From an uncultured Bacteroidales bacterium (GTDB lineage: Bacteria; Bacteroidota; Bacteroidia; Bacteroidales; Bacteroidaceae): 64,000 bases of DNA. Position 1 is the first letter of the stretch; each line of letters opens with the position of its first letter. The stretch covers positions 1 through 64,000 of the forward strand of contig CAMAMB010000005.1 in assembly GCA_945836755.1 (NCBI GenBank), in the 5' to 3' direction. The position numbers and the translations under genes are program-made. The notes below the pieces were generated by a model that made no database searches, was not told the DNA's origin, and saw nothing but the letters and a program-made list of their open reading frames with translations. Of the stretch, positions 1 to 64,000 are shown piece by piece.

Positions 1-70
1 GTAGTTTTTCCTAGATGTACATGTAGTTTTTCCTAGATGTACATGTAGTTCGAACCGGATGTACATGCAG
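1..70. repeat. 22-bp-period tandem array (core CTAGATGTACATGTAG), truncated by window edge
   Basis: Units start at 11, 33 and 55 (last one degenerate, CCGGATGTACATGCAG), preceded by a partial unit; spacer GTTTTTC-like. Confidence 0.9.
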
Positions 71-216
71 GGGCATGGTGACGTAGGGTAGAGGCCCGGT
101 GATGCTTGGCAGGTTTTCTGATTGGCCTCCCACCCACTGCGCCATAGTTGTGGCAAAAACTGACAGAGATTGAGAAAAAAGCGGTACGCTATGCACGGTG
201 TGAAAAAATAAAGCCG

Positions 217-224
217 TAACTTTG
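217..224 (+). promoter_or_regulatory. Bacteroidetes -7 box TAACTTTG upstream of tetR-type gene
   Basis: Matches TAnnTTTG, about 95 bp upstream of the 320 start. Confidence 0.5.
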
Positions 225-319
225 CACACACAACGAGGATTTGTGCTTATTGCCCCTCCCGGCGAGATAACTCCTCAGCGTCTGCGCATATCACCCCTCC
301 ACATAGCAGAGATATACCG

Positions 320-910
320 ATGACAAAGACCAGGCAACGACTCATAGAGATGGCCCGTGAGCTTTTTGCCCGCAACGGCCTTGAAGGCACTACGATGAAC
401 GACATAGCCAAGGCCTCCGGCCGTGGCCGCCGTACCCTATATACTTACTTCCGCCACAAGGAAGAGATATACTACGCCGTGATAGAGGAGGAGCTCGCCT
501 TGCTCTCAGAGAAGCTCAAGGCCGTGCAGACCATGCACGCCGAGCCCGAGGAGAAAATCTTTGCCCTTGTATACACCCACCTCAGCATCATACGCGAGAC
601 AGTGCTGCGCAACGGCTCGCTCAGAGCAGAGTTCTTCCGCAACATCTGGATGGTGGAGAAAGTGCGCCGCACATTCGACGCCCACGAGCACCGCATACTC
701 CGCGCCGTGCTGCAGGAGGGCATAGACAAGGGGCGCTTCCGCATAGAAGACGTCGGCCTCATGACCGACATCATACACTACTCCGTCAAGGGGCTCGAAG
801 TGCCCTACATCTACGACCGCTTAGGCGAAGGACTGACGGAAGACGAGACCTACCCCATCGTGAAGGGCATCCTCGTCAGAGTGCTCAACATGCCGCCGGC
901 CTTAGACTAA
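320..910 (+). CDS. TetR/AcrR family transcriptional regulator
   Basis: N-terminal HTH: RLIEMARELFARNGLEGTTMNDIAKASGRGRRTLYTYFRHKEEIYYAV. Confidence 0.93.
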   Translation: MTKTRQRLIEMARELFARNGLEGTTMNDIAKASGRGRRTLYTYFRHKEEIYYAVIEEELALLSEKLKAVQTMHAEPEEKIFALVYTHLSIIRETVLRNGSLRAEFFRNIWMVEKVRRTFDAHEHRILRAVLQEGIDKGRFRIEDVGLMTDIIHYSVKGLEVPYIYDRLGEGLTEDETYPIVKGILVRVLNMPPALD

Positions 911-969
911 GGGAGACGGTGACGACACAGACCACAATTTTCACTCATACACATAACAACTTCAACACC

Positions 970-1716
970 ATGGGATTATTAACTGGTAAAACCGCCCTGA
1001 TTACAGGTGCTGCCCGCGGCATCGGTAAGGCCATAGCCGTCAAGTTCGCCGAAGAAGGCGCGAACATCGCATTTACAGACCTCGTCATCGACGAGAACGG
1101 CGAAGCCACCCGCAAGGAGATTGAAGCCAAGGGCGTGAAGTGTCAGGCATATGCCTCCAACGCCGCCAGCTTCGACGAGACCGCCGAGGTAGTGGCCAAG
1201 GTGCACGCCGACTTCGGTTCCATCGACATCCTCGTCAACAACGCAGGCATCACCAAAGACGGCCTTATGATGCGCATGTCAGAGGCACAGTGGGACGCCG
1301 TGATTGCCGTCAACCTCAAGTCGGCCTTCAACTTCATCCACGCCTGCACCCCCATCATGATGCGTCAGCGCAGCGGTTCGATCATCAATATGGCCTCGGT
1401 CGTGGGCGTTCACGGCAACGCAGGCCAGTCAAACTACGCCGCCTCTAAGGCCGGCCTCATCGCCCTGGCCAAGAGCGTGGCTCAGGAAATGGGCAGCCGC
1501 GGCGTGCGCGCCAACGCCATAGCCCCCGGCTTCATTGAGACGGCCATGACAGCCGCCCTCTCCGACGACGTGCGCAAGGAGTGGATGAAAGCTATCCCCC
1601 TGCGTCGCGGCGGACAGCCCGAAGACATCGCCAATGTGGCCACCTTCCTCGCCTCAGACCTCAGCAGCTATGTGAGCGGTCAGGTGATACAGGTGGACGG
1701 CGGCATGAATATGTAA
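970..1716 (+). CDS. fabG: 3-oxoacyl-[acyl-carrier-protein] reductase
   Basis: SDR motifs TGAARGIG, NNAG, YAASKAG; ATG at 970 preferred over GTG at 919. Confidence 0.92.
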   Translation: MGLLTGKTALITGAARGIGKAIAVKFAEEGANIAFTDLVIDENGEATRKEIEAKGVKCQAYASNAASFDETAEVVAKVHADFGSIDILVNNAGITKDGLMMRMSEAQWDAVIAVNLKSAFNFIHACTPIMMRQRSGSIINMASVVGVHGNAGQSNYAASKAGLIALAKSVAQEMGSRGVRANAIAPGFIETAMTAALSDDVRKEWMKAIPLRRGGQPEDIANVATFLASDLSSYVSGQVIQVDGGMNM

Positions 1717-1842
1717 GCCCCGGCAAAGCCATACCCAGAGTAGAGGTTAAGCAGTTGAGCACCCACTGCCCGCACGACGGACAGGGCGGCGCCTGACTCC
1801 TTAACCTCTGCACGCTATCTATACGGCCCTAACTACCCCTCC

Positions 1843-2508
1843 ATGGAAGTACTCTACGAAGATAACCACCTGCTCATAGTCAACAAGGCCGCCGGCGAGA
1901 TTGTGCAGGGCGACAAAACCGGCGATACCCCCCTCAGCGAGCAGCTGAAGGCATACCTCAAAGCCAAATACGCCAAACCGGGCAACGTCTTCCTCGGCGT
2001 GGTGCACAGGCTCGACCGCCCCGTAAGCGGCGTCGTGGTCTTTGCACGCACCTCGAAAGCCCTCTCGCGCCTCAGCGAAATGTTTCGACGCAAAGACGTC
2101 AGCAAGACCTACCATGCCATCGTGGAAGGATGCCCCGAACGCCCCACCGCCACCCTCGACGACTGGCTTGTGAGAAACGAGCGGCAAAACAAGTCGTACG
2201 TGGTGGCCGAAGGCACGCGCGACGCCAAACGCGCCACCCTCGACTATGAACTGCTGAGGCGCGGCGAGCGCTACTCCCTGGTCGAAGTGCACCTGCACAC
2301 CGGCCGCCACCATCAGATACGCTGCCAGCTGGCCCATGCAGGCATGACCATCAAGGGCGACCTCAAGTATGGAGCGCGCCGCTCCAACCCCGACGCCTCC
2401 ATCAGCCTCCACGCCCGCCGGATATGCTTTGAACACCCCGTCAGCCACCAATCCATCGATATCACCGCCCCTTACCCCGAAGAGTGTGCTATTTGGCAGA
2501 AGATATAG
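1843..2508 (+). CDS. RluA-family RNA pseudouridine synthase
   Basis: HRLDRPVSGVVVFARTSKA and HTGRHHQIR motifs. Confidence 0.92.
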   Translation: MEVLYEDNHLLIVNKAAGEIVQGDKTGDTPLSEQLKAYLKAKYAKPGNVFLGVVHRLDRPVSGVVVFARTSKALSRLSEMFRRKDVSKTYHAIVEGCPERPTATLDDWLVRNERQNKSYVVAEGTRDAKRATLDYELLRRGERYSLVEVHLHTGRHHQIRCQLAHAGMTIKGDLKYGARRSNPDASISLHARRICFEHPVSHQSIDITAPYPEECAIWQKI

Positions 2509-2570
2509 TTAATAATGCTAAATTGCAAAGATGTGGGGCGGCTTGCCGCGTTACATTTTGAGCTTTGCTC

Positions 2571-2578
2571 TATCTTTG
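2571..2578 (+). promoter_or_regulatory. -7 box TATCTTTG upstream of mtnN
   Basis: TAnnTTTG match. Confidence 0.45.
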
Positions 2579-2807
2579 CAAACGTGAACGATTAGGCTCC
2601 GGCCGTCATGCCCCTACGGCGTAATCCCGCGACCTAAGCACCCGACAGCTGCGCTGCCCCATAGCCGGGCAAGGGCATGCACGCCGTCAAGACAGCGCCA
2701 CCGCCTCCCCCTTGCGGCAGGTGCACCGCCCTCCCTCCGCAGATATACCGGTTCATCTCCGCAGATATTCGGGCTTATTCCGCAGATACATTCCTCCACA
2801 CCGCCCT

Positions 2808-3512
2808 ATGACTTTTGCCATCATCAATGCCATGCACAAAGAGTTTGAACAGCTCGCCGGCGTGCTCGACGCGCTGACGACAGTGAGCCATGGCTTCCTG
2901 ACCTTCGTGGAAGGCACCCTGCATGGTCATCGCATCGTGCTGGCAGAGAGCGGTATAGGCAAGGTGAACGCTGCCGTATGTGCGGTGGAACTCATCAGCT
3001 TCTGCCATCCCGACGCCCTCATCAACACAGGCGTGGCCGGCGGCATAGACCCCGTGGCCGGGGTGATGGACGTAGTGGTGGGCGCCCGGGTGGCCTATCA
3101 CGACGTAGACTGCGGCCCGGAAGCAGCCCACGGCCAAGTGCAAGGCCTGCCGCACTATTTCGCTGCCGACGAGGCCCTGCTCAAAGTGGCCACCGCGTTG
3201 CAGACAGCCACACGCATCCATGCCGGCCTCATCTGCAGCGGCGACCAATTCGTCACCGACCGCGCCGCCCTGGACGCCATCAAGACCGCCTACCCCCAAG
3301 GGCTGGCCGTAGACATGGAGAGCGGCGCTCTGGCCCAGGTGTGTCACCTCTACAAGCTGCCCTTCCTCAGCTTCCGTATCATCAGCGACACCCCCGGAGC
3401 AGACCATCACTTCGACCAGTACGCCGACTTCTGGGCCACCATGGCCGGACGCTCGTTCGGAGTGACCCACGCCCTGCTCGAAGCCCTCACCCTGGCAGCC
3501 TCAGCCGCGTAG
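2808..3512 (+). CDS. mtnN: 5'-methylthioadenosine/S-adenosylhomocysteine nucleosidase
   Basis: MTFAIINAMHKEFEQL..., ESGIGKVNAA, NTGVAGG, VDMESGALAQV; start placed at ATG 2808. Confidence 0.9.
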   Translation: MTFAIINAMHKEFEQLAGVLDALTTVSHGFLTFVEGTLHGHRIVLAESGIGKVNAAVCAVELISFCHPDALINTGVAGGIDPVAGVMDVVVGARVAYHDVDCGPEAAHGQVQGLPHYFAADEALLKVATALQTATRIHAGLICSGDQFVTDRAALDAIKTAYPQGLAVDMESGALAQVCHLYKLPFLSFRIISDTPGADHHFDQYADFWATMAGRSFGVTHALLEALTLAASAA

Positions 3513-3579
3513 CTCCCGCCATGGGCAGTAGGCGACTGCGCCGCCCCCCTTCCCACACCCCTCAGACCCACCCACGATT

Positions 3580-4059
3580 ATGGACAAGATACCCAGCTTT
3601 ACCATCGACCACCTCCGCCTCAGGCGCGGTGTATATGTGTCGCGCCGCGATGACGTGGGCGGCGAAGTGGTGACCACCTTCGACGTGCGCATGAAGTTGC
3701 CGAACCGCGAGCCGGTGCTCGGACAGGGCGCCATACACACCATCGAACATCTGGCAGCCACCTACCTGCGCAACCGCGCCGAGTGGAAAGACCGCATCGT
3801 ATACTGGGGTCCGATGGGATGCCTCACCGGCAACTACCTGCTGGTTAAAGGCAGTCTCGAACCGCGCGACATTCTCCCCCTGCTGCGCGACACCTTCGCC
3901 TTCATAGCCGACTATGAGGGCGAGATACCGGGCGCCACTGCCAAGGACTGTGGCACTTACCTGCTCCACGACTTGCCCATGGCCCGCTACGAGAGCCGGA
4001 AGTACCTGGAAGAAGTGCTACTGAAAGCCACCGACGCCGAGCTCCATTACCCGGCCTGA
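3580..4059 (+). CDS. luxS: S-ribosylhomocysteine lyase (AI-2 synthase)
   Basis: HTIEH metal-binding motif, GPMGCLTGNYL. Confidence 0.96.
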   Translation: MDKIPSFTIDHLRLRRGVYVSRRDDVGGEVVTTFDVRMKLPNREPVLGQGAIHTIEHLAATYLRNRAEWKDRIVYWGPMGCLTGNYLLVKGSLEPRDILPLLRDTFAFIADYEGEIPGATAKDCGTYLLHDLPMARYESRKYLEEVLLKATDAELHYPA

Positions 4060-4151
4060 GACATTGGCCGCCATAACGGGCCGGCTGCCCGACATACCGG
4101 ACTGCACGTCCGGCATACCTCAGACAATTCACCAACCACTATATACACACT

Positions 4152-5681
4152 ATGAAAAATACCCTAATCTATGCTTCAGCCCTTGTCCTGGCCCTGGCAT
4201 ATCCCGCCACGGCTGCTGCACAAGAGACAGGGCTCACGATGATTAATGAAGTGGCGGATAACCCGGAGAACGAGCCCGCTCCCGTGTTTCCCGTGCCCAC
4301 CGCACGCCAGCTCGCCTGGAACCAGACCGAGTTTTACGGCTTCTTCCACTACGGCATGAACACCTACACCGGTCTGGAGTGGGGCAATGGCGATGAGGCT
4401 GAAACACGCTTCGCTCCCACCGCCGCCCCCAACCCTCGCCAATGGCTCGAGGCCATCAAGGCAGCCGGCATGAGAGGCGGCATAGCTGTGGTGAAACACC
4501 ACGACGGCTTCTGTCTCTGGCCTACCGCCACCACCACCCACAACGTGACCAACTCAGGCAACGAGTTCGGACGGCAGACAAACATACCTCGCGACTTCGC
4601 CGCCGCCGCCAAGGACCTCGGCATGAAGTACGGCTTCTACATCTCACCCTGGGACCGCAACTCCGCCTACTGGGGCACGAAGGGCCCCGACGGCTTCTAC
4701 ACCTCCGACTATGCGGAGAAAGTCTTCCTCCCTCAGTGTGCCGAGATAGCCAAGTACGGCAACGACCAATTCGAGATGTGGTTTGACGGCGCTACCGGCG
4801 CCAGCGGCTACTATGGCGGCGCCAACGAAAACCGCACCATCGACAATGCCACACGCTACTACGACATCCCCAACCTCCGCGACTCCATCCACAACGCATG
4901 CCCGCACATCATCATGTGGGGCGTGGGAGGCGAAGCCCGCTGGATAGGCAACGAAGCCGGATGGGCCGGCGAGACCTGCTGGTCGTACGGCGACGGCACC
5001 TCAGGTGACGAGAACGCCTGGCAGTGGTTCCCCGGCGAGAGCGATGCCAAGGCCACTACCTCAGGATGGTTCTGGCACGAGGGCGAGAGCGTCAAGTCGG
5101 CCGAGACCCTCTTCAAGATGTATCTCGAAACCGTAGGCCGCAACGCCACCCTCATCCTCAACTTCCCGCCAGACAAGAGCGGTAGCCTGCCACAGGCCGA
5201 CGTGGATGAGCTCAGGAAGCTTGGCGTCATGCTCCGTGCCCGTCTTGGCACCGACCTTGCACGCCAGGCCGGCACAGAAATATCGGCCACCGTCACCCGA
5301 AGCAACGGACAGACACGCACCTACCACGCCGACAACATCATAGACGGCGACTCCACCACCTACTGGGCAGCCCCCGACGGCGAAAACACAGCCTCTATCA
5401 CCATCACCCTGCCACAGGTGCAGACCATACACTATGTAGCCCTTCAGGAGTACATACAGCTCGGCCAGCGCATCAAGGGCTTTGAAATAGAGATAAGCAC
5501 AGACGGCGCTACATGGACCAAAAAAGGTACCAACGTCATGACCACCGTGGGCTACAAGCGCATCATCCCCCTCAACGGTAGCACCTCCAACTACGGCGAT
5601 GGCTTCCAGGCCAAGTATGTGCGCATCAACATTACAGACAGCAAGGCTTGCCCCACGCTGCATACGGTCTCTGTCTTCTAA
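4152..5681 (+). CDS. GH29 alpha-L-fucosidase with C-terminal F5/8 type C (discoidin-like) domain, signal peptide
   Basis: FEMWFDGATG nucleophile region, GGIAVVKHHDGFCLW, ILNFPPDKSG; C-terminal SITITLPQVQTIHYVALQEYIQLGQRIKGFEIE. Confidence 0.9.
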   Translation: MKNTLIYASALVLALAYPATAAAQETGLTMINEVADNPENEPAPVFPVPTARQLAWNQTEFYGFFHYGMNTYTGLEWGNGDEAETRFAPTAAPNPRQWLEAIKAAGMRGGIAVVKHHDGFCLWPTATTTHNVTNSGNEFGRQTNIPRDFAAAAKDLGMKYGFYISPWDRNSAYWGTKGPDGFYTSDYAEKVFLPQCAEIAKYGNDQFEMWFDGATGASGYYGGANENRTIDNATRYYDIPNLRDSIHNACPHIIMWGVGGEARWIGNEAGWAGETCWSYGDGTSGDENAWQWFPGESDAKATTSGWFWHEGESVKSAETLFKMYLETVGRNATLILNFPPDKSGSLPQADVDELRKLGVMLRARLGTDLARQAGTEISATVTRSNGQTRTYHADNIIDGDSTTYWAAPDGENTASITITLPQVQTIHYVALQEYIQLGQRIKGFEIEISTDGATWTKKGTNVMTTVGYKRIIPLNGSTSNYGDGFQAKYVRINITDSKACPTLHTVSVF

Positions 5682-5700
5682 CCCCTAATACGTCCTTCTC

Positions 5701-8700
5701 ATGAAACTCAATATACTTATCGGTCTTGCTGCCCTGGCCCTGCCGCTCGCAGCTCCTGCCCAGTCACTCCTTAGCATTGACTTCGAGACAGAGGACTCTT
5801 ACAAGTCTGTGGGAGTCTATGACACCTGGGAGGCATCCCCCTTCCGCACGGGTAAACTTACAGGCAACGCCGCAGTGGTGGGAAATCCCTACAAGGTGAC
5901 TGACGACCTTCTCGGCGACATCAACAACTCCGACCGAGTGCTCGGCGTACAACGTTCGCGCTATGGCAGCAATACCTTCGGCGCCCGCATCGAATTCAAT
6001 ACCCCCATCGACCTCACCCCACAGACGGTCTATGCACATGTCAAGCTATATCGCCCGCAGCCCGGCCGCGTGATGCTCATCGGTCTTGGCAAGCGTGTGG
6101 ACCGCCCCAGCCAGCCAGAGACCGTGGTACAGTTCAACCAAATGTCTGTCAACGCCATCGGTACAGACAAATGGTATGACTGCGTCTTCCCCCTCAGCGC
6201 AGCCAAGGGCGTGCAGATATACAGCTTCGTCGTCGTGACCGACTGCGAGTCGACACACGCACTGGGAGCCGACTATGTGGCCTATATCGACGACATCGAA
6301 GTTAACAACTCATCGCTGCCCCGCGTGCAGTATGAAGACTACCCCTATAACTACAACGAAAGTTCAACCATCACACACGAAACCCGCTCCACCTCTGCCG
6401 TCAAACTCACCGATTCCAAAGGCGTGGTGCAGCAGGTGACTACCAACCAGGCAAGCAGCCGCAAACTCTACTTCGCTAAGCTCGCTGACCAGCTTCAGGC
6501 TATGGCCGGCGAGGTGGTGACTCCTGCCTTCACCAGCACCTTCTCTACCTGGATGCACTCCTACATCTATCTGGACCGCAATCGTGACGGCCGCTTCAAC
6601 ATGGACATCAACGCAGATGGCACCCCCACGGCTGAGAGCGACATCATGACCTACTCTTACTACAACGGCAAGAACAGCAAGGGCCAAAGTGCCGGTAGCT
6701 CCAACTCTCTCCAGCCTTCCAGCTTTACCATCCCCGCAGACCTGACCCCGGGCTTCTATCGCATCCGCTACAAGATAGACTGGGACGACATAGATGCAGG
6801 TGGTAGCGTAGTCTCCGGCAATGAAATCACCAGGAATGGCGGTATCATCGTTGATACCCGCCTCAACATCCACCTGGCTGAGGTGACCGTCACCCGTGGT
6901 CAGAATGCCGAGGGCACTAACGGCGAAATCCTCGATGCCGAGGGCAGGGCGCTTGACAATACCAAGGCCGAGTTTGGGAAGCCCTTCACCATCAAGGCCA
7001 AGCCCGGCGATGGCTTCTACCTCAAGCAGATAACCATCCGCCACGGTTACCTCAACAAAGACTCCCTCGTTCACTCCACCCCGCAGTATGAAGATGTCGT
7101 CGTGCCCGCCATCCGTTTCAACGACGACCTCACTTACACCATCCCCGCTAAGTGGATGGATGGCGATGTGCGTATCACCCCCGTCTTCGTAGACTCTGAC
7201 CCCGAGGCCGAGGCACAAGGCTATGAGCTGAACTTCTCCGAGGACCTTCAGATTACACGTACCGACCGCAATCTCAACAGCATCACCGTGACAGGCTCGC
7301 AGAGTGGAGAAAAGCAGTTTACCCTCACCGGCACCAACTACGTGTTTCGCAATCTGACCAATATGGCCAAGGGCGTGGTGGCCGGCGAGACCATCAACAT
7401 CGCCGTCAACTATACCGGTCGCGCCATGCACACCTATTTCTACCTTGACCGCGACCATAACGGCGCCTTCGACTGCAATCTCGGCGACAACGGCGTGCCC
7501 ACCTCCGCCAGTGAACTCCTGGCCTATTCCTGCTACAACAATCGCAACAGCCTGGGCGAAGCCATCGCCAACCCCGGTACCGTGCCCGTCAACGCCGTGC
7601 CCCAGTTCACCATTCCCGCAGACCTTGAGCCCGGCATCTATCGCGCCCGTTTCAAGATAGACTGGAACAACATCGACCCGGCCGGCCAATGGTCTGAGAA
7701 TGGGAGTAATAAGATTAACGAGAATGCCGGTTATGTGGTCGACTTCATGATGAATGTCTACGACGGTGCGGGCAAACTCGAAGTGCTCACCACCAATGGC
7801 TCCATCGTTGGCGCCGGCGTGGCAGGTCTTTCTAAGATCATCCCCTACGGGCAGGCGCTCACCGTTCGCCCCGTTCCTGCCGCCGAAGGTTATGAGGCCG
7901 ACCGTCTGGTAGTGCGCCATGGCCACGATATCGACGGCAAGCAGTTCTACAATGGCAACCGCCAGTGGAGCGAGTATACCGTAGACCTCTCCTCCGTGAC
8001 CTCGCTCACCATCCCTGCCGACAGCATCGACGGCGACGTGCGTATTTCCGCAGACTTTCAGCCCATCAACTCTGAATATGAGCTGGTGTGGAGCGATGAG
8101 TTTAATGGCGCCGACGGCACACAGCCCGACGCTGAGAAGTGGCGTCGCGACAGCCGCGCCAACCCAACGTGGAAGCGCTTCATCGCACAGACTGAAGCCG
8201 GTCAGGCAGCCACCGGTTACATCGAAGATGGTAAGTTTGTGGCCCGTTGCATTGCCACTCCAGGCGCCATGGCCGAGGCAGAAGGCAACGTAGCCATGAT
8301 CTCAGGCGCCATCAACAGCTCCAACCTCTTCAGCTGCACCTATGGTAAGATAGAGGGCCGACTTCTCACCCAGCCCTATGCGGGTAACTTCCCCGCCTTC
8401 TGGATGATGCCTCAAGACAACTCCAAAGGATGGCCCTACGCCGGAGAGATAGATATATGGGAGCAAATTGACGCTCAGAGCATCTCCTTCCATACCATCC
8501 ATACAGGCTGGGCCAATGGTGCCGGCGATGGCGGAATGGGCAACTCCAACAACCCCGTCAAGTCAGGGTCGAAGCAGGGCGTCACCCCCGGTAATTACCA
8601 CACCTTTGGCTTGGAGTGGAGCGAAGACCTCCTCTCGTGGTTTGTCGACGGCGAGAAGGTGTTCTCCTATGCCAAGCTCAAAGACAACGACTATGCCCTC

Positions 8701-9066
8701 TCTAACGGCCAATGGCCCTTCGACGCTCCCTTCTATATCATCCTTAATCAGAGTGTGGGTAATGGTGGCTGGGCTGCCAATCCCGATACAGGCTTCACTT
8801 ATGAGACCTTATTCGACTGGGTGCGTGTGTACCAGAAAGAAGGGCAGATTCACCAAACGGGCATCACTTCTCTCGAAGGACGACAGCGTCTTGACTTCTA
8901 TGCAGCTCCCGGTCGTCTCACCGTAGTAGCCCCCGACGCCACGCAGGTCTCTCTCTACGACACAGCCGGCCGCCTCGTCCTCCACACCCGCATCCAGGGC
9001 AACAAGACCCTCTTCCTTCCCTCTGGAGTCTATGTGCTCAATGGACGTAAGGTCCTCGTGCCCTAA
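5701..9066 (+). CDS. Multidomain secreted protein with duplicated GEVED-like domains and GH16 catalytic domain, T9SS-like C-terminal sorting domain
   Basis: SEYELVWSDEFNG...GEIDIWEQI GH16 signature; two copies of [S/T]YxYLDRxxxGxF...FTIPADLxPGxYRxRxKIDWxxID; C-terminal SLYDTAGRLVLHT...LPSGVYVLNGRKVLV. Confidence 0.88.
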   Translation: MKLNILIGLAALALPLAAPAQSLLSIDFETEDSYKSVGVYDTWEASPFRTGKLTGNAAVVGNPYKVTDDLLGDINNSDRVLGVQRSRYGSNTFGARIEFNTPIDLTPQTVYAHVKLYRPQPGRVMLIGLGKRVDRPSQPETVVQFNQMSVNAIGTDKWYDCVFPLSAAKGVQIYSFVVVTDCESTHALGADYVAYIDDIEVNNSSLPRVQYEDYPYNYNESSTITHETRSTSAVKLTDSKGVVQQVTTNQASSRKLYFAKLADQLQAMAGEVVTPAFTSTFSTWMHSYIYLDRNRDGRFNMDINADGTPTAESDIMTYSYYNGKNSKGQSAGSSNSLQPSSFTIPADLTPGFYRIRYKIDWDDIDAGGSVVSGNEITRNGGIIVDTRLNIHLAEVTVTRGQNAEGTNGEILDAEGRALDNTKAEFGKPFTIKAKPGDGFYLKQITIRHGYLNKDSLVHSTPQYEDVVVPAIRFNDDLTYTIPAKWMDGDVRITPVFVDSDPEAEAQGYELNFSEDLQITRTDRNLNSITVTGSQSGEKQFTLTGTNYVFRNLTNMAKGVVAGETINIAVNYTGRAMHTYFYLDRDHNGAFDCNLGDNGVPTSASELLAYSCYNNRNSLGEAIANPGTVPVNAVPQFTIPADLEPGIYRARFKIDWNNIDPAGQWSENGSNKINENAGYVVDFMMNVYDGAGKLEVLTTNGSIVGAGVAGLSKIIPYGQALTVRPVPAAEGYEADRLVVRHGHDIDGKQFYNGNRQWSEYTVDLSSVTSLTIPADSIDGDVRISADFQPINSEYELVWSDEFNGADGTQPDAEKWRRDSRANPTWKRFIAQTEAGQAATGYIEDGKFVARCIATPGAMAEAEGNVAMISGAINSSNLFSCTYGKIEGRLLTQPYAGNFPAFWMMPQDNSKGWPYAGEIDIWEQIDAQSISFHTIHTGWANGAGDGGMGNSNNPVKSGSKQGVTPGNYHTFGLEWSEDLLSWFVDGEKVFSYAKLKDNDYALSNGQWPFDAPFYIILNQSVGNGGWAANPDTGFTYETLFDWVRVYQKEGQIHQTGITSLEGRQRLDFYAAPGRLTVVAPDATQVSLYDTAGRLVLHTRIQGNKTLFLPSGVYVLNGRKVLVP

Positions 9067-9159
9067 AGGAAGCCTCCTATAATAGGCCTACCCCTTTCCG
9101 CCGCCTCACCTGCCGTACCTTCCGGCATCTTATCCGGCGCAGGCCTCACATACACCACA

Positions 9160-9205
9160 GCCCCCATGCAGTCAGACCCATTGAAGGTCTGCGCCGCATG
9201 GGGGC
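9160..9205. terminator. Hairpin terminator downstream of GH16 gene
   Basis: GCCCCCATGC...GCATGGGGGC with inner CAGACC/GGTCTG. Confidence 0.65.
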
Positions 9206-9404
9206 CGTGCGTTGTATGTCAGTCTTAACGCCCTCTTCCTTGCTCCATTGAGTGAGAAGGAAGGTCAACTTGCTGTTTGCGTCGTCGCTACGTCTTCTGC
9301 CTAATCACATGGTTTCTCAGTCCTCTTCGTGGGAGTCTGCGTAGAGGCAGAGAGATGAGGCGTTGTGTAGATATGCCTTCTGCCGGGCGGTTTATGGTCG
9401 TCAG

Positions 9405-11585
9405 TCACCTCATCCCCTCCATGGAGAAGGAGATGCCGCGTCGCTGCATGTCACGTAGAGTAGGGGCGAGGCGTAGTTTAAAGCCTTCCCAGGAGCGTAC
9501 CGCCTGCGGGCTCCATCCGGCCTCGCTCAGGGCGAGTGCGCGGGGGTAGGCCTGGTAGTAGATGCGCTCCGGGGTGTCTATACACTCGCTCCAGAGTGTC
9601 CCGGCCACGCCTAAGACGTTGTTCTTCTGGAAGTCTTCGTCCATGCCCCAGGCCGGGTCGAGGCTGTAGGTCTGTTTGAGGGTGGTGGTTGGCATACCCC
9701 AGTTCTTCTCGGGCATATCTCCGTGGGCCATGGGATAGTCTAAGTAGCAGTGTTCGCCGGGGCAGAGCAGGATTTTGGCATTGTTGGCCCGGGCTGCCAG
9801 CAGGGCAGCCTTGGTCAGTCCGTGTCGCCAGGCGAAGGTCACGCAGCCCTCGGGTATGTGTTTGAAGTCGGTCTCGTACCAGAACATGGGCACCTTGCTG
9901 TGCTGCGTCTGCAGCGTGTCGATGATGCGGCCGAAGAGGTATTCCTGTAGCCGCCAGTTGTCTGAGCGGTCGGTGGTGGTGATGCCCAGTTTGCGCTTCA
10001 GCTGTTGGCAGTTGGGGCATTCGGTCCAGCAGTCGAGGGCGGGGTTGCCGGCCTCGTCGCCCCCAAGGTGAACGTACGGCGAGGGGAAGATAGCGGCCAG
10101 TTCCCTGAACACCTGGCCGAGGAAGCGGTAGGTGAACTCACTGCCGGGGCATAGCAGTTCGTTCGACACGCCGCAGGTGGTGCGTATCGGCAGTTGTTTG
10201 GCGTGACAGGTGAGTTGTGGGAACACGTGGATGGCTGCCACCTCGTGGCCGGGCATCTCTATCTCGGGTATAAGCTCCACGTGGTATTTTTTAGCGAATT
10301 CCACGAGGTCCTTTAGCTGTTGCTGCGTGTAGTAGCCGCCGATGGGAGCCATGCTGTCGTCCATGCCCACTCGGAAGGAGGCCTTCTCTGTCAGTTCGGG
10401 GTAGGCTTTTATTTCTACGCGCCATGCCTGGTCGTCGCTGAGGTGGAGGTGGAGGGTGTTGAGCTTGTAGCGTGCCATTTCTGGGATGAAAGCCTTCAGT
10501 TCGTCGAGTGGGATGAAGTGGCGGCAGGGGTCCACCATGAGTTCGCGCATGGGCAGTCGCGGCCGGTCGTCGATGTGGAGGGCGGGCAGGGAGGCGCAGG
10601 GCAGCTCGGCACCGTTGCCTCGCAGCAGCTGGTCGAGGGTCATGAGGCCGTAGAAGACGCCGGCTGCGTCGCAGCCTTTGATGGTAACTCCCTCGGCGTC
10701 AATGTGTAGGCTGTAGGCTTCAGTGCCGCCTTCGATGGTGTCGAGCGCGAGCGTCAGGCGTGTCTGTCCCTTGCGCTTCAGCCCCGTGAGGCGGCGGTCG
10801 AGCATCTGCCGGGCTATCGCCTTTTCGTTGTCCAAGGTCTTGGGCGCAGTGATGATCCAGCGGCTTGCCACGTGCAGGGCAGGCGCTTCGGGGTTCATGA
10901 CCAAGGTGGCAGGGGCAGGCATGAGGCAAGCCGTAGGATTGCACACCGCCACTTCGGCCTTTCCTTCGCCGAAGAAGCGCTGCCATCCCTCGGCCCGGCG
11001 ATAAGCCTCGGTGGCTCCGGGCGGCAGGTGGAGTTTCACTTTCCTCACGTCAATGCCGCTGAAGGCCGTGGGTGAGAGACGAGGCGGCACGGCCGAGCGC
11101 AGGGTAAGGCTGCGCAGCGAGCTGACGCCCATGAAGGCAAAGTCGCCCACCTCGGGCGTGCCTTCTATGGTCAGGTCGGTCAGCGCCTCGCAGCGGGCAA
11201 AGGCCGACGCTTCCACGTGCCTCAGGCCGGCGGGCAGGGTGACCTCGCGCAGGGCGGTGCAGGCGTAGAAGGCTTGTGTGCCGATGGTCTCCACCTGCGC
11301 AGGCAGGCTGATGGTCTCAAGGCCGTGGCGTGAGTGGAAGGCGTTGCGGGGTATGTGGCTGCACCGAGCCCGGCTGAGGTCGAGGTGGCGCAGGTTGTGA
11401 CAGAGGTCTCTGAGTTTGCGAAAGTCAGAGTTGCCTTCCGTGGTCAGTGTGCCGTTGAGTGTGAGGTCGGTGGCGGCGGCCAGGGCTTCGGCCGAGAGTT
11501 GGCCGGTGTCGGCTACCTGCTGGCCGAGGCAGGGCGTGGCGGCAAGGCAGCAGAGGATGGTGGCGAGAAGGTGTGGCTTATACAT
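9405..11585 (-). CDS. GH20 beta-N-acetylhexosaminidase with N-terminal BspA-type leucine-rich repeats
   Basis: LRR_5-like: NAFHSRHGLETISLPAQVETIGTQAFYACTALREVTLPAGL; GH20: LHLHLSDDQAWRVEIKAYPELT, HLGGDEAG. Confidence 0.9.
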   Translation of the reverse strand: MYKPHLLATILCCLAATPCLGQQVADTGQLSAEALAAATDLTLNGTLTTEGNSDFRKLRDLCHNLRHLDLSRARCSHIPRNAFHSRHGLETISLPAQVETIGTQAFYACTALREVTLPAGLRHVEASAFARCEALTDLTIEGTPEVGDFAFMGVSSLRSLTLRSAVPPRLSPTAFSGIDVRKVKLHLPPGATEAYRRAEGWQRFFGEGKAEVAVCNPTACLMPAPATLVMNPEAPALHVASRWIITAPKTLDNEKAIARQMLDRRLTGLKRKGQTRLTLALDTIEGGTEAYSLHIDAEGVTIKGCDAAGVFYGLMTLDQLLRGNGAELPCASLPALHIDDRPRLPMRELMVDPCRHFIPLDELKAFIPEMARYKLNTLHLHLSDDQAWRVEIKAYPELTEKASFRVGMDDSMAPIGGYYTQQQLKDLVEFAKKYHVELIPEIEMPGHEVAAIHVFPQLTCHAKQLPIRTTCGVSNELLCPGSEFTYRFLGQVFRELAAIFPSPYVHLGGDEAGNPALDCWTECPNCQQLKRKLGITTTDRSDNWRLQEYLFGRIIDTLQTQHSKVPMFWYETDFKHIPEGCVTFAWRHGLTKAALLAARANNAKILLCPGEHCYLDYPMAHGDMPEKNWGMPTTTLKQTYSLDPAWGMDEDFQKNNVLGVAGTLWSECIDTPERIYYQAYPRALALSEAGWSPQAVRSWEGFKLRLAPTLRDMQRRGISFSMEGMR

Positions 11586-11855
11586 ATAATACAGATGTGG
11601 ATGGGGCTCACGGCGTGTGAGCCTGCCACAAATGTACTACATATCTGTGGCAAAAGCACTTCGAGAGCGTCAAAACTCGCTCATTGTGCCGCCACCGCCC
11701 TTCTTTGATGCTCTACCAAAGCATAATCACTTGGAAAATATGCACTTTTTACCCCCCCGAATAGTGACGCTTATATTTATTCAAATCGTAAAGGTGGGGC
11801 AAGATTTTTGCCTAAATATTGGACTTTTTTTGTGTGTTTTTCACGGAAGATGTAA

Positions 11856-11863
11856 TACCTTTG
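11856..11863 (+). promoter_or_regulatory. -7 box TACCTTTG immediately upstream of ATG 11870
   Basis: TAnnTTTG match. Confidence 0.5.
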
Positions 11864-11869
11864 TCTGCC

Positions 11870-12466
11870 ATGAAACAAGAAAACCCTTACTATCCACTGC
11901 TCCGGGCGCGTGTGGAGGAGGTGATGGGCCGTTGCATGAAGCAGCACAAGGATTTCATCCTGCTGGCCACTCATATCTTCATGCGTTCTGGCGTACCCAT
12001 CAGCTCGACCACCCTCAAACGCTTCTGGGGTGTGATTGAACAAACCACCAAGCCCCATAGCATCCGTGTAACCACGCTCGACCTGCTGGCCAAGTTGTGT
12101 GGCTACATCGACTTTGCGGCATTTTGCGCAGATATAGAGGGGAATGTTGGCCAGGATATAGGCAGTGAGCCCTGCTTGGGTAAGGTGGTTCTCACCTCCT
12201 CGCTGCCCGAGGGCAGTATCTTGCGCCTCATGTGGTCGCCCAACCGCTGTGTCACCGTGAGGTACGAAGGTATGGAAGTGTTCCGTGTGCTTGAGAGCCT
12301 CGGCAGCAAGATACGCCAGGACGCCACCTTCCACTGCTCGCAGTTTGTCGAGCATCAGCCCCTGCTTCTCACCTGCCTCATCAACCCCGGAGAGAAACCC
12401 GTCAACTATGTCTGTGCCAAGCAGGAAGGAGGATTATTCATAGAATATGTACCCACACAATCTTAA
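11870..12466 (+). CDS. Hypothetical regulator-like protein co-transcribed with kinase-LRR gene
   Basis: Open frame with N-terminal helical region (PISSTTLKRFWGVIEQTTKPHSIRVTTLDLLAKLCGYIDF); overlaps next ORF by 20 bp. Confidence 0.75.
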   Translation: MKQENPYYPLLRARVEEVMGRCMKQHKDFILLATHIFMRSGVPISSTTLKRFWGVIEQTTKPHSIRVTTLDLLAKLCGYIDFAAFCADIEGNVGQDIGSEPCLGKVVLTSSLPEGSILRLMWSPNRCVTVRYEGMEVFRVLESLGSKIRQDATFHCSQFVEHQPLLLTCLINPGEKPVNYVCAKQEGGLFIEYVPTQS

Positions 12467-14078
12467 CAGCCAATCCCTCTCCAGCGAACCTATCGAGATA
12501 GAGATGAACGACGGTTTTGCGGACATTCAGGGCAGCACCTGCACCGTAGAGCGCTTTGAAGAAGACGGGCAGACCCTCTTTCGCAAAAGACTGAAGGCCG
12601 AGCTTGCCTGTCAGGACACTTTCATCCAGAGCCTGCGCAAGGAATATGAGATAGGCATTACGCTCGACAGCGTCTACCTGCCCCGCTACATCAGGCAGGA
12701 GCACGACGAGCAAGGCCGCCCTACCTCCATCGTCATGCAGAACATCGAGGGCCTCACCCTCCTCCAGACCCTCATCCAAACCCCCGACTACTTCAACTCT
12801 AACGACAACCTCTGCAAGTTTCTCGTCCAGCTCTGCGAGGGCCTCGACTATCTGCACCAGCGGCAGATAGTGCATCTCGACCTCCAGCCGCGCAACATCA
12901 TGCTGACCCGCGTGGGCGGCGACGCGCGCATCATCGACCTGGGCTATTGCTACTCCGATATTTTTCAGACCACCTGTGGCGGGACGCCTCTCTTCATGTC
13001 GTACGACGCCCACCCCGACTGTCGCAGCGACATCTTCAGCGTAGGCCAGCTCATACACTATATCAACGCCCACAGCACCCACCGTCTGCCGGCCTCCATC
13101 ATGCGTGTGGCCAAGAAGTGTGTCGAGCCCGAGCCGTCCCGCCGTTATGCCGGTGCAGCCAAGCTCAAGCAGGCTGTCGAGGCGGCGTTGGTCAAGAAGC
13201 GCAGCCGGCTCATGGTCATGCTCAGCCTGCTCCTGCTCTGCGGCGTGGGCTTAGGCGTCTATCTGCGCGCCACCACCCGGGTGACCGACTTCACGGCATA
13301 CAGCAAAGCCGACTCCCTCTTGTTCAACTTCCATGTGATTGACCCCGACAGCGGTTGGGTAGCCCTGGTGCGCCATACAGGGACGGACAAGCCGTATGTA
13401 GGCGATGGCAGCATCTCCATCCCCGACACGGTGGAGCATGACGGCCGAAAGTATGCCGTAGTCGAGTTGGCCGACAGCTGCTTCACAGACCTCCCCCACC
13501 TCTCCATCATCACCCTGCCCCGCACCGCGCGCAAGGTAGGCGAGTATGCCGCCTACAGGTGTACCGGTTTGACGGTGCTCAACCTGCCTGACAATCTCAC
13601 CCACATAGGCAAGCGAGCCTTCCACTCCTGTGAGCATCTGCAATATCTCCGGCTGCCCCTTCACGTCAAACAGATTGAGGCCTCCGCCTTTGCCTGCTGC
13701 AACAGCCTCACCGAGGTGACGGTGCCTGAGGGCATGACGGAGCTTCAGCAAGACGTCTTTGCCTGCTGTTCGAACCTGCGCGATGTCAGCCTGCCGTCGA
13801 CCCTCACTACCCTGCAGCGCGGCGTGTTTTATCAGTGCTATGCCTTAGAGCGCATCACCATACCCGCCTCGGTCACACAGATGGGCGAGCTGCTGTTTTA
13901 CGACTGTGACGCTCTGCGCGAGGTAGTCATGTGCCCCCTGACCCCGCCGCGGGCCAGCGGCCTCTTCAGCCGCCCGTCAGCGGTCACCATCTATGTGCCC
14001 CGCGAGGCCCTCGGCGCCTACCGTGCCGCCCCCTACTGGAAAAGCCTGCGTATAGAGCCTATCGAAGAGAAGCCATGA
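12447..14078 (+). CDS. Eukaryotic-like Ser/Thr protein kinase domain + TM helix + C-terminal BspA-type LRRs
   Basis: IVHLDLQPRNIML (HxDxxxxN), RIIDLGYC (DLG in place of DFG), TM LMVMLSLLLLCGVGLGVYL, LRRs CTGLTVLNLPDNLTHIGKRAFHSCEHLQYLRLPLHVKQIEASAFACC. Confidence 0.88.
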   Translation: MYPHNLNSQSLSSEPIEIEMNDGFADIQGSTCTVERFEEDGQTLFRKRLKAELACQDTFIQSLRKEYEIGITLDSVYLPRYIRQEHDEQGRPTSIVMQNIEGLTLLQTLIQTPDYFNSNDNLCKFLVQLCEGLDYLHQRQIVHLDLQPRNIMLTRVGGDARIIDLGYCYSDIFQTTCGGTPLFMSYDAHPDCRSDIFSVGQLIHYINAHSTHRLPASIMRVAKKCVEPEPSRRYAGAAKLKQAVEAALVKKRSRLMVMLSLLLLCGVGLGVYLRATTRVTDFTAYSKADSLLFNFHVIDPDSGWVALVRHTGTDKPYVGDGSISIPDTVEHDGRKYAVVELADSCFTDLPHLSIITLPRTARKVGEYAAYRCTGLTVLNLPDNLTHIGKRAFHSCEHLQYLRLPLHVKQIEASAFACCNSLTEVTVPEGMTELQQDVFACCSNLRDVSLPSTLTTLQRGVFYQCYALERITIPASVTQMGELLFYDCDALREVVMCPLTPPRASGLFSRPSAVTIYVPREALGAYRAAPYWKSLRIEPIEEKP

Positions 14079-14127
14079 AGGCTGGCGCCGGGGCCTACGC
14101 CATGATAGCCGGCCGTCCATCAGTCTC

Positions 14128-14165
14128 ACGGGAATGCTTCCAGTTTTAACGGGGAGCATTCCCGT
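14128..14165. terminator. 38-nt hairpin (11-bp stem, 16-nt loop) downstream of kinase gene; also member of a repeat family
   Basis: ACGGGAATGCT-TCCAGTTTTAACGGGG-AGCATTCCCGT. Confidence 0.6.
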
Positions 14166-14221
14166 TCTGCTTAGATGCCTTGGCGTGGAGAGCGGGCCGC
14201 TCCGGGAGCTCCCGCAGCAGT

Positions 14222-14640
14222 GTAAGAGGCCGTCAGTGTAAGATGGAAGGGCCCTGCCATCTATATACAGAGATGTGTACCACGATTTTACTGCCACACC
14301 TTGCACTGCTTTTGTAATCGCATGAGGCATAGCGCGTTAAGTATGTAGCGTTTGCCTTCTCCACCTGCCATTTATCTTACACAGACCTGCCATGCCGGGG
14401 TGCGGAGAGGCCGTATTCTGCCACCCATCCGCGTCACTCTCGTCCGCCGCCTCATCCCCGCGCGGCGAGGCCCGGCCGGGGTGGCAGTTCCGGCGAGGCA
14501 GAGCGCGGCAGCAGCGATGGCCGCGGAGGGTGCGTGTAAGGTGGAGTGCAAGGTGAGTGCAAGGTGGAGGAGATAAATGCTACATACGTAAGCGTCTGAG
14601 GGATAGTGTGTTCTCCTTTCAGTGCAAGGTGTGGAAGAAA
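14222..14640. repeat. Composite intergenic repeats with CTTACAC/CTTGCAC motifs around TTAAGTATGTAGCGTTTGC (second copy inverted)
   Basis: TTAAGTATGTAGCGTTTGC at about 14337-14355; inverted relative GCTACATACGTAAGCG at about 14579-14594. Confidence 0.6.
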
Positions 14641-14749
14641 AAGAAGATGGCTGCGGCGTATAGGCGGCCGGAGCCCGTGCGCCGCCCTCTTGCCGCCCCC
14701 GAGGCTCAAAAAAACTCCCGACAAAGTGCAAGTTCCACGCCAAAGTCAG

Positions 14750-14757
14750 TATATTTG
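14750..14757 (+). promoter_or_regulatory. -7 box TATATTTG upstream of etfB
   Basis: TAnnTTTG match about 60 bp upstream of ATG. Confidence 0.55.
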
Positions 14758-14816
14758 CTGCGCCGCTAAAGCGGCGAGACCATTCCGTCACCTTAAAAAA
14801 TCAATCATACATACAC

Positions 14817-15692
14817 ATGAGTCTAAAAATTGTAGTGCTTGCCAAGCAAGTGCCCGACACCCGGAATGTGGGTAAGGACGCCATGACCCCCGAGGGGACA
14901 GTCAACCGTGCAGCCTTGCCCGCTATTTTCAATCCTGAGGACCTGAACGCCCTCGAGCAGGCCCTCCGTCTCAAAGACCAGCATCCCGGCAGTACCGTCC
15001 ATCTGCTCACGATGGGTCCGCCGCGCGCCACCGACATTGTGCGCGAGGGCCTCTTCCGTGGCGCCGACGGCGGTTATCTGCTGACCGACCGAGCCTTTGC
15101 CGGCGCCGACACCTTAGCCACCAGCTATGCCCTCAGCCAGGCCATCAAGAAGATAGGCGCTCCCGACATCGTGCTTTGCGGACGTCAGGCCATCGACGGC
15201 GACACCGCCCAGGTGGGTCCCCAGGTGGCCCAGAAGCTCGACCTCAACCAGGTGACTTACGTGACCAACGTAGACAGCGTGGCCGACGGCAAGATAACCC
15301 TCACCCGCAGTATCGACGGCGGTATCGAACGGGTGGAAGCACCCCTGCCCATCCTGCTCACCGTCAGCGGTAACGCAGCGCCCTGCCGCCCCCGCAACGC
15401 CAAGCTCGTCATGAAATACAAGCGCGCCTCCGCCCCCATGGAACGCCCCACCGACGGCAGCCTGCCCTACGCCGAGGAGTATGAGCGCAAGCCCTACCTC
15501 AACATCGCACAGTGGAGCGTGGCCGACGTAGACGGCGACCTCGAACAGTGTGGACTCGCCGGCTCCCCCACCAAGGTGAAGGCCGTGCAGAACATCGTGT
15601 TCAAGGCCAAGGAAAGCAAGCGGCTCACCGCGGCCGACGCAGAAGTAGAAGACCTCATCAAGGAATTACTGGACAGCCACACTATTGGATAA
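14817..15692 (+). CDS. etfB: Electron transfer flavoprotein subunit beta
   Basis: KIVVLAKQVPDT, CGRQAIDGDTAQVGPQVAQ. Confidence 0.93.
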   Translation: MSLKIVVLAKQVPDTRNVGKDAMTPEGTVNRAALPAIFNPEDLNALEQALRLKDQHPGSTVHLLTMGPPRATDIVREGLFRGADGGYLLTDRAFAGADTLATSYALSQAIKKIGAPDIVLCGRQAIDGDTAQVGPQVAQKLDLNQVTYVTNVDSVADGKITLTRSIDGGIERVEAPLPILLTVSGNAAPCRPRNAKLVMKYKRASAPMERPTDGSLPYAEEYERKPYLNIAQWSVADVDGDLEQCGLAGSPTKVKAVQNIVFKAKESKRLTAADAEVEDLIKELLDSHTIG

Positions 15693-15698
15693 CGACCT

Positions 15699-16721
15699 AT
15701 GAACAACGTATTTGTATATTGCGAGATAGATAAGGCCACGGTCGAGGAAGTATCGTACGAACTGCTGACCAAGGGCCGCAAACTGGCCAACGAACTGGGC
15801 GTGCAGCTCGAAGCCATCGCTGCCGGCTCAGGCATCACGGGCAAGGTGGAGAAAGACATCCTCTCCTACGGCGTGGACAAGCTCCACGTGTTTGACGCCC
15901 CCGGGCTCTACCCCTATACCTCCAAGCCCCATACCAGCATACTGGTGAACCTCTTCAAGGAAGAGCAGCCCCAGATATGCCTCATGGGAGCCACCGTCAT
16001 AGGCCGCGACCTCGGCCCCCGCGTGAGCTCTTCGCTGACGAGCGGCCTGACGGCCGACTGCACCGCCTTGGAGATAGGCGACTACGACGACCGCAAAACC
16101 GGCAAACACTACGAGGGACTGCTCTACCAGATACGCCCGGCCTTCGGCGGCAACATTGTGGCCACCATCGTCAACCCCGACAACCGTCCCCAGATGGCCA
16201 CCGTGCGCAGTGGCGTGATGAAGGCCGAGAAGGTGGCCGAGTACTACAACGGCGAAATCGTCTACCAGGATGTGGCCAAGTATGTGCCCGAGACAGACTA
16301 TGTGGTCAAGGTCATAGAGCGCCACGTGGAGAAGGCCAATAACAATCTCAAGGGTGCACCCATCATCGTGGCCGGCGGCTACGGCGTGGGTTCCAAGGAA
16401 GGCTTCGACCTGCTGCGCAAGCTCGCTGCCGAGCTCCATGGCGAAGTGGGCGCCAGCCGTGCTGCCGTGGATGCAGGCTTCTGCGACCACTCGCTGCAGA
16501 TAGGCCAGACGGGTGTGACCGTGCGCCCCAAGGTCTACATAGCCTGCGGCATCAGCGGCGCCATACAGCACGTGGCCGGCATGAAGGAGAGCGGCATCGT
16601 CATCTCCATCAACACCGACCCCGAAGCGCCCATCAACCAGATAGCTGACTACGTCATTACCGGCAGCGTAGAGGACGTAGTGCCCAAGATGATTAAGTAC
16701 TATAAGCAGAACAGCAAGTAA
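15699..16721 (+). CDS. etfA: Electron transfer flavoprotein subunit alpha
   Basis: VAGGYGVGSKEGF, GASRAAVDAGF, QIGQTGVTVRPKVYIACGISGAIQH. Confidence 0.95.
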   Translation: MNNVFVYCEIDKATVEEVSYELLTKGRKLANELGVQLEAIAAGSGITGKVEKDILSYGVDKLHVFDAPGLYPYTSKPHTSILVNLFKEEQPQICLMGATVIGRDLGPRVSSSLTSGLTADCTALEIGDYDDRKTGKHYEGLLYQIRPAFGGNIVATIVNPDNRPQMATVRSGVMKAEKVAEYYNGEIVYQDVAKYVPETDYVVKVIERHVEKANNNLKGAPIIVAGGYGVGSKEGFDLLRKLAAELHGEVGASRAAVDAGFCDHSLQIGQTGVTVRPKVYIACGISGAIQHVAGMKESGIVISINTDPEAPINQIADYVITGSVEDVVPKMIKYYKQNSK

Positions 16722-16733
16722 ATCCCGACCACA

Positions 16734-18443
16734 ATGGCAAATCATTATACTGACCACCCAGAGCTACGCTTCGAGCTCAACCACCCCCTGATGAAGCGTA
16801 TCGTCGACCTCAAAGAGCGTGACTACCGCGACAAGGACGACTATGACTATGCGCCCTTAGACTTCGACGACGCCATGGACAACTATGAGCGCGTGCTCGA
16901 CATAGCCGGCGAACTCGCAGGCACCACCATCGCCGACAATGCCGAGGGCGTAGACCTCGAAGGCCCGCACCACGTGGGCGACCGCGTCAACTACGCTTCC
17001 GGCACACAGCAGAACCTTGACGCCATGGTCAAGGCCGGCCTCAACGGCATGACCATGCCCCGCAAGTACGGCGGCCTCAACTTCCCCATTACACCTTACA
17101 CCATGTGCGCCGAGCTGGTGGCAGCCTCCGACGCAGGTTTCGGCAACATCTGGAGCCTGCAAGACTGCATCGAGACCCTTTACGAGTTTGGCGACGAAGA
17201 CCAGCACAGCCGCTTCATACCACGCATCTGCGCCGGCGAGACCATGTCGATGGACCTCACCGAGCCCGACGCCGGCAGCGACCTGCAGCGCGTCATGCTC
17301 AAGGCTACCTATGACGAGGAGAACGACTGCTGGCGACTCAATGGCGTAAAGCGCTTCATCACCAACGGCGACGCTGACCTCCACCTCGTGCTCGCACGCT
17401 CCGAAGAAGGCACGACCGACGGCCGCGGCCTCTCCATGTTCATCTACGACAAGCGCGAGGGCGGCGTCAATGTGCGCCGCATCGAGAACAAGCTCGGCAT
17501 TCACGGCAGCCCTACTTGTGAGCTCGTCTACAAGAACGCCAAGGCCGAACTCTGCGGCTCCCGCAAGCTGGGTCTCATCAAGTACGTCATGGCTCTCATG
17601 AACGGAGCACGTCTCGGCATCGCTGCCCAGAGCGTCGGCATCTCGCAGGCTGCCTACAACGAAGGACTGGCTTATGCCCGCGACCGTCAGCAGTTTGGCA
17701 AGCCCATCATTCAGATGCCCGCCGTGGCCGATATGCTGGCCACCATGAAGGCCAAGCTCGACGCCGGACGCGCCCTGCTCTACCAGTGTGCACGCTACGT
17801 CGACATCTACAAGGCTCTCGACGACATTGCCCGCGAACGCAAGCTCACCCCCGAAGAGCGCCAGGAGCAGAAGAAGTATGCCAAGCTCGCCGACTCGCTT
17901 ACTCCGCTGGCCAAGGGTATGAACTCAGAATACTGCAACCAGAACACTTACGACTCCCTGCAGATACACGGCGGTTCGGGCTTCATGCTCGACTACCCCA
18001 TCCAGCGTTACTATCGCGATGCCCGTATCACCTCTATCTACGAAGGCACAACCCAGCTTCAGGTAGTGGCTGCCATTCGCTACGTGACCAATGGCACTTA
18101 CCTCGCCCAGATGCGAGAGATGGAGGCCAACGCCGTCAGTGAAGCCCTCAAGCCTCTCCAGGCTCAGGCCAAGGCACTGGCCGACCGCTACGAAGAGGCC
18201 GTCGAAAAGGTGAAGGCTACGGAAGACGCCACCTTCCACGACCTCTGCGCACGCCACCTCGTGGAGATGGCCGCAGACGTCATCATGCTCCACCTCCTCC
18301 TCTACAACGCTACCGCCGACGCCGCCCTCTTCGAGACGAGCGCCAAGGTCTATGCCCGCCATGCAGCGATGGAAGTGGCCAAGCACCATGCCTTTGTCAT
18401 GGGCCTGCAGCCTGCCGACCTCGCCGACTATGTAGTGGAATAA
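16734..18443 (+). CDS. Acyl-CoA dehydrogenase
   Basis: MDLTEPDAGSDLQ, QIHGGSGFMLDYPIQRYYRDARITSIYEGTTQLQ. Confidence 0.93.
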   Translation: MANHYTDHPELRFELNHPLMKRIVDLKERDYRDKDDYDYAPLDFDDAMDNYERVLDIAGELAGTTIADNAEGVDLEGPHHVGDRVNYASGTQQNLDAMVKAGLNGMTMPRKYGGLNFPITPYTMCAELVAASDAGFGNIWSLQDCIETLYEFGDEDQHSRFIPRICAGETMSMDLTEPDAGSDLQRVMLKATYDEENDCWRLNGVKRFITNGDADLHLVLARSEEGTTDGRGLSMFIYDKREGGVNVRRIENKLGIHGSPTCELVYKNAKAELCGSRKLGLIKYVMALMNGARLGIAAQSVGISQAAYNEGLAYARDRQQFGKPIIQMPAVADMLATMKAKLDAGRALLYQCARYVDIYKALDDIARERKLTPEERQEQKKYAKLADSLTPLAKGMNSEYCNQNTYDSLQIHGGSGFMLDYPIQRYYRDARITSIYEGTTQLQVVAAIRYVTNGTYLAQMREMEANAVSEALKPLQAQAKALADRYEEAVEKVKATEDATFHDLCARHLVEMAADVIMLHLLLYNATADAALFETSAKVYARHAAMEVAKHHAFVMGLQPADLADYVVE

Positions 18444-18563
18444 TACGATGCACGCTCGTAGGGCACAGTGGTAACCAGCCGCTGTGCCCTATACCGTAAC
18501 CTCCTCCCGGAGCGTCCCTCTCACCGCCCGCTGCGGCCGCCGCTCCGTTGCCCTGCTCCCTCC

Positions 18564-19304
18564 ATGCAAATTCTCCTTTCCTGTTCCAAGACCATGGCGG
18601 CACAGCCCCTTGCTGCGCCGGTTGAAGCCACCTCGCCCCGTTTCAAGGCTGAGGCCGAGGCGGCTGCGCGACAATTGCAGGCTCTCGACAGCGGCCGGAT
18701 AGCCTCGCTGCTGAAGGTCAAGCCGCCCCAGGCTGCCCGCGTATGGTCTGCCTATCAGGCCTTTACTGCCGCTGAGACTCCCGAGGCACCGGCCCTCGCT
18801 GCCTATACGGGAGTAGCCTTCCGCCACCTCGACCCGGCCACCCTCACCGCCGGCGACTGGCGCTTTGCCCGTCACCACCTCTTCATCACCTCTTTCCTCT
18901 ACGGCCTGCTGCGGCCCACCGACCTCATACGCCCTTACCGCTTAGAGGGCAACGTGCGGCTGCCACAGCCCGATGGTCCTACGCGTTTCGACCACTGGAA
19001 GTCTCTCCTCACCGACTATCTCATCGAGACCGTTAAGGCAGACGACGGTGTACTTTATAATCTGGCGAGTGCCGAGATGAAGCGCCTCTTCTGCTGGAAG
19101 CGTGTGGAGCAGACGCTCACCGTGGTGACGCCCGATTTCAAGGTGGTCAGTGGTGAGCGCGAGCAGTCGGTCACCGTCTATGCCAAGATGTGCCGCGGCC
19201 TGGCCGCCCGCCACCTCATCCGCCGCCGTGCCACGGGGCCCGAGGGACTGGCCGACTTCCTGCCCGATGTACATGAACAGCCTATCGTGATGTCTTTCAG
19301 ATAG
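18564..19304 (+). CDS. yaaA: YaaA family (UPF0246) peroxide stress protein
   Basis: MQILLSCSKTM..., YTGVAFRHLD, TSFLYGLLRPTDLIRPYRLE, KMCRGLAARHLI. Confidence 0.88.
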   Translation: MQILLSCSKTMAAQPLAAPVEATSPRFKAEAEAAARQLQALDSGRIASLLKVKPPQAARVWSAYQAFTAAETPEAPALAAYTGVAFRHLDPATLTAGDWRFARHHLFITSFLYGLLRPTDLIRPYRLEGNVRLPQPDGPTRFDHWKSLLTDYLIETVKADDGVLYNLASAEMKRLFCWKRVEQTLTVVTPDFKVVSGEREQSVTVYAKMCRGLAARHLIRRRATGPEGLADFLPDVHEQPIVMSFR

Positions 19305-19340
19305 TCCATCCCTATTCTCCCATCCTCTTTCTCCCAGCCA

Positions 19341-21065
19341 GTGTATACGCTACGCCCCTCCCGTCATTACACCGAGCCGGTGTTCATCGCCCTGCTCTGT
19401 TTCTGCACCTTCTTCATCTATAACGATGTCTTCCAGCCCGACCAGCGAGAGTCTGTCTGCATGGTGATGGCCCGCGAGATGGTGGCCAACCACGACTGGC
19501 TGCATCCCACGCTCAACGGCGAGCTGTGCCTCTACCGTTCGCCCCTGCCGCCCTGGATCACCTCCTTGGTGCTGCTGAGCGGCCACGACACCCTGTCGAT
19601 GCAGCGGGGCATGGCGGCGCTGGCGGCCACCTTGTTGGTGTTCTACTTCTATGCCTTTGCCCATCGCTTCCTGCGTATGAACGCCTATTTGGCCACCCTC
19701 GTCTTTGCCTCGTCGTATCATGTGGTGCTTGCCGGGCGCACCATCAGCTGGGAGATATTCGGCTATGCCTTCATGATGGCTGCCATCTTCCACCTGCTGC
19801 GTGGGCTGAAGGCACCGCCGCACAAGAAGCGGGTGCTCTACAAGCACTACGGGCTGACGGGCCTCTGGCTCGGCCTTTCGTGGTTGAGCAATGGGTCTGT
19901 GCCCTTCTACTCCCTGCTGCTGCCCTTCCTGCTGGCCTGGTGGGCCGTGATGCCCCGCACCTGGTCCGTGCGCCGCCGGCCGCTGTGCCTCCTCCTGATA
20001 GTGGCGCTCGTTGTGGGCGGATGGTGGTACGCTTACCACTACTGGGCCTGCTCTGCCGTCAATCCTTTCCGCGAGATGGTGGCCGCCACCATCCATGGCC
20101 CGTTCCGTCACCGTCCGTTCATCTATTACTGGAACTTCTTCCTCGAGACAGGCATCTGGTGCGTGTTTCTGCTTACGTCCCTCTTTGCCCCGGCTGTCAG
20201 CGGCATCCGGCAGTGGCGTCAGCGCCGGGCCGCCCGTCCCTGCCAGCCTGCCGGCCTGAATGCCTTTCTCGAAATCTTCGACAAGGCTTACCGCTTGCCT
20301 GTGGTGTGGATGCTGCTCATCCTGCTGCTGCTGTCCCTCATGCCCGACAAGACCCACCGCCATCTCTTCCCCACGCTCATCCCTGCGGCCTATATCATGG
20401 GCTATCAGTTGCAGCACTGGGTCGAGGTGTTCAACCGCAAAGACTCGCGCCACATGCCCGAGCGCATCCTTTACCTCATCAACTCCTGCCTGCTCACCTT
20501 CGTGCCTGCGGCCATACCCTTCGTCGTGGGGTGGCTGCTGTGGCGTCCCCATCACATAGACTGGACCACGATGGCCATGGTGACCTTCGTCTGCTGGGGC
20601 CTTGTGGGCTTCATGGTGTGGAACATACGGCGGTGGCAGGTGCGTCGCGTGGTCTACGCCGTGGCCATCCTCTTCCTCTCGTCGGAGTGTTTCGGCATGT
20701 CGGTGGTCAACGACCTGCTGATGAACACCGCCCGCCGCAGTGTGGCCACGCTCAATGAGCAGCCTGGGCTTGCCGCCCTGCCTTGTTACCATTCGCGCAC
20801 CGACGCCCTGCGCATGGAGCTGGTCTACAACATTGGCCGCCCCATCCGCCCCATCGACACCGGCTCTGCCGACAGTCTCGTGGCCCATGCCCCCTGCCTG
20901 CTCATGCTCTCGCGCCCCATTGACGAGTATATGCCGCCTGCCGAGCTGAAGGCCCTGCGCCTCACTCCCTACGGGCGCTTCGACGACAACCGCCGCCCTA
21001 AGGGCCACAGCCGCTACAACCCCTTCCTCCTCCCCTATATCTATAAGATAGACAGACTACCATAG
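19341..21065 (+). CDS. Membrane glycosyltransferase, GT39/ArnT-like
   Basis: Polytopic; DQRESVCMVMAREMVANHDWLHPTLNGELCLYRSPLPPW. Confidence 0.8.
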   Translation: MYTLRPSRHYTEPVFIALLCFCTFFIYNDVFQPDQRESVCMVMAREMVANHDWLHPTLNGELCLYRSPLPPWITSLVLLSGHDTLSMQRGMAALAATLLVFYFYAFAHRFLRMNAYLATLVFASSYHVVLAGRTISWEIFGYAFMMAAIFHLLRGLKAPPHKKRVLYKHYGLTGLWLGLSWLSNGSVPFYSLLLPFLLAWWAVMPRTWSVRRRPLCLLLIVALVVGGWWYAYHYWACSAVNPFREMVAATIHGPFRHRPFIYYWNFFLETGIWCVFLLTSLFAPAVSGIRQWRQRRAARPCQPAGLNAFLEIFDKAYRLPVVWMLLILLLLSLMPDKTHRHLFPTLIPAAYIMGYQLQHWVEVFNRKDSRHMPERILYLINSCLLTFVPAAIPFVVGWLLWRPHHIDWTTMAMVTFVCWGLVGFMVWNIRRWQVRRVVYAVAILFLSSECFGMSVVNDLLMNTARRSVATLNEQPGLAALPCYHSRTDALRMELVYNIGRPIRPIDTGSADSLVAHAPCLLMLSRPIDEYMPPAELKALRLTPYGRFDDNRRPKGHSRYNPFLLPYIYKIDRLP

Positions 21066-21117
21066 ACCGCCGCGTCGCGCAGCCTATACATAGCGGCCAC
21101 TGAGCCTACACACAGAG

Positions 21118-21161
21118 CCGGGGCAAGCACGTTTCACAAAGTGTGAGGGTGCTTGCCCCGG
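21118..21161. terminator. Hairpin between GT39 gene and tRNA-Pro
   Basis: CCGGGGCAAGCAC...GTGCTTGCCCCGG. Confidence 0.7.
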
Positions 21162-21167
21162 CCTGTG

Positions 21168-21240
21168 TCGGAAAGAGGCGACTCGAACGCCCGACCCCTA
21201 CGTCCCGAACGTAGTGCGCTACCAACTGCGCTACTTTCCG
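21168..21240 (-). tRNA. tRNA-Pro(CGG)
   Basis: Reverse complement CGGAAAGTAGCGCAGTTGGTAGCGCACTACGTTCGGGACGTAGGGGTCGGGCGTTCGAGTCGCCTCTTTCCGA folds as a cloverleaf; anticodon loop TTCGGGA; CCA not encoded. Confidence 0.95.
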
Positions 21241-21411
21241 ATCTTTTGTGCCGCAAAGGTAGGGGCTTCTTTCCTAACGACCAAATTATTGGACTTAAAA
21301 CTGCCTGCTTCTCCGCCTCACCGCCTGAGAGCGCGGCCCTTTGAGACGGTCATGGAGGGCTGCAATGGCATGTCTGCAGCCCTGTTTGCCGTGGCTGGAA
21401 GCATTCTGCCC

Positions 21412-21575
21412 AAGTGGTTTCGGCCGACGCCATATCTGTTTTCGGCCGGAACCACATCTGTTTTCGGCCGAAACCACTTACTGCCAATGCTTCCCGTCAC
21501 GTCCCGGAGGTTATCAGACATGGGCCCGGGGCTTTTGAGCATGGCGCCAATGCTTCCCATCATGGCCCGGAGGCT
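21412..21575. repeat. Intergenic inverted and tandem repeats (TTTTCGGCCG and GCCAATGCTTCCC families)
   Basis: AAGTGGTTTCGGCCG (21412-21426) inverted at 21465-21479; GCCAATGCTTCCC[G/A]TCA..CCCGGAGG twice at 66-bp spacing. Confidence 0.8.
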
Positions 21576-21786
21576 TTCAGCCGCAGGTGGCCTCCTCCTC
21601 ATTGCGCTCAGAGGCACCGGCACGGCCGGCCGCCCCTTCTGCCATAAAAATGCAAGGCGTCGGTGTTGGGTTATGTGGCTATTTTCGTGTACATTTGCGG
21701 CGTCAAGCCATCCGCGCATTCCATGCGCCGGCAGCCCGACAGTCTTAGTCCCCGCTTTCCTATCATCCACCCCCAATCCTCCGCCT

Positions 21787-22056
21787 GTGGACCTCCTGAC
21801 CGACTTTACCGACGAGCTCGAAGCCTATGTGGGCGAAGCCCTGCGAGCAGCCCCCGACGGCCCCGACTATGTGCGAGGCGCCGTGCGCATAGTCGACGCC
21901 CGCAACCGCCTCTTTGCGACCGACCCGAGGCAGCAGACCGATGAAGAGGAAAGCATCTACGCCCTCAGCGACCTCTGCCACCTCGACCCCGATACCCTCG
22001 AGTACAGGCCCGACCGCCGGCGCATTGCCCGTCTGGGCCGCCAGCTCCTGGCCTAA
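21787..22056 (+). CDS. Small hypothetical protein (~90 aa)
   Basis: VDLLTDFTDELEAYVGEALRAAPDGPDYVRGAVRIVDARNRLFATDPRQQTDEEESIYALSDLCHLD; -7 box TACATTTG at 21690-21697; GTG start proposed. Confidence 0.6.
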   Translation: MDLLTDFTDELEAYVGEALRAAPDGPDYVRGAVRIVDARNRLFATDPRQQTDEEESIYALSDLCHLDPDTLEYRPDRRRIARLGRQLLA

Positions 22057-22119
22057 TACGCCGGCCGACGCGCTGAGGCCGAGTTCACCGATGTCTCACA
22101 CTTATCCCCTCCCACTGCC

Positions 22120-22536
22120 GTGTCAGAAGTTTTTCACCATCGTATGCCCGTGCAGATACGCTTTAACGACGTAGACCACTTCGGCCATGTCAACAACAAC
22201 GCCTACTTTGCCTATTACGACCTCGGCAAGCAGGACTACCTGTTGAATGTGCTCCATGTGGACTATCGTACTGCCGAAGTGGCCCCCGTGATAGCCAACA
22301 TCAACGCCGACTTCATTGCGCCCATCTTTTACGGCGACGAGATAGTCGTGGAGACGCGTGTCTCCCACATAGGCAACAAGAGTTTCACCCTCGAGCAGAG
22401 GGCCGTCAACACGAAGACCGACCAGGTGGTCTGCACCTGCACCACCGTCATGGTCTGCTTCAACCTGCGCACGCAGCAGTCGGTCGACCTGCCCCTGGAC
22501 TACCGCGCCGCCATCGAGCGTTACGAGACAGCCTGA
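22120..22536 (+). CDS. Acyl-CoA thioesterase, 4HBT hotdog fold
   Basis: VQIRFNDVDHFGHVNNNAYFAYYDLGKQDY; GTG at 22120 or ATG at 22144. Confidence 0.88.
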   Translation: MSEVFHHRMPVQIRFNDVDHFGHVNNNAYFAYYDLGKQDYLLNVLHVDYRTAEVAPVIANINADFIAPIFYGDEIVVETRVSHIGNKSFTLEQRAVNTKTDQVVCTCTTVMVCFNLRTQQSVDLPLDYRAAIERYETA

Positions 22537-22596
22537 GCCCCGGCGCAGCCCCCTCACCCACACTCCCGCATTGACAGACTTAACCCCCTACGCCCC

Positions 22597-23640
22597 GTGC
22601 AAGATATACGTTACACCCACTCCGTGGCCGCAGAGTTAGACCATCTGCTCCCCTCTCTGTCGGCCGACCGCTTGTTTGTGCTCACCGACAGCACCACTGA
22701 GGTGGTCTGCACCCCCCTCATCGCCTCCTCCCGGCTGCTGGCCGACGCCCCCCACATTACGATAGGGGCGGGCGACACCTATAAGCACCTTGACAGCCTT
22801 GCACATGTGTGGAAGAGCCTTGGCGAGGGAGGGGCCACACGCCACTCCGCCCTCGTCTGTCTCGGCGGTGGCATGGTGACCGACCTCGGCGGCTTCGCAG
22901 CGGCCACCTTCAAGCGCGGCATCCGCTTTGTCCACGTGCCCACCACGCTGCTCAGCATGGTCGACGCGGCCGTGGGCGGAAAGACCGGCATCAACTTCAA
23001 CGGTCTGAAGAACGAGGTGGGCGCCTTCTGCAACGCCGCCGCCGTCGTGGTGTGCACCGACTTCCTGCGCAGCCTCGACGCCGGCAATCTCTGCTCCGGC
23101 TACGCTGAGATGCTCAAGCACGCCCTGCTCGAGAACAGTAGCATGCTGGCCGACCACCTGCGCTTCGACCCCTTCGAGCCCGACTACGTCGAGCTGCAGC
23201 GCTTGGTGAGGCTGAGCATACAGACCAAGCAGCGCATCGTCGAGGCCGACCCTCGCGAGCAAGGCATACGCAAGGCCCTCAACTTAGGCCACACCGTGGG
23301 CCACGCCTTTGAGAGCCTCGCCTTAGAGCGCAAGCCCGTGCTCCATGGCTACGCCGTGGCGTGGGGCATGGCCTGCGAGCTGTATCTCAGTGCCCTCACC
23401 CAAGGATTCGATACGACCACCCTCCACAGCGTGGTACACTTCATACGTGCCCACTACGGCCGCCCCGACTTCAGTTGCGACGACTACGAGCGCCTCTACG
23501 ACCTCATGCGCCACGACAAGAAGAACGTGGGCAGCACCATCTGCTTCACCCTGCTGGGCGGCGTGGGCGACGTGCGCTTAGACTGCCACGTGACCCGTGA
23601 GCAGGTGTTCGACAGCTTCGACTTCCTGCGTGAGGCTTGA
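22597..23640 (+). CDS. aroB: 3-dehydroquinate synthase
   Basis: LGGGMVTDLGGFAAATFKRGIRFVHVPTTLLSMVDAAVGGKTGINF. Confidence 0.95.
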   Translation: MQDIRYTHSVAAELDHLLPSLSADRLFVLTDSTTEVVCTPLIASSRLLADAPHITIGAGDTYKHLDSLAHVWKSLGEGGATRHSALVCLGGGMVTDLGGFAAATFKRGIRFVHVPTTLLSMVDAAVGGKTGINFNGLKNEVGAFCNAAAVVVCTDFLRSLDAGNLCSGYAEMLKHALLENSSMLADHLRFDPFEPDYVELQRLVRLSIQTKQRIVEADPREQGIRKALNLGHTVGHAFESLALERKPVLHGYAVAWGMACELYLSALTQGFDTTTLHSVVHFIRAHYGRPDFSCDDYERLYDLMRHDKKNVGSTICFTLLGGVGDVRLDCHVTREQVFDSFDFLREA

Positions 23641-23720
23641 CCGCCGCCTTCCCTTCATTCCGCCGCCGCAAAGCCGGTAGCGCAAAGCCGTTTTCTACTC
23701 CATCCCATCCCTCTCCCCCT

Positions 23721-24941
23721 ATGCGCCAACGCCTTCTCCCCTATGTGAGCCAGATGGTCTCTCTGCTCCTCGTCTTCCTGATGCTGTCGGCCGCTGCTGT
23801 GTGGACAGGCAGCCTCTTCGGCCGCGCCATCGGCCCGTCGGCCTCCCTCGCAGGAGAAGAAGACCTTGCGCTGCGGCCCGACAGCCTCCTGCTCCGGCAG
23901 CTCGGGCTCTCGGCGGCGCACGTCAGCCTGACACCTGCCGACAGTGCGGCGTGGACGGTGACGGCTACCGACGGCGGCAAAGAGCTGGGCCACATTGTCT
24001 ACTCGCAGCGGTACGCCCCCGAGACAGAGGGCTTCGCCGGCCCCACACCGCTGTACATCTACATCGACGCAGCCGGCACTGTGGCCGCCGCAGCACCCGG
24101 CCCCAATGCCGAGACTGCCGACTTCTTTGCCGAAGCCTATGGCGGCATAGCCCCGGCCTACGTGGGCCTGCCCTTAGCCGAGGCGGCCGGCCGACGCCCC
24201 GACGCCGTGACGGGAGCCACCTACTCGTCGCATAGCCTTATCGAGAACTTCTACACCACCCTCAGCGCCCGCGCCAATGCCGAGGCAGCGAAGGCGTCGC
24301 GCCGGCCCTTCCTGGGGTGGCCTCGGACGGTGGCCGTGATAGGCGTGCTGCTGCTTGGCGTCATCGTCTCGTGGCGCTTTCGCAGGGTGGGCTGGATAGC
24401 CGTCGTGGTGCGGCTGCTTAATGTGGGCGTCTTAGGCTTCTGGTGCGGCCAGTTTCTCTCGCTCACCATGCTGCGCGACTGGGTGGCGCGCGGCTTCGAC
24501 CCCGTGGCAAGCCTCGGGGCGGTGGTCATGCTGATGGTGGCCGTGCTGATGCCCCTGTGCCACCGGCCTCACCACTACTGCTCGTGGACGTGCCCGTTAG
24601 GCAGCGCCCAGTGGCTGCTCGGGCGTCTGCCGCTGCCCAAGGTGCACTGCTCCGAGAGGGTGGCCCGTTTCTTCTCCCGCCTCCGCCTCGCCCTCTTCTC
24701 CCTGCTCATGCTCCTGCTGTGGGCCGGCGTGGGAGCGGAGTGGTTAGACTATGAACCCTTCAGCGCCTTCCTCGTCACCTCCGCCGCACCCGCTGTGCTG
24801 GTGCTGGCAGGCAGCATCCTCGTGGCCTCGTGTTTCGTTCCCCAACTATGGTGCAGGGCCCTGTGCCCCGTAGGTCAGCTGCTCGAACTGGCCGAGCATC
24901 GCAGCCCCTCGCTAAGGCGAGACTCCAAACTCCCGGGCTGA
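23721..24941 (+). CDS. Membrane FMN-binding and 4Fe-4S protein (NosR/RnfG-like)
   Basis: DAVTGATYSSHSL FMN-attachment-type motif; CSWTCPLGSAQWLLG and CRALCPVGQL cysteine motifs; several TM segments. Confidence 0.8.
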   Translation: MRQRLLPYVSQMVSLLLVFLMLSAAAVWTGSLFGRAIGPSASLAGEEDLALRPDSLLLRQLGLSAAHVSLTPADSAAWTVTATDGGKELGHIVYSQRYAPETEGFAGPTPLYIYIDAAGTVAAAAPGPNAETADFFAEAYGGIAPAYVGLPLAEAAGRRPDAVTGATYSSHSLIENFYTTLSARANAEAAKASRRPFLGWPRTVAVIGVLLLGVIVSWRFRRVGWIAVVVRLLNVGVLGFWCGQFLSLTMLRDWVARGFDPVASLGAVVMLMVAVLMPLCHRPHHYCSWTCPLGSAQWLLGRLPLPKVHCSERVARFFSRLRLALFSLLMLLLWAGVGAEWLDYEPFSAFLVTSAAPAVLVLAGSILVASCFVPQLWCRALCPVGQLLELAEHRSPSLRRDSKLPG

Positions 24942-25032
24942 AGCGTCCGCCCCCATGATCTGGCCCGGGCAGCCGCATGGCGAACCACTCCCGTCGCATC
25001 TCCTTCTCCCTACCATTATACTTCACGCCCCT

Positions 25033-25662
25033 ATGAATAAGTTCAAAGTCGTCTCCCTCCTGCTGGCAGTCTCGCTGCTCGCCGCCCTTGTGCGCTTGGT
25101 ATGGGTGAGCCGCGACACCGCTGCCGAGCCTGCAGCCGATAAGGCAGAAACCGTCTATCAAAACCTGCTCTCGCGAAAGAGCGTGCGCTCCTACACCGAC
25201 CGTCCGGTGAGCCGTGAGACCTTAGACAGTCTGGTGCGGGTGGCCATGGCAGCCCCCACCGGCCGCGATATGCGCCCGTGGAGCTTCGTCGTGGTCAGTT
25301 CACGCAGCGTGCTCGACTCGCTCGCCGCCGCCATGCCTCGCAACAAGATGCTCGGTGAGGCGCAGGCAGCCATCGTGGTCTGCGGCAACCTCTCCGTGAC
25401 CGACGACCAAGGGAAACCCTCGCAGAACTGGACGCTCGACTGCGCGGCGGCCACCGAAAACCTCCTGCTCATGGCCGAAGCCATGGGACTCGGCGCCGTA
25501 TGGACCGCCGTCTATCCCTACGACGACCGCCTCGAACCCGTGTGCCGGGTGCTCGAACTGCCCGACCACCTCGTGCCCCTCAGCCTCGTGCCCATAGGTT
25601 ACCCCAAGGGCGACCCGAAACCCAAGGATAAGTACGACCCCGACCGCATCATATATTACTAA
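25033..25662 (+). CDS. Nitroreductase family protein
   Basis: RKSVRSYTDRPVSRETLDSLVRVAMAAPTGRDMRPWSFVVV, MAEAMGLGAVWTAVYP. Confidence 0.9.
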   Translation: MNKFKVVSLLLAVSLLAALVRLVWVSRDTAAEPAADKAETVYQNLLSRKSVRSYTDRPVSRETLDSLVRVAMAAPTGRDMRPWSFVVVSSRSVLDSLAAAMPRNKMLGEAQAAIVVCGNLSVTDDQGKPSQNWTLDCAAATENLLLMAEAMGLGAVWTAVYPYDDRLEPVCRVLELPDHLVPLSLVPIGYPKGDPKPKDKYDPDRIIYY

Positions 25663-25706
25663 ACGCATAGACCCTTCGCCCCCGGCGTCAACACTTTCTC
25701 CATACT

Positions 25707-26600
25707 ATGATACACAACAAACGCGTGGCCATAGGCATTGTGGCCGGTCTCGTAGCCGCCGTGTGCTACGGCTTCATCCCATTCTTTACCCTTCCCATGA
25801 AGGTGGACAGCAGCGCCGACTACATGTCAGACGCCGCCATCCTGTTCTACCGTTTCGGGCTGGCAGCCCTGCTCGTCGGACTTGTCATGCTGGTGCGCCG
25901 CGTCAGCTTCAAGATTACCCGCGGCGAGTTGGTGACGCTCACCTATCTGGCCTTCATCAGCGACGGCTCGGCCCTCTTCCTCATAGACGGCTACAACTAC
26001 ATGTCGTCGGGCGTGGCCACCACTCTCCACTTCATGTACCCCGTAGTGACCGCCATCATCATGATGGTGTTCTACGACGAGGCCCGACGGCTGAGCACCA
26101 TCAGCGCCATCGTCATGGCCGTGGTGGGTGTGGGCATCATTTCGTGGGACCCGACGGGGCATACTACCCTGCGCGGAGTGGTCATCGTGCTGATCAGCGC
26201 CCTGTGCTATGCCCTCTACCTTATACGCGTCAACCGCTCGAGGGCGGCCACCATGAACAGCTTTACGCTCGTGTTCTACGTCATGCTCATCGGCGCCTTC
26301 ATCTTTGCCGGCGAGGCCATCCGGCAAAACAACTTCCAGATCGTGACAACGGCGGAGCAGGTGTTTGACCTCACCTCGCTGGCCATCATCTGTACCGTCG
26401 TAACCAATCTGGCGCTCGTGGTCAGCGTGAAACGCATTGGCAGCACCATGACAGCCGTCATCGGGGCCCTCGAACCCTTGACAGCCGTCGTACTGGGCTG
26501 TATCGTCTTTCGCGAAGCCTTTACCTGGCAGATTGCCACGGGCATCCTGCTCATTCTGCCGGCCGTGGTCATCATCATCCTGACCCGCCGGCGCAACTGA
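25707..26600 (+). CDS. EamA/DMT-family transporter
   Basis: 10-TM-like pattern, EPLTAVVLGCIVFREAFTWQIATGILLILPAVVII. Confidence 0.88.
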   Translation: MIHNKRVAIGIVAGLVAAVCYGFIPFFTLPMKVDSSADYMSDAAILFYRFGLAALLVGLVMLVRRVSFKITRGELVTLTYLAFISDGSALFLIDGYNYMSSGVATTLHFMYPVVTAIIMMVFYDEARRLSTISAIVMAVVGVGIISWDPTGHTTLRGVVIVLISALCYALYLIRVNRSRAATMNSFTLVFYVMLIGAFIFAGEAIRQNNFQIVTTAEQVFDLTSLAIICTVVTNLALVVSVKRIGSTMTAVIGALEPLTAVVLGCIVFREAFTWQIATGILLILPAVVIIILTRRRN

Positions 26601-26655
26601 AGCCACGCCCCCATCGCTGCGAACGGCCGCCCCGCCACACATATATATATATAGA

Positions 26656-26701
26656 CAGCGCGCCGCGCATCTCCCGTCCGGGAAAGATGCGCGGCGCGCT
26701 G
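26656..26701. terminator. Bidirectional terminator between convergent genes
   Basis: CAGCGCGCCGCGCATCT...AGATGCGCGGCGCGCTG, 17-bp perfect stem. Confidence 0.8.
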
Positions 26702-26728
26702 TGTGAAAAGCGGTGGAGGGGAACGGCC

Positions 26729-27514
26729 CTACTCTTCGGCCTCGGACGCTGCGGCTCGGCGGCCGTAGAGATACCGGCCGTGGCGGCGGCTGGTAGGGCC
26801 CCTGTCGATGGCAAAGGCGGGGCAGTGGTGGAGACAGCGCAGGCAGAGGCTGCACTGCGGCTTGGTCCATACGGGATGCCCCTCGGCGTCCGGCTCAATG
26901 GCATGTTCCGGGCAGTGGCGGGCACAGAGGCCGCAGCCGGTGCAGCGGGCAGCCTCCAAGCGGAAGGCAGAGGTGCGGCGCGCGCGGCGGTAGAAGCCGT
27001 ACTCGCAGTGGGCAATGAGCGCAGAGAGGGGGCCGACGCGGTGGGTGCGGCGTTGGTCGATGGCCTTCACTATCTCCGCTATCTGAAGTTCCGCCTCCTG
27101 CTCCCTTCGCAGGTTGGCAGCCTCATTGGTGACGTCGAACAGAGGCGTGTATACGTCGACCATCCTGACGGCATAGGCTGCGTGGAGGCGCAGACCGCAG
27201 GCCTTCAGCTCTCGACGCAGCTGGGCGGCCGGATTGCCTACCACGCTGCCATAAGTGGCCACGCAGTAGGTGAAGGGTTGCTCGTCAGGACGACAGAGCA
27301 CCTCCATGCGGTGAAGATACTGCAGGACGTAGGCCGGCAGCCCGCCGAAGTAGGAAGGGAAAACGAAGCCCCATTCCCTGTGCCCGTTCAGGTCGAGGCG
27401 GGCCGTATAGGGAGAGGCGGCTTCCTCCATGCTGAGAGCCACGTCGTGGCGTGCAGCGGCTATGGCCAGGGCTACATGACGGCTGTTGCCGGTGGCAGAA
27501 AAGTAGAGTATCAT
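26729..27514 (-). CDS. EFR1-type ferredoxin/flavodoxin-like protein
   Basis: MILYFSATGNSRHVA flavodoxin-like start; CTGCGLCARHCP and CSLCLRCLHHCP 4Fe-4S motifs. Confidence 0.88.
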   Translation of the reverse strand: MILYFSATGNSRHVALAIAAARHDVALSMEEAASPYTARLDLNGHREWGFVFPSYFGGLPAYVLQYLHRMEVLCRPDEQPFTYCVATYGSVVGNPAAQLRRELKACGLRLHAAYAVRMVDVYTPLFDVTNEAANLRREQEAELQIAEIVKAIDQRRTHRVGPLSALIAHCEYGFYRRARRTSAFRLEAARCTGCGLCARHCPEHAIEPDAEGHPVWTKPQCSLCLRCLHHCPAFAIDRGPTSRRHGRYLYGRRAAASEAEE

Positions 27515-27535
27515 GGGAGAGACGAGATGAGGGCA

Positions 27536-29038
27536 TTAAGAGAGGACGGCACGCTCGAGACGCAGATGGTGGTCTATGCAGGGCGGCAGTTCCTCGGGGT
27601 AGTGAGTGACCATGATGAGGGTCTTGTCGGCTTGCTGCATGTAAGCCTCAATGACGGCTCGGGCCAAGGCTCGGTGGGCAGCATCGAGCCCGTGGAAGGG
27701 CTCGTCGAGGATGAGCAGCGAAGGGTGTTTGACGAAGGCCCTCACCAGGAGGATGAGCCTTTGCTCTCCCTCGCTGAGGCTGAGATAGTCGCGATTGGCC
27801 AAGTGGCCGCACCCGAAGGTCTGCAGCCACCGGCGACAATGGTCGCGCTCGCTGTCGGTCACCCGTTTATAGAGGCCGATGGTGTCGTGGAGGCCGCTGG
27901 CGGCGATGTCGATGGCGGGCAGCGACTTGTGGTAGGTGGTAAATAGCTCCGGGGCTACGTAGCCGATGTGTTTCTTGATGTCCCAGATGCTCTCGCCCGA
28001 GCCGCGTCGATGGCCGAAGAGGGTGATGGGGGTGGCGTATGCCTGAGGGTTGTCGGCGCAAACGAGGGAGAGCAGGGTCGACTTGCCTGCGCCGTTAGGT
28101 CCGGTGAGTGCCCAGTGTTCTCCGCGCTTCACCTGCCAGTCGATGTCGCGCAGCAGGTAGTGGCCGTCGTAGCAGACGCTGACGTGGTCGAAGTGAGCCA
28201 CGATGGCAGCCTTCTCAGTGGCGGCCTCTTCGTGTCGCGCTGCCCACTGCGAGGGGCACGGGGGCAGGCTGACCGGTTGAGCCTGGACACGGGCTACGGC
28301 TGTGGCCTCGCAGGTGGTGGCGCGGGCCATGAAGTCGGCGTATGGCTCGGTGGCGACGACGTGGCCGCAATCCATGCTTACGACCTGCCGGGTGAAGGGA
28401 GGTATGTCGTCAATACGGCTTACCACCACGATGAGCGTGAGCCGCTCGGCGAGCTGGCGCAGCAGTCGGGCGAAGGTGGCGCGGGCCTCCTTGTCAAGCC
28501 CGATATAGGGGTTGTCGATCACCAGTAGCTGAGGGCGGGTGTAGAGCATACGGGCGGTCTGTAGGCGTCGCAGTTCGCCGCTGGAGAGCAGGTTGATGGG
28601 TTTGTCGAGATGGGCGAGGATGCCCGTGGCCTCCACCCACTGCTCCACCTCAGCGTCGGGCTCGTGGTCGGCTGCGGCCCTGCTTCTTTGCAAGAGCTCA
28701 GCCACACTGGGGAATGGCTGCTCGTCGGCCCTGTTCCAGCGCTGCTGATAGTAGGCAGGCTCGGCACCACCGTAGACACTGCGGAAAGAGATGCAGCGGA
28801 TGCACTCGGACAGGCGCAAAGGGCCTTCGGTGGTGGCGGCGAAGTGGGTGCGATAGGCGTCGCCGAGCAGGGCACGAGCTCCGCTTATCTGCTGGGCTAG
28901 CATCGTCTTTCCCGACCCGTTCGGGCCGTAGATGACCGTGTGTTGGCGGGGCGCGATGCTGAAGTCATAGGGGGCGGCAAGCCGGTATTGCGGGTGGCGG
29001 GCCACGCCCCGGTGTATGCTGATGAGAGGTTGCGACAT
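27536..29038 (-). CDS. Tandem ATP-binding-cassette protein (ModF/PhrA-like)
   Basis: Two Walker A motifs (GPNGSGKT, GPNGAGKS); start M at 29038. Confidence 0.88.
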   Translation of the reverse strand: MSQPLISIHRGVARHPQYRLAAPYDFSIAPRQHTVIYGPNGSGKTMLAQQISGARALLGDAYRTHFAATTEGPLRLSECIRCISFRSVYGGAEPAYYQQRWNRADEQPFPSVAELLQRSRAAADHEPDAEVEQWVEATGILAHLDKPINLLSSGELRRLQTARMLYTRPQLLVIDNPYIGLDKEARATFARLLRQLAERLTLIVVVSRIDDIPPFTRQVVSMDCGHVVATEPYADFMARATTCEATAVARVQAQPVSLPPCPSQWAARHEEAATEKAAIVAHFDHVSVCYDGHYLLRDIDWQVKRGEHWALTGPNGAGKSTLLSLVCADNPQAYATPITLFGHRRGSGESIWDIKKHIGYVAPELFTTYHKSLPAIDIAASGLHDTIGLYKRVTDSERDHCRRWLQTFGCGHLANRDYLSLSEGEQRLILLVRAFVKHPSLLILDEPFHGLDAAHRALARAVIEAYMQQADKTLIMVTHYPEELPPCIDHHLRLERAVLS

Positions 29039-29106
29039 AATGGAGAGAGAGAGGTGGGTGGAAGGGAGAGGGAGGCTTCGGGACCAGACCAGAGCGCCGT
29101 CGGTGT

Positions 29107-31032
29107 TCATTGGGCAAGGCCGGCGTGATACATTCCGTCGCGGCAGCAAATTTTTCCTTCGTCGAGGAGGGCTCGCAGAACGTGTCCCACGCGGGCCTCG
29201 TCCCATTGGCTGATGTCTATGTCCTGTGGAGCGAGCGGTTTCCCCTTCTCTAACATGGCCAGGATGTAGGTGCTGATTTCAGCGTCGGTGTCGGCCGGCT
29301 TTACTGGCGGTCGTGTGTCGGCGGGCTTGTTGAGGCAGATGTCACAGCCGCCGCAGTTGTCGGCGTCGTCGTCGAAGTATCTGAGCAGGTAGCGGCTTCG
29401 GCAGAGCTCTGTCTCTTTGAGGTAGCCGATCATGGCATTGACGCGTTGCTCAAATTGCTTCTTGCGCAGATCGTATACCTCTGTGGGCAGGTCGATATAC
29501 TCGGTCTTCAGACGCCGGCACAGGTAAGTGATGCGGGGCACCCTCTTGGCCGGCACGTAGTTGAGTAGGCGGTGGCGCGTGAGGCTTTTCAGTGTCTCGT
29601 ACACCCGGTGTGGGTCGAGGCCGGATGCCTCGCAGATGATAGTCTCGTTAATGGGCATGTAATCAGCAAAGACGCCGGTGCAACAGCGCAGCACCGCCTG
29701 GAGCACCCGCTCCTCGTCGCTGTTCAGATAGTCTATGTGATAGAGGTCGTCACGCCGGACAATGAACATGAGGCGCGACTGTGCCTCGTCCTCATCGCTG
29801 TAACAGATGTAGCCGGCGCGTTCCAGCAGGTGGATGGCACTCTGTACGAGGGTGGGGAAGTGGTGGAAGGTTTTGCTGAACCCCTCCAGGTTGAACTCAA
29901 AGGTGCGGTCTTCGCCTTCACCCTCGGCCACCTGCAGGTAGCATGCCACGTCCTCATACACCTGCCTGACGTAGTCGCGCGGGGGATAGTTCTCGCCCAC
30001 CCTGCGTCTGAGCAGGGCCACGTCGTGGTCGTTGCAGAGCAGCACGGCATAGCTCAGCCCGCCGTCTCGGCCTGCGCGCCCGGCTTCCTGGAAGTAGGCC
30101 TCGAGGCTGTCGGGCACGTTGTAGTGAATGACGAGCCGCACGTCGGGCTTGTCAATGCCCATGCCGAAGGCGTTGGTTGCCACCATGACCCTTGTGAGAT
30201 CGTTTTGCCAAAGCTCCTGCCGGGCGTCCTTCTCGGCCGAAGTGATACGGGCGTGATAGTGCATGGCGGTGATGCCCTTGGCCTGTAGCTCCTTCACCAG
30301 TTCGGCAGTGGCGTTGCGGTTGCGGGTATAGACGATGGCGCTCCCCCCGACGCTCCTGAGAATGTGAATGATTTCAGCGATTTTGTCGTCGGTTCTACGC
30401 ACCACGTAACGCAGGTTCTTGCGCTCGAAGCTCATGCGGAAGAGTTTCCCCTCCTTGAAAGCCAGCTTCTGCTGTATGTCCTTGCAGACGGCCGTGGTGG
30501 CCGTGGCGGTGAGGGCCAGTACAGGCACTCCGGGGAGCAGGGCGCGTATCTCGGCGATGCGCAGATAGTGAGGCCGGAAGTCATAGCCCCATTGTGAGAT
30601 GCAGTGGGCTTCGTCCACCACGAGCATGCTCACTTTGATGCTCCGCAGGCGGCTCTGAAAGAGAGGGGTGACCAGACGCTCGGGCGACACGTAGAGAAGC
30701 TTGTATGCTCCGTAGTGGGCGTTGTCTAAGTGGCGAATGATGTCCTTGTGCGTCATGCCGGAGTAGATGGCCGCTGCCATGATGCCTCGCTTGCGCAGGT
30801 TGGCCACCTGGTCCTTCATGAGGGCGATGAGGGGGGTTATCACAAGACAGGTGCCTTCCATCAGAATGGCCGGCACCTGGAACGTGATACTCTTGCCACC
30901 GCCCGTAGGCATGAGGCCGAGGGTGTCGTGACCTTCGGCTATGCTGCGGATGATGTCTGCCTGTATGCCGCGAAAGTGAGGGTATCCCCACACGCGGCGC
31001 AGTGTATCCTGATATGCCTTTGCGTCGTACAT
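29107..31032 (-). CDS. recQ: ATP-dependent DNA helicase RecQ
   Basis: LMPTGGGKSITFQ, DEAH box, zinc-binding CRSRYLLRYFDDDADNCGGCDIC. Confidence 0.94.
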   Translation of the reverse strand: MYDAKAYQDTLRRVWGYPHFRGIQADIIRSIAEGHDTLGLMPTGGGKSITFQVPAILMEGTCLVITPLIALMKDQVANLRKRGIMAAAIYSGMTHKDIIRHLDNAHYGAYKLLYVSPERLVTPLFQSRLRSIKVSMLVVDEAHCISQWGYDFRPHYLRIAEIRALLPGVPVLALTATATTAVCKDIQQKLAFKEGKLFRMSFERKNLRYVVRRTDDKIAEIIHILRSVGGSAIVYTRNRNATAELVKELQAKGITAMHYHARITSAEKDARQELWQNDLTRVMVATNAFGMGIDKPDVRLVIHYNVPDSLEAYFQEAGRAGRDGGLSYAVLLCNDHDVALLRRRVGENYPPRDYVRQVYEDVACYLQVAEGEGEDRTFEFNLEGFSKTFHHFPTLVQSAIHLLERAGYICYSDEDEAQSRLMFIVRRDDLYHIDYLNSDEERVLQAVLRCCTGVFADYMPINETIICEASGLDPHRVYETLKSLTRHRLLNYVPAKRVPRITYLCRRLKTEYIDLPTEVYDLRKKQFEQRVNAMIGYLKETELCRSRYLLRYFDDDADNCGGCDICLNKPADTRPPVKPADTDAEISTYILAMLEKGKPLAPQDIDISQWDEARVGHVLRALLDEGKICCRDGMYHAGLAQ

Positions 31033-31082
31033 GGTTGAGTGTCAAGGATGTGGGCGGGCTGCGAGCCGCGGACGGTCCGGCG

Positions 31083-32888
31083 TCAAGCCTCTGCGGGGAT
31101 GGTGGCCGGTGATTGGTCGTGGGGGGCTGCGGCGGGCTTGTCGTCGGGTAGTGCGGCCGGGTCTTGCTGCCGCTCGCGAGGTCTGATGTCAATGATCTGC
31201 AGCTGCACGTCGCCGCGCTTGTGCGTGTTCTCCTCGATGGTATAGCAGATGTCGAACGACTGTTTCGTCTTGATGTAGCGTGCCTGTGAGCTCTGGCCGA
31301 AGGCGATGCCATTCATCACGTGGTTTATCTTATCGTCCACAAGTTCCAGCTTGATGTGCTCCTGGCCACGTCCCACCACCTTGCTTGTGCCGTAGTCGTA
31401 GACCTTCTTGGTGCAAAACACGGGCTTCTCGTTCATCGGTCCGAAGGGGGCAAAGCGCCTGAGCTGCTGGTAGAAACGGAAGTTGACGTCTTTAAATTCG
31501 AGCAGGGCGTCTATGTTGAGGCTGGCCTTCGTCTGCTCGTCGAGGATGTGCTCGGCCACGTATGCCTCAAAGCGTGTGGCAAACTCTTCCACGTGCTCCA
31601 CGCGCAGGGTAAGCCCCGCGGCATAGGTGTGGCCGCCAAAGTTCTCCAGCAGGTCGGCGCAGCTTTGAATGGCCTTGTACACGTCGAAGCCTGAGACGGA
31701 GCGGGCCGACCCCGTGGCCAGTCCCTCACTACGTGTAAGCACCACCGCCGGACGATAGTACTGCTCGGTAAGTCGCGAGGCCACGATGCCGATCACACCT
31801 TTGTGCCAGTCTTCGTTGTAGATGACCACGCTGCGGCGGCTGTTCATGTCGGGCAGGGCAGCAGCTTGCTCCATGGCCTGCTCCGTAATCTGCTTGTCTA
31901 AGTCCTTGCGTGCCTCGTTGTAGAGGTTGATATGGCCGGCCATGTCGAGCGCCTTGGCATAATCCTTCTCTACGAGCAGCTCGACGGCCTCTTTGCCGTT
32001 CTGCATACGCCCCGAGGCATTGATGCGTGGGCCAATCTTAAACACGATGTCGTTCATCGTCAGCTCCTTGTCCGTCATGCCGCATATGTCGGCTATGGCC
32101 TTCAGCCCGATGCTCGGGTTGGCGTTCAGACAGCGCAGGCCGTGGTAGGCCAGCACGCGGTTCTCCCCCATGACAGGCACGATGTCTGAGGCTATGCTGA
32201 CGGCACACAGGTCGAGCAGCTGCAGGAGCTTGTTCTGCTCGATGCCGTTGCTTATGGCGAAGGCTTGCATAAACTTAAAGCCCACGCCGCAACCCGAGAG
32301 CTCGGTGTAGGGATAAGTGTTGTCGGAGCGTTTGGGGTTAAGGATGGCCACAGCGTCGGGCAGGATCTCGTCGGGCACGTGATGGTCGCAGATGATGAAG
32401 TCGATGCCTTTCTCCTTGGCGTATGCTATTTCGCGTGTCGCCTTGATGCCGCAGTCGAGCACGATGATAAGGCGCACGTCAGTCTCGGCAGCAAAGTCTA
32501 TGCCCTTGAAGCTGATGCCGTAGCCCTCCTCGTAGCGGTCGGGGATATAGTAGTCGATGTTGGAGTAGTACTGACGCAGGAAGCGATAGACGAGGGCGAC
32601 GGCGGTACATCCGTCCACGTCGTAGTCGCCATAGACCAGGATACGCTCTTTCCGTCCCATGGCCTCGTTGAGCCGGTCGACGGCCTTGTCCATGGAGTTC
32701 ATGAGGAAGGGGTCGTGCAGCTCTTGCAGGTGTGGACGGAAGAAGCGCGCCGCCTCCTCCTTGGAGCGGATGCCCCGGTCGTGGAGAAGCTTTGCCAAGG
32801 CCGGGTGTACACGTGTGGCTGCGGCCAGCTCGTGTATCTCCGCCTCGGCCTGCTCGTCGGGGGCGTCATAGTTCCATTTGTAAATCAT
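31083..32888 (-). CDS. recJ: Single-stranded-DNA-specific exonuclease RecJ
   Basis: VYGDYDVDGCTAVAL, DCGIKA, CDHHVP, GPRINASGRM. Confidence 0.95.
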   Translation of the reverse strand: MIYKWNYDAPDEQAEAEIHELAAATRVHPALAKLLHDRGIRSKEEAARFFRPHLQELHDPFLMNSMDKAVDRLNEAMGRKERILVYGDYDVDGCTAVALVYRFLRQYYSNIDYYIPDRYEEGYGISFKGIDFAAETDVRLIIVLDCGIKATREIAYAKEKGIDFIICDHHVPDEILPDAVAILNPKRSDNTYPYTELSGCGVGFKFMQAFAISNGIEQNKLLQLLDLCAVSIASDIVPVMGENRVLAYHGLRCLNANPSIGLKAIADICGMTDKELTMNDIVFKIGPRINASGRMQNGKEAVELLVEKDYAKALDMAGHINLYNEARKDLDKQITEQAMEQAAALPDMNSRRSVVIYNEDWHKGVIGIVASRLTEQYYRPAVVLTRSEGLATGSARSVSGFDVYKAIQSCADLLENFGGHTYAAGLTLRVEHVEEFATRFEAYVAEHILDEQTKASLNIDALLEFKDVNFRFYQQLRRFAPFGPMNEKPVFCTKKVYDYGTSKVVGRGQEHIKLELVDDKINHVMNGIAFGQSSQARYIKTKQSFDICYTIEENTHKRGDVQLQIIDIRPRERQQDPAALPDDKPAAAPHDQSPATIPAEA

Positions 32889-33180
32889 GGTGTTATGTGG
32901 TGTTGTGATTGTCGGTGCAGGGTGGAGGTAGCCCGTCGGCCGGGGACCAACATGGCGCAGTACTCCAATTAAGCCGTAAAGTTACATACAAATGGCGAAA
33001 AAATGGCCTTCTCCCTTTCAGAAAGTGCGGTACGGGGTGGGGAGAAGGCTATGGTAAATCCCTTATCGTGGTGACACTACATAGGTTGAAGTTAAGGGAT
33101 GGAACGGGTGGGGAGGCTATTTATATATTACAGTGTCAAGTCAAGTCTTGTCTTTGTGTGGGGCGCTGAATGTGCTACAA

Positions 33181-34407
33181 CTAATAATTGGTGATGATTA
33201 GATGGGTGGCGTTTTTGTTGTTCCTATTCATAAAGCTCACTAAATACTCCTTGTCGAATGTCTGTATACTTATGCCGGGCTTCCGGTATAGGCTGTAAAT
33301 GAAGTCTGTATACTTGATGATGAGCATCCACTTGGCCTTGCACTCGTGCAGCAGATAGTTTGACAGCCTAACCTGGTCGTCTCGCGTAAAAGCATTTTGG
33401 GCATAAGTGTTGAACTCGCTGTCATAAGGGGGGTCAAGGAAAATGAAATCTTTGGCAGTCGGGCTCGTCTGTCGTAGGAACTCTTCGAAGTCTGCATGGT
33501 AGATGTGTGCACGTGAGAAGTGTTCCTGCAGCGGGGAGGATAGGTAGTATGCCAGTTTCTTGTCCATCAGCTTGGCATTATAAGCAATCCCGCCGTAGGG
33601 TACATTGAACTCGCCTTTGGCGCTGTAGCGGAACATGCCACTGTAGGAGTAGTTTCGTAGGAAGAAGAATAGGGCGCAGTGGACGGGGGCGTCGGGGGAG
33701 GTGTTCTCCTTATTATATATATGGCGGTAGGTCATGTAGAGGCCACTTTTGAGCGCGGCTTCCATGTTGTCGTATAGGTCCTTCTCAATGAGGGGATGCT
33801 TTTCCAGTTCCAGCTGCCTCATTCGCTTCATCTTTCGCAGTAGGTTGCCGGTTATCTGTTTGCGGAATACGTCTATGTAGATGTAGAAGTTGCCTCTCAG
33901 TATGTGGCTTATCTGTTTCTCATGGTCTGCTACGAATGTGAGGATGTCGTTTTGCAGGACCTGTTCATTGCCTTGTAGCCTGTGCGAAATATAGATGCGG
34001 TAGAGCTGATGGTCTGACAGCAGGAGCTTGCCTGTTTGCTGCCAGGCAAGGTCCATTTCTTTGACCAGGTCCATGAAGTCGGGATTGCTTGCGGCGATTT
34101 GTCGGTAGAGTGCAATCAACTCGGCCGAAAGGTCATTGATGTAGTACTCGCCGGCCTGTACAGCCATGAATACTGAGCCTCCTCCCACGAATGGCTCATA
34201 GTATCTGTGAAACTTGGGGATGTTGGGGAGAATATATTTCAGCTCTTTCTCCTTCCCTCCGGGCCATTTGATGATGGGGCGGAGTATGGTGGAAGCGAGG
34301 CCGTCTGTCGATGCCTGAGCTGAGGGGCATCTCCCATTCTCTCCGCCTTGTAGGGGAGGGGTTATGATGGTCTGGCTATGGGCCGGGCAGGTGTTACCTT
34401 GTGCCAT
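33181..34407 (-). CDS. DNA adenine methylase, D12/Dam-like class
   Basis: PIIKWPGGKEKEL...YYEPFVGGGSVFMA; FIFLDPPYDSEF; start M at 34407 (ORF extends to 34491). Confidence 0.9.
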   Translation of the reverse strand: MAQGNTCPAHSQTIITPPLQGGENGRCPSAQASTDGLASTILRPIIKWPGGKEKELKYILPNIPKFHRYYEPFVGGGSVFMAVQAGEYYINDLSAELIALYRQIAASNPDFMDLVKEMDLAWQQTGKLLLSDHQLYRIYISHRLQGNEQVLQNDILTFVADHEKQISHILRGNFYIYIDVFRKQITGNLLRKMKRMRQLELEKHPLIEKDLYDNMEAALKSGLYMTYRHIYNKENTSPDAPVHCALFFFLRNYSYSGMFRYSAKGEFNVPYGGIAYNAKLMDKKLAYYLSSPLQEHFSRAHIYHADFEEFLRQTSPTAKDFIFLDPPYDSEFNTYAQNAFTRDDQVRLSNYLLHECKAKWMLIIKYTDFIYSLYRKPGISIQTFDKEYLVSFMNRNNKNATHLIITNY

Positions 34408-34414
34408 GGGGGCT

Positions 34415-35161
34415 TTACTTTTGGGTTTCCTGTATGCGCTGCAGGGTGTGGTTAATTCTATTGTATGCTGCGTCGTAATATGTGCGGTCAATCTCCACTC
34501 CTATATATCGTCGCCCGAGTTCTAAGGCAGCCACACCTACTGAGCCAACTCCCATGAAGGGGTCAAATATGATGTCATCTTCGTTGGAGGCAATTCTTAT
34601 CATCTTCTTCAGGATGGAGGTAGGCTTCTGGGTGGGATGTTTGGGTGATTTGAGGCGCTCAGGGGGCATGCAGATGGGGCTTTCTAAGAAGTTGTGCATT
34701 TCTGATTGCGATATGAAGTTCCAGGTGTGGCGCTTGTTCCAGCAGGTGAATATCATCTCGCAGCTGTTAAGAAACCCCGCCTTATATATCTTAGGTGCAG
34801 GGTTGGTCTTATGCCATACGATGAAGTTGGAGGTGTCAAACCTCTTGTCGAGACAGTTGTACCATCTCCCGATATGATTATAGGAGGTGAAGATAAATAA
34901 GTTACCTGAGGGTTTGAGTACACGTATGAAGTCGTCGGCCCATTCTTCCGGGCAGAACTCTACTTTGTCCCATTCGGCCACATCGTTGTTCATGTCTGCG
35001 CGTCCGGGAAGGGGAATGTTACCTGTAGAATGAAGTCCCAGATTATACGGCGGGTCGGTCAGGATGAAGTCGATAGAGTGGTCGGGGAGCTGCTTGATGA
35101 TAGTTCTGCTGTCGCCGTGCAGCACACTCTTGCGCCAGTGGGGGTCATGCGTCATCATCAT
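34415..35161 (-). CDS. Site-specific DNA methyltransferase, DpnA-like N6-adenine/N4-cytosine class
   Basis: DSIDFILTDPPYNLG..., PFMGVGSVGVAALELGRRYIGVEID. Confidence 0.9.
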   Translation of the reverse strand: MMMTHDPHWRKSVLHGDSRTIIKQLPDHSIDFILTDPPYNLGLHSTGNIPLPGRADMNNDVAEWDKVEFCPEEWADDFIRVLKPSGNLFIFTSYNHIGRWYNCLDKRFDTSNFIVWHKTNPAPKIYKAGFLNSCEMIFTCWNKRHTWNFISQSEMHNFLESPICMPPERLKSPKHPTQKPTSILKKMIRIASNEDDIIFDPFMGVGSVGVAALELGRRYIGVEIDRTYYDAAYNRINHTLQRIQETQK

Positions 35162-35969
35162 CGGTAAGGTATGCTGCCTGTATATCGTTCAGGGCTTCTG
35201 TGATGTAATGTGCTTGCTTCTTATATTCGTCCATGACAATGTGAAAACCTTCATCCCACTTGCAGACTAAATTCCAGAAGTCGCGGCTGATGCAAAGCTC
35301 CTCGTTGGCAAAGAACTGACGTACACGGCCTTGTGTCCAAGGTCGGCCTTCTCCATAGCGGTTGTACGCTGTGGCAAATAGTATCCTGACTTTATTCTCA
35401 CCAAGCCGGTTGGTTAATATGCAATACTGCTCGAGCAGGGCTTCCTTCTCTGAGCGAGCCTTTTTGTTGTCCAGGTCACCACCAATTTTAAGCTCTATCA
35501 GGTAGTGATTCCCGCTTTCTTTGTCTATGAGGTAGTAGTCGCTCTCGTGCCTTTTGGTGTGGGCTGTACCCTGAAGCCTCGAAATGCCCTCATAGTCGCT
35601 CACTTGGGGGATACGCCTATCTTTGGGCCGTTTGTACTGCTCAAGCAGCTCGGCTATATAGTCTGTCTGCTCTTTGTAGAGTATACCCTCCACGTGTTGG
35701 CTGACCTCATAGTTCATCTTGGCTATACAGATGGCCATCCTCTCCAGCATGTTGCCCAAGGAGCTGTCTAATGAACAGGCCAAGGCTGAGTAGTACTGTA
35801 TTTCAGGGCCTAATGTCGCGATGAAGATGTTGTGTATCTTCATGTTGATCACTCCATTCTCATTATCTACTTCAGCGAGATGCCGGGTGGCAAAGCCTTC
35901 TGCGTACGACCTGACAGCGCTTTCGACAATGCAGCGAATGGCCTTTTCTTTGTCAATGCTATTTTTCAT
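35145..35969 (-). CDS. Putative type II restriction endonuclease (PD-(D/E)xK-like)
   Basis: Upstream of and overlapping the methyltransferase; DYYLIDKESGNHYLIELKIGGDLDNKKA fits D...ExK; start M at 35969. Confidence 0.7.
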   Translation of the reverse strand: MKNSIDKEKAIRCIVESAVRSYAEGFATRHLAEVDNENGVINMKIHNIFIATLGPEIQYYSALACSLDSSLGNMLERMAICIAKMNYEVSQHVEGILYKEQTDYIAELLEQYKRPKDRRIPQVSDYEGISRLQGTAHTKRHESDYYLIDKESGNHYLIELKIGGDLDNKKARSEKEALLEQYCILTNRLGENKVRILFATAYNRYGEGRPWTQGRVRQFFANEELCISRDFWNLVCKWDEGFHIVMDEYKKQAHYITEALNDIQAAYLTDDDDA

Positions 35970-36228
35970 AGACGTTTGATGGTTTGCGTGCAATCTCCAC
36001 AAGGTGGGCGGATGCGTGTGGTGAAGCGTACGAATGGGCGTCACCTATCATATTGATTGAGCAAATATAGTTAAAAATGTGTACATGGCAATCTTGTCTG
36101 GCTAATAGTGGTGTGTGTAGATGTCCGGGGGCATGTTGTGTGGCTTGGCTGGATGGCGGCAGGCGGTGGGTGGCTCTGAGGGGGTGCTGCTTGTGCAATA
36201 TGATTTCGGGTCGTGGCTTTGGTTTTTC

Positions 36229-36332
36229 CTAGATGTACATGTAGTTTTTTCTGGATGTACATGTAGTTTTTCCTGGATGTACATGTAGTTTTTTCTAGAT
36301 GTACATGTAGTTTTTTCTAGATGTACATGTAG
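36229..36332. repeat. 22-bp-period tandem array (CTAGATGTACATGTAG core), 5 units
   Basis: Units start at 36229, 36251, 36273, 36295, 36317. Confidence 0.97.
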
Positions 36333-36337
36333 AAAAG

Positions 36338-36376
36338 ACTCCAATGCTGCCGGGCTTTGTCGGGAGCATTGGAGTT
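36338..36376. terminator. 38-nt hairpin (11-bp stem, 16-nt loop), downstream of TPR gene
   Basis: ACTCCAATGCT-GCCGGGCTTTGTCGGG-AGCATTGGAGT flanked by AAAAG / TTTT. Confidence 0.8.
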
Positions 36377-36481
36377 TTCGGTGTGTGCATGGTGGCGGGC
36401 TGTCTGTGGCGGCTTTGCCTTGTAGGATGTGTGGGCGTCTTTGTGGCCCGGCCTGTGGGGGGCGTCTGTGTGGGGTTGAGG

Positions 36482-37432
36482 TCAGAAACCGTAGGGGTTC
36501 ATGGAGCGGTAGCGGTCGTTCATGGCGTTTTCCATGTTGGTGTATTCGCCGTCGGGCACTACTTCGTTGGCGGGGGCGAGTTCGAGTGCTTTTTTGAGGT
36601 CGTCGGCTGCTCCTGCGTCGTCGTGTAGGTGGTGTTTGATGGCGCCGCGCTGTTTGTAGGCTTCGGCAAAGTCGGGTTGGCATTCTATGGTGTCGTCGTA
36701 GAGTGCGAGGGCTTTGTCGTAGCGTGTGAGGGTGACGTAGAGCCGGCCTAAGGCGAGGATGGCTGTGCGTGCGAAGGGGTTGAGGGCGATGAGGTGTTCG
36801 TAGTCGGCGACTGCCTCTTCGTGGCGTCCGATGGCGGTGAGTATTTGTGCGTGGAGTGTGAGGTGGTCTTCGTCGTCGGGTTGGTTGTGTAGGAGTACTT
36901 CGGCGTCGGCGAGGGCTTCGTTCCACTGTTGCATCTCTGCCAGTATGGTGGCTCTCAGTCGGTGTGCCTGAAGCATGTTTGGCTCGTGGGTGAGGCTCTG
37001 TGTGAGGTGGGCGATGGCGGCCAGGTGGTTGCCTGTGCCGTGGTCGGCCTCGGCTGCGAGGTAGAGGGCGGCGGGATGTGTGGGCTCTTGTGCGAGGAAT
37101 TCGGATGCGGCGGTGCGTTCTTCTTCGTAGTGTCTGAGCCGGCCGAGTGTCTCTATGAGGAGTAGGTGGACACGTTTATTGGCTGCGTCGAGGCGGTGGA
37201 GTTCTTGGAGGAGGGGGAGGGCTTCTGTGTGGTTGCCCATGCGCAGGTGTGCTTCTGCCAGCAGTGCGGTGGTGGCGGGTTCGCGCTTTAGCTCGAGGGC
37301 TGCCATGAAGCATTTTACGGCGTATGGCATTTCGCCTATCTGCATGGCGCGTATGCCGTCGTCGCGCAGGGTGTTGTATTGCTGGTCGGGGGTGGGTTTT
37401 GATGTGCCGAAGATGGCGGAGAGTATGCCCAT
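36482..37432 (-). CDS. Tetratricopeptide repeat protein
   Basis: Repeated TPR helices, e.g. EEAVADYEHLIALNPFARTAILALGRLYVTLTRYDKALALYDDTIECQPDFAEAYKQRGAIKHHL. Confidence 0.88.
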   Translation of the reverse strand: MGILSAIFGTSKPTPDQQYNTLRDDGIRAMQIGEMPYAVKCFMAALELKREPATTALLAEAHLRMGNHTEALPLLQELHRLDAANKRVHLLLIETLGRLRHYEEERTAASEFLAQEPTHPAALYLAAEADHGTGNHLAAIAHLTQSLTHEPNMLQAHRLRATILAEMQQWNEALADAEVLLHNQPDDEDHLTLHAQILTAIGRHEEAVADYEHLIALNPFARTAILALGRLYVTLTRYDKALALYDDTIECQPDFAEAYKQRGAIKHHLHDDAGAADDLKKALELAPANEVVPDGEYTNMENAMNDRYRSMNPYGF

Positions 37433-37559
37433 GGTGGTTGCGTTGTGGGTAGTGGGTGTGGCCGGGTGAGGGATAAAAGCAGGCCGGAAGTCAGGGGGGC
37501 GGCCTCCTTGACTTCCGACCTCTGTGTGGGTGTATGTGTGTCGACTTGGGCAGGGTGTA

Positions 37560-38417
37560 TTATCCGTAGATTATCTTGCCTTGTTCGTCTTCGTAGGGTG
37601 TGAGGTCTTTGGAGTACTGGTTCATGGCTCTCAGGCTCATGCCCATGCTTGAGAAGCCGCCGTCGTGGAAGAGGTTTTGCATGGTGACCTTTCGTGTGAA
37701 GTCGGAGAACATCATGACGCAATAGTTGGCGCATTCTTCTGCGTCGGCGTTGCCGAGCGGTGACATCTTGTCGGCGAAGTCCATCATGTTGTCAATGTCT
37801 TTGATGCCCTTTCCGGCAGTGGTGGCGGTGGGACTCTGTGAGATGGTGTTGACGCGCACGTGTTTTTCGCGGCCGTAGATGTATCCGAAGCTGCGTGCGA
37901 TGCTTTCGAGCATGCTCTTGGCGTCGGCCATGTCGTTGTAGCCGAAGAAGGTACGCTGTGAGGCGACGTATGTGAGGGCTACGACGGAGCCGTACTCGGC
38001 GATGGCGTCCATCTTCTTGGCTACCTGTAGCATTTTGTGGAAGGAGATGGCCGAGATATCGAGGGTCTTTTGCAGATAGCCGTAGTCGAGGTCGTCGTAG
38101 GTGCGGTGCTTGCGGACGTTGGGGCTCATGCCGATGGAGTGGAGCACGAAGTCGATTTTTCCTCCGAGTACTTTCTGGCTTTCTTCAAATACTTTCTGTA
38201 GGTCTTCCACGCTGGTGGCGTCGGCAGGAATGACGGTGGCGCCAATTTTTTCGGCGAGCTGGTCGAGTGTGCCCATACGCAGGGCCATGGCTGTGTTACT
38301 GAGGGTGAGCTGTGCGCCCTCTTCAGCAGCTTTGAGAGCCACTTTCCAGGCGATGCTGTCTTCGTTGAGCGCGCCGAAGATGATGCCGCGCTTTCCTTGC
38401 AATAAGTTGTGAGTCAT
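37560..38417 (-). CDS. fabI: Enoyl-[acyl-carrier-protein] reductase
   Basis: GKRGIIFGALNEDSIAWKVA, SIARSFGYIYGREKHVRVNTISQSPTATTAGKGI. Confidence 0.93.
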   Translation of the reverse strand: MTHNLLQGKRGIIFGALNEDSIAWKVALKAAEEGAQLTLSNTAMALRMGTLDQLAEKIGATVIPADATSVEDLQKVFEESQKVLGGKIDFVLHSIGMSPNVRKHRTYDDLDYGYLQKTLDISAISFHKMLQVAKKMDAIAEYGSVVALTYVASQRTFFGYNDMADAKSMLESIARSFGYIYGREKHVRVNTISQSPTATTAGKGIKDIDNMMDFADKMSPLGNADAEECANYCVMMFSDFTRKVTMQNLFHDGGFSSMGMSLRAMNQYSKDLTPYEDEQGKIIYG

Positions 38418-38550
38418 AGATGTCTATTGTGAAATCGTGCGCAAAATTAGAAATTTTGTGCAACATAGCCAAATGCCCCGCGGAATACTTGCCGCCGGGC
38501 CCTTGTGGGGTGGGGTTGAGGCTGGTATGCTGCGGGGCATTTGGGGAATG

Positions 38551-38690
38551 CTTGTGGGCCTTCGTGGGTTGGCCGCGAGGCTTCGGGGGTTGCTTGTGGG
38601 CCTTCGTGGGTTGGCCGCGAAGCTTCGGGGGTTGCTTGTGGGCCTTCGGGAGTTGGCCGCGAGGCTTCGGGGGGTGCTTGTGGGCCTTCG
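38551..38690. repeat. 42-bp minisatellite, ~3.3 copies
   Basis: CTTGTGGGCCTTCGTGGGTTGGCCGCGAGGCTTCGGGGGTTG at 38551, 38593, 38635, partial at 38677. Confidence 0.95.
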
Positions 38691-39788
38691 CTACTTGTGG
38701 ATGGTCACGTCGACGACGGTTTTCATGTGTTCGGGGTCGTTGGTGATGAGAAGTATGCGGCGTCGGCCTTTGAAGTAGTCGGAGAGGGCATTGACGCTAA
38801 TCTTCATCTTCTGCTGTTCGCCGGGTTTAAGGGTGCGCTTGCCGAGGCTGACGGAGATGCCGGGGTTGTAGACTTGCAGGGCCTTGATTACCAAGGGCGC
38901 GTTGCCCTGGTTAGAGAGCAGGAGGGTGCCCGTGGCTTTTTGTTTCTTGGGGTTGAGGGTGAGGGAGATAGCTGTGCTGTCGAGGCGGAGCCGGGGGACT
39001 TTGTTGGGGTCGCTTGCCAGGTCGCTGATGTTGGGCAGGAGGGTGGCGCTCACGTTGATCTCAGTTTCTTTGTTCACTCTGTCTCCGGCGAAGCGGCTCA
39101 GATAGATGTCGCATTGCGAGAGCCCCATGTTTTGTAGCTTCTTGCTGTCGAGGGTGAGTACAAGTCGTCCCACTCTGCCCGGTCTGATGATTTCCGGGTC
39201 GTAGTGGGCGGTGAGGTATTTAGGCAGGTGCATCAACTCTGGCTTGTATGACTTTTTTCCGGCGTTGTAGAGCAGGATGCTGTATGAGGGTTGGTCGCCT
39301 CGGTTGACGTCGTCGAATTCCACGTTGCAGGTGCTCAGGAAGTAGTCGCCTATTTGGTAGGGGAATTGCTCCGTAGTCTCGGCCTTTTGTTCAGCCACGT
39401 GGCCTATGATGCGCAGGTTGAAAGGCTCGGCCGACAGGTTGGTGTAGATGGCGAGCCCCTTGTTGAAGTGTCCCAGCAGTTCTGCGTTATAGACGACCTT
39501 GATTTGAGCTGTGCCTCCGGGGGCGATGGGTGTGCGTGGATAGTCGACGTTGGTGCAGCCGCAGTCTACCCTCACCCGGGAGATGCTTAGGCTTTCGGTC
39601 GACTTGTTGGTGAGGGTGAAGGTGGCCACTCCGGGCTGTTGCCAGAGCAGGGTGCCCATGTCGCGCGTGGTCTGGTCGAAGCTGGCGAGGGGTTGGGCGG
39701 TTGCCGCGAGGCACAGCAGCACGAGGGGGAGGCATGTGGCGGCGAGGCGATATATCAGGGAGCGGTTATGGCGGTGTAGGGAAGTCAT
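38691..39788 (-). CDS. DUF1573 domain-containing protein
   Basis: DCGCTNVDYPRTPIAPGGTAQIKVVYNAE...GHFNKGLAIYTN; start M at 39788. Confidence 0.88.
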   Translation of the reverse strand: MTSLHRHNRSLIYRLAATCLPLVLLCLAATAQPLASFDQTTRDMGTLLWQQPGVATFTLTNKSTESLSISRVRVDCGCTNVDYPRTPIAPGGTAQIKVVYNAELLGHFNKGLAIYTNLSAEPFNLRIIGHVAEQKAETTEQFPYQIGDYFLSTCNVEFDDVNRGDQPSYSILLYNAGKKSYKPELMHLPKYLTAHYDPEIIRPGRVGRLVLTLDSKKLQNMGLSQCDIYLSRFAGDRVNKETEINVSATLLPNISDLASDPNKVPRLRLDSTAISLTLNPKKQKATGTLLLSNQGNAPLVIKALQVYNPGISVSLGKRTLKPGEQQKMKISVNALSDYFKGRRRILLITNDPEHMKTVVDVTIHK

Positions 39789-39955
39789 GGGGGTATGAAT
39801 AAGCGGGGGTGGAGGGTATGCAGGCGCGGCTCTGACGGTCCGCGTCAGGGGCCGGTGCAGGGCCGAGTGGCCCGGGAGGGGCTGCGGCCTTGCGCGGCTG
39901 CGGAGCAAAGGTAAGAAAAAAAGGATAGATTTCACGGGGATTGGGAAAATGTAAC

Positions 39956-39963
39956 TACTTTTG
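39956..39963 (+). promoter_or_regulatory. -7 box TACTTTTG upstream of exoIII gene
   Basis: TAnnTTTG match. Confidence 0.45.
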
Positions 39964-40089
39964 CCTTCAGTTATTTACTGCCGGCGTGACGGTCTGCCGC
40001 CCTGCATGGTGGGCGGCTGTCAGCGGCGTGTGGGCTTCTGTCCCGGCGTGCCAGGCAGGTCTGTATTACTATCCCCTCTTTTCTTCCCC

Positions 40090-40848
40090 ATGAAACTTAT
40101 CTCTTGGAACGTCAATGGCTTGCGCGCATGTGCAGGCAAGGGTTTCCGCGATGCCTTCCTCCAACTCGACGCCGACTTCTTCAGCCTTCAGGAAACTAAG
40201 ATGCAGCCCGGCCAGATAGACATGGAGTTTGAGGGATGGCATTCCTATTGGCTTTCGGCCGAGAAAAAAGGCTATTCGGGCACTGCCGTCTTCACGCGCC
40301 GGCAGCCGCTGAGTGTGAGCTACGGTCTCGGCATTGAGCGCCACGACCACGAGGGCCGTGTCATTACGTTAGAGATGGAGAAGTTCTATCTCGTGACCGT
40401 CTACGTGCCCAACTCGCAGGACGAGCTGCGGCGCTTGGACTACCGCATGGAGTGGGAGGACGACTTTCGCGCCTATGTCTGCGGCCTTGACCGCGTGAAG
40501 CCCGTCATCATCTGCGGCGACCTCAACGTGGCCCACACCGAGATAGACCTCAAAAACCCGGCCACCAATCGGCGCAGTGCCGGGTTCACCGACGAAGAGA
40601 GGGCCAAGTTCAGCGCCCTATTGGACGCAGGCTTCACCGACACCTTCCGCTTCTTCCACCCCGACACGGTGGGAGCCTACTCTTACTGGTCGTACCGCTT
40701 CAGGGCGCGCGAGAAGAACGCCGGCTGGCGCATAGACTACTACGTAGTGAGCAACCGCCTCCAGCCTCTTCTGCGCGGAGCCTCCATCCATCCCGAAATC
40801 ATGGGAAGCGACCACTGCCCCGTCGAGCTGCTGATAGACATAGACTGA
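40090..40848 (+). CDS. xth: Exodeoxyribonuclease III
   Basis: MKLISWNVNGLRA, LQETKMQ, GDLNVAHTEIDL, GSDHCPV. Confidence 0.95.
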   Translation: MKLISWNVNGLRACAGKGFRDAFLQLDADFFSLQETKMQPGQIDMEFEGWHSYWLSAEKKGYSGTAVFTRRQPLSVSYGLGIERHDHEGRVITLEMEKFYLVTVYVPNSQDELRRLDYRMEWEDDFRAYVCGLDRVKPVIICGDLNVAHTEIDLKNPATNRRSAGFTDEERAKFSALLDAGFTDTFRFFHPDTVGAYSYWSYRFRAREKNAGWRIDYYVVSNRLQPLLRGASIHPEIMGSDHCPVELLIDID

Positions 40849-40879
40849 TACCATCACATATTTCCTACAATATTTATTT

Positions 40880-42649
40880 ATGAAAGACTTCCTAAAATAC
40901 GCCTTAGCCTCTGCCGTCGGCATGTTGCTCGTAGGCATCTTCATGGGCATCCTCTCCTTCATCATGCTCGTCTCGGCTGCCGTGGCGGGCGGCAGTGCCA
41001 CCGCCGTGCAAGATGGCAGTGTGCTCCATCTCCGTCTCACCGGTACGCTGCAAGAGCGTGCCACCGACAATCCCTTAGCCGACATCATGGGGAACGACGT
41101 CCTCACCAACCAGGGCCTGGACACCATGATCAAGGCCATCCGTGAGGCCCAGACAAACGACAAGATATCCGGCATCTACATAGAAGCCGGAGCGCTCCAG
41201 AGCGACTACGCCTCGCTCCAAGAGCTACGCAAGGCCATCGAAGAGTTCAGGGTCAAGTCGAAGAAGTTCGTAGTGGCCTACGGCGACCAATACTCCCAGG
41301 GCACCTACTACGTGGCCTCAGCAGCCCAGCAGGTATGGGTCAATCCCTCCGGCATGATCATGTGGCAGGGTATTGCGGCCCAGCCCATCTTCTTCACCGA
41401 CCTCTTGAAGAAGATAGGCGTCAAGATGCAAGTCTTTAAGGTCGGCACGTTCAAGAGCGCCGTCGAGCCTTACATCCTGACCTCCATGAGTGAGGCCAAC
41501 CGCGAGCAGGTCGGCGCCTACATAGGCGACATCTGGCAGGCCATCGTGGCCGATGTGGCCAAGTCGCGCAAGATCTCCGCCGACAGCCTTCAGGCTTACG
41601 CCGACCGCTACACCACTTTTGCCGAAGCCAAGGACCTCGTCAGCTGCCACCTGGCCGACTCGCTCTTCTACCTTGACAACGTGCGGGCCAACCTGCGCCG
41701 CCTCAGTGGGCAGGACAAGGTGAAGCTCGTGACGCCTCAACAGCTTGCCGCAGTGGCCAAGCCCGGCAATTCGGCCAATAGCGTGGCCGTCTACTATGCT
41801 TATGGCGACATTGTGGACGAAGCCTCTGATTTCGGCCTGGGAGGTGGCGACAGCCAGATAGTGGGCAGCCGCGTGGTCAAGGAGCTTGACGACCTGGCCA
41901 ACGACGACAAGGTGAAGGCCGTGGTCATTCGCGTCAACTCCGGCGGTGGCAGTGCCTATGCCTCAGAGCAGATGTGGCGCGCCGTGCAGGAACTGAAGAA
42001 GAAGAAGCCCGTGGTCGTATCCATGGGCGGGTACGCGGCCTCGGGCGGCTACTACCTCTCGTGTGGCGCCAGCTACATTGTGGCCGAGCCCACCACGCTC
42101 ACGGGTAGCATCGGCATCTTCGGCATGGTGCCCGACGCCTCAGAGCTGCTTACCGACAAGCTGGGCCTCCACTTCGATGTGGTCAAGACCAACGAGGCTG
42201 CCGACTTCGGGGCTATGGGCCGTGCGTTCAGACCCGCCGAGGCTGAGGCCATGCAGCAGATGGTCAACCGCGGCTACCGCCTCTTCCTGAGCCGTGTGGC
42301 CGAAGGTCGCGGCATGAAGACCGAGGCCGTCGACGCCATTGCCCAAGGCCGCGTGTGGACCGGCAACCAGGCCCTGAAACACAAGCTCGTAGACCAGCTC
42401 GGCACCCTCGACGATGCTGTCACCAAGGCCGCAGCCCTGGCCAAGCTCACTGACTACGACGTGACCGCCGCCCCCGCCACCCGCACCTGGATAGAGCAAC
42501 TCCTCGACAAGGCCGGCAAGGATAAATACCTCGAGCAGAAGCTGCGCGCCACCCTCGGCGTCTACTACGAGCCCATGCGCTTTGTCAGCACCATGGCCGG
42601 CCGTCCCACCATGCAGGCCCGCATTCCCTACGTGCCCAACGTGAGGTAA
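40880..42649 (+). CDS. sppA: Signal peptide peptidase SppA, 67K type
   Basis: RVNSGGGSAYASE, YAASGGYYLSCGASYIVA, LTGSIGIFG. Confidence 0.95.
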   Translation: MKDFLKYALASAVGMLLVGIFMGILSFIMLVSAAVAGGSATAVQDGSVLHLRLTGTLQERATDNPLADIMGNDVLTNQGLDTMIKAIREAQTNDKISGIYIEAGALQSDYASLQELRKAIEEFRVKSKKFVVAYGDQYSQGTYYVASAAQQVWVNPSGMIMWQGIAAQPIFFTDLLKKIGVKMQVFKVGTFKSAVEPYILTSMSEANREQVGAYIGDIWQAIVADVAKSRKISADSLQAYADRYTTFAEAKDLVSCHLADSLFYLDNVRANLRRLSGQDKVKLVTPQQLAAVAKPGNSANSVAVYYAYGDIVDEASDFGLGGGDSQIVGSRVVKELDDLANDDKVKAVVIRVNSGGGSAYASEQMWRAVQELKKKKPVVVSMGGYAASGGYYLSCGASYIVAEPTTLTGSIGIFGMVPDASELLTDKLGLHFDVVKTNEAADFGAMGRAFRPAEAEAMQQMVNRGYRLFLSRVAEGRGMKTEAVDAIAQGRVWTGNQALKHKLVDQLGTLDDAVTKAAALAKLTDYDVTAAPATRTWIEQLLDKAGKDKYLEQKLRATLGVYYEPMRFVSTMAGRPTMQARIPYVPNVR

Positions 42650-42715
42650 CTCTCTCGTCTGCCCTCTGCGGCCATTGCCCGCGTGGCTCTGCCGCCGAGC
42701 CGGGGCGTTACGCAA

Positions 42716-42761
42716 AAAACTCCAGGCATGCCGGTTTCTCCCGGGTTGCTTGGAGTTTTTT
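42716..42761. terminator. Imperfect hairpin downstream of sppA
   Basis: AAAAAACTCCAGGCATGCCGGTTTCTCCCGGGTTGCTTGGAGTTTTTT. Confidence 0.75.
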
Positions 42762-42887
42762 CTACATGTACATCTAAGAATAACTACATATACATCTAGT
42801 TTTTCCTACATGTACATCTAGTTTTTTCTACATGTACATCTAAGAATAACTACATGTACATCTAAGATTTTCTACATGTACATGTAG
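42762..42887. repeat. 22-bp-period tandem array (CTACATGTACATCTA core), 6 units
   Basis: Units start at 42762, 42784, 42806, 42828, 42850, 42872; 8-bp spacers alternate AAGAATAA / AGTTTTT[C/T]. Confidence 0.98.
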
Positions 42888-43035
42888 ATTCTGAGAGCAG
42901 CATGCCGCCGTCTCTTTCGGCCATGGGCGGGAGCCCTTCGCCGCAGCTTTCCGCTGCCCGGCCCTTGCGCGCGTGCGCGCGTGCGTGTGTGATATATTTA
43001 ATGTGTAGGTTCCGCTGCTGGCCGAAGGGGAAAAG

Positions 43036-43548
43036 TCAGTCCGTCGGCCCATTGCCGAAGACGCGCTTCCACTCCTGCTCAAAGTTGGGAGTGAAGAAGT
43101 CCTTGCCCAGCAGTTCCGCAATCTCGGCGCGAGTGAAGAAGCGGCCGCCGTCCAGCTCGTCAGAGGGGCGCGGCATAGCCGCGGTGACGGTGCGGTAGAC
43201 ATGCACCAGCTCACGTTCGCGGGGCGAGCTGAACACATAGCGCAGCAGAAACTCCGGGCAGAACTCCGTGAGCCCCAGTTCCTCGCGGGCCTCTCGCCGG
43301 AGCGCCTCCTCAGGCGTCTCGCCCAGGTCCACATGGCCCCCGACGGCGGTATCCCACTTGTCGGGCTGTATTTCTTTCCAGGCCGGGCGGTGTTGCAGAT
43401 AGAGTGCGCCGTCGGGCCTGAACACGTGGAGGTGGACCACCGGGTGCAGCCAGAATGTGCCTCCGTGGCATTCGCCGCGGGTGGCGCGGCCTATGATGTC
43501 GCCCTGTTCGTTGACCAGGGGGAAGAGTTCAGCGCTGTTGTCTTTCAT
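43036..43548 (-). CDS. NUDIX hydrolase
   Basis: GGHVDLGETPEEALRREAREELGL Nudix box. Confidence 0.93.
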   Translation of the reverse strand: MKDNSAELFPLVNEQGDIIGRATRGECHGGTFWLHPVVHLHVFRPDGALYLQHRPAWKEIQPDKWDTAVGGHVDLGETPEEALRREAREELGLTEFCPEFLLRYVFSSPRERELVHVYRTVTAAMPRPSDELDGGRFFTRAEIAELLGKDFFTPNFEQEWKRVFGNGPTD

Positions 43549-43560
43549 GAGAGTGAAGGA

Positions 43561-44787
43561 TTACGGTTCGAGAAAGCAGCTATCGCCGTAGCTGAGAAAG
43601 CGGAAGTCGTGGGCCAGGGCGTAGTCGTAGGCCTCCTTCCACGCTGTACCGATCAGGGCGCAGACCAAGAGGAGGAGGGTGCTGCGCGGCTGGTGGAAGT
43701 TGGTGACTATGGCCTTGACTATGTGGTAGCGGTAGCCGGGAGCTATGATGATGCGCGTCGAGGCGTGGAGCACGGGCAGGCCGTGGCGGTCCATGTAGCT
43801 GAGCAGCTCCGAGAGTGCGTCGGCAGGCGTCAAGGCCTCGGCCTCGCCGTCTTCCTCGTAAGGCATCCATTGCGGCACGCAGAGATGGTCGGGATGGAGG
43901 TCGGGCCGGCGGTGAACCATGACGCCGAGGTAGTAGAGGCTTTCCAAGGTGCGCACGGAGGTGGTGCCCACTGCGATGCAGCGCCCGCCGTGAGCCAGCA
44001 GCCGCTCGATGCTCTGTCGCTCCACCCCGATCCACTCGGCGTGCATCTCGTGGTCGCCGATTTCGGCGCTCTTGACCGGGCGAAACGTGCCGGCGCCCAC
44101 GTGGAGCGTCACCTCGTTGCGCTCGATACCGCCCTCGTCGAGGGCTTGCAGCACCTCGGGCGTGAAGTGCAGCCCGGCGGTGGGGGCAGCCACACTCCCT
44201 TTAATCTTGCTGTATACCGTCTGGTAAGTGGTGAGGTCGGACGCCTCGGTTCGACGGTTGAGGTAAGGCGGTATGGGCAGCTCGCCGATGGCTTCAAGCA
44301 CCTCGCTGAAGGTGACGCTATCGTCGCCCCAGTCGAATGCCACCTCGTGGCCCGTGCCGCTGAGGCCCGTGCGCTCGGCGGTGAGTGTAAGGCTCCGGCC
44401 GCCCACTTCGATGACCCGTTCCAGCTTTCCGTCTTTCCATTTCTTGAGGTTGCCGATGAGGCAAGTCCATGTCACCCTGCGCGTGGTGGCGAAGCTCAGC
44501 TGGTAGTCGAGCGGGGTGTGAGGCTCGAGGCAGAAGATTTCGATGAGTGCCCCGGTCAGTTTGTGGAAGTGCAGGCGGGCCTGTATGACCTTGGTGTTGT
44601 TGAACACCATCAACTCTCCGCTGCCGATGTAGCGGGGCAGGTTGTAGAAGCGGTCCTCGCTGAGGTGGCCGTGGCGGTAGACCAGCAACTTGGAGTGGTC
44701 ACGCCGGGGCAGCGGATACTTGGCGATGCGTTCGTCGGGCAGGTGGTAGTCGAAGTCGGCAATGTGGATGTGTTGAGGAGAAGGCAT
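43561..44787 (-). CDS. queA: S-adenosylmethionine:tRNA ribosyltransferase-isomerase
   Basis: FDYHLPDERIAKYPLPRRDHSKLLV, AAPTAGLHFT, LHVGAGTFRPV, TNFHQPRSTLLLLVCAL. Confidence 0.94.
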   Translation of the reverse strand: MPSPQHIHIADFDYHLPDERIAKYPLPRRDHSKLLVYRHGHLSEDRFYNLPRYIGSGELMVFNNTKVIQARLHFHKLTGALIEIFCLEPHTPLDYQLSFATTRRVTWTCLIGNLKKWKDGKLERVIEVGGRSLTLTAERTGLSGTGHEVAFDWGDDSVTFSEVLEAIGELPIPPYLNRRTEASDLTTYQTVYSKIKGSVAAPTAGLHFTPEVLQALDEGGIERNEVTLHVGAGTFRPVKSAEIGDHEMHAEWIGVERQSIERLLAHGGRCIAVGTTSVRTLESLYYLGVMVHRRPDLHPDHLCVPQWMPYEEDGEAEALTPADALSELLSYMDRHGLPVLHASTRIIIAPGYRYHIVKAIVTNFHQPRSTLLLLVCALIGTAWKEAYDYALAHDFRFLSYGDSCFLEP

Positions 44788-44810
44788 AGGGTGAAAGTGA
44801 AGAGAGGGTT

Positions 44811-46109
44811 CTATTTGAGGGTGATGATGTCGCTCCAGCGGGTAGTGGGGTTGGGGCTTTTGTGCTCGCGTCGCATGGCAGTCTCAAAGTTTGTGGCCTT
44901 GCCTCCACGTGGCGCGGCGGTGTATTGTCCGGCCCCGATGACCACCGTCTCGGAGCCAAATCGCTTGTTGAGGCAGTCTATGGCCCGGTCAATGCTTTTG
45001 AGACGGGCCTCGCGGGTCGGGTCATAGTCGAAGAGGTCAGTCTGTAGATACTCGTCGGGGCGGCACGACCGCACAATGACGCCCGCCCTCTTGAAGCCCA
45101 CTCCGGGACGGTAGAGCTTGCGGAGCAGGGCGCCCGCAGCTGTGCAGAGGGCAATGGTGGAAGCAGTGGGGCAGACGAGGTGCTGCTCGTCGAAGCCCAC
45201 GTATTGCTCTAAGTCTTCGCGAAAAGGGTTGGTGGCCACGAAGACTCCTATGTCGGCGGTCACGAGATGCTGCTGACGCAGTTTTTCGGCGCATCTCATG
45301 GCAAAGTTGACCACGTGGGTGCGCAGGGCGTCGATGTCGTAGATCAGTCCGTCGAAGCTGCGCGAGGTGCAAATGCTCTTCTTATGGAGCTGGGCCTCGG
45401 GCGGTATGCAGTCGTGGCCATTGAGCTCGTGCCAGGTGCGCAGCAGGCAGACGTTGCCCCCTATGTGGCGCACCCACTCCTCGTGTTTGGAGGCCAGGTC
45501 AAGGGCGGTGTGAATGTGGAGCTCGGCCATGCGTCTGGCGTAGCGGCGTCCGATGCCCCAGACGTCGGCGATAGGGGTGAGGGCCAGCGCCCTGAGTCGT
45601 TTGTCGGTGGTGTCGATGAGGCAGCAGTGGCGGTAGCCCGGGTACTTCTTGGCGAAGCGAGAGGCTATCTTGGCTAAGGTCTTGGTGGGAGCCAGTCCGA
45701 TGCTCACGGGCATGCCTACATGCTTGCGCACCTTGCGGTGGAGGGCTTCTCCCCAGGCCTTGTAGTCGGTTTCGTATCCTGCGGGGAAACTGACGAAGCA
45801 CTCGTCGATGGAGTAACGCCAGTAAAGGGGGGCCGCCTGTCGGATGAGAGAGATGATGCGTGCGGTCAGCTCGCCGTAAAGCTCGTAGTTGGATGAAAAC
45901 ACCGCGATGTCGGCATGCGGCAGTTGCTCCTTGAGGCGAAAGAAGGGGGTGCCGGCCTTGATGCCCAACGCCTTGGCCTCATTGGAACGGGCCACCACAC
46001 AGCCATCGTTGTTGCTGAGCACGACGACAGGCCGCCCCTCGAGGTCGGGGCGGAATACGCGCTCGCAGGAGACGTAGCAGTTGTCGCAGTCGATTATCCC
46101 ATGAAACAT
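44811..46109 (-). CDS. umuC: Y-family DNA polymerase UmuC
   Basis: [51 protein letters not shown]. Confidence 0.95.
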
Positions 46110-46125
46110 GGCGCAGCCTTCTGAG

Positions 46126-46563
46126 TTAGCGCCTGCAGGCGTGGATGGTCCAGACTACCACCCCCCACACCTCGAAGCCGTCGCCCGCGTCGATGCGCAG
46201 GGTGGGAAAGGCCTTGTTGGCAGGCTTCAGCTCGATGTAACCCTCGGCGCGGTGGGTGAGGTCGAGCACCTTGATGGTGAACTCATTGTTGACGTATGCC
46301 ACGACGATGTCGCCGTCGTGGGGCTCTAACGAGCGGTCGATGACAGCGATGTCGCCATGCTGAATGCCGGCTTCAATCATGGAGCTACCCTCTACGCGGC
46401 CGTAGAAGGTGGCCTCGGGGTGGCGGATGAAGTCGCGGTTGAAGTCGAGTGTGTCGTGCTGATAGTCTTCAGCAGGCGAGGGGAAACCGGCCTTCAGCCC
46501 CGGAGCGTAGGTCAGCGGTGCACGCACGTCAAATCGGGCGTCGAGTATGTGTATCTTGCTCAT
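46126..46563 (-). CDS. umuD: UmuD-type S24 autopeptidase
   Basis: [11 protein letters not shown] cleavage region, [11 protein letters not shown] catalytic Ser, FTIKVL catalytic Lys. Confidence 0.94.
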
Positions 46564-47387
46564 GGCATTGTGGGGATAGGAGTGGGGGAGACTGTGGACA
46601 GGGCGTAGAAGATGACGGCCGAGGCAGCGGCCACGTTGAGAGAGTCGACGCCGTGGGACATGGGGATGCGTACCACGTAGTCGGCGCCGGCAATGACGCT
46701 GTCGGCAAGCCCGTCGCCCTCGGTGCCGAGTATAATGCCTAAACGCCCTTCGGCACAGAGTTGGGCATCGTTGGGAAGCACCGAATTGTCGCGCAGAGCC
46801 ATGGCCACCGCCTTGAAATGCAGGCGGTGAAGGTCGGCCACGGGGTCGTCAATCCATGTCCAGGGCACGAGAAACACGCTGCCCATCGACACACGCACTG
46901 CCCGCCGGTTGAGGGGATCGCAGGAGGTTCGGGTAAGCAGCACTGCGTCAATGCCCAAGGCTGCTGCGGAGCGGAAGATGGCCCCAATGTTGGTGGTGTC
47001 GGTCACTCCGTCAATGACGGCCACCCGCTGGGCTTTGCAGCAGATTTCCTCTGCTGTGGGCTCCGTGGGGCGACGCATGGCACAGAGCACGCCGCGGGTG
47101 AGCGTATAGCCGGTGAGCGAGGCCAGCAATGGGCGAGGCCCGGTGTATACAGGCAGGTCAGGATGGGCCGCAATGATAGGGGCTGCGTCGCCTGTGATGT
47201 GGCGCTCCTCGCAGAGCAGGCTGACCGGCCGGTAGCCGGCGGAGAGGGCTGTACGGATGACCTTCGGACTCTCGGCAATGAAGAGCCCATGGTCCGGGCA
47301 CAGACGGTTGCGGAGCTGGGCTTCTGTCAGCCGGCTGTAGACGGCCGTCTCGGGAAGGTCAAGGCTGGTGATGGGTATGATGGGCAT
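46560..47387 (-). CDS. TrmH/SpoU-family RNA methyltransferase
   Basis: VTDTTNIGAIFRSAAALGIDAVLL, LGTEGDGLADSVI, IPMSHGVDSLNVAAASAV. Confidence 0.93.
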   Translation of the reverse strand: MPIIPITSLDLPETAVYSRLTEAQLRNRLCPDHGLFIAESPKVIRTALSAGYRPVSLLCEERHITGDAAPIIAAHPDLPVYTGPRPLLASLTGYTLTRGVLCAMRRPTEPTAEEICCKAQRVAVIDGVTDTTNIGAIFRSAAALGIDAVLLTRTSCDPLNRRAVRVSMGSVFLVPWTWIDDPVADLHRLHFKAVAMALRDNSVLPNDAQLCAEGRLGIILGTEGDGLADSVIAGADYVVRIPMSHGVDSLNVAAASAVIFYALSTVSPTPIPTMP

Positions 47388-47396
47388 GGGGTGCTG

Positions 47397-48866
47397 TTAC
47401 TTGGGAGTGGGGGAAGTAGGGTTGCTGTCAGGAGCATTTCCGGGGGACGGAGTGCCTTCTCTGACCTCGGCAGGACGGTCTGCCGAGCCGGGCGCCGGGT
47501 GGTGGACCGTGCTGTCCTGATGGACGGCAGGTTTGGGAGGGTGAGGAATGCCATCCTGCTGGCTCAGAAACCGCATGAACTTGCGGCAGATGCCCGGCTG
47601 ATAGGCATTGAAGATGTTGTTGGCAAAGAGTATGTCGGTTATCTTGTTGCGGCGCACGTAGTCCACCATGTTCTTGGTGAAGTAGCGGAAGTCTACCACG
47701 TGCACCTCGCTGAAGGAGTAGAACAGATAGCCCGGTAGCGCGTTGCCGAAGCTGTCTTTAAGGATGAGCACGCGGCGCGGGCTGTGGGTGTCGGTCACTA
47801 CCTTTACTATGCGCGTGTCGCCACCCATGAAGGTGCAGTAGGCTCCGCCGTTGCCGTCGCGGTAGCGGTGGAAGAAGATGCCCTTGCGAGGCTTGTGCTC
47901 CTTCGTGATTTCATAGTTCTCGTTGATGTCATAGTCTGTGGTCCAGACTTCGTAGTGGATGTGCTGAGGCACGTAGTAGACAAAGTCCTCCGGGTGGCTT
48001 TTGAGGCTGATGTCTTGCGAGTAGCCGTACATGCTACCGACGAAGCGTCTGACCACCTCGCGCTTGTAGTCGGCGAGGGGCTTGAAGGGCACTCCGGCTT
48101 CGCGGCAGAAGGCTTCCGCGGCATAGTAAGCGCCCAGCGGCGCCCAATGGTGGTCGGTGCGTAGATAGATGTCCTCGGCCTTGTGGGCGCTCAGGGCAGC
48201 GTAGGCATCCACTGCATGAACGCCGGGCTGCAGGTGGCGATGGATGTTGTCGATGGTGGCCCGCTGGTCGTTGGTCTTGTGGCGAGCCTTCTCGGGGCAG
48301 TAGAAGGCGGCCGCCGTAGGAATGACCATGCAGTAGATACGGACGTCGTCGCCGAAAGCGTTCTTGTAGGCATTGGCTGCGGCGGCGTATGCCGTGCCTC
48401 CCTTAGCGCTGCCGCCGAAAGCCATGAACGCACGCACCTGCGGCGTGTGGCTGCCCACGACGATAATGCCGTTGTGAAATATCTTGGCGTTCTCGTTGAC
48501 GGCAGAGGGAGAACCGCTTTGTGGGTCGTGCAACCCGCTGCCGGCGGCCTGGGTGAGACCGTTCGCCTCGCCATTCTCGGCAGAGTGGAACACAATGTCG
48601 TCTGCACTGCCAAGCGAGAGAGCCAGCCCCTGCTTCACCCTCATGCTGAGGGTCATGAAGCAGTCGCGGAAAGGCTCGGTGTCGCTGAACCATTGGCTCA
48701 CCTTCGAGGTGAAGACACCGCTGAGGAGTGACTGCCGGCTCAGTTCGGGGAAGGTGGCCAACTCTCTCTTCTCGAGCGGCGAGTAGGTGCTGCGGGGCAG
48801 GAAGTCGAAGACAACGGTGAACGCCGCAAACACGGAGAGTATAATATATAGGTAGGCTTTCTTCAT
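47397..48866 (-). CDS. DHHW-type/AlgX-like O-acetylation accessory protein
   Basis: N-terminal TM, RELATFPELS, YLRTDHHWAPLGAYYAAEAFC, RRVLILKDSFGNALPGYL; start M at 48866. Confidence 0.82.
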   Translation of the reverse strand: MKKAYLYIILSVFAAFTVVFDFLPRSTYSPLEKRELATFPELSRQSLLSGVFTSKVSQWFSDTEPFRDCFMTLSMRVKQGLALSLGSADDIVFHSAENGEANGLTQAAGSGLHDPQSGSPSAVNENAKIFHNGIIVVGSHTPQVRAFMAFGGSAKGGTAYAAAANAYKNAFGDDVRIYCMVIPTAAAFYCPEKARHKTNDQRATIDNIHRHLQPGVHAVDAYAALSAHKAEDIYLRTDHHWAPLGAYYAAEAFCREAGVPFKPLADYKREVVRRFVGSMYGYSQDISLKSHPEDFVYYVPQHIHYEVWTTDYDINENYEITKEHKPRKGIFFHRYRDGNGGAYCTFMGGDTRIVKVVTDTHSPRRVLILKDSFGNALPGYLFYSFSEVHVVDFRYFTKNMVDYVRRNKITDILFANNIFNAYQPGICRKFMRFLSQQDGIPHPPKPAVHQDSTVHHPAPGSADRPAEVREGTPSPGNAPDSNPTSPTPK

Positions 48867-48880
48867 ATCGGAGGAGGCTG

Positions 48881-50365
48881 TCAGAAACGCGTGTAGATGA
48901 AGGCATTGTTGGTGGCGCCCACGAGAAGGGCCACGCTCAGTAGCAGGAGGACGATGCTGGTAAGGGTGCGAGTGACTACAACCAAGGTTTGACGTAAGGG
49001 AGTCTCGTGAGGCAGCCACACGGCCAGTAGCCGGCCGCAGGTGTCGTACACGGGCATGGAAAAGAGAATGGCGGTGGCCCATAGCCAGAAGTGGGAGAAG
49101 AAGGCGCTCTCTACCGTGAAGTCATGGAGGATGGAGGCATGGCCTATGAGCACGTGGAAGAAGCTGCCCATACGCCCAAAGTCGTCAAAGTAGAAAATGC
49201 CCCAGCCCACTACGATGAGAAGCAGGCTGTAGACATGGAGCAGCAGGCGGGGAAGACGGTCGTGCACCCGTAGCAGGGTATACTTCTCGACCATGACGAT
49301 GAGCCCAAAGTACAGGCCCCAGACTATGAAGTTCCAGCTGGCGCCATGCCACATGCCGGTGAGGAACCACACGATGAGAATGTTCAGCGCCTGGTGGCGA
49401 CGGTTGCCGCCGAGCGGAATGTACACATAGTCGCGGAAGAAGCTTCCGAGTGAGATATGCCAGCGCCGCCAGAACTCTGTGATGCTGCGACAGCAGTAGG
49501 GGTGGCGGAAGTTTTCGGCGAAGTGGAAGCCAAGGCAGCGCCCCAGTCCGATGGCCATATCGCTGTAGCCCGAGAAGTCAAAGAATATCTGGAAAGTGAA
49601 GGCCACGATACCTATCCAGGCACCGGTGGTGCTCAGCTCTGCCAGGTTGCCATCCAGAAAATCGCCCGCAATCTCTGAGAATTGGTTGGCCAGGATGACC
49701 TTCTTGCCTAAGCCTATCAGGAAGCGGTAGATGCCTTCGCTCAAATCGTCTGCCGTCACGTGGCGACGGCTTATCTCCTTAGCTACAAGGTCGTAGCGCA
49801 CAATGGGACCGGCGATGAGCTGTGGGAACATGGAGATGTAGAGTAGCAGGTTGACGAAGCGCCGCTGAGCGGGAGCTTGGCCGCGGTAGATGTCGATGAG
49901 GTAAGAGATGGACTGGAAGGTGTAGAAGCTGATGCCGATGGGGAGGGCAATCTGTGGATCGCGGAGGGGAAGCCCCATTGCCTGAAGTGTGGAGGCAAAG
50001 AGGCCGGCGTATTTGAAGGTGGCCAGAATGGCCAGGTTGCAGCCCAGACCTACGATGAGTGCCGTCCGGCGTCTCTTATGGCTGGCCGTGATGCCAAGGC
50101 CGGCCAGGTAGTTGACCGTCACGCTAAGGAGCAGCAACAGCACATAGATGGGTTCGCCCCATGCGTAGAACAGGAGGGAGAACACCACCAGCACGGCATT
50201 GCGCCAGGTGGTGGAACACCCGCCGCCGGCCCTGCCTTCATCGGCGGGCAGAGATGGCGCCCTGCCTCGCATCAACTGCCGCTTGTCGAGGACATAGGCC
50301 ACCAGATAGCAGCTGAAGAAGGTGGGTAGGTAGACAAAGAGGAAAAAGAGGTCGGAGAAAACCAA
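48881..50365 (-). CDS. MBOAT family O-acyltransferase (AlgI-like)
   Basis: GISFYTFQSISYLIDIYRG, FREPYCC-like NFRHPYCCRSITEFWRRWHISLGSFFRDYVYIPLGGNR, TGMWHGASWNFIVWG. Confidence 0.93.
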   Translation of the reverse strand: MVFSDLFFLFVYLPTFFSCYLVAYVLDKRQLMRGRAPSLPADEGRAGGGCSTTWRNAVLVVFSLLFYAWGEPIYVLLLLLSVTVNYLAGLGITASHKRRRTALIVGLGCNLAILATFKYAGLFASTLQAMGLPLRDPQIALPIGISFYTFQSISYLIDIYRGQAPAQRRFVNLLLYISMFPQLIAGPIVRYDLVAKEISRRHVTADDLSEGIYRFLIGLGKKVILANQFSEIAGDFLDGNLAELSTTGAWIGIVAFTFQIFFDFSGYSDMAIGLGRCLGFHFAENFRHPYCCRSITEFWRRWHISLGSFFRDYVYIPLGGNRRHQALNILIVWFLTGMWHGASWNFIVWGLYFGLIVMVEKYTLLRVHDRLPRLLLHVYSLLLIVVGWGIFYFDDFGRMGSFFHVLIGHASILHDFTVESAFFSHFWLWATAILFSMPVYDTCGRLLAVWLPHETPLRQTLVVVTRTLTSIVLLLLSVALLVGATNNAFIYTRF

Positions 50366-50400
50366 GGCTTATGGAGTGTATATGGTGATGTATGTGAAAG

Positions 50401-51207
50401 TTATAGGAGGGGTTGCACGCGGCGGGCAATGAGCCGGCCTATCTTGCGGGCAGCGGCGGCGTTCATGTGTGTGCCGTCGGTGGTGTAGGTGAGGCGGTGT
50501 CTCTCAGTGTCGTAGCGGATGCAGCCTTCGAGGTCTTGGCGTATGACAGGTATGTGTAGCAGGTGGCCACACTTCTCGATGCAGTTGGCAGCTCGTTCAA
50601 TGGCCGCTTTGCCGGCGTGGAGAGAGGGGAGGGGAGTGAGTAAGACGATGTGGGCCGCAGGGAACTTACGTTGTAAGAAGAGGCAGTCGTAGCGCACGGC
50701 CTCGGCCAGGCTGCTGAGTTGTCCAAGGCCCTTCTGCATCACCTCGTCAGTGGGTGACTGGAACGCGAGCTTGGCTTCGAGGTCTAAGCAGCCCTTGCGC
50801 TGCTTCTGATGAAACCATGCGTCGTTGGTGCCGGCGGCTATGAGTATGAGCGTAGGCTCTGCGGTACGGCCGGTCTGCACATCGGCTATCAACCGAAGGC
50901 ACTGGTTATAGATGACATTACACGGCGTAATGACCTCCGTATATTCCTCCACATTGGCGGTGGTGGCGGTGGTGTGTGTCCATGTGGCTCCGCTGCGTGC
51001 GTAGCTGCGGCAGGAGGCAGGGCGCAAGGCTTGGTTGAAATGGAAGGTCCAGCCCTCGGGCTGCTGGCATTCGTCGCCTCCAAGCCATGTGTTGGAGTCG
51101 CCGAGAATGGCTATATGTAGCGTGTCGATTGGCTGTTGTGCGCGGGCGGTGAGGGCTGTCAGCCCCGAGAGCACAAGTACAAGGAGACGTAAGAGGGTGA
51201 GTGTCAT
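50401..51207 (-). CDS. SGNH/GDSL hydrolase family protein
   Basis: Signal peptide, HIAILGDSNTW, LILIAAGTNDAW, YTTDGTHMNAAAARKIG; start M at 51207. Confidence 0.85.
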   Translation of the reverse strand: MTLTLLRLLVLVLSGLTALTARAQQPIDTLHIAILGDSNTWLGGDECQQPEGWTFHFNQALRPASCRSYARSGATWTHTTATTANVEEYTEVITPCNVIYNQCLRLIADVQTGRTAEPTLILIAAGTNDAWFHQKQRKGCLDLEAKLAFQSPTDEVMQKGLGQLSSLAEAVRYDCLFLQRKFPAAHIVLLTPLPSLHAGKAAIERAANCIEKCGHLLHIPVIRQDLEGCIRYDTERHRLTYTTDGTHMNAAAARKIGRLIARRVQPLL

Positions 51208-51263
51208 GCTGAGCCGGTGGGGTAATTGGTGGATCTGGTAGCCATAGGTGGAGGCACCGGGTG

Positions 51264-53351
51264 TTATTTCTTGAAGGGCTTGCGCCAGTCGCAGCCTTCC
51301 TTCCAGCGCGAACATCCATAGGCGGTGTTTCCCTTGATGACCTTGCCTTGGCCGCATTGTGGGCAAGGGCTTCCTGCCCGGATAATCTTGCGGGTAGCCT
51401 TTTTGGCCGGCGTCTCAGCTTTGGCCTCATTGGCTGCCCTCCGCGCTGAGGTTGAGGCCGAAAGGGACGGGTCGGGCTGTGCGGCTATGTGGCGGTTGGA
51501 GTTGTCGCGCAGCACCTGCATCACCAGCTCCTGCACCATGTTCTTCAGTTCATCCACAAACTGCGAGGCACTGTATGCCTTGTGCTCAATCTGCCGCAGC
51601 TTCTTTTCCCATCGTCCTGTGAGCTCAGCGCTTTTGAGCAGTTCTTCGTGGATGAGGCCTATGAGTTCAGTGCCTGTGGGGGTAGGCGCTATGGCTTTGC
51701 GGCGACGCACAATGTAGCGGCGGCGGAAGAGGGTCTCTATGATGGCGGCGCGGGTGGAGGGGCGGCCTATGCCGTTTTCTTTAAGGGCGTCGCGCAGTTC
51801 GTCGTCCTCTACGAGGCGTCCCGCTGTTTCCATGGCTCGCAGCAGGGTTGCCTCGGTGTAAGGCTTGGGCGGCAGAGTGGTCTTGCGGGTAAGGTCCGGG
51901 TAGTGAGCTCCTTGCTCACCCTTGACGAAGGTGGGCAGGGTGCGTTCCACGTCTTCCCCTTTGCTCTCTCCGTCAGCCGGCTCGGTGAGTTCCTCGGCAG
52001 TCGAGGCCACCTTGGCCGCTGTGGCGGGAACGGCTCGCCATCCTTCTTCCAGAATTTGCTTCCCGGTAGCCTTGAAGGGCAGCCCGGCCGTCTCGCCCAG
52101 TACAGTGGTGGTGGCATATTTACAGTCGGGGTAGAAAGCCATGATGAAACGGCGGGCCACGAGGTCGTAGACGTTGCGTTCCATGTCGCTGAGGGCCTGT
52201 GGGGCGACCCCGGTGGGGATGATGGCATGGTGGTCGGTCACCTTGCCGGAGTCGAACACCTTCCGGCTCTTGCGCAGGGGTGTGCCACGCAGGGGGATCA
52301 GAAGGTCGCCGTAGTGGGAGTTAATGCCGTTCAGTATTCCTTTACATTTAGGGTAGATGTCGTCGGAGAGATAGGTGGTGTCTACGCGGGGATATGTTGT
52401 CACCTTCTTTTCATAGAGGGCCTGGATGAGGGAGAGTGTCTGCTCGGCCGTGTAGGAGAACTTGCGGTTGCACTCCACTTGCAGCGAGGTGAGGTCGAAG
52501 AGGCGTGGCGGAGCCTCTGTGCCCTTCTTCTTCTCAATGCCTGTCACCGTGAACTCCTTCCCGCGTATCCGTTCGAGGGCTTCACGGCCCTCCTCCTCGG
52601 TGGTGAAGCCGCGACGCGGGCCTTCAGCCTCATCGTCATTGTCTTCAAGCACCACATTGAAGGGCACCTCGCGATACTTGGTGGTAAGCACCCAGTAGGG
52701 CTTTGGTTGGAAGTGGTCTATCTCTTCCTGCCGTCGCACGATGAGTGCCAGTGTGGGGGTCTGGACACGTCCTATGCTGAGCGGTGGACAGCCCGGTGCA
52801 CGTTGCGACCCATACTTCAGGGTGTAGAGACGTGTGGCGTTCATGCCGAGTATCCAGTCGCCGATGGCACGACAAAGCCCTGCTTCGTAGAGCGGCTGAT
52901 AGTCAGTCTGTGGCTTGAGACCTTGGAAACCTTCACGGATGCTCTCTTCCGTCAGCGACGAAATCCACAGACGCTCCACGGGACACTTGGCCCCGGCCAT
53001 CTGCATGACCCATCGCTGTATCAGTTCTCCCTCCTGGCCGGCATCGCCGCAGTTGACAATGCGCTCGGCCTGTTCCATAAGCCGTTTGATAATGGCAAAC
53101 TGTGCCTTGACACCCTTGTCGTCTTTCAGTCGAATGCCAAAGCGCTGCGGGATGAGGGGCAGAGACGAGAGGGCCCACCGGTGCCATGCCGGTGTATAGT
53201 CCTCGGGGTATTTCAGTTCACACAGGTGACCAAAGGTCCACGTGACCTGATAGCCGTTTCCCTGCCAGTAGCCTTGATGGCGCTCGGTGGCACCAAGTAC
53301 TTTGGCTATGTCTTGTGCCACACTGGGCTTTTCTGCAATGCAAACTATCAC
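51264..53351 (-). CDS. topB: DNA topoisomerase III
   Basis: IVCIAEKPSVAQDIAKVLGA, YPRVDTTYLSDD, GRPSTRAAIIETLFRRRYI, C-terminal zinc ribbon CPQCGQGKVIKGNTAYGCSRWKEGC. Confidence 0.94.
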   Translation of the reverse strand: MIVCIAEKPSVAQDIAKVLGATERHQGYWQGNGYQVTWTFGHLCELKYPEDYTPAWHRWALSSLPLIPQRFGIRLKDDKGVKAQFAIIKRLMEQAERIVNCGDAGQEGELIQRWVMQMAGAKCPVERLWISSLTEESIREGFQGLKPQTDYQPLYEAGLCRAIGDWILGMNATRLYTLKYGSQRAPGCPPLSIGRVQTPTLALIVRRQEEIDHFQPKPYWVLTTKYREVPFNVVLEDNDDEAEGPRRGFTTEEEGREALERIRGKEFTVTGIEKKKGTEAPPRLFDLTSLQVECNRKFSYTAEQTLSLIQALYEKKVTTYPRVDTTYLSDDIYPKCKGILNGINSHYGDLLIPLRGTPLRKSRKVFDSGKVTDHHAIIPTGVAPQALSDMERNVYDLVARRFIMAFYPDCKYATTTVLGETAGLPFKATGKQILEEGWRAVPATAAKVASTAEELTEPADGESKGEDVERTLPTFVKGEQGAHYPDLTRKTTLPPKPYTEATLLRAMETAGRLVEDDELRDALKENGIGRPSTRAAIIETLFRRRYIVRRRKAIAPTPTGTELIGLIHEELLKSAELTGRWEKKLRQIEHKAYSASQFVDELKNMVQELVMQVLRDNSNRHIAAQPDPSLSASTSARRAANEAKAETPAKKATRKIIRAGSPCPQCGQGKVIKGNTAYGCSRWKEGCDWRKPFKK

Positions 53352-54166
53352 GTCGTAAGAGATTGAGAAGTGGGGATGGGGTGGGGTGTAGAGGGGGTAG
53401 AGACGGTTCTATCGGGGCGTGCCGTGAGCCGGAAGAAGTGGTTGATGGCAGCGACCCGCTCCGTCGCATCGTGGGGTGCGATCTCGATGGCCGTAGGCTT
53501 CAGGAGCCAGAGCTCGTCGGCGTAGTCGACAGCCATGTCCACCTCGTGGGTGGAGACGAGTATGGCCTTTTGCCCTTCGTGGGCCAGGTCGCGGAGTGTT
53601 TGAAAGAGCCGGAGCTTTGAGGGGTAGTCGAGAAAGGCTGAAGGCTCGTCTAAGAGTATGATGGGCGTCTGCTGGGCCAAAGCCTTGGCTATGAACACAC
53701 GTTGCCTTTCACCGTCGCTGAGCTGATTGATAGGCCGTGCGGCCAGATGGGTGATGTCGCAGCGTCTGAGTGCCTCGTCTACGATGGTCTGTTCACTCTT
53801 CCGCTCAGCGCCATCTTGTCTCAAGGTCTGCCACCACGCTCCTTCGTAGGGAAGCCTCCCAAGCTCCACCACTTCTTTGACGGTCAATGTCTCATGCACG
53901 CCGCGGTGAGTGAGCACGATGCTCAGCCTGCGGGCTAGTTCCCGGACGCTGATGTCACTGAGGTCTTGTCCGTCTATATTCACTGTCCCTCCGAGGGCCG
54001 GCTGCAAACCGGCCAGTGTGCGCAGCAAGGTGCTCTTTCCCACACCATTTGTGCCCAGCAGGGCCGTGAGCCGTCCCTGTGGCAGCGTGGCAGTGAGACC
54101 GGTACCCACGAGGTGGTTCTTCAAGCGCTGGCGATAGCCTGTGGCGAGATGGCTGATGGCGAGCAT
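53348..54166 (-). CDS. ABC transporter ATP-binding protein (Fe-siderophore/heme FecE-like)
   Basis: LLGTNGVGKSTLLRTLAGL, LSDGERQRVFIAKALAQ, IILLDEPSAFLD. Confidence 0.9.
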   Translation of the reverse strand: MLAISHLATGYRQRLKNHLVGTGLTATLPQGRLTALLGTNGVGKSTLLRTLAGLQPALGGTVNIDGQDLSDISVRELARRLSIVLTHRGVHETLTVKEVVELGRLPYEGAWWQTLRQDGAERKSEQTIVDEALRRCDITHLAARPINQLSDGERQRVFIAKALAQQTPIILLDEPSAFLDYPSKLRLFQTLRDLAHEGQKAILVSTHEVDMAVDYADELWLLKPTAIEIAPHDATERVAAINHFFRLTARPDRTVSTPSTPHPIPTSQSLTT

Positions 54167-54458
54167 GGCGGTGTCGGTATTATCTATGGTATGGTGTGGG
54201 AGGGAATATGATATAGTGTAGGGGGAGGGGATAGCCCGCGCCCTTTGTCTCAGTGTGGTAAGGCAAGTGTGCGACTTGCAAAGTTAGCTCAATTTGTACA
54301 ACTACTCCCAGCCATCCCTTCCTTTATTTGTGTCATCTCGCAAGTCGCGGCGAAGGTTTCAGTCTCCACTCCCGCCGTCGGTCTTCAGCGATGTCAGTTT
54401 CTCGGTGAAAGCGGCAGGTGATTGCCTCTTCCGGCCGGGCGGGGAGAGGGCAGCAAAA

Positions 54459-54489
54459 CGAGGGTGTGTCACAACCGGACACACCCTCG
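54459..54489 (-). terminator. Terminator downstream of rpmA
   Basis: CGAGGGTGTGTC-ACAACCG-GACACACCCTCG; minus strand continues TTTTGC. Confidence 0.8.
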
Positions 54490-54522
54490 CTCGTAAATGG
54501 GGTTAGTTACTATACTTTAGGG

Positions 54523-54786
54523 TTAAGCTTCTGCAAACGGAGTAACGGATACCACGCTGCGGTCGCGCTGACCACGATGGAATTCTACCGTACCGTCGAC
54601 AAGTGCAAAGAGCGTGTGGTCCTTGCCCATGCCTACGTTCTTACCGGGGTAGTGTACCGTACCGCGCTGACGCACGAGGATGTTGCCTGCAATGCAGGAC
54701 TGGCCACCCCAAATCTTAACGCCTAATCTCTTGGATGCCGACTCACGGCCGTTCTTGGAACTACCAACACCTTTTTTATGTGCCAT
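54523..54786 (-). CDS. rpmA: 50S ribosomal protein L27
   Basis: [29 protein letters not shown]. Confidence 0.97.
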
Positions 54787-54812
54787 TGTTGTGTGTGTTA
54801 AAAGATTAAGGA

Positions 54813-55130
54813 TTAAGCAATTACTTGTTTGATGGAAACCTGAGTGTACTGGTGACGATAACCATTGAGCTTGCGATAGCCCTTGCGGCGCTTCTTGTGG
54901 AAGACAAGCACCTTGTCGCCCTTCACGAGGGGAGCTACTACTTCGCAGACAACCTTTGCGCCTTCTACGGTGGGAGCGCCTACGGTGATGGTACCGTCGT
55001 TGTCAATCAGGAGAACGTTCTCAAATTCAACAGTCTTGCCTTCTTCAGCGCCCTTGATGTGGTTGACAAAGAGCTTCTTGCCTTCTTCGGCCTTGAACTG
55101 CTGACCGTTAATTTCTACAATAGCGTACAT
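54813..55130 (-). CDS. rplU: 50S ribosomal protein L21
   Basis: [24 protein letters not shown]...[21 protein letters not shown]. Confidence 0.97.
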
Positions 55131-55454
55131 TTGATTAAGATATACTATAAACGGATTTTTCCGGGAGGCGGGCTACACTTGTAGCCGCTTGTCCAGCCCC
55201 TTCGGACTCTACAATCGGCTGCAAAAGTACAGCTTTTATTTATGCCGGGCAAATCCTTTGTTCCTTTTTTTGCGTCCCGGCCTCACATTGCTGTGCAGCC
55301 CCGCCTCTCTGTCGCCTCTCTGAGTGTGTCCGAAGCTTCCTTTGCTCTGGTGGAAGCGAGGTCAGTTTTTTTCGTAAAGCAAGGTACGCTACCGGGAGGC
55401 AGAAAAGGCACGCCACCGGGCCGGTCAGGCTCGGCGGCATGGGTGTTGCTTAGA

Positions 55455-55660
55455 TTATAATTCGGCGAGTTGACATTCTCCTGTATGGGTGTTGACGCTT
55501 AGTATATAATGGAATTGAGTGCCATCTTTATCGGTTACATCAACTCGAACTGTCCACACACTTGAAGATTTGTCTTGTACGGAGAATGTGATGCGGGCGT
55601 TTGTGGTGATGGTTTCGGGTAGGTCTGTGGCGTGCTCCATTCCGTTGCAATTGCTTTCTC
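55455..55660 (-). pseudogene. 3' part of small host gene interrupted by the TIR element
   Basis: ATDLPETITTNARITFSVQDKSSSVWTVRVDVTDKDGTQFHYILSVNTHTGECQLAEL; 5' part lies beyond the element at about 58231-58345. Confidence 0.55.
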
Positions 55661-55690
55661 AGTAATTTGTTAGGGTGTTCAAAATAGGCA

Positions 55691-56102
55691 GTTTCACTTC
55701 TGCTGTGTATCGGGACTTGAAGGCTTTGAGGCGTGCATCCACAGCCTTCAGTCCACTGCCAACTTTATCGCTGGCAGTGACATCGCCCAAGGTTACACGG
55801 AGCTCAACACCACACCGCACACTCGAAGAGTGAAGACGGTGTTCTTTGCCATGCGTCACGCTCTTGATGATATGGAAGCACGTCAGGAGTGCATGGATAT
55901 CATGCGTGAGCTGTTCCGTCAGTTTATGTCGGTACTCATACAAGAGAAACCGAGAGTCGAAGAAGAACATATCTACCTCGACCCTCGTATCTCATTCCAA
56001 GAAATAGACCGCCATTTCCTTTCAGGCTGCGCCTGTGCCTTCTTCCAAGTGGCTACGGACGTTTACACCGACCTACGCTACAATCAGGAAGAGTGGGATT
56101 AG
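55691..56102 (+). pseudogene. C-terminal fragment of an unidentified larger protein inside the element
   Basis: Open frame ...GLEGFEACIHSLQSTANFIAGSDIAQGYTELNTTPHTRRVKTVFFAMRHALDDMEARQECMDIMRELFRQFMSVLIQEKPRVEEEHIYLDPRISFQEIDRHFLSGCACAFFQVATDVYTDLRYNQEEWD; no clear start. Confidence 0.5.
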
Positions 56103-56115
56103 AATATGGTGCTTC

Positions 56116-57051
56116 TTATTTAACTGCAGCTGGCATTAAAGAAATTATATCGTTAATTTCATTCTCCCAATGAGGATTCTCTACCATGATCTCTTGAGAA
56201 ACATTATTGAAATCTGTCTGAATTTGCGTTATTCTCATAGACAATGTATCTATTTCATCTTCTATTTTGTTCAACATGTTCGTGTCCTTAGATACTTTAC
56301 TTGGTATCATTTTCTTTGATAGTATTTCATATATGGAACCACCAACTATTAAACCTGTCAAGAGGCTTACACCAATAAATACATTTTCGTTTTGACTGAA
56401 GTTACTTATTATATGATAACAAATTAGGTAAACAATTACAAAAACAAGAAATGTTAAACATCCATTTGTTGTTTTCGTATTCTCTATCTCACTTTTTACT
56501 TTCTTATCATATTCACTATTGATTTTATCTATTTCCTTTTTCTTTTCTGAAATACTTTCTTTTATTTTTGTTAATTCTTCCTCTACTACTGAAGGTTTAT
56601 AACGAGACCATACGGATTTGTTGAAGGTATCTGAAAGTTTGTTTGTAGAAGCATCTTCTATTTGACGTAGAATATTCATGGCATATTCTTTGTCCTGGAT
56701 TTCATCAAGATTATCCATTGCTTCTTTTGAATATGTCAACATTGGTTTAATGAAAAGATTCATCACAAAAGTACGGAAATTTTCATTCTCCTGTTCTGTA
56801 ATTCTCTTTAATGCCAATCCCATATTAAAAATAAGGGATTTATAATATCTTTGCTTTTCTTGTCTTTCAAGTTCTTTAAGTTGATTCCGAAGAATTTTAT
56901 TTGTTGCAGCAGTGTTAGCAGACATTTCCTTCTTTAACTTCGAAATCTCTTCACACTGTGCATATTGAGCAATTAATTGCTGTTTGCTAAATGCACCAAT
57001 TTTTTCAAGAGTATAGGTTTGATATATACTCAGAGCTGTTTTTGTATCCAT
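56116..57051 (-). CDS. Two-TM coiled-coil protein of unknown function (element cargo)
   Basis: Long charged helices (KIKESISEKKKEIDKINSEYDKKVKSEIE), TM LTFLVFVIVYLICYHII and VFIGVSLLTGLIVGGSIYEIL; low GC. Confidence 0.85.
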   Translation of the reverse strand: MDTKTALSIYQTYTLEKIGAFSKQQLIAQYAQCEEISKLKKEMSANTAATNKILRNQLKELERQEKQRYYKSLIFNMGLALKRITEQENENFRTFVMNLFIKPMLTYSKEAMDNLDEIQDKEYAMNILRQIEDASTNKLSDTFNKSVWSRYKPSVVEEELTKIKESISEKKKEIDKINSEYDKKVKSEIENTKTTNGCLTFLVFVIVYLICYHIISNFSQNENVFIGVSLLTGLIVGGSIYEILSKKMIPSKVSKDTNMLNKIEDEIDTLSMRITQIQTDFNNVSQEIMVENPHWENEINDIISLMPAAVK

Positions 57052-57055
57052 TATC

Positions 57056-57727
57056 TTATATTACTATTATCTGTGCATTATGGTCACTCATATTCCTTTC
57101 CCATCCGCCTATCATATAGGCAAAGAGGGGAATATTCGTGAATGTGAAATCAATGAAGAAAGGCATATCATCCTTAAACTGGTGATGATATGTGCAAGAG
57201 GTTTCCTTGCCAAATTCCTCATGGGTGCGCTCGTGGTATTCACTCCGCAACCCAAGTTCGTGCATGTATTCAATACATTGCTCGAAGGTTCCTGTCTGGT
57301 TGCTTACTCCTCCCTGTCCGATGTAGCAGTTGAAGTCACCTGTTATCATCGTTGGCATCTCTTTGATATGCCCAGAGTAAGCCTTCAGACATTCCAACAG
57401 AATTTGGGGATAGGTCTTCTTTATTCCTGGCACTATCGTAGGCCATGCTGCAAGAAGAAGCCATTTGCCATCGACAATCAGAGGAATCATGTACTTATGC
57501 TCGGCGTCAGCCCATGGCGCGACTGAGCATTTTAACGTATTCTTCCAGATAACTCCTAATCCTTTGAAGTCTGTATCACCTGCCCAAGTCATTTCATAGC
57601 CATCGGGCAGGCAGACTTGATCCGGACATGCACATTCTGGCAAGACCATAATGTCCGTGCCTCTCTTCAGGATGGAGTCTATCTTCTCCTGATTGCAACG
57701 ATGGATGTTGTAGGCCAGTATCTTCAT
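57056..57727 (-). CDS. Endonuclease/exonuclease/phosphatase (EEP) family protein (element cargo)
   Basis: LAYNIHR, VLPECA, TGDFNCYIG, MSDHNAQI catalytic motifs retained; 4-nt gap to next gene. Confidence 0.87.
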   Translation of the reverse strand: MKILAYNIHRCNQEKIDSILKRGTDIMVLPECACPDQVCLPDGYEMTWAGDTDFKGLGVIWKNTLKCSVAPWADAEHKYMIPLIVDGKWLLLAAWPTIVPGIKKTYPQILLECLKAYSGHIKEMPTMITGDFNCYIGQGGVSNQTGTFEQCIEYMHELGLRSEYHERTHEEFGKETSCTYHHQFKDDMPFFIDFTFTNIPLFAYMIGGWERNMSDHNAQIIVI

Positions 57728-57757
57728 GTCTGTTGATAAATGCCAATTTCACATCAG

Positions 57758-57765
57758 CAAAGTTA
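57758..57765 (-). promoter_or_regulatory. -7 box TAACTTTG (minus strand) upstream of the EEP cargo gene
   Basis: CAAAGTTA on plus strand, about 30 bp upstream of ATG. Confidence 0.6.
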
Positions 57766-58230
57766 CAAATTTCTTTGCATATTCTCGGCTTGACTAACAA
57801 TCTTATATGATTATTTATCCAAAATCAGCACATTATGCTGTCGTCAGGCAATGAAGGCAGCAGAAACCTGGAATCCACATTCTTGACTATCTAAATCGAG
57901 AAATCTCCTTCATGGATAAGAAAGAGTCGCATAACGCAAGTTCGGATACCATAGGGTCGACATTTGGAGTTACCAAAGCAAGGAAGTCTAATGACAAGCT
58001 GGCTGGAGTTACGCCTATCATACTCATGATGCCGTTGCGTCATTATTTTGCTGATAAATCCAGACGAGTTAATTTCAATTTCAAAGAACGTTTGGAGGAA
58101 GGCAGGCATCGTCGTATTAAAGAATGGACAGATGTAGCCTTTCTCCGAATCTAGGAGTCAAAAGACGTGAAACCATTGGCAAAAAATGCGTAGATTTTTG
58201 ATGCCTATTTTGAACACCCTAGTAATTTGT

Positions 58231-58345
58231 TTACAGGAAGTGTTGAGGCCGACTCGCCCGTCTTTCGTTTCCATTGATAGCCGTATGAATTTGTCGTAGG
58301 CAATGGGATACACGTTGTCTGTGGGAACTGAATTATCACTTCTTG
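58231..58345 (-). pseudogene. 5' part of host gene interrupted by the element
   Basis: Minus-strand frame DNSVPTDNVYPIAYDKFIRLSMETKDGRVGLNTSCKQIT; -7 box TATATTTG (CAAATATA, 58346-58353) just upstream. Confidence 0.4.
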
Positions 58346-58527
58346 CAAATATAAATAAAATGGTTGAATGTCGGTGCGGCTCTACTTATGAATGGTTCAG
58401 GGGTAGGGAGGCAGGGTCGGGAGGGGGGCGGTGGATGATTATGCCTACACTCTCGCTGCCGGGTTCTTATCGGTAGCCCCGGTGGGGCTGTCACGGAGAT
58501 TTCAGCCTCGGGTAATGCGGGCTATCA

Positions 58528-58583
58528 GAAGCATCCCCGTTAAAACTGGAAGCATTCCCGTTAAAACTGGAAGCATCCCCGTT
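58528..58583. repeat. 21-bp tandem repeat GAAGCAT[C/T]CCCGTTAAAACTG, ~2.7 copies
   Basis: Direct reading; related to hairpin at 14128-14165. Confidence 0.9.
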
Positions 58584-58627
58584 GTCAGTAGATGCCTGTC
58601 GGTGGGGTGGGGTGTGTAGGGCCGGGT

Positions 58628-58812
58628 TGTGCAAGATGTAGGTGCAGGTTGTGCAAGGTGTAGGTGAGGCAATTCTTATATACGTGTGTCGTTTTCAAAT
58701 AATGCTTACACATCTTACACTAATCTTGCAGATAGTTGTGGGTCAGCGATTTAAGTATGTAGCGTTTGCGGCTCACACCTTGCACAAATGCAGCATTCGC
58801 GCCGGGGTGTGG
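58628..58812. repeat. Composite repeat with CTTACAC/CTTGCAC motifs and TTAAGTATGTAGCGTTTGC
   Basis: Shares TTAAGTATGTAGCGTTTGC and GCCGGGGTG end with 14.2-14.4 kb. Confidence 0.65.
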
Positions 58813-58956
58813 GGCGGAGAGAGCGGGGAAGTGTGAGGTGGCGGGCAGGGTCGCAGGTCGGGGTATTGGCGGGCCGCGGGAGGAACTTAGGGCGCGTGTT
58901 TGTGGAGATTGGATGATAAAAAGTGGGATGGGGCGTGTGCATATAGAAAAAAATTG

Positions 58957-58964
58957 TAGCTTTG
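58957..58964 (+). promoter_or_regulatory. -7 box TAGCTTTG upstream of nucleotidyltransferase
   Basis: TAnnTTTG match. Confidence 0.55.
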
Positions 58965-59052
58965 CGCATACATAGCAGGTCGCCCGCGGGGCGGCTGTCT
59001 ATGTCGTGTTGGTGACACTTGCTAACTTTTCCTATATTATTCACACTTTATC

Positions 59053-59964
59053 ATGAAACCTACACTCTTTCTTCTCGCTGCCGGCATGGGCAGCCGTTAT
59101 GGCGGTCTCAAGCAGCTTGACTCGCTTGGCCCTCACGGTGAAACCATCATGGACTACTCCATCTATGATGCCATCAACGCCGGTTTCGGCAAGCTGGTAT
59201 TTGTAATCAGAAAGGACTTTGAAGATGACTTCCGCCGTATCGTGCTCTCCAAGTATGAAGGCCACATTCCCTGTGAGCTGGTGTTCCAGGCTCTCGATGC
59301 GCTGCCCGAAGGCTTTACCTGTCCCGCCGACCGTACCAAGCCCTGGGGTACGAACCATGCAGTCATGATGGGTAAGGATGTTATTAAGGAGCCCTTCGCT
59401 GTGCTCAACTGTGACGACTTCTACGATCGTGATGCTTTCCAGGTAATGGGCAAGTGGCTCGCTAATCTGCCCGAAGGCTCTACGGGCAAGTATGCCATGG
59501 TGGGCTTCCGCGTGGGCAATACGCTGAGCGAGAGCGGTACCGTGAGCCGCGGCATCTGTGAGAATGACGACCAGCACCACCTGACCTCTGTGGTGGAGCG
59601 CACCAAGATACAGCGCTTCGACGGCGTGGTGAAGTATATGGATGACAATGGCGAATGGGTGGCCATACCCGACACTACGCCTGTCTCCATGAACTTCTGG
59701 GGCTTCACACCCGACTACTTCGCCCACAGCGAGGAGTACTTCAAGACCTTCCTCTCCGATCCTGCCAACATGGCCAACCTCAAGAGCGAGTTCTTCATTC
59801 CTCTCATGGTCGACAAGCTCATTAAGGACGGCACTGCCACCTGCGAGGTGCTCGACACCACGTCGAAGTGGTTTGGTGTCACTTATCCCGAGGACCGTCC
59901 TGACGTGGTGGCCAAGTTTGAGAAACTGGCTGCCGATGGCGTCTATCCCGAGAAGATGTTTTAA
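59053..59964 (+). CDS. Nucleotidyltransferase family protein (NTP_transferase fold)
   Basis: MKPTLFLLAAGMGSRYGGLKQLDSLGPHGETIMDYSIYDA, AVLNCDDFYDRDA. Confidence 0.9.
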   Translation: MKPTLFLLAAGMGSRYGGLKQLDSLGPHGETIMDYSIYDAINAGFGKLVFVIRKDFEDDFRRIVLSKYEGHIPCELVFQALDALPEGFTCPADRTKPWGTNHAVMMGKDVIKEPFAVLNCDDFYDRDAFQVMGKWLANLPEGSTGKYAMVGFRVGNTLSESGTVSRGICENDDQHHLTSVVERTKIQRFDGVVKYMDDNGEWVAIPDTTPVSMNFWGFTPDYFAHSEEYFKTFLSDPANMANLKSEFFIPLMVDKLIKDGTATCEVLDTTSKWFGVTYPEDRPDVVAKFEKLAADGVYPEKMF

Positions 59965-60040
59965 GAGACAGCTGCCCCCTTCAGTTGCCCTGTGAGGCCC
60001 TCGAGGCCGGCCGGGGCAGTGAGCGGAGGGCATCACGCAT

Positions 60041-60078
60041 AAGCGGTGCGCCGGCCTGAAGAGGCTTGCGCACCGCTT
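60041..60078 (+). terminator. Hairpin downstream of nucleotidyltransferase gene
   Basis: AAGCGGTGCG...CGCACCGCTT. Confidence 0.6.
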
Positions 60079-60237
60079 GGTGTATGCTACATAGATGGTA
60101 GGTGGGCCGGCGAAATGCTAAATGCCTAACCGCCTGAGTGTGAGCGCTGTGAAGAGGAAGTGCAAGGTTGTAAGTGAGAAGGGGAAACTACGCAGTATGG
60201 GGGAGGAAGGGGCTTGCCGGGCGGCGCGGCCATGGGC

Positions 60238-62748
60238 TTAGAAGGGGTAACCTATGGCAAAGTGGATGCCCAGGCCGTCTTTGAATTTTTCGAGGTTGTA
60301 GAAGCCCGACTTAGAGGTGGTGTAGGGCGTGTGTAGGCCAATGCCCACGTCGAGACGTATGACGAGGAAGTCGAGGTCGTAGCGTATGCCGGCGCCGGTG
60401 CCCACGGCTATGCGCGAGAGGGTGGAGGCCGTCAGCTGCCCGCCGGGACGTGCGGGGTCGTTGCGCAGCAGCCAGACGTTGCCGGCGTCGAGGAAGACGG
60501 CACCGTGGAGGTCGCCCATGAGGCGTGCGCGCAGTTCTGCATTCACCTCGAGGCGCACGTCGCCGGTCTGGTCCATGTAGGCGTACTTGCCTCCGGCGGG
60601 CCGGTAGGATCCGGGGCCGATGCTTCTGACGGTGAAGGCGCGTATGCTGTTGGCTCCGCCCACGTAGAACTGCTCCGAGTAGGGCGCGCTGAGACTGTTG
60701 CCGTAGCTGTAAATGATGCCGGCGAAGGCCCTGGTGGCCACGGAGAGGCTGCGTGAGAGGCGCATGGTTCGGCGGTACTCGGCGGTGGCCTTTACGAACT
60801 GGGCGAAGGGGTTCTGGAAGAGCTGCTTGTTGGGCTTGGAGTACTTCTCGCCGCTGAGGGCATAGATGGTGGAGGTGAGGGCGGCGGCCTCCTTCAGGCT
60901 GAACTGCATCCACTGCTTGTGGCGCCGTGACTTGGGCGACTGGTAAGTGAAGGTGTAGGCGAGGGATGGCACGAACTGGTCGCGCATGGAGATGTAGAGA
61001 GCCTGGTTGCGGTCCATGATTTGGTCGAAGGTGGCCGTGGTCGAGAGCAGCTTGTCGAAGTCGAGGCTGAAGAGGGTGAGGCTGTGGTTGTAGTTCTGCC
61101 TCTTGTGCCAGTCGTAGGTGGCGCTGACGCCTATGCTGACCATCTGGAAGAAGTTGGAGCGGTTTTTCCAATCGGCGTCTATGGCAAAGGCGGTGGTGGC
61201 CGGGAAGCGTACTCGCCGACGGCTGAAGCCCGGGAAGACGATGCGTGGGAATTCAAAGGTGAGCGAGGTGCCGAGCTCGTAGGAGTTGAGCAGGGAGTTT
61301 CCGCCCTTGGCGCCTGAGCCTGTCTGCCACTCGTAGGAGCCGAAGAGCTTGAACGAGACCTTTTCGCCGCCTCTGAAGGCATTGCGCTTAGATAGCTCGT
61401 AGCTTACGCCCGGTCCCACCTGCTGGTTGCTCTTGAGGGTGGCGTTCATCTCGAAGGTGCTGTCGTAGAGCTTGTCCATCACGGCGCTGATGACGATGTC
61501 GAGGCTGTCGCAGTCGGGTGTGGTGTCGCGGGGCACGTAAGCAATGTCCATCTGGCTGAGTACGCCCATGGCTCCAATCTTCTCGACCGTGGTGCGCTGG
61601 TCGCTGAGTTTGTAGGTTTCGCCTCGGCGGTGGGCGATGGCGTGTCGCCACATGCCGGCTCTCAGAGGCATTTTTCGGCCGGAGTATCGGTAGGTGTAGG
61701 CGCGGCGGGTGCGGGTCTGGTCAGGTACGTCGGCCTCGTTGCGGCGTATGGTGATGAAGGTCTGTCCGATGTACCAGGGGTGGTCAGCGGTCTCGGGCCT
61801 TGCCGCTGCGGGCATCACCTGCAGCTGCACCTGCTGCGGACGCATGAGGGTGTCGGCTCTGAAGGTGGTGTAGGCGGGCTTGAAGAAGTAGTAGCCGTTT
61901 TCCTTGAGAAGGGTCTCTATGCGTGACTGTTCGCCGGAGAGGTTGACCACGCTGAAGGCGTCACCCGACCGGAGCAGACGCCGGCTTTGGTTGGCGCGGA
62001 GTATGGAGTCCATGCGGGCGGGGTAGCCGAGGTAGGCCACGGAGTCGAGGCGGTAGAGCGGGCCGGGCTGCACGTGATAGGCCACCTTGGCCTTCTTCTT
62101 GTTGCGGGCATGGGGGAGGACTTCGTAACCCACCTTGCCGCGGAAGTAACCATAGTTGTGGAGCGTGTTAGTGGCCACCTTGGTGCGCATCTCCGGGCTG
62201 ACGCTGCTGATGAGCACGGGGGTGGTGCCGAAGTGTTTGAGCAGCCACTTCTTCATCTTGCCGCCTGAGCCGGAACAGCTGTTGTGGATCCACAGACCTA
62301 TCTGCCAGGGCCACGACATGGACGAGGAACCGAAGATGGCATTGTTGGGCGGATAGGCCAGCACGGCCTCCACTTCTTCCTTGGCTGCGGCGAAGTCTTG
62401 CTCGGCGCGGGCCTGCTGTAGCTTCTGCTGCTTGCGTTCCTCCTTGGTGAGCGTGGTGTGGCGACTGTTGTCGAGGTCGGCCTCTGTGAGCTGGGTTTTT
62501 CCTTCGAGCACGTCGCTGATGGTGGTGACGGCGTCGGCCACTGCTGTGATGACGCCCGTGGTGTCGGCGTTGCTCTTCTTCAGCAGGGTGTGCGGGTCGT
62601 CGGTGAAGGTAATCTCCTTGATGCCGGTGTAGAGCTGCTCGTCGTCGGGCAGGGCCCTGGTGGTGGAGCATGCCGTGAGCGCCAGCAGGAGGACGACGGG
62701 TAGCAGGCGGGCGAGGAGGCGTATGGGGAGGGTGGGGTTACTGGTCAT
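60238..62748 (-). CDS. tamA: BamA/TamA-family outer-membrane protein, lipoprotein signal
   Basis: LLALTACSTTRALPDDEQLYTGIKEI; C-terminal barrel ending ...GIHFAIGYPF; SEQFYVGGANSIRAFTVRSIGPGSY; start M at 62748. Confidence 0.88.
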   Translation of the reverse strand: MTSNPTLPIRLLARLLPVVLLLALTACSTTRALPDDEQLYTGIKEITFTDDPHTLLKKSNADTTGVITAVADAVTTISDVLEGKTQLTEADLDNSRHTTLTKEERKQQKLQQARAEQDFAAAKEEVEAVLAYPPNNAIFGSSSMSWPWQIGLWIHNSCSGSGGKMKKWLLKHFGTTPVLISSVSPEMRTKVATNTLHNYGYFRGKVGYEVLPHARNKKKAKVAYHVQPGPLYRLDSVAYLGYPARMDSILRANQSRRLLRSGDAFSVVNLSGEQSRIETLLKENGYYFFKPAYTTFRADTLMRPQQVQLQVMPAAARPETADHPWYIGQTFITIRRNEADVPDQTRTRRAYTYRYSGRKMPLRAGMWRHAIAHRRGETYKLSDQRTTVEKIGAMGVLSQMDIAYVPRDTTPDCDSLDIVISAVMDKLYDSTFEMNATLKSNQQVGPGVSYELSKRNAFRGGEKVSFKLFGSYEWQTGSGAKGGNSLLNSYELGTSLTFEFPRIVFPGFSRRRVRFPATTAFAIDADWKNRSNFFQMVSIGVSATYDWHKRQNYNHSLTLFSLDFDKLLSTTATFDQIMDRNQALYISMRDQFVPSLAYTFTYQSPKSRRHKQWMQFSLKEAAALTSTIYALSGEKYSKPNKQLFQNPFAQFVKATAEYRRTMRLSRSLSVATRAFAGIIYSYGNSLSAPYSEQFYVGGANSIRAFTVRSIGPGSYRPAGGKYAYMDQTGDVRLEVNAELRARLMGDLHGAVFLDAGNVWLLRNDPARPGGQLTASTLSRIAVGTGAGIRYDLDFLVIRLDVGIGLHTPYTTSKSGFYNLEKFKDGLGIHFAIGYPF

Positions 62749-63997
62749 GGGTGGCGTTGACGGTTTTCTTTTTCTTGAAGATGAAGAGCTCGCCGAGGCG
62801 GTCGGTCTTGCGGCGCAGCACGAGGCCGGCGCCGGTGCGTGTGAGTGCACCTTCGAGGGGGTCCTGGGTATCTCGGTCGTAGAAGACCTTGACGTAGCGT
62901 GTGGCGCCTCGGTCGAGGCGATACTCCACGGAGACGTTGTTGATGAAGCTCTCGGTGGAGTTTTGAGCGTCAGCCCCGGTGCTCACCTTGCCTCCGACGA
63001 TGACGCTGACACGGTTGCCCCAGAAGCGTTTTGCAAACTGGAAGGAATAGTCGGTCGTGGTGGTGCCCACTTCCGAGGTGCCGCTCTCTACGCCGAGGCT
63101 GATGTCTACGGTTTTGAGGGCCGATCCGGCGATTTGCTGTATCTCACTTTGGAGGAAGGCGTTGAGGGCGTTGTTAGCCTTGAAGCCGCTGCCCTGCATC
63201 ATGCTCTCTTCAGACATGTACATGCCTGTGGCCATGAGGGTGACGGCCGCCTTGCCGCGCTGTTCGGCCGACATGGCGGCGAGCTCATTCTGTATGCTGA
63301 GGTCTTCGGGTGCTTCGATGGTGAACTCGAGTCCCATGTCGTTGAGCGGCTTGGTGAGTTTGACGCCCACGTCGAAGGCTACGGATCGCTGTCGGTCGTC
63401 TTCGGTGACGACGGCCTTGGTGCGTTCCTTGGCTGTGATGTGGAGGGTGGGGTTCATCATGTCGCCTGTAAATTCGACGTAGCTGCCCTGTTCGAGTTTG
63501 AAGGTCTTGAGCGGTATGACGGGCAGGGCGTATTTCATTTCGCCGCTGTTGACGGTGAAGCGGCCGGTGAGGCTCATGTCGCCGCTGTCTGTCATGCGCA
63601 TGGTGAGGTCGCCGCCGCCTTCGAGGTCTACATAGCTCTGTCCGTCTTCACTGAGGTTGCAGTGGAAGATGGCAGCGTCGCTCACGCTGATGCCCATGAC
63701 GAGGTTGAAGGATGCGGCGGGCTCGAGCGGCTCTTCGGGCCTGGCGAGGGTGTCGGTAAAGCTGACAAACTGTACGAGGTTGTGGAGGCGGTCGTCGACG
63801 CTCAGGGGCGAGTCTTTGAGTATGTAGGTCATGTTGGTGCGGTTGAGCACTTCCAGCCGGCCGCGTATGCTGAGATTGTCGGTAGTGCCTTTGACGGAGG
63901 CATTGATGTGGCTGTAGACTTTGCCGTAGACCATGGACTGCGCCTTCTTCTTCGTGTTGATAAGCTCGAAGTTGGAGGCCTTGGCGGTGAAGTCCAT
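62738..63997 (-). CDS. tamB: TamB/DUF490-type translocation and assembly module protein (5' end outside window)
   Basis: GDLTMRMTDSGDMSLTGRFTVNSGEMKYALPVIPLKTFKLEQGSYVEFTGDMMNPTLHITA; adjacent to tamA. Confidence 0.85.
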   Translation of the reverse strand: MDFTAKASNFELINTKKKAQSMVYGKVYSHINASVKGTTDNLSIRGRLEVLNRTNMTYILKDSPLSVDDRLHNLVQFVSFTDTLARPEEPLEPAASFNLVMGISVSDAAIFHCNLSEDGQSYVDLEGGGDLTMRMTDSGDMSLTGRFTVNSGEMKYALPVIPLKTFKLEQGSYVEFTGDMMNPTLHITAKERTKAVVTEDDRQRSVAFDVGVKLTKPLNDMGLEFTIEAPEDLSIQNELAAMSAEQRGKAAVTLMATGMYMSEESMMQGSGFKANNALNAFLQSEIQQIAGSALKTVDISLGVESGTSEVGTTTTDYSFQFAKRFWGNRVSVIVGGKVSTGADAQNSTESFINNVSVEYRLDRGATRYVKVFYDRDTQDPLEGALTRTGAGLVLRRKTDRLGELFIFKKKKTVNATHDQ

Positions 63998-64000
63998 TTG

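What the first reader, a model, noticed from the sequence alone, without database searches (positions are those of the whole stretch)
55661..58231. Cargo-carrying TIR/TSD element with no recognisable transposase
AGGGTGTTCAAAATAGGCA at 55672-55690 is mirrored exactly at 58202-58220, and AGTAATTTGTT is directly duplicated immediately outside both ends (55661-55671, 58221-58231). The 2.55-kb interior is visibly AT-richer than its surroundings and holds a two-gene operon but no full-length transposase ORF. An 11-bp duplication is in the range reported for IS4-type elements, so it may be mobilised in trans. The family assignment is inference.
Basis: partly seen in the sequence, partly recalled or inferred. 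Interest (0 to 1): 0.85.

Follow-up and report, generated by a model that had tools for sequence, protein, structure and literature searches.

The report
IS-bounded cassette carrying prophage genes
A 2.55-kb piece of DNA jumped as one unit into a gene of a gut Prevotellamassilia-type bacterium: it has the two ends and a broken tail of a jumping-gene family that sequence databases leave unnamed, and its middle is a stretch of prophage DNA with two intact genes, one a predicted nuclease.

Summary
Comparison with other elements sharing these ends gives perfect 20-bp inverted repeats (TAGGGTGTTCAAAATAGGCA) and a 9-bp target duplication (GTAATTTGT).

The family is not IS4. It is a Mutator/hAT-type DDE group (D, D, DxxH, E; 9-bp duplications; 1.5-1.7 kb) present in Bacteroidota and cyanobacteria. 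No Pfam or NCBIfam model names it above cut-off, and plasmid records call its members 'hypothetical protein'.

The interior is probably contiguous prophage DNA: a 5'-truncated prophage gene, a coiled-coil/membrane gene, an AP-endonuclease-fold (EEP) gene, and the leader of the next prophage gene. The element interrupts a host gene whose homologues in two same-genus genomes are uninterrupted.

Best reading: a non-autonomous, cargo-carrying IS derivative (mobile insertion cassette, MIC) moved in trans. It is a new variant of a known kind. The cargo's function is inferred (phage-conflict accessory genes), and no autonomous copy was found in this incomplete MAG.

The parts
55662..55670 (+). 9-bp target-site duplication, left copy GTAATTTGT
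   Evidence: identical to 58222-58230; 9-bp length shared by other family members
55671..55690 (+). left terminal inverted repeat, 20 bp TAGGGTGTTCAAAATAGGCA
55691..56102 (+). 3' part of a prophage gene (about 165 aa protein, 'gene C'), 5'-truncated at the TIR
   Evidence: 81% nt identity to a 47-kb viral contig from 55692 onward (L148); 66 viral-contig relatives; frame read
56116..57051 (-). gene A, 311 aa, intact, coiled-coil with a hydrophobic segment; no family match above cut-off
57056..57727 (-). EEP gene, 223 aa, intact endonuclease/exonuclease/phosphatase fold; N7, E31, GD131xN133, D193, S214-D215-H216 conserved
   Evidence: alignment; model pLDDT 86.6; LINE-1 endonuclease / APE1 fold matches, best E 1.8e-10
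57758..57765 (-). TAACTTTG, fits the Bacteroidota -7 promoter motif TAnnTTTG upstream of the EEP gene; the same 8-mer lies upstream of the EEP gene of G029
   Evidence: sequence; motif from general knowledge, not tested
57811..57842 (+). 32 bp matching the leader of the next prophage gene ('gene D') in same-genus genome G032; right edge of the prophage-derived segment
   Evidence: 97% identity over 32 bp
57838..58221 (+). 3' end of an IS: transposase C-terminal remnant plus right end; frameshifted, catalytic Glu replaced by Gly
   Evidence: 72% nt identity to the IS of G310, ending at the IS tip; profile hit E 8e-31
57912..58154 (+). longest open frame within the transposase remnant, 80 aa
58202..58221 (-). 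right terminal inverted repeat, 20 bp, perfect complement of the left
58222..58230 (+). 9-bp target-site duplication, right copy GTAATTTGT
58222..58331 (-). interrupted host gene, part upstream (in its own sense) of the insertion
   Evidence: homologous to uninterrupted genes in G354 and G008
55455..55670 (-). interrupted host gene, C-terminal part
   Evidence: joined flanks also carry a separate frameshift

Best explanation
This is a non-autonomous, cargo-carrying IS derivative (a mobile insertion cassette) that transposed as a 2551-bp unit into a host gene, making a 9-bp duplication. SHOWN: perfect 20-bp ends shared with an IS family, the 9-bp duplication, the 3' end of that family's transposase gene inside the right end, prophage DNA in the interior, and a target gene uninterrupted in relatives. 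INFERRED: a family transposase acting in trans paired the two 20-bp ends and moved everything between them. INFERRED: the cassette probably began as two same-family insertions (or an IS plus a MITE) in a prophage, one in prophage gene C and one just before gene D, bracketing gene A and the EEP gene; internal deletions then removed all of the left copy except its 20-bp end and the first two thirds of the right copy's transposase. INFERRED: the cargo was a prophage accessory (moron) pair, probably acting in phage-phage or phage-host conflict through the EEP nuclease.
For: Ends and duplication. Same ends on a 1633-bp element with a nearly full transposase gene (L040, G124 = Prevotellamassilia timonensis), on MITEs of 281-373 bp in the same genome, and at the end of a 446-aa transposase gene in a Colimorpha MAG. 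Transposase remnant at the right end. Prophage origin: viral-contig relatives of gene C, 81% nt match from just inside the TIR, gene D leader at the right edge, and a viral contig with both gene C and an EEP gene (L150). Uninterrupted target homologues. Intact cargo frames beside a decayed transposase.
Against: No intact transposase of the family and no second copy of the element were found in this genome, although it is an 85%-complete MAG in 94 contigs. No nucleotide-level empty site exists in the set searched; the empty-site evidence is protein homology at about 26-33% identity. Transposition as a chimera is not directly observed: an intact IS could have landed first and had its interior replaced later. 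The right-edge prophage link rests on 32 bp in one genome.
Confidence: 0.78

Rival explanations
1. In-situ replacement: an intact IS of this family inserted in the host gene and made the duplication; later, illegitimate recombination swapped a prophage segment for the left two thirds of the IS. The chimera itself never moved.
For: The right 384 bp is ordinary IS 3' sequence; the duplication would look the same; only one copy exists.
Against: Needs a double illegitimate exchange whose left breakpoint falls right at the inner edge of the 20-bp end (prophage homology starts at 55692). The two ends are identical 20/20 although the adjoining transposase DNA has decayed.
Confidence: 0.17
2. IS4-type element with an 11-bp duplication.
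For: AGTAATTTGTT flanks both sides; IS4 members can have long duplications (general knowledge).
Against: Family members share 9 bp and a 5'-T. No match to IS4-type DDE domains. N-S-E-K instead of Y-R-E-K around the catalytic Glu. Significant fold matches are Hermes and ISCth4 only, both helical-insert DDE enzymes.
Confidence: 0.02
3. Chance or regulatory dyad, or assembly artefact.
For: Single copy in a fragmented MAG.
Against: 0.02 matches expected and 2 found; the same ends bound independent elements with their own duplications in other genomes; the element lies inside a 75-kb contig and host-gene homology continues on both sides.
Confidence: 0.02

Closest known systems
Mobile insertion cassettes (MICs), e.g. 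those linked to qnrD in Proteeae (PMC3913671, title and abstract seen only); MICs are also mentioned in an IS4-family survey (PMC2266710, not read in full)
   Same: IS-type ends and target duplication around non-transposase genes, no working transposase
   Different: Ends belong to a different, unnamed IS group; retains a transposase fragment; cargo is a prophage segment
Prokaryotic Mutator-like transposase elements (p-MULT: IS256, ISH6, ISLre2/TnGBS, ISKra4/ISAzba1/ISMich2), PMC3942029
   Same: DDE with a D(2)H motif 19 residues after the second Asp, helical insert, 9-bp duplications
   Different: No Pfam Transposase_mut match; NCBIfam ISH6 match far below cut-off; longer gap from second Asp to Glu; profile comparison with IS256 gives only 7% probability
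Composite transposons
   Same: Cargo between two copies of related ends, moved as one unit
   Different: Only 20 bp of one end and about a quarter of the other IS remain
Prophage moron / accessory loci
   Same: Opposite-strand genes between prophage genes, own promoter-like sequence, variable partner gene
   Different: Here detached from the prophage and carried between IS ends

Membership tests
Mobile insertion cassette (MIC) | Bounded by inverted IS ends | tested here: met
   perfect 20-bp TIRs shared with IS members
Mobile insertion cassette (MIC) | Flanking target duplication | tested here: met
   9 bp, 0 mismatches
Mobile insertion cassette (MIC) | Non-transposase cargo and no functional transposase | tested here: met
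   two intact non-transposase genes; frameshifted remnant lacking about two thirds of the protein and the catalytic Glu
Mobile insertion cassette (MIC) | Moves in trans with an autonomous relative | not testable with these tools
   relatives with full transposase genes exist in other genomes but not in this MAG
Transporter IS (tIS) | Own functional transposase plus passenger genes | tested here: not met
IS4 family | IS4-type DDE domain with YREK motif | tested here: not met
   no such Pfam hit; N362, S365, E369, K376 at the YREK spacing
IS4 family | 11-bp duplication | tested here: not met
   family duplication is 9 bp
p-MULT / Mutator-like DDE transposases | C/D(2)H motif 11-19 residues after second Asp (PMC3942029) | tested here: met
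   D183 then D202xxH205; D183, D202 and H205 invariant across ten homologues from two phyla
p-MULT / Mutator-like DDE transposases | 8- or 9-bp direct repeats | tested here: met
p-MULT / Mutator-like DDE transposases | RNase H fold with helical insert of 99-138 aa between second Asp and Glu | tested here: inconclusive
   helical insert predicted, but second Asp to Glu spans 186 residues; model pLDDT 68
p-MULT / Mutator-like DDE transposases | Sequence homology to a named p-MULT family | tested here: inconclusive
   ISH6 E 0.0025 at 16.6 bits against cut-off 240; hhalign to IS256 7% probability
IS256 family | Transposase_mut domain (PF00872) | tested here: not met
   no PF00872 match in the nine transposases of alignment A1
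EEP superfamily nuclease (cargo) | Conserved catalytic residues and fold | tested here: met

The most novel reading that the evidence does not exclude
The ends belong to an undescribed, cross-phylum family of Mutator/hAT-type insertion sequences (TIR TAGnnTGT..., 9-bp duplications, transposase with D-D-DxxH-E) that databases carry as hypothetical proteins, and which can pick up prophage accessory genes and move them into the chromosome as transposase-less cassettes.
Probability: 0.45. Interest if true: 0.65.

Novelty: new variant of a known kind. Interest (0 to 1): 0.5.

Why it matters
It shows a likely route by which prophage accessory genes can leave the phage and become independently mobile chromosomal cassettes, and it exposes an IS group across at least Bacteroidota and Cyanobacteriota that the standard annotation models used here do not name, so its insertions and cassettes are overlooked. 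The EEP gene with swapped partner genes (coiled-coil membrane, GIY-YIG, DUF6642) next to the same prophage gene in three genomes of one genus is a candidate phage-conflict locus that can be tested.

Tried and rejected
I first guessed from memory that the left fragment was DUF6261; Pfam gave no match and viral-contig relatives showed it to be a prophage gene. Second TIR copies in the own genome: none. Exact TIR in IMG/VR: none. Transposase relatives in IMG/VR: none. Cargo against PADLOC: none. EEP in IMG/VR by peptide patterns and in the INPHARED phage set: none, although one viral contig fetched for gene C does carry an EEP gene. Nucleotide-level empty site in 58 same-genus genomes: none. Solved-structure sequence search with the transposase profile: nothing meaningful. 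The ISKra4 profile comparison used wrongly chosen frames and is disregarded; the IS256 comparison there stands. TIR fragments as literature search terms returned only unrelated papers among those listed. The exact TIR hits in Pseudoalteromonas and Aquimarina (L015, L016) were single ends and were not followed up.

Full report
OBSERVATION. The inverted repeat and the flanking direct repeat are present at the stated coordinates. Allowing three mismatches, the 19-mer occurs twice in the window against 0.02 expected and twice in the 2.25-Mb MAG. The boundary needed other copies. In L040 (1633 bp), L041 (373 bp), L045 (281 bp), L069 and L070 (1633 bp each), all in genome G124, and in L060 (1643 bp, G285), the ends begin TAGGG and the duplication is 9 bp with no mismatch; L042 (310 bp) has one mismatch. 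L069, L070 and L060 share the TAGGGTGT tip but diverge further in. The L013 record and the G124 coordinates coincide, so G124 is Prevotellamassilia timonensis, of the same genus as the window's genome.

ANATOMY. The right 384 bp (57838-58221) aligns at 72% nucleotide identity with the 3' end of an IS in G310, and the alignment stops at the last base of the right end. Translated, it is the C-terminus of the transposase with a frameshift and with Gly in place of the catalytic Glu. The left end keeps only the 20-bp TIR; from 55692 the DNA is 81% identical to a prophage gene in a 47-kb viral contig (L148). That gene (about 165 aa, here 'gene C') has 66 relatives in viral contigs, where in several contigs it is followed by a second conserved gene of about 142 aa ('gene D'). 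A 32-bp stretch at 57811-57842 matches the leader of gene D in G032. Prophage DNA therefore probably runs from gene C to just before gene D, and gene A and the EEP gene sat between them on the opposite strand.

CARGO. Gene B (57056-57727) is an EEP-superfamily nuclease with the conserved Asn, Glu, GDxN and SDH positions, and its model matches LINE-1 endonuclease and AP endonucleases. Gene A (56116-57051) is a coiled-coil protein with a hydrophobic stretch and no family match above cut-off. In two other genomes of the genus the same EEP gene (87% and 95% nt) lies beside the same 3' end of gene C, but the gene between them differs: a GIY-YIG protein in G029 and a DUF6642 protein in G030. Similarity to the window is limited to the EEP gene (in G029 to within a few bases of its start and stop) and to the end of gene C. 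This swapping of partners, and the EEP gene near gene C in viral contig L150, fits a prophage accessory locus. That it acts in phage conflict is inference.

TARGET. The two flanks belong to one gene: joined, they align with uninterrupted genes of about 323 aa in G354 and G008 across the insertion point, at about 33% and 26-29% identity. This is an empty site at protein level only; no nucleotide match to the joined flanks was found in 58 same-genus genomes. The joined window gene also contains a separate frameshift.

THE IS FAMILY. Transposase relatives occur in 12 of 301 genomes of the taxonomic family, counting the window's own remnant and, with a profile, in two of 399 genomes drawn across the phylum, again counting that remnant. 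Distant homologues on Persicobacter, Nostoc, Calothrix and Gloeothece plasmids are 22-28% identical. Where a gene is annotated there it is called hypothetical protein. Of these, L200, L202, L203 and L204 are bounded by TAGnnTGT ends and perfect 9-bp duplications, as is L197 in G710 (1546 bp). D116, D183, D202, H205 and E369 are invariant in ten sequences from two phyla. The predicted model has moderate confidence (pLDDT 68) and its significant matches are Hermes (hAT) and ISCth4 (IS256) only. Guerillot et al. (PMC3942029) describe the same motif spacing and 8-9 bp repeats for Mutator-like transposases. No Pfam or NCBIfam model reaches its cut-off. ISfinder was not available, so 'undescribed' is not proven.

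MECHANISM. Most likely a transposase of this family, supplied in trans, paired the two 20-bp ends and moved the whole 2551 bp into the host gene, with 9-bp staggered joining giving the duplication. The cassette probably formed from two insertions bracketing the accessory genes of a prophage, followed by internal deletions. The alternative, replacement of the interior of an IS already in place, cannot be excluded, but it needs a breakpoint right at the inner edge of a 20-bp end whose two copies remain identical.

VERDICT. A real, well-bounded, cargo-carrying IS derivative; not IS4; a new variant of a known kind (MIC-like). The wider, unannotated IS family is the more interesting part.

Noticed in passing
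L200, L202, L203, L204, L197: Distant homologues of the transposase in Persicobacter, cyanobacteria and another Bacteroidales genome, annotated hypothetical protein where annotation exists, form 1.5-1.7 kb elements with TAGnnTGT ends and 9-bp duplications.
   Followed up: partly
L010:3839-5514 and L011:1577-2868: Same EEP gene and same prophage-gene 3' end as the window, but with a different gene in between (GIY-YIG protein; DUF6642 protein), suggesting partner swapping.
   Followed up: partly
L041:1340-1712, L042:1050-1359, L045:3190-3470: MITEs of 281-373 bp with the same ends in Prevotellamassilia timonensis; their duplications (CCTTTCAGG, CCTTACAGG, CCTAATAGG) look like a palindromic target preference that the window's target does not share.
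   Followed up: no
L150:2355-3863: Viral contig with a uracil-DNA-glycosylase-like gene (identified by eye) directly followed by an EEP gene.
   Followed up: no
58528-58590: Three tandem 21-nt copies of GAAGCATCCCCGTTAAAACTG (100, 95 and 76%) in the intergenic region right of the element.
   Followed up: no
55455-55670 and 58222-58331: The interrupted host gene carries an additional frameshift beyond the insertion, so it may have been decaying already (or this is a MAG error).
   Followed up: no
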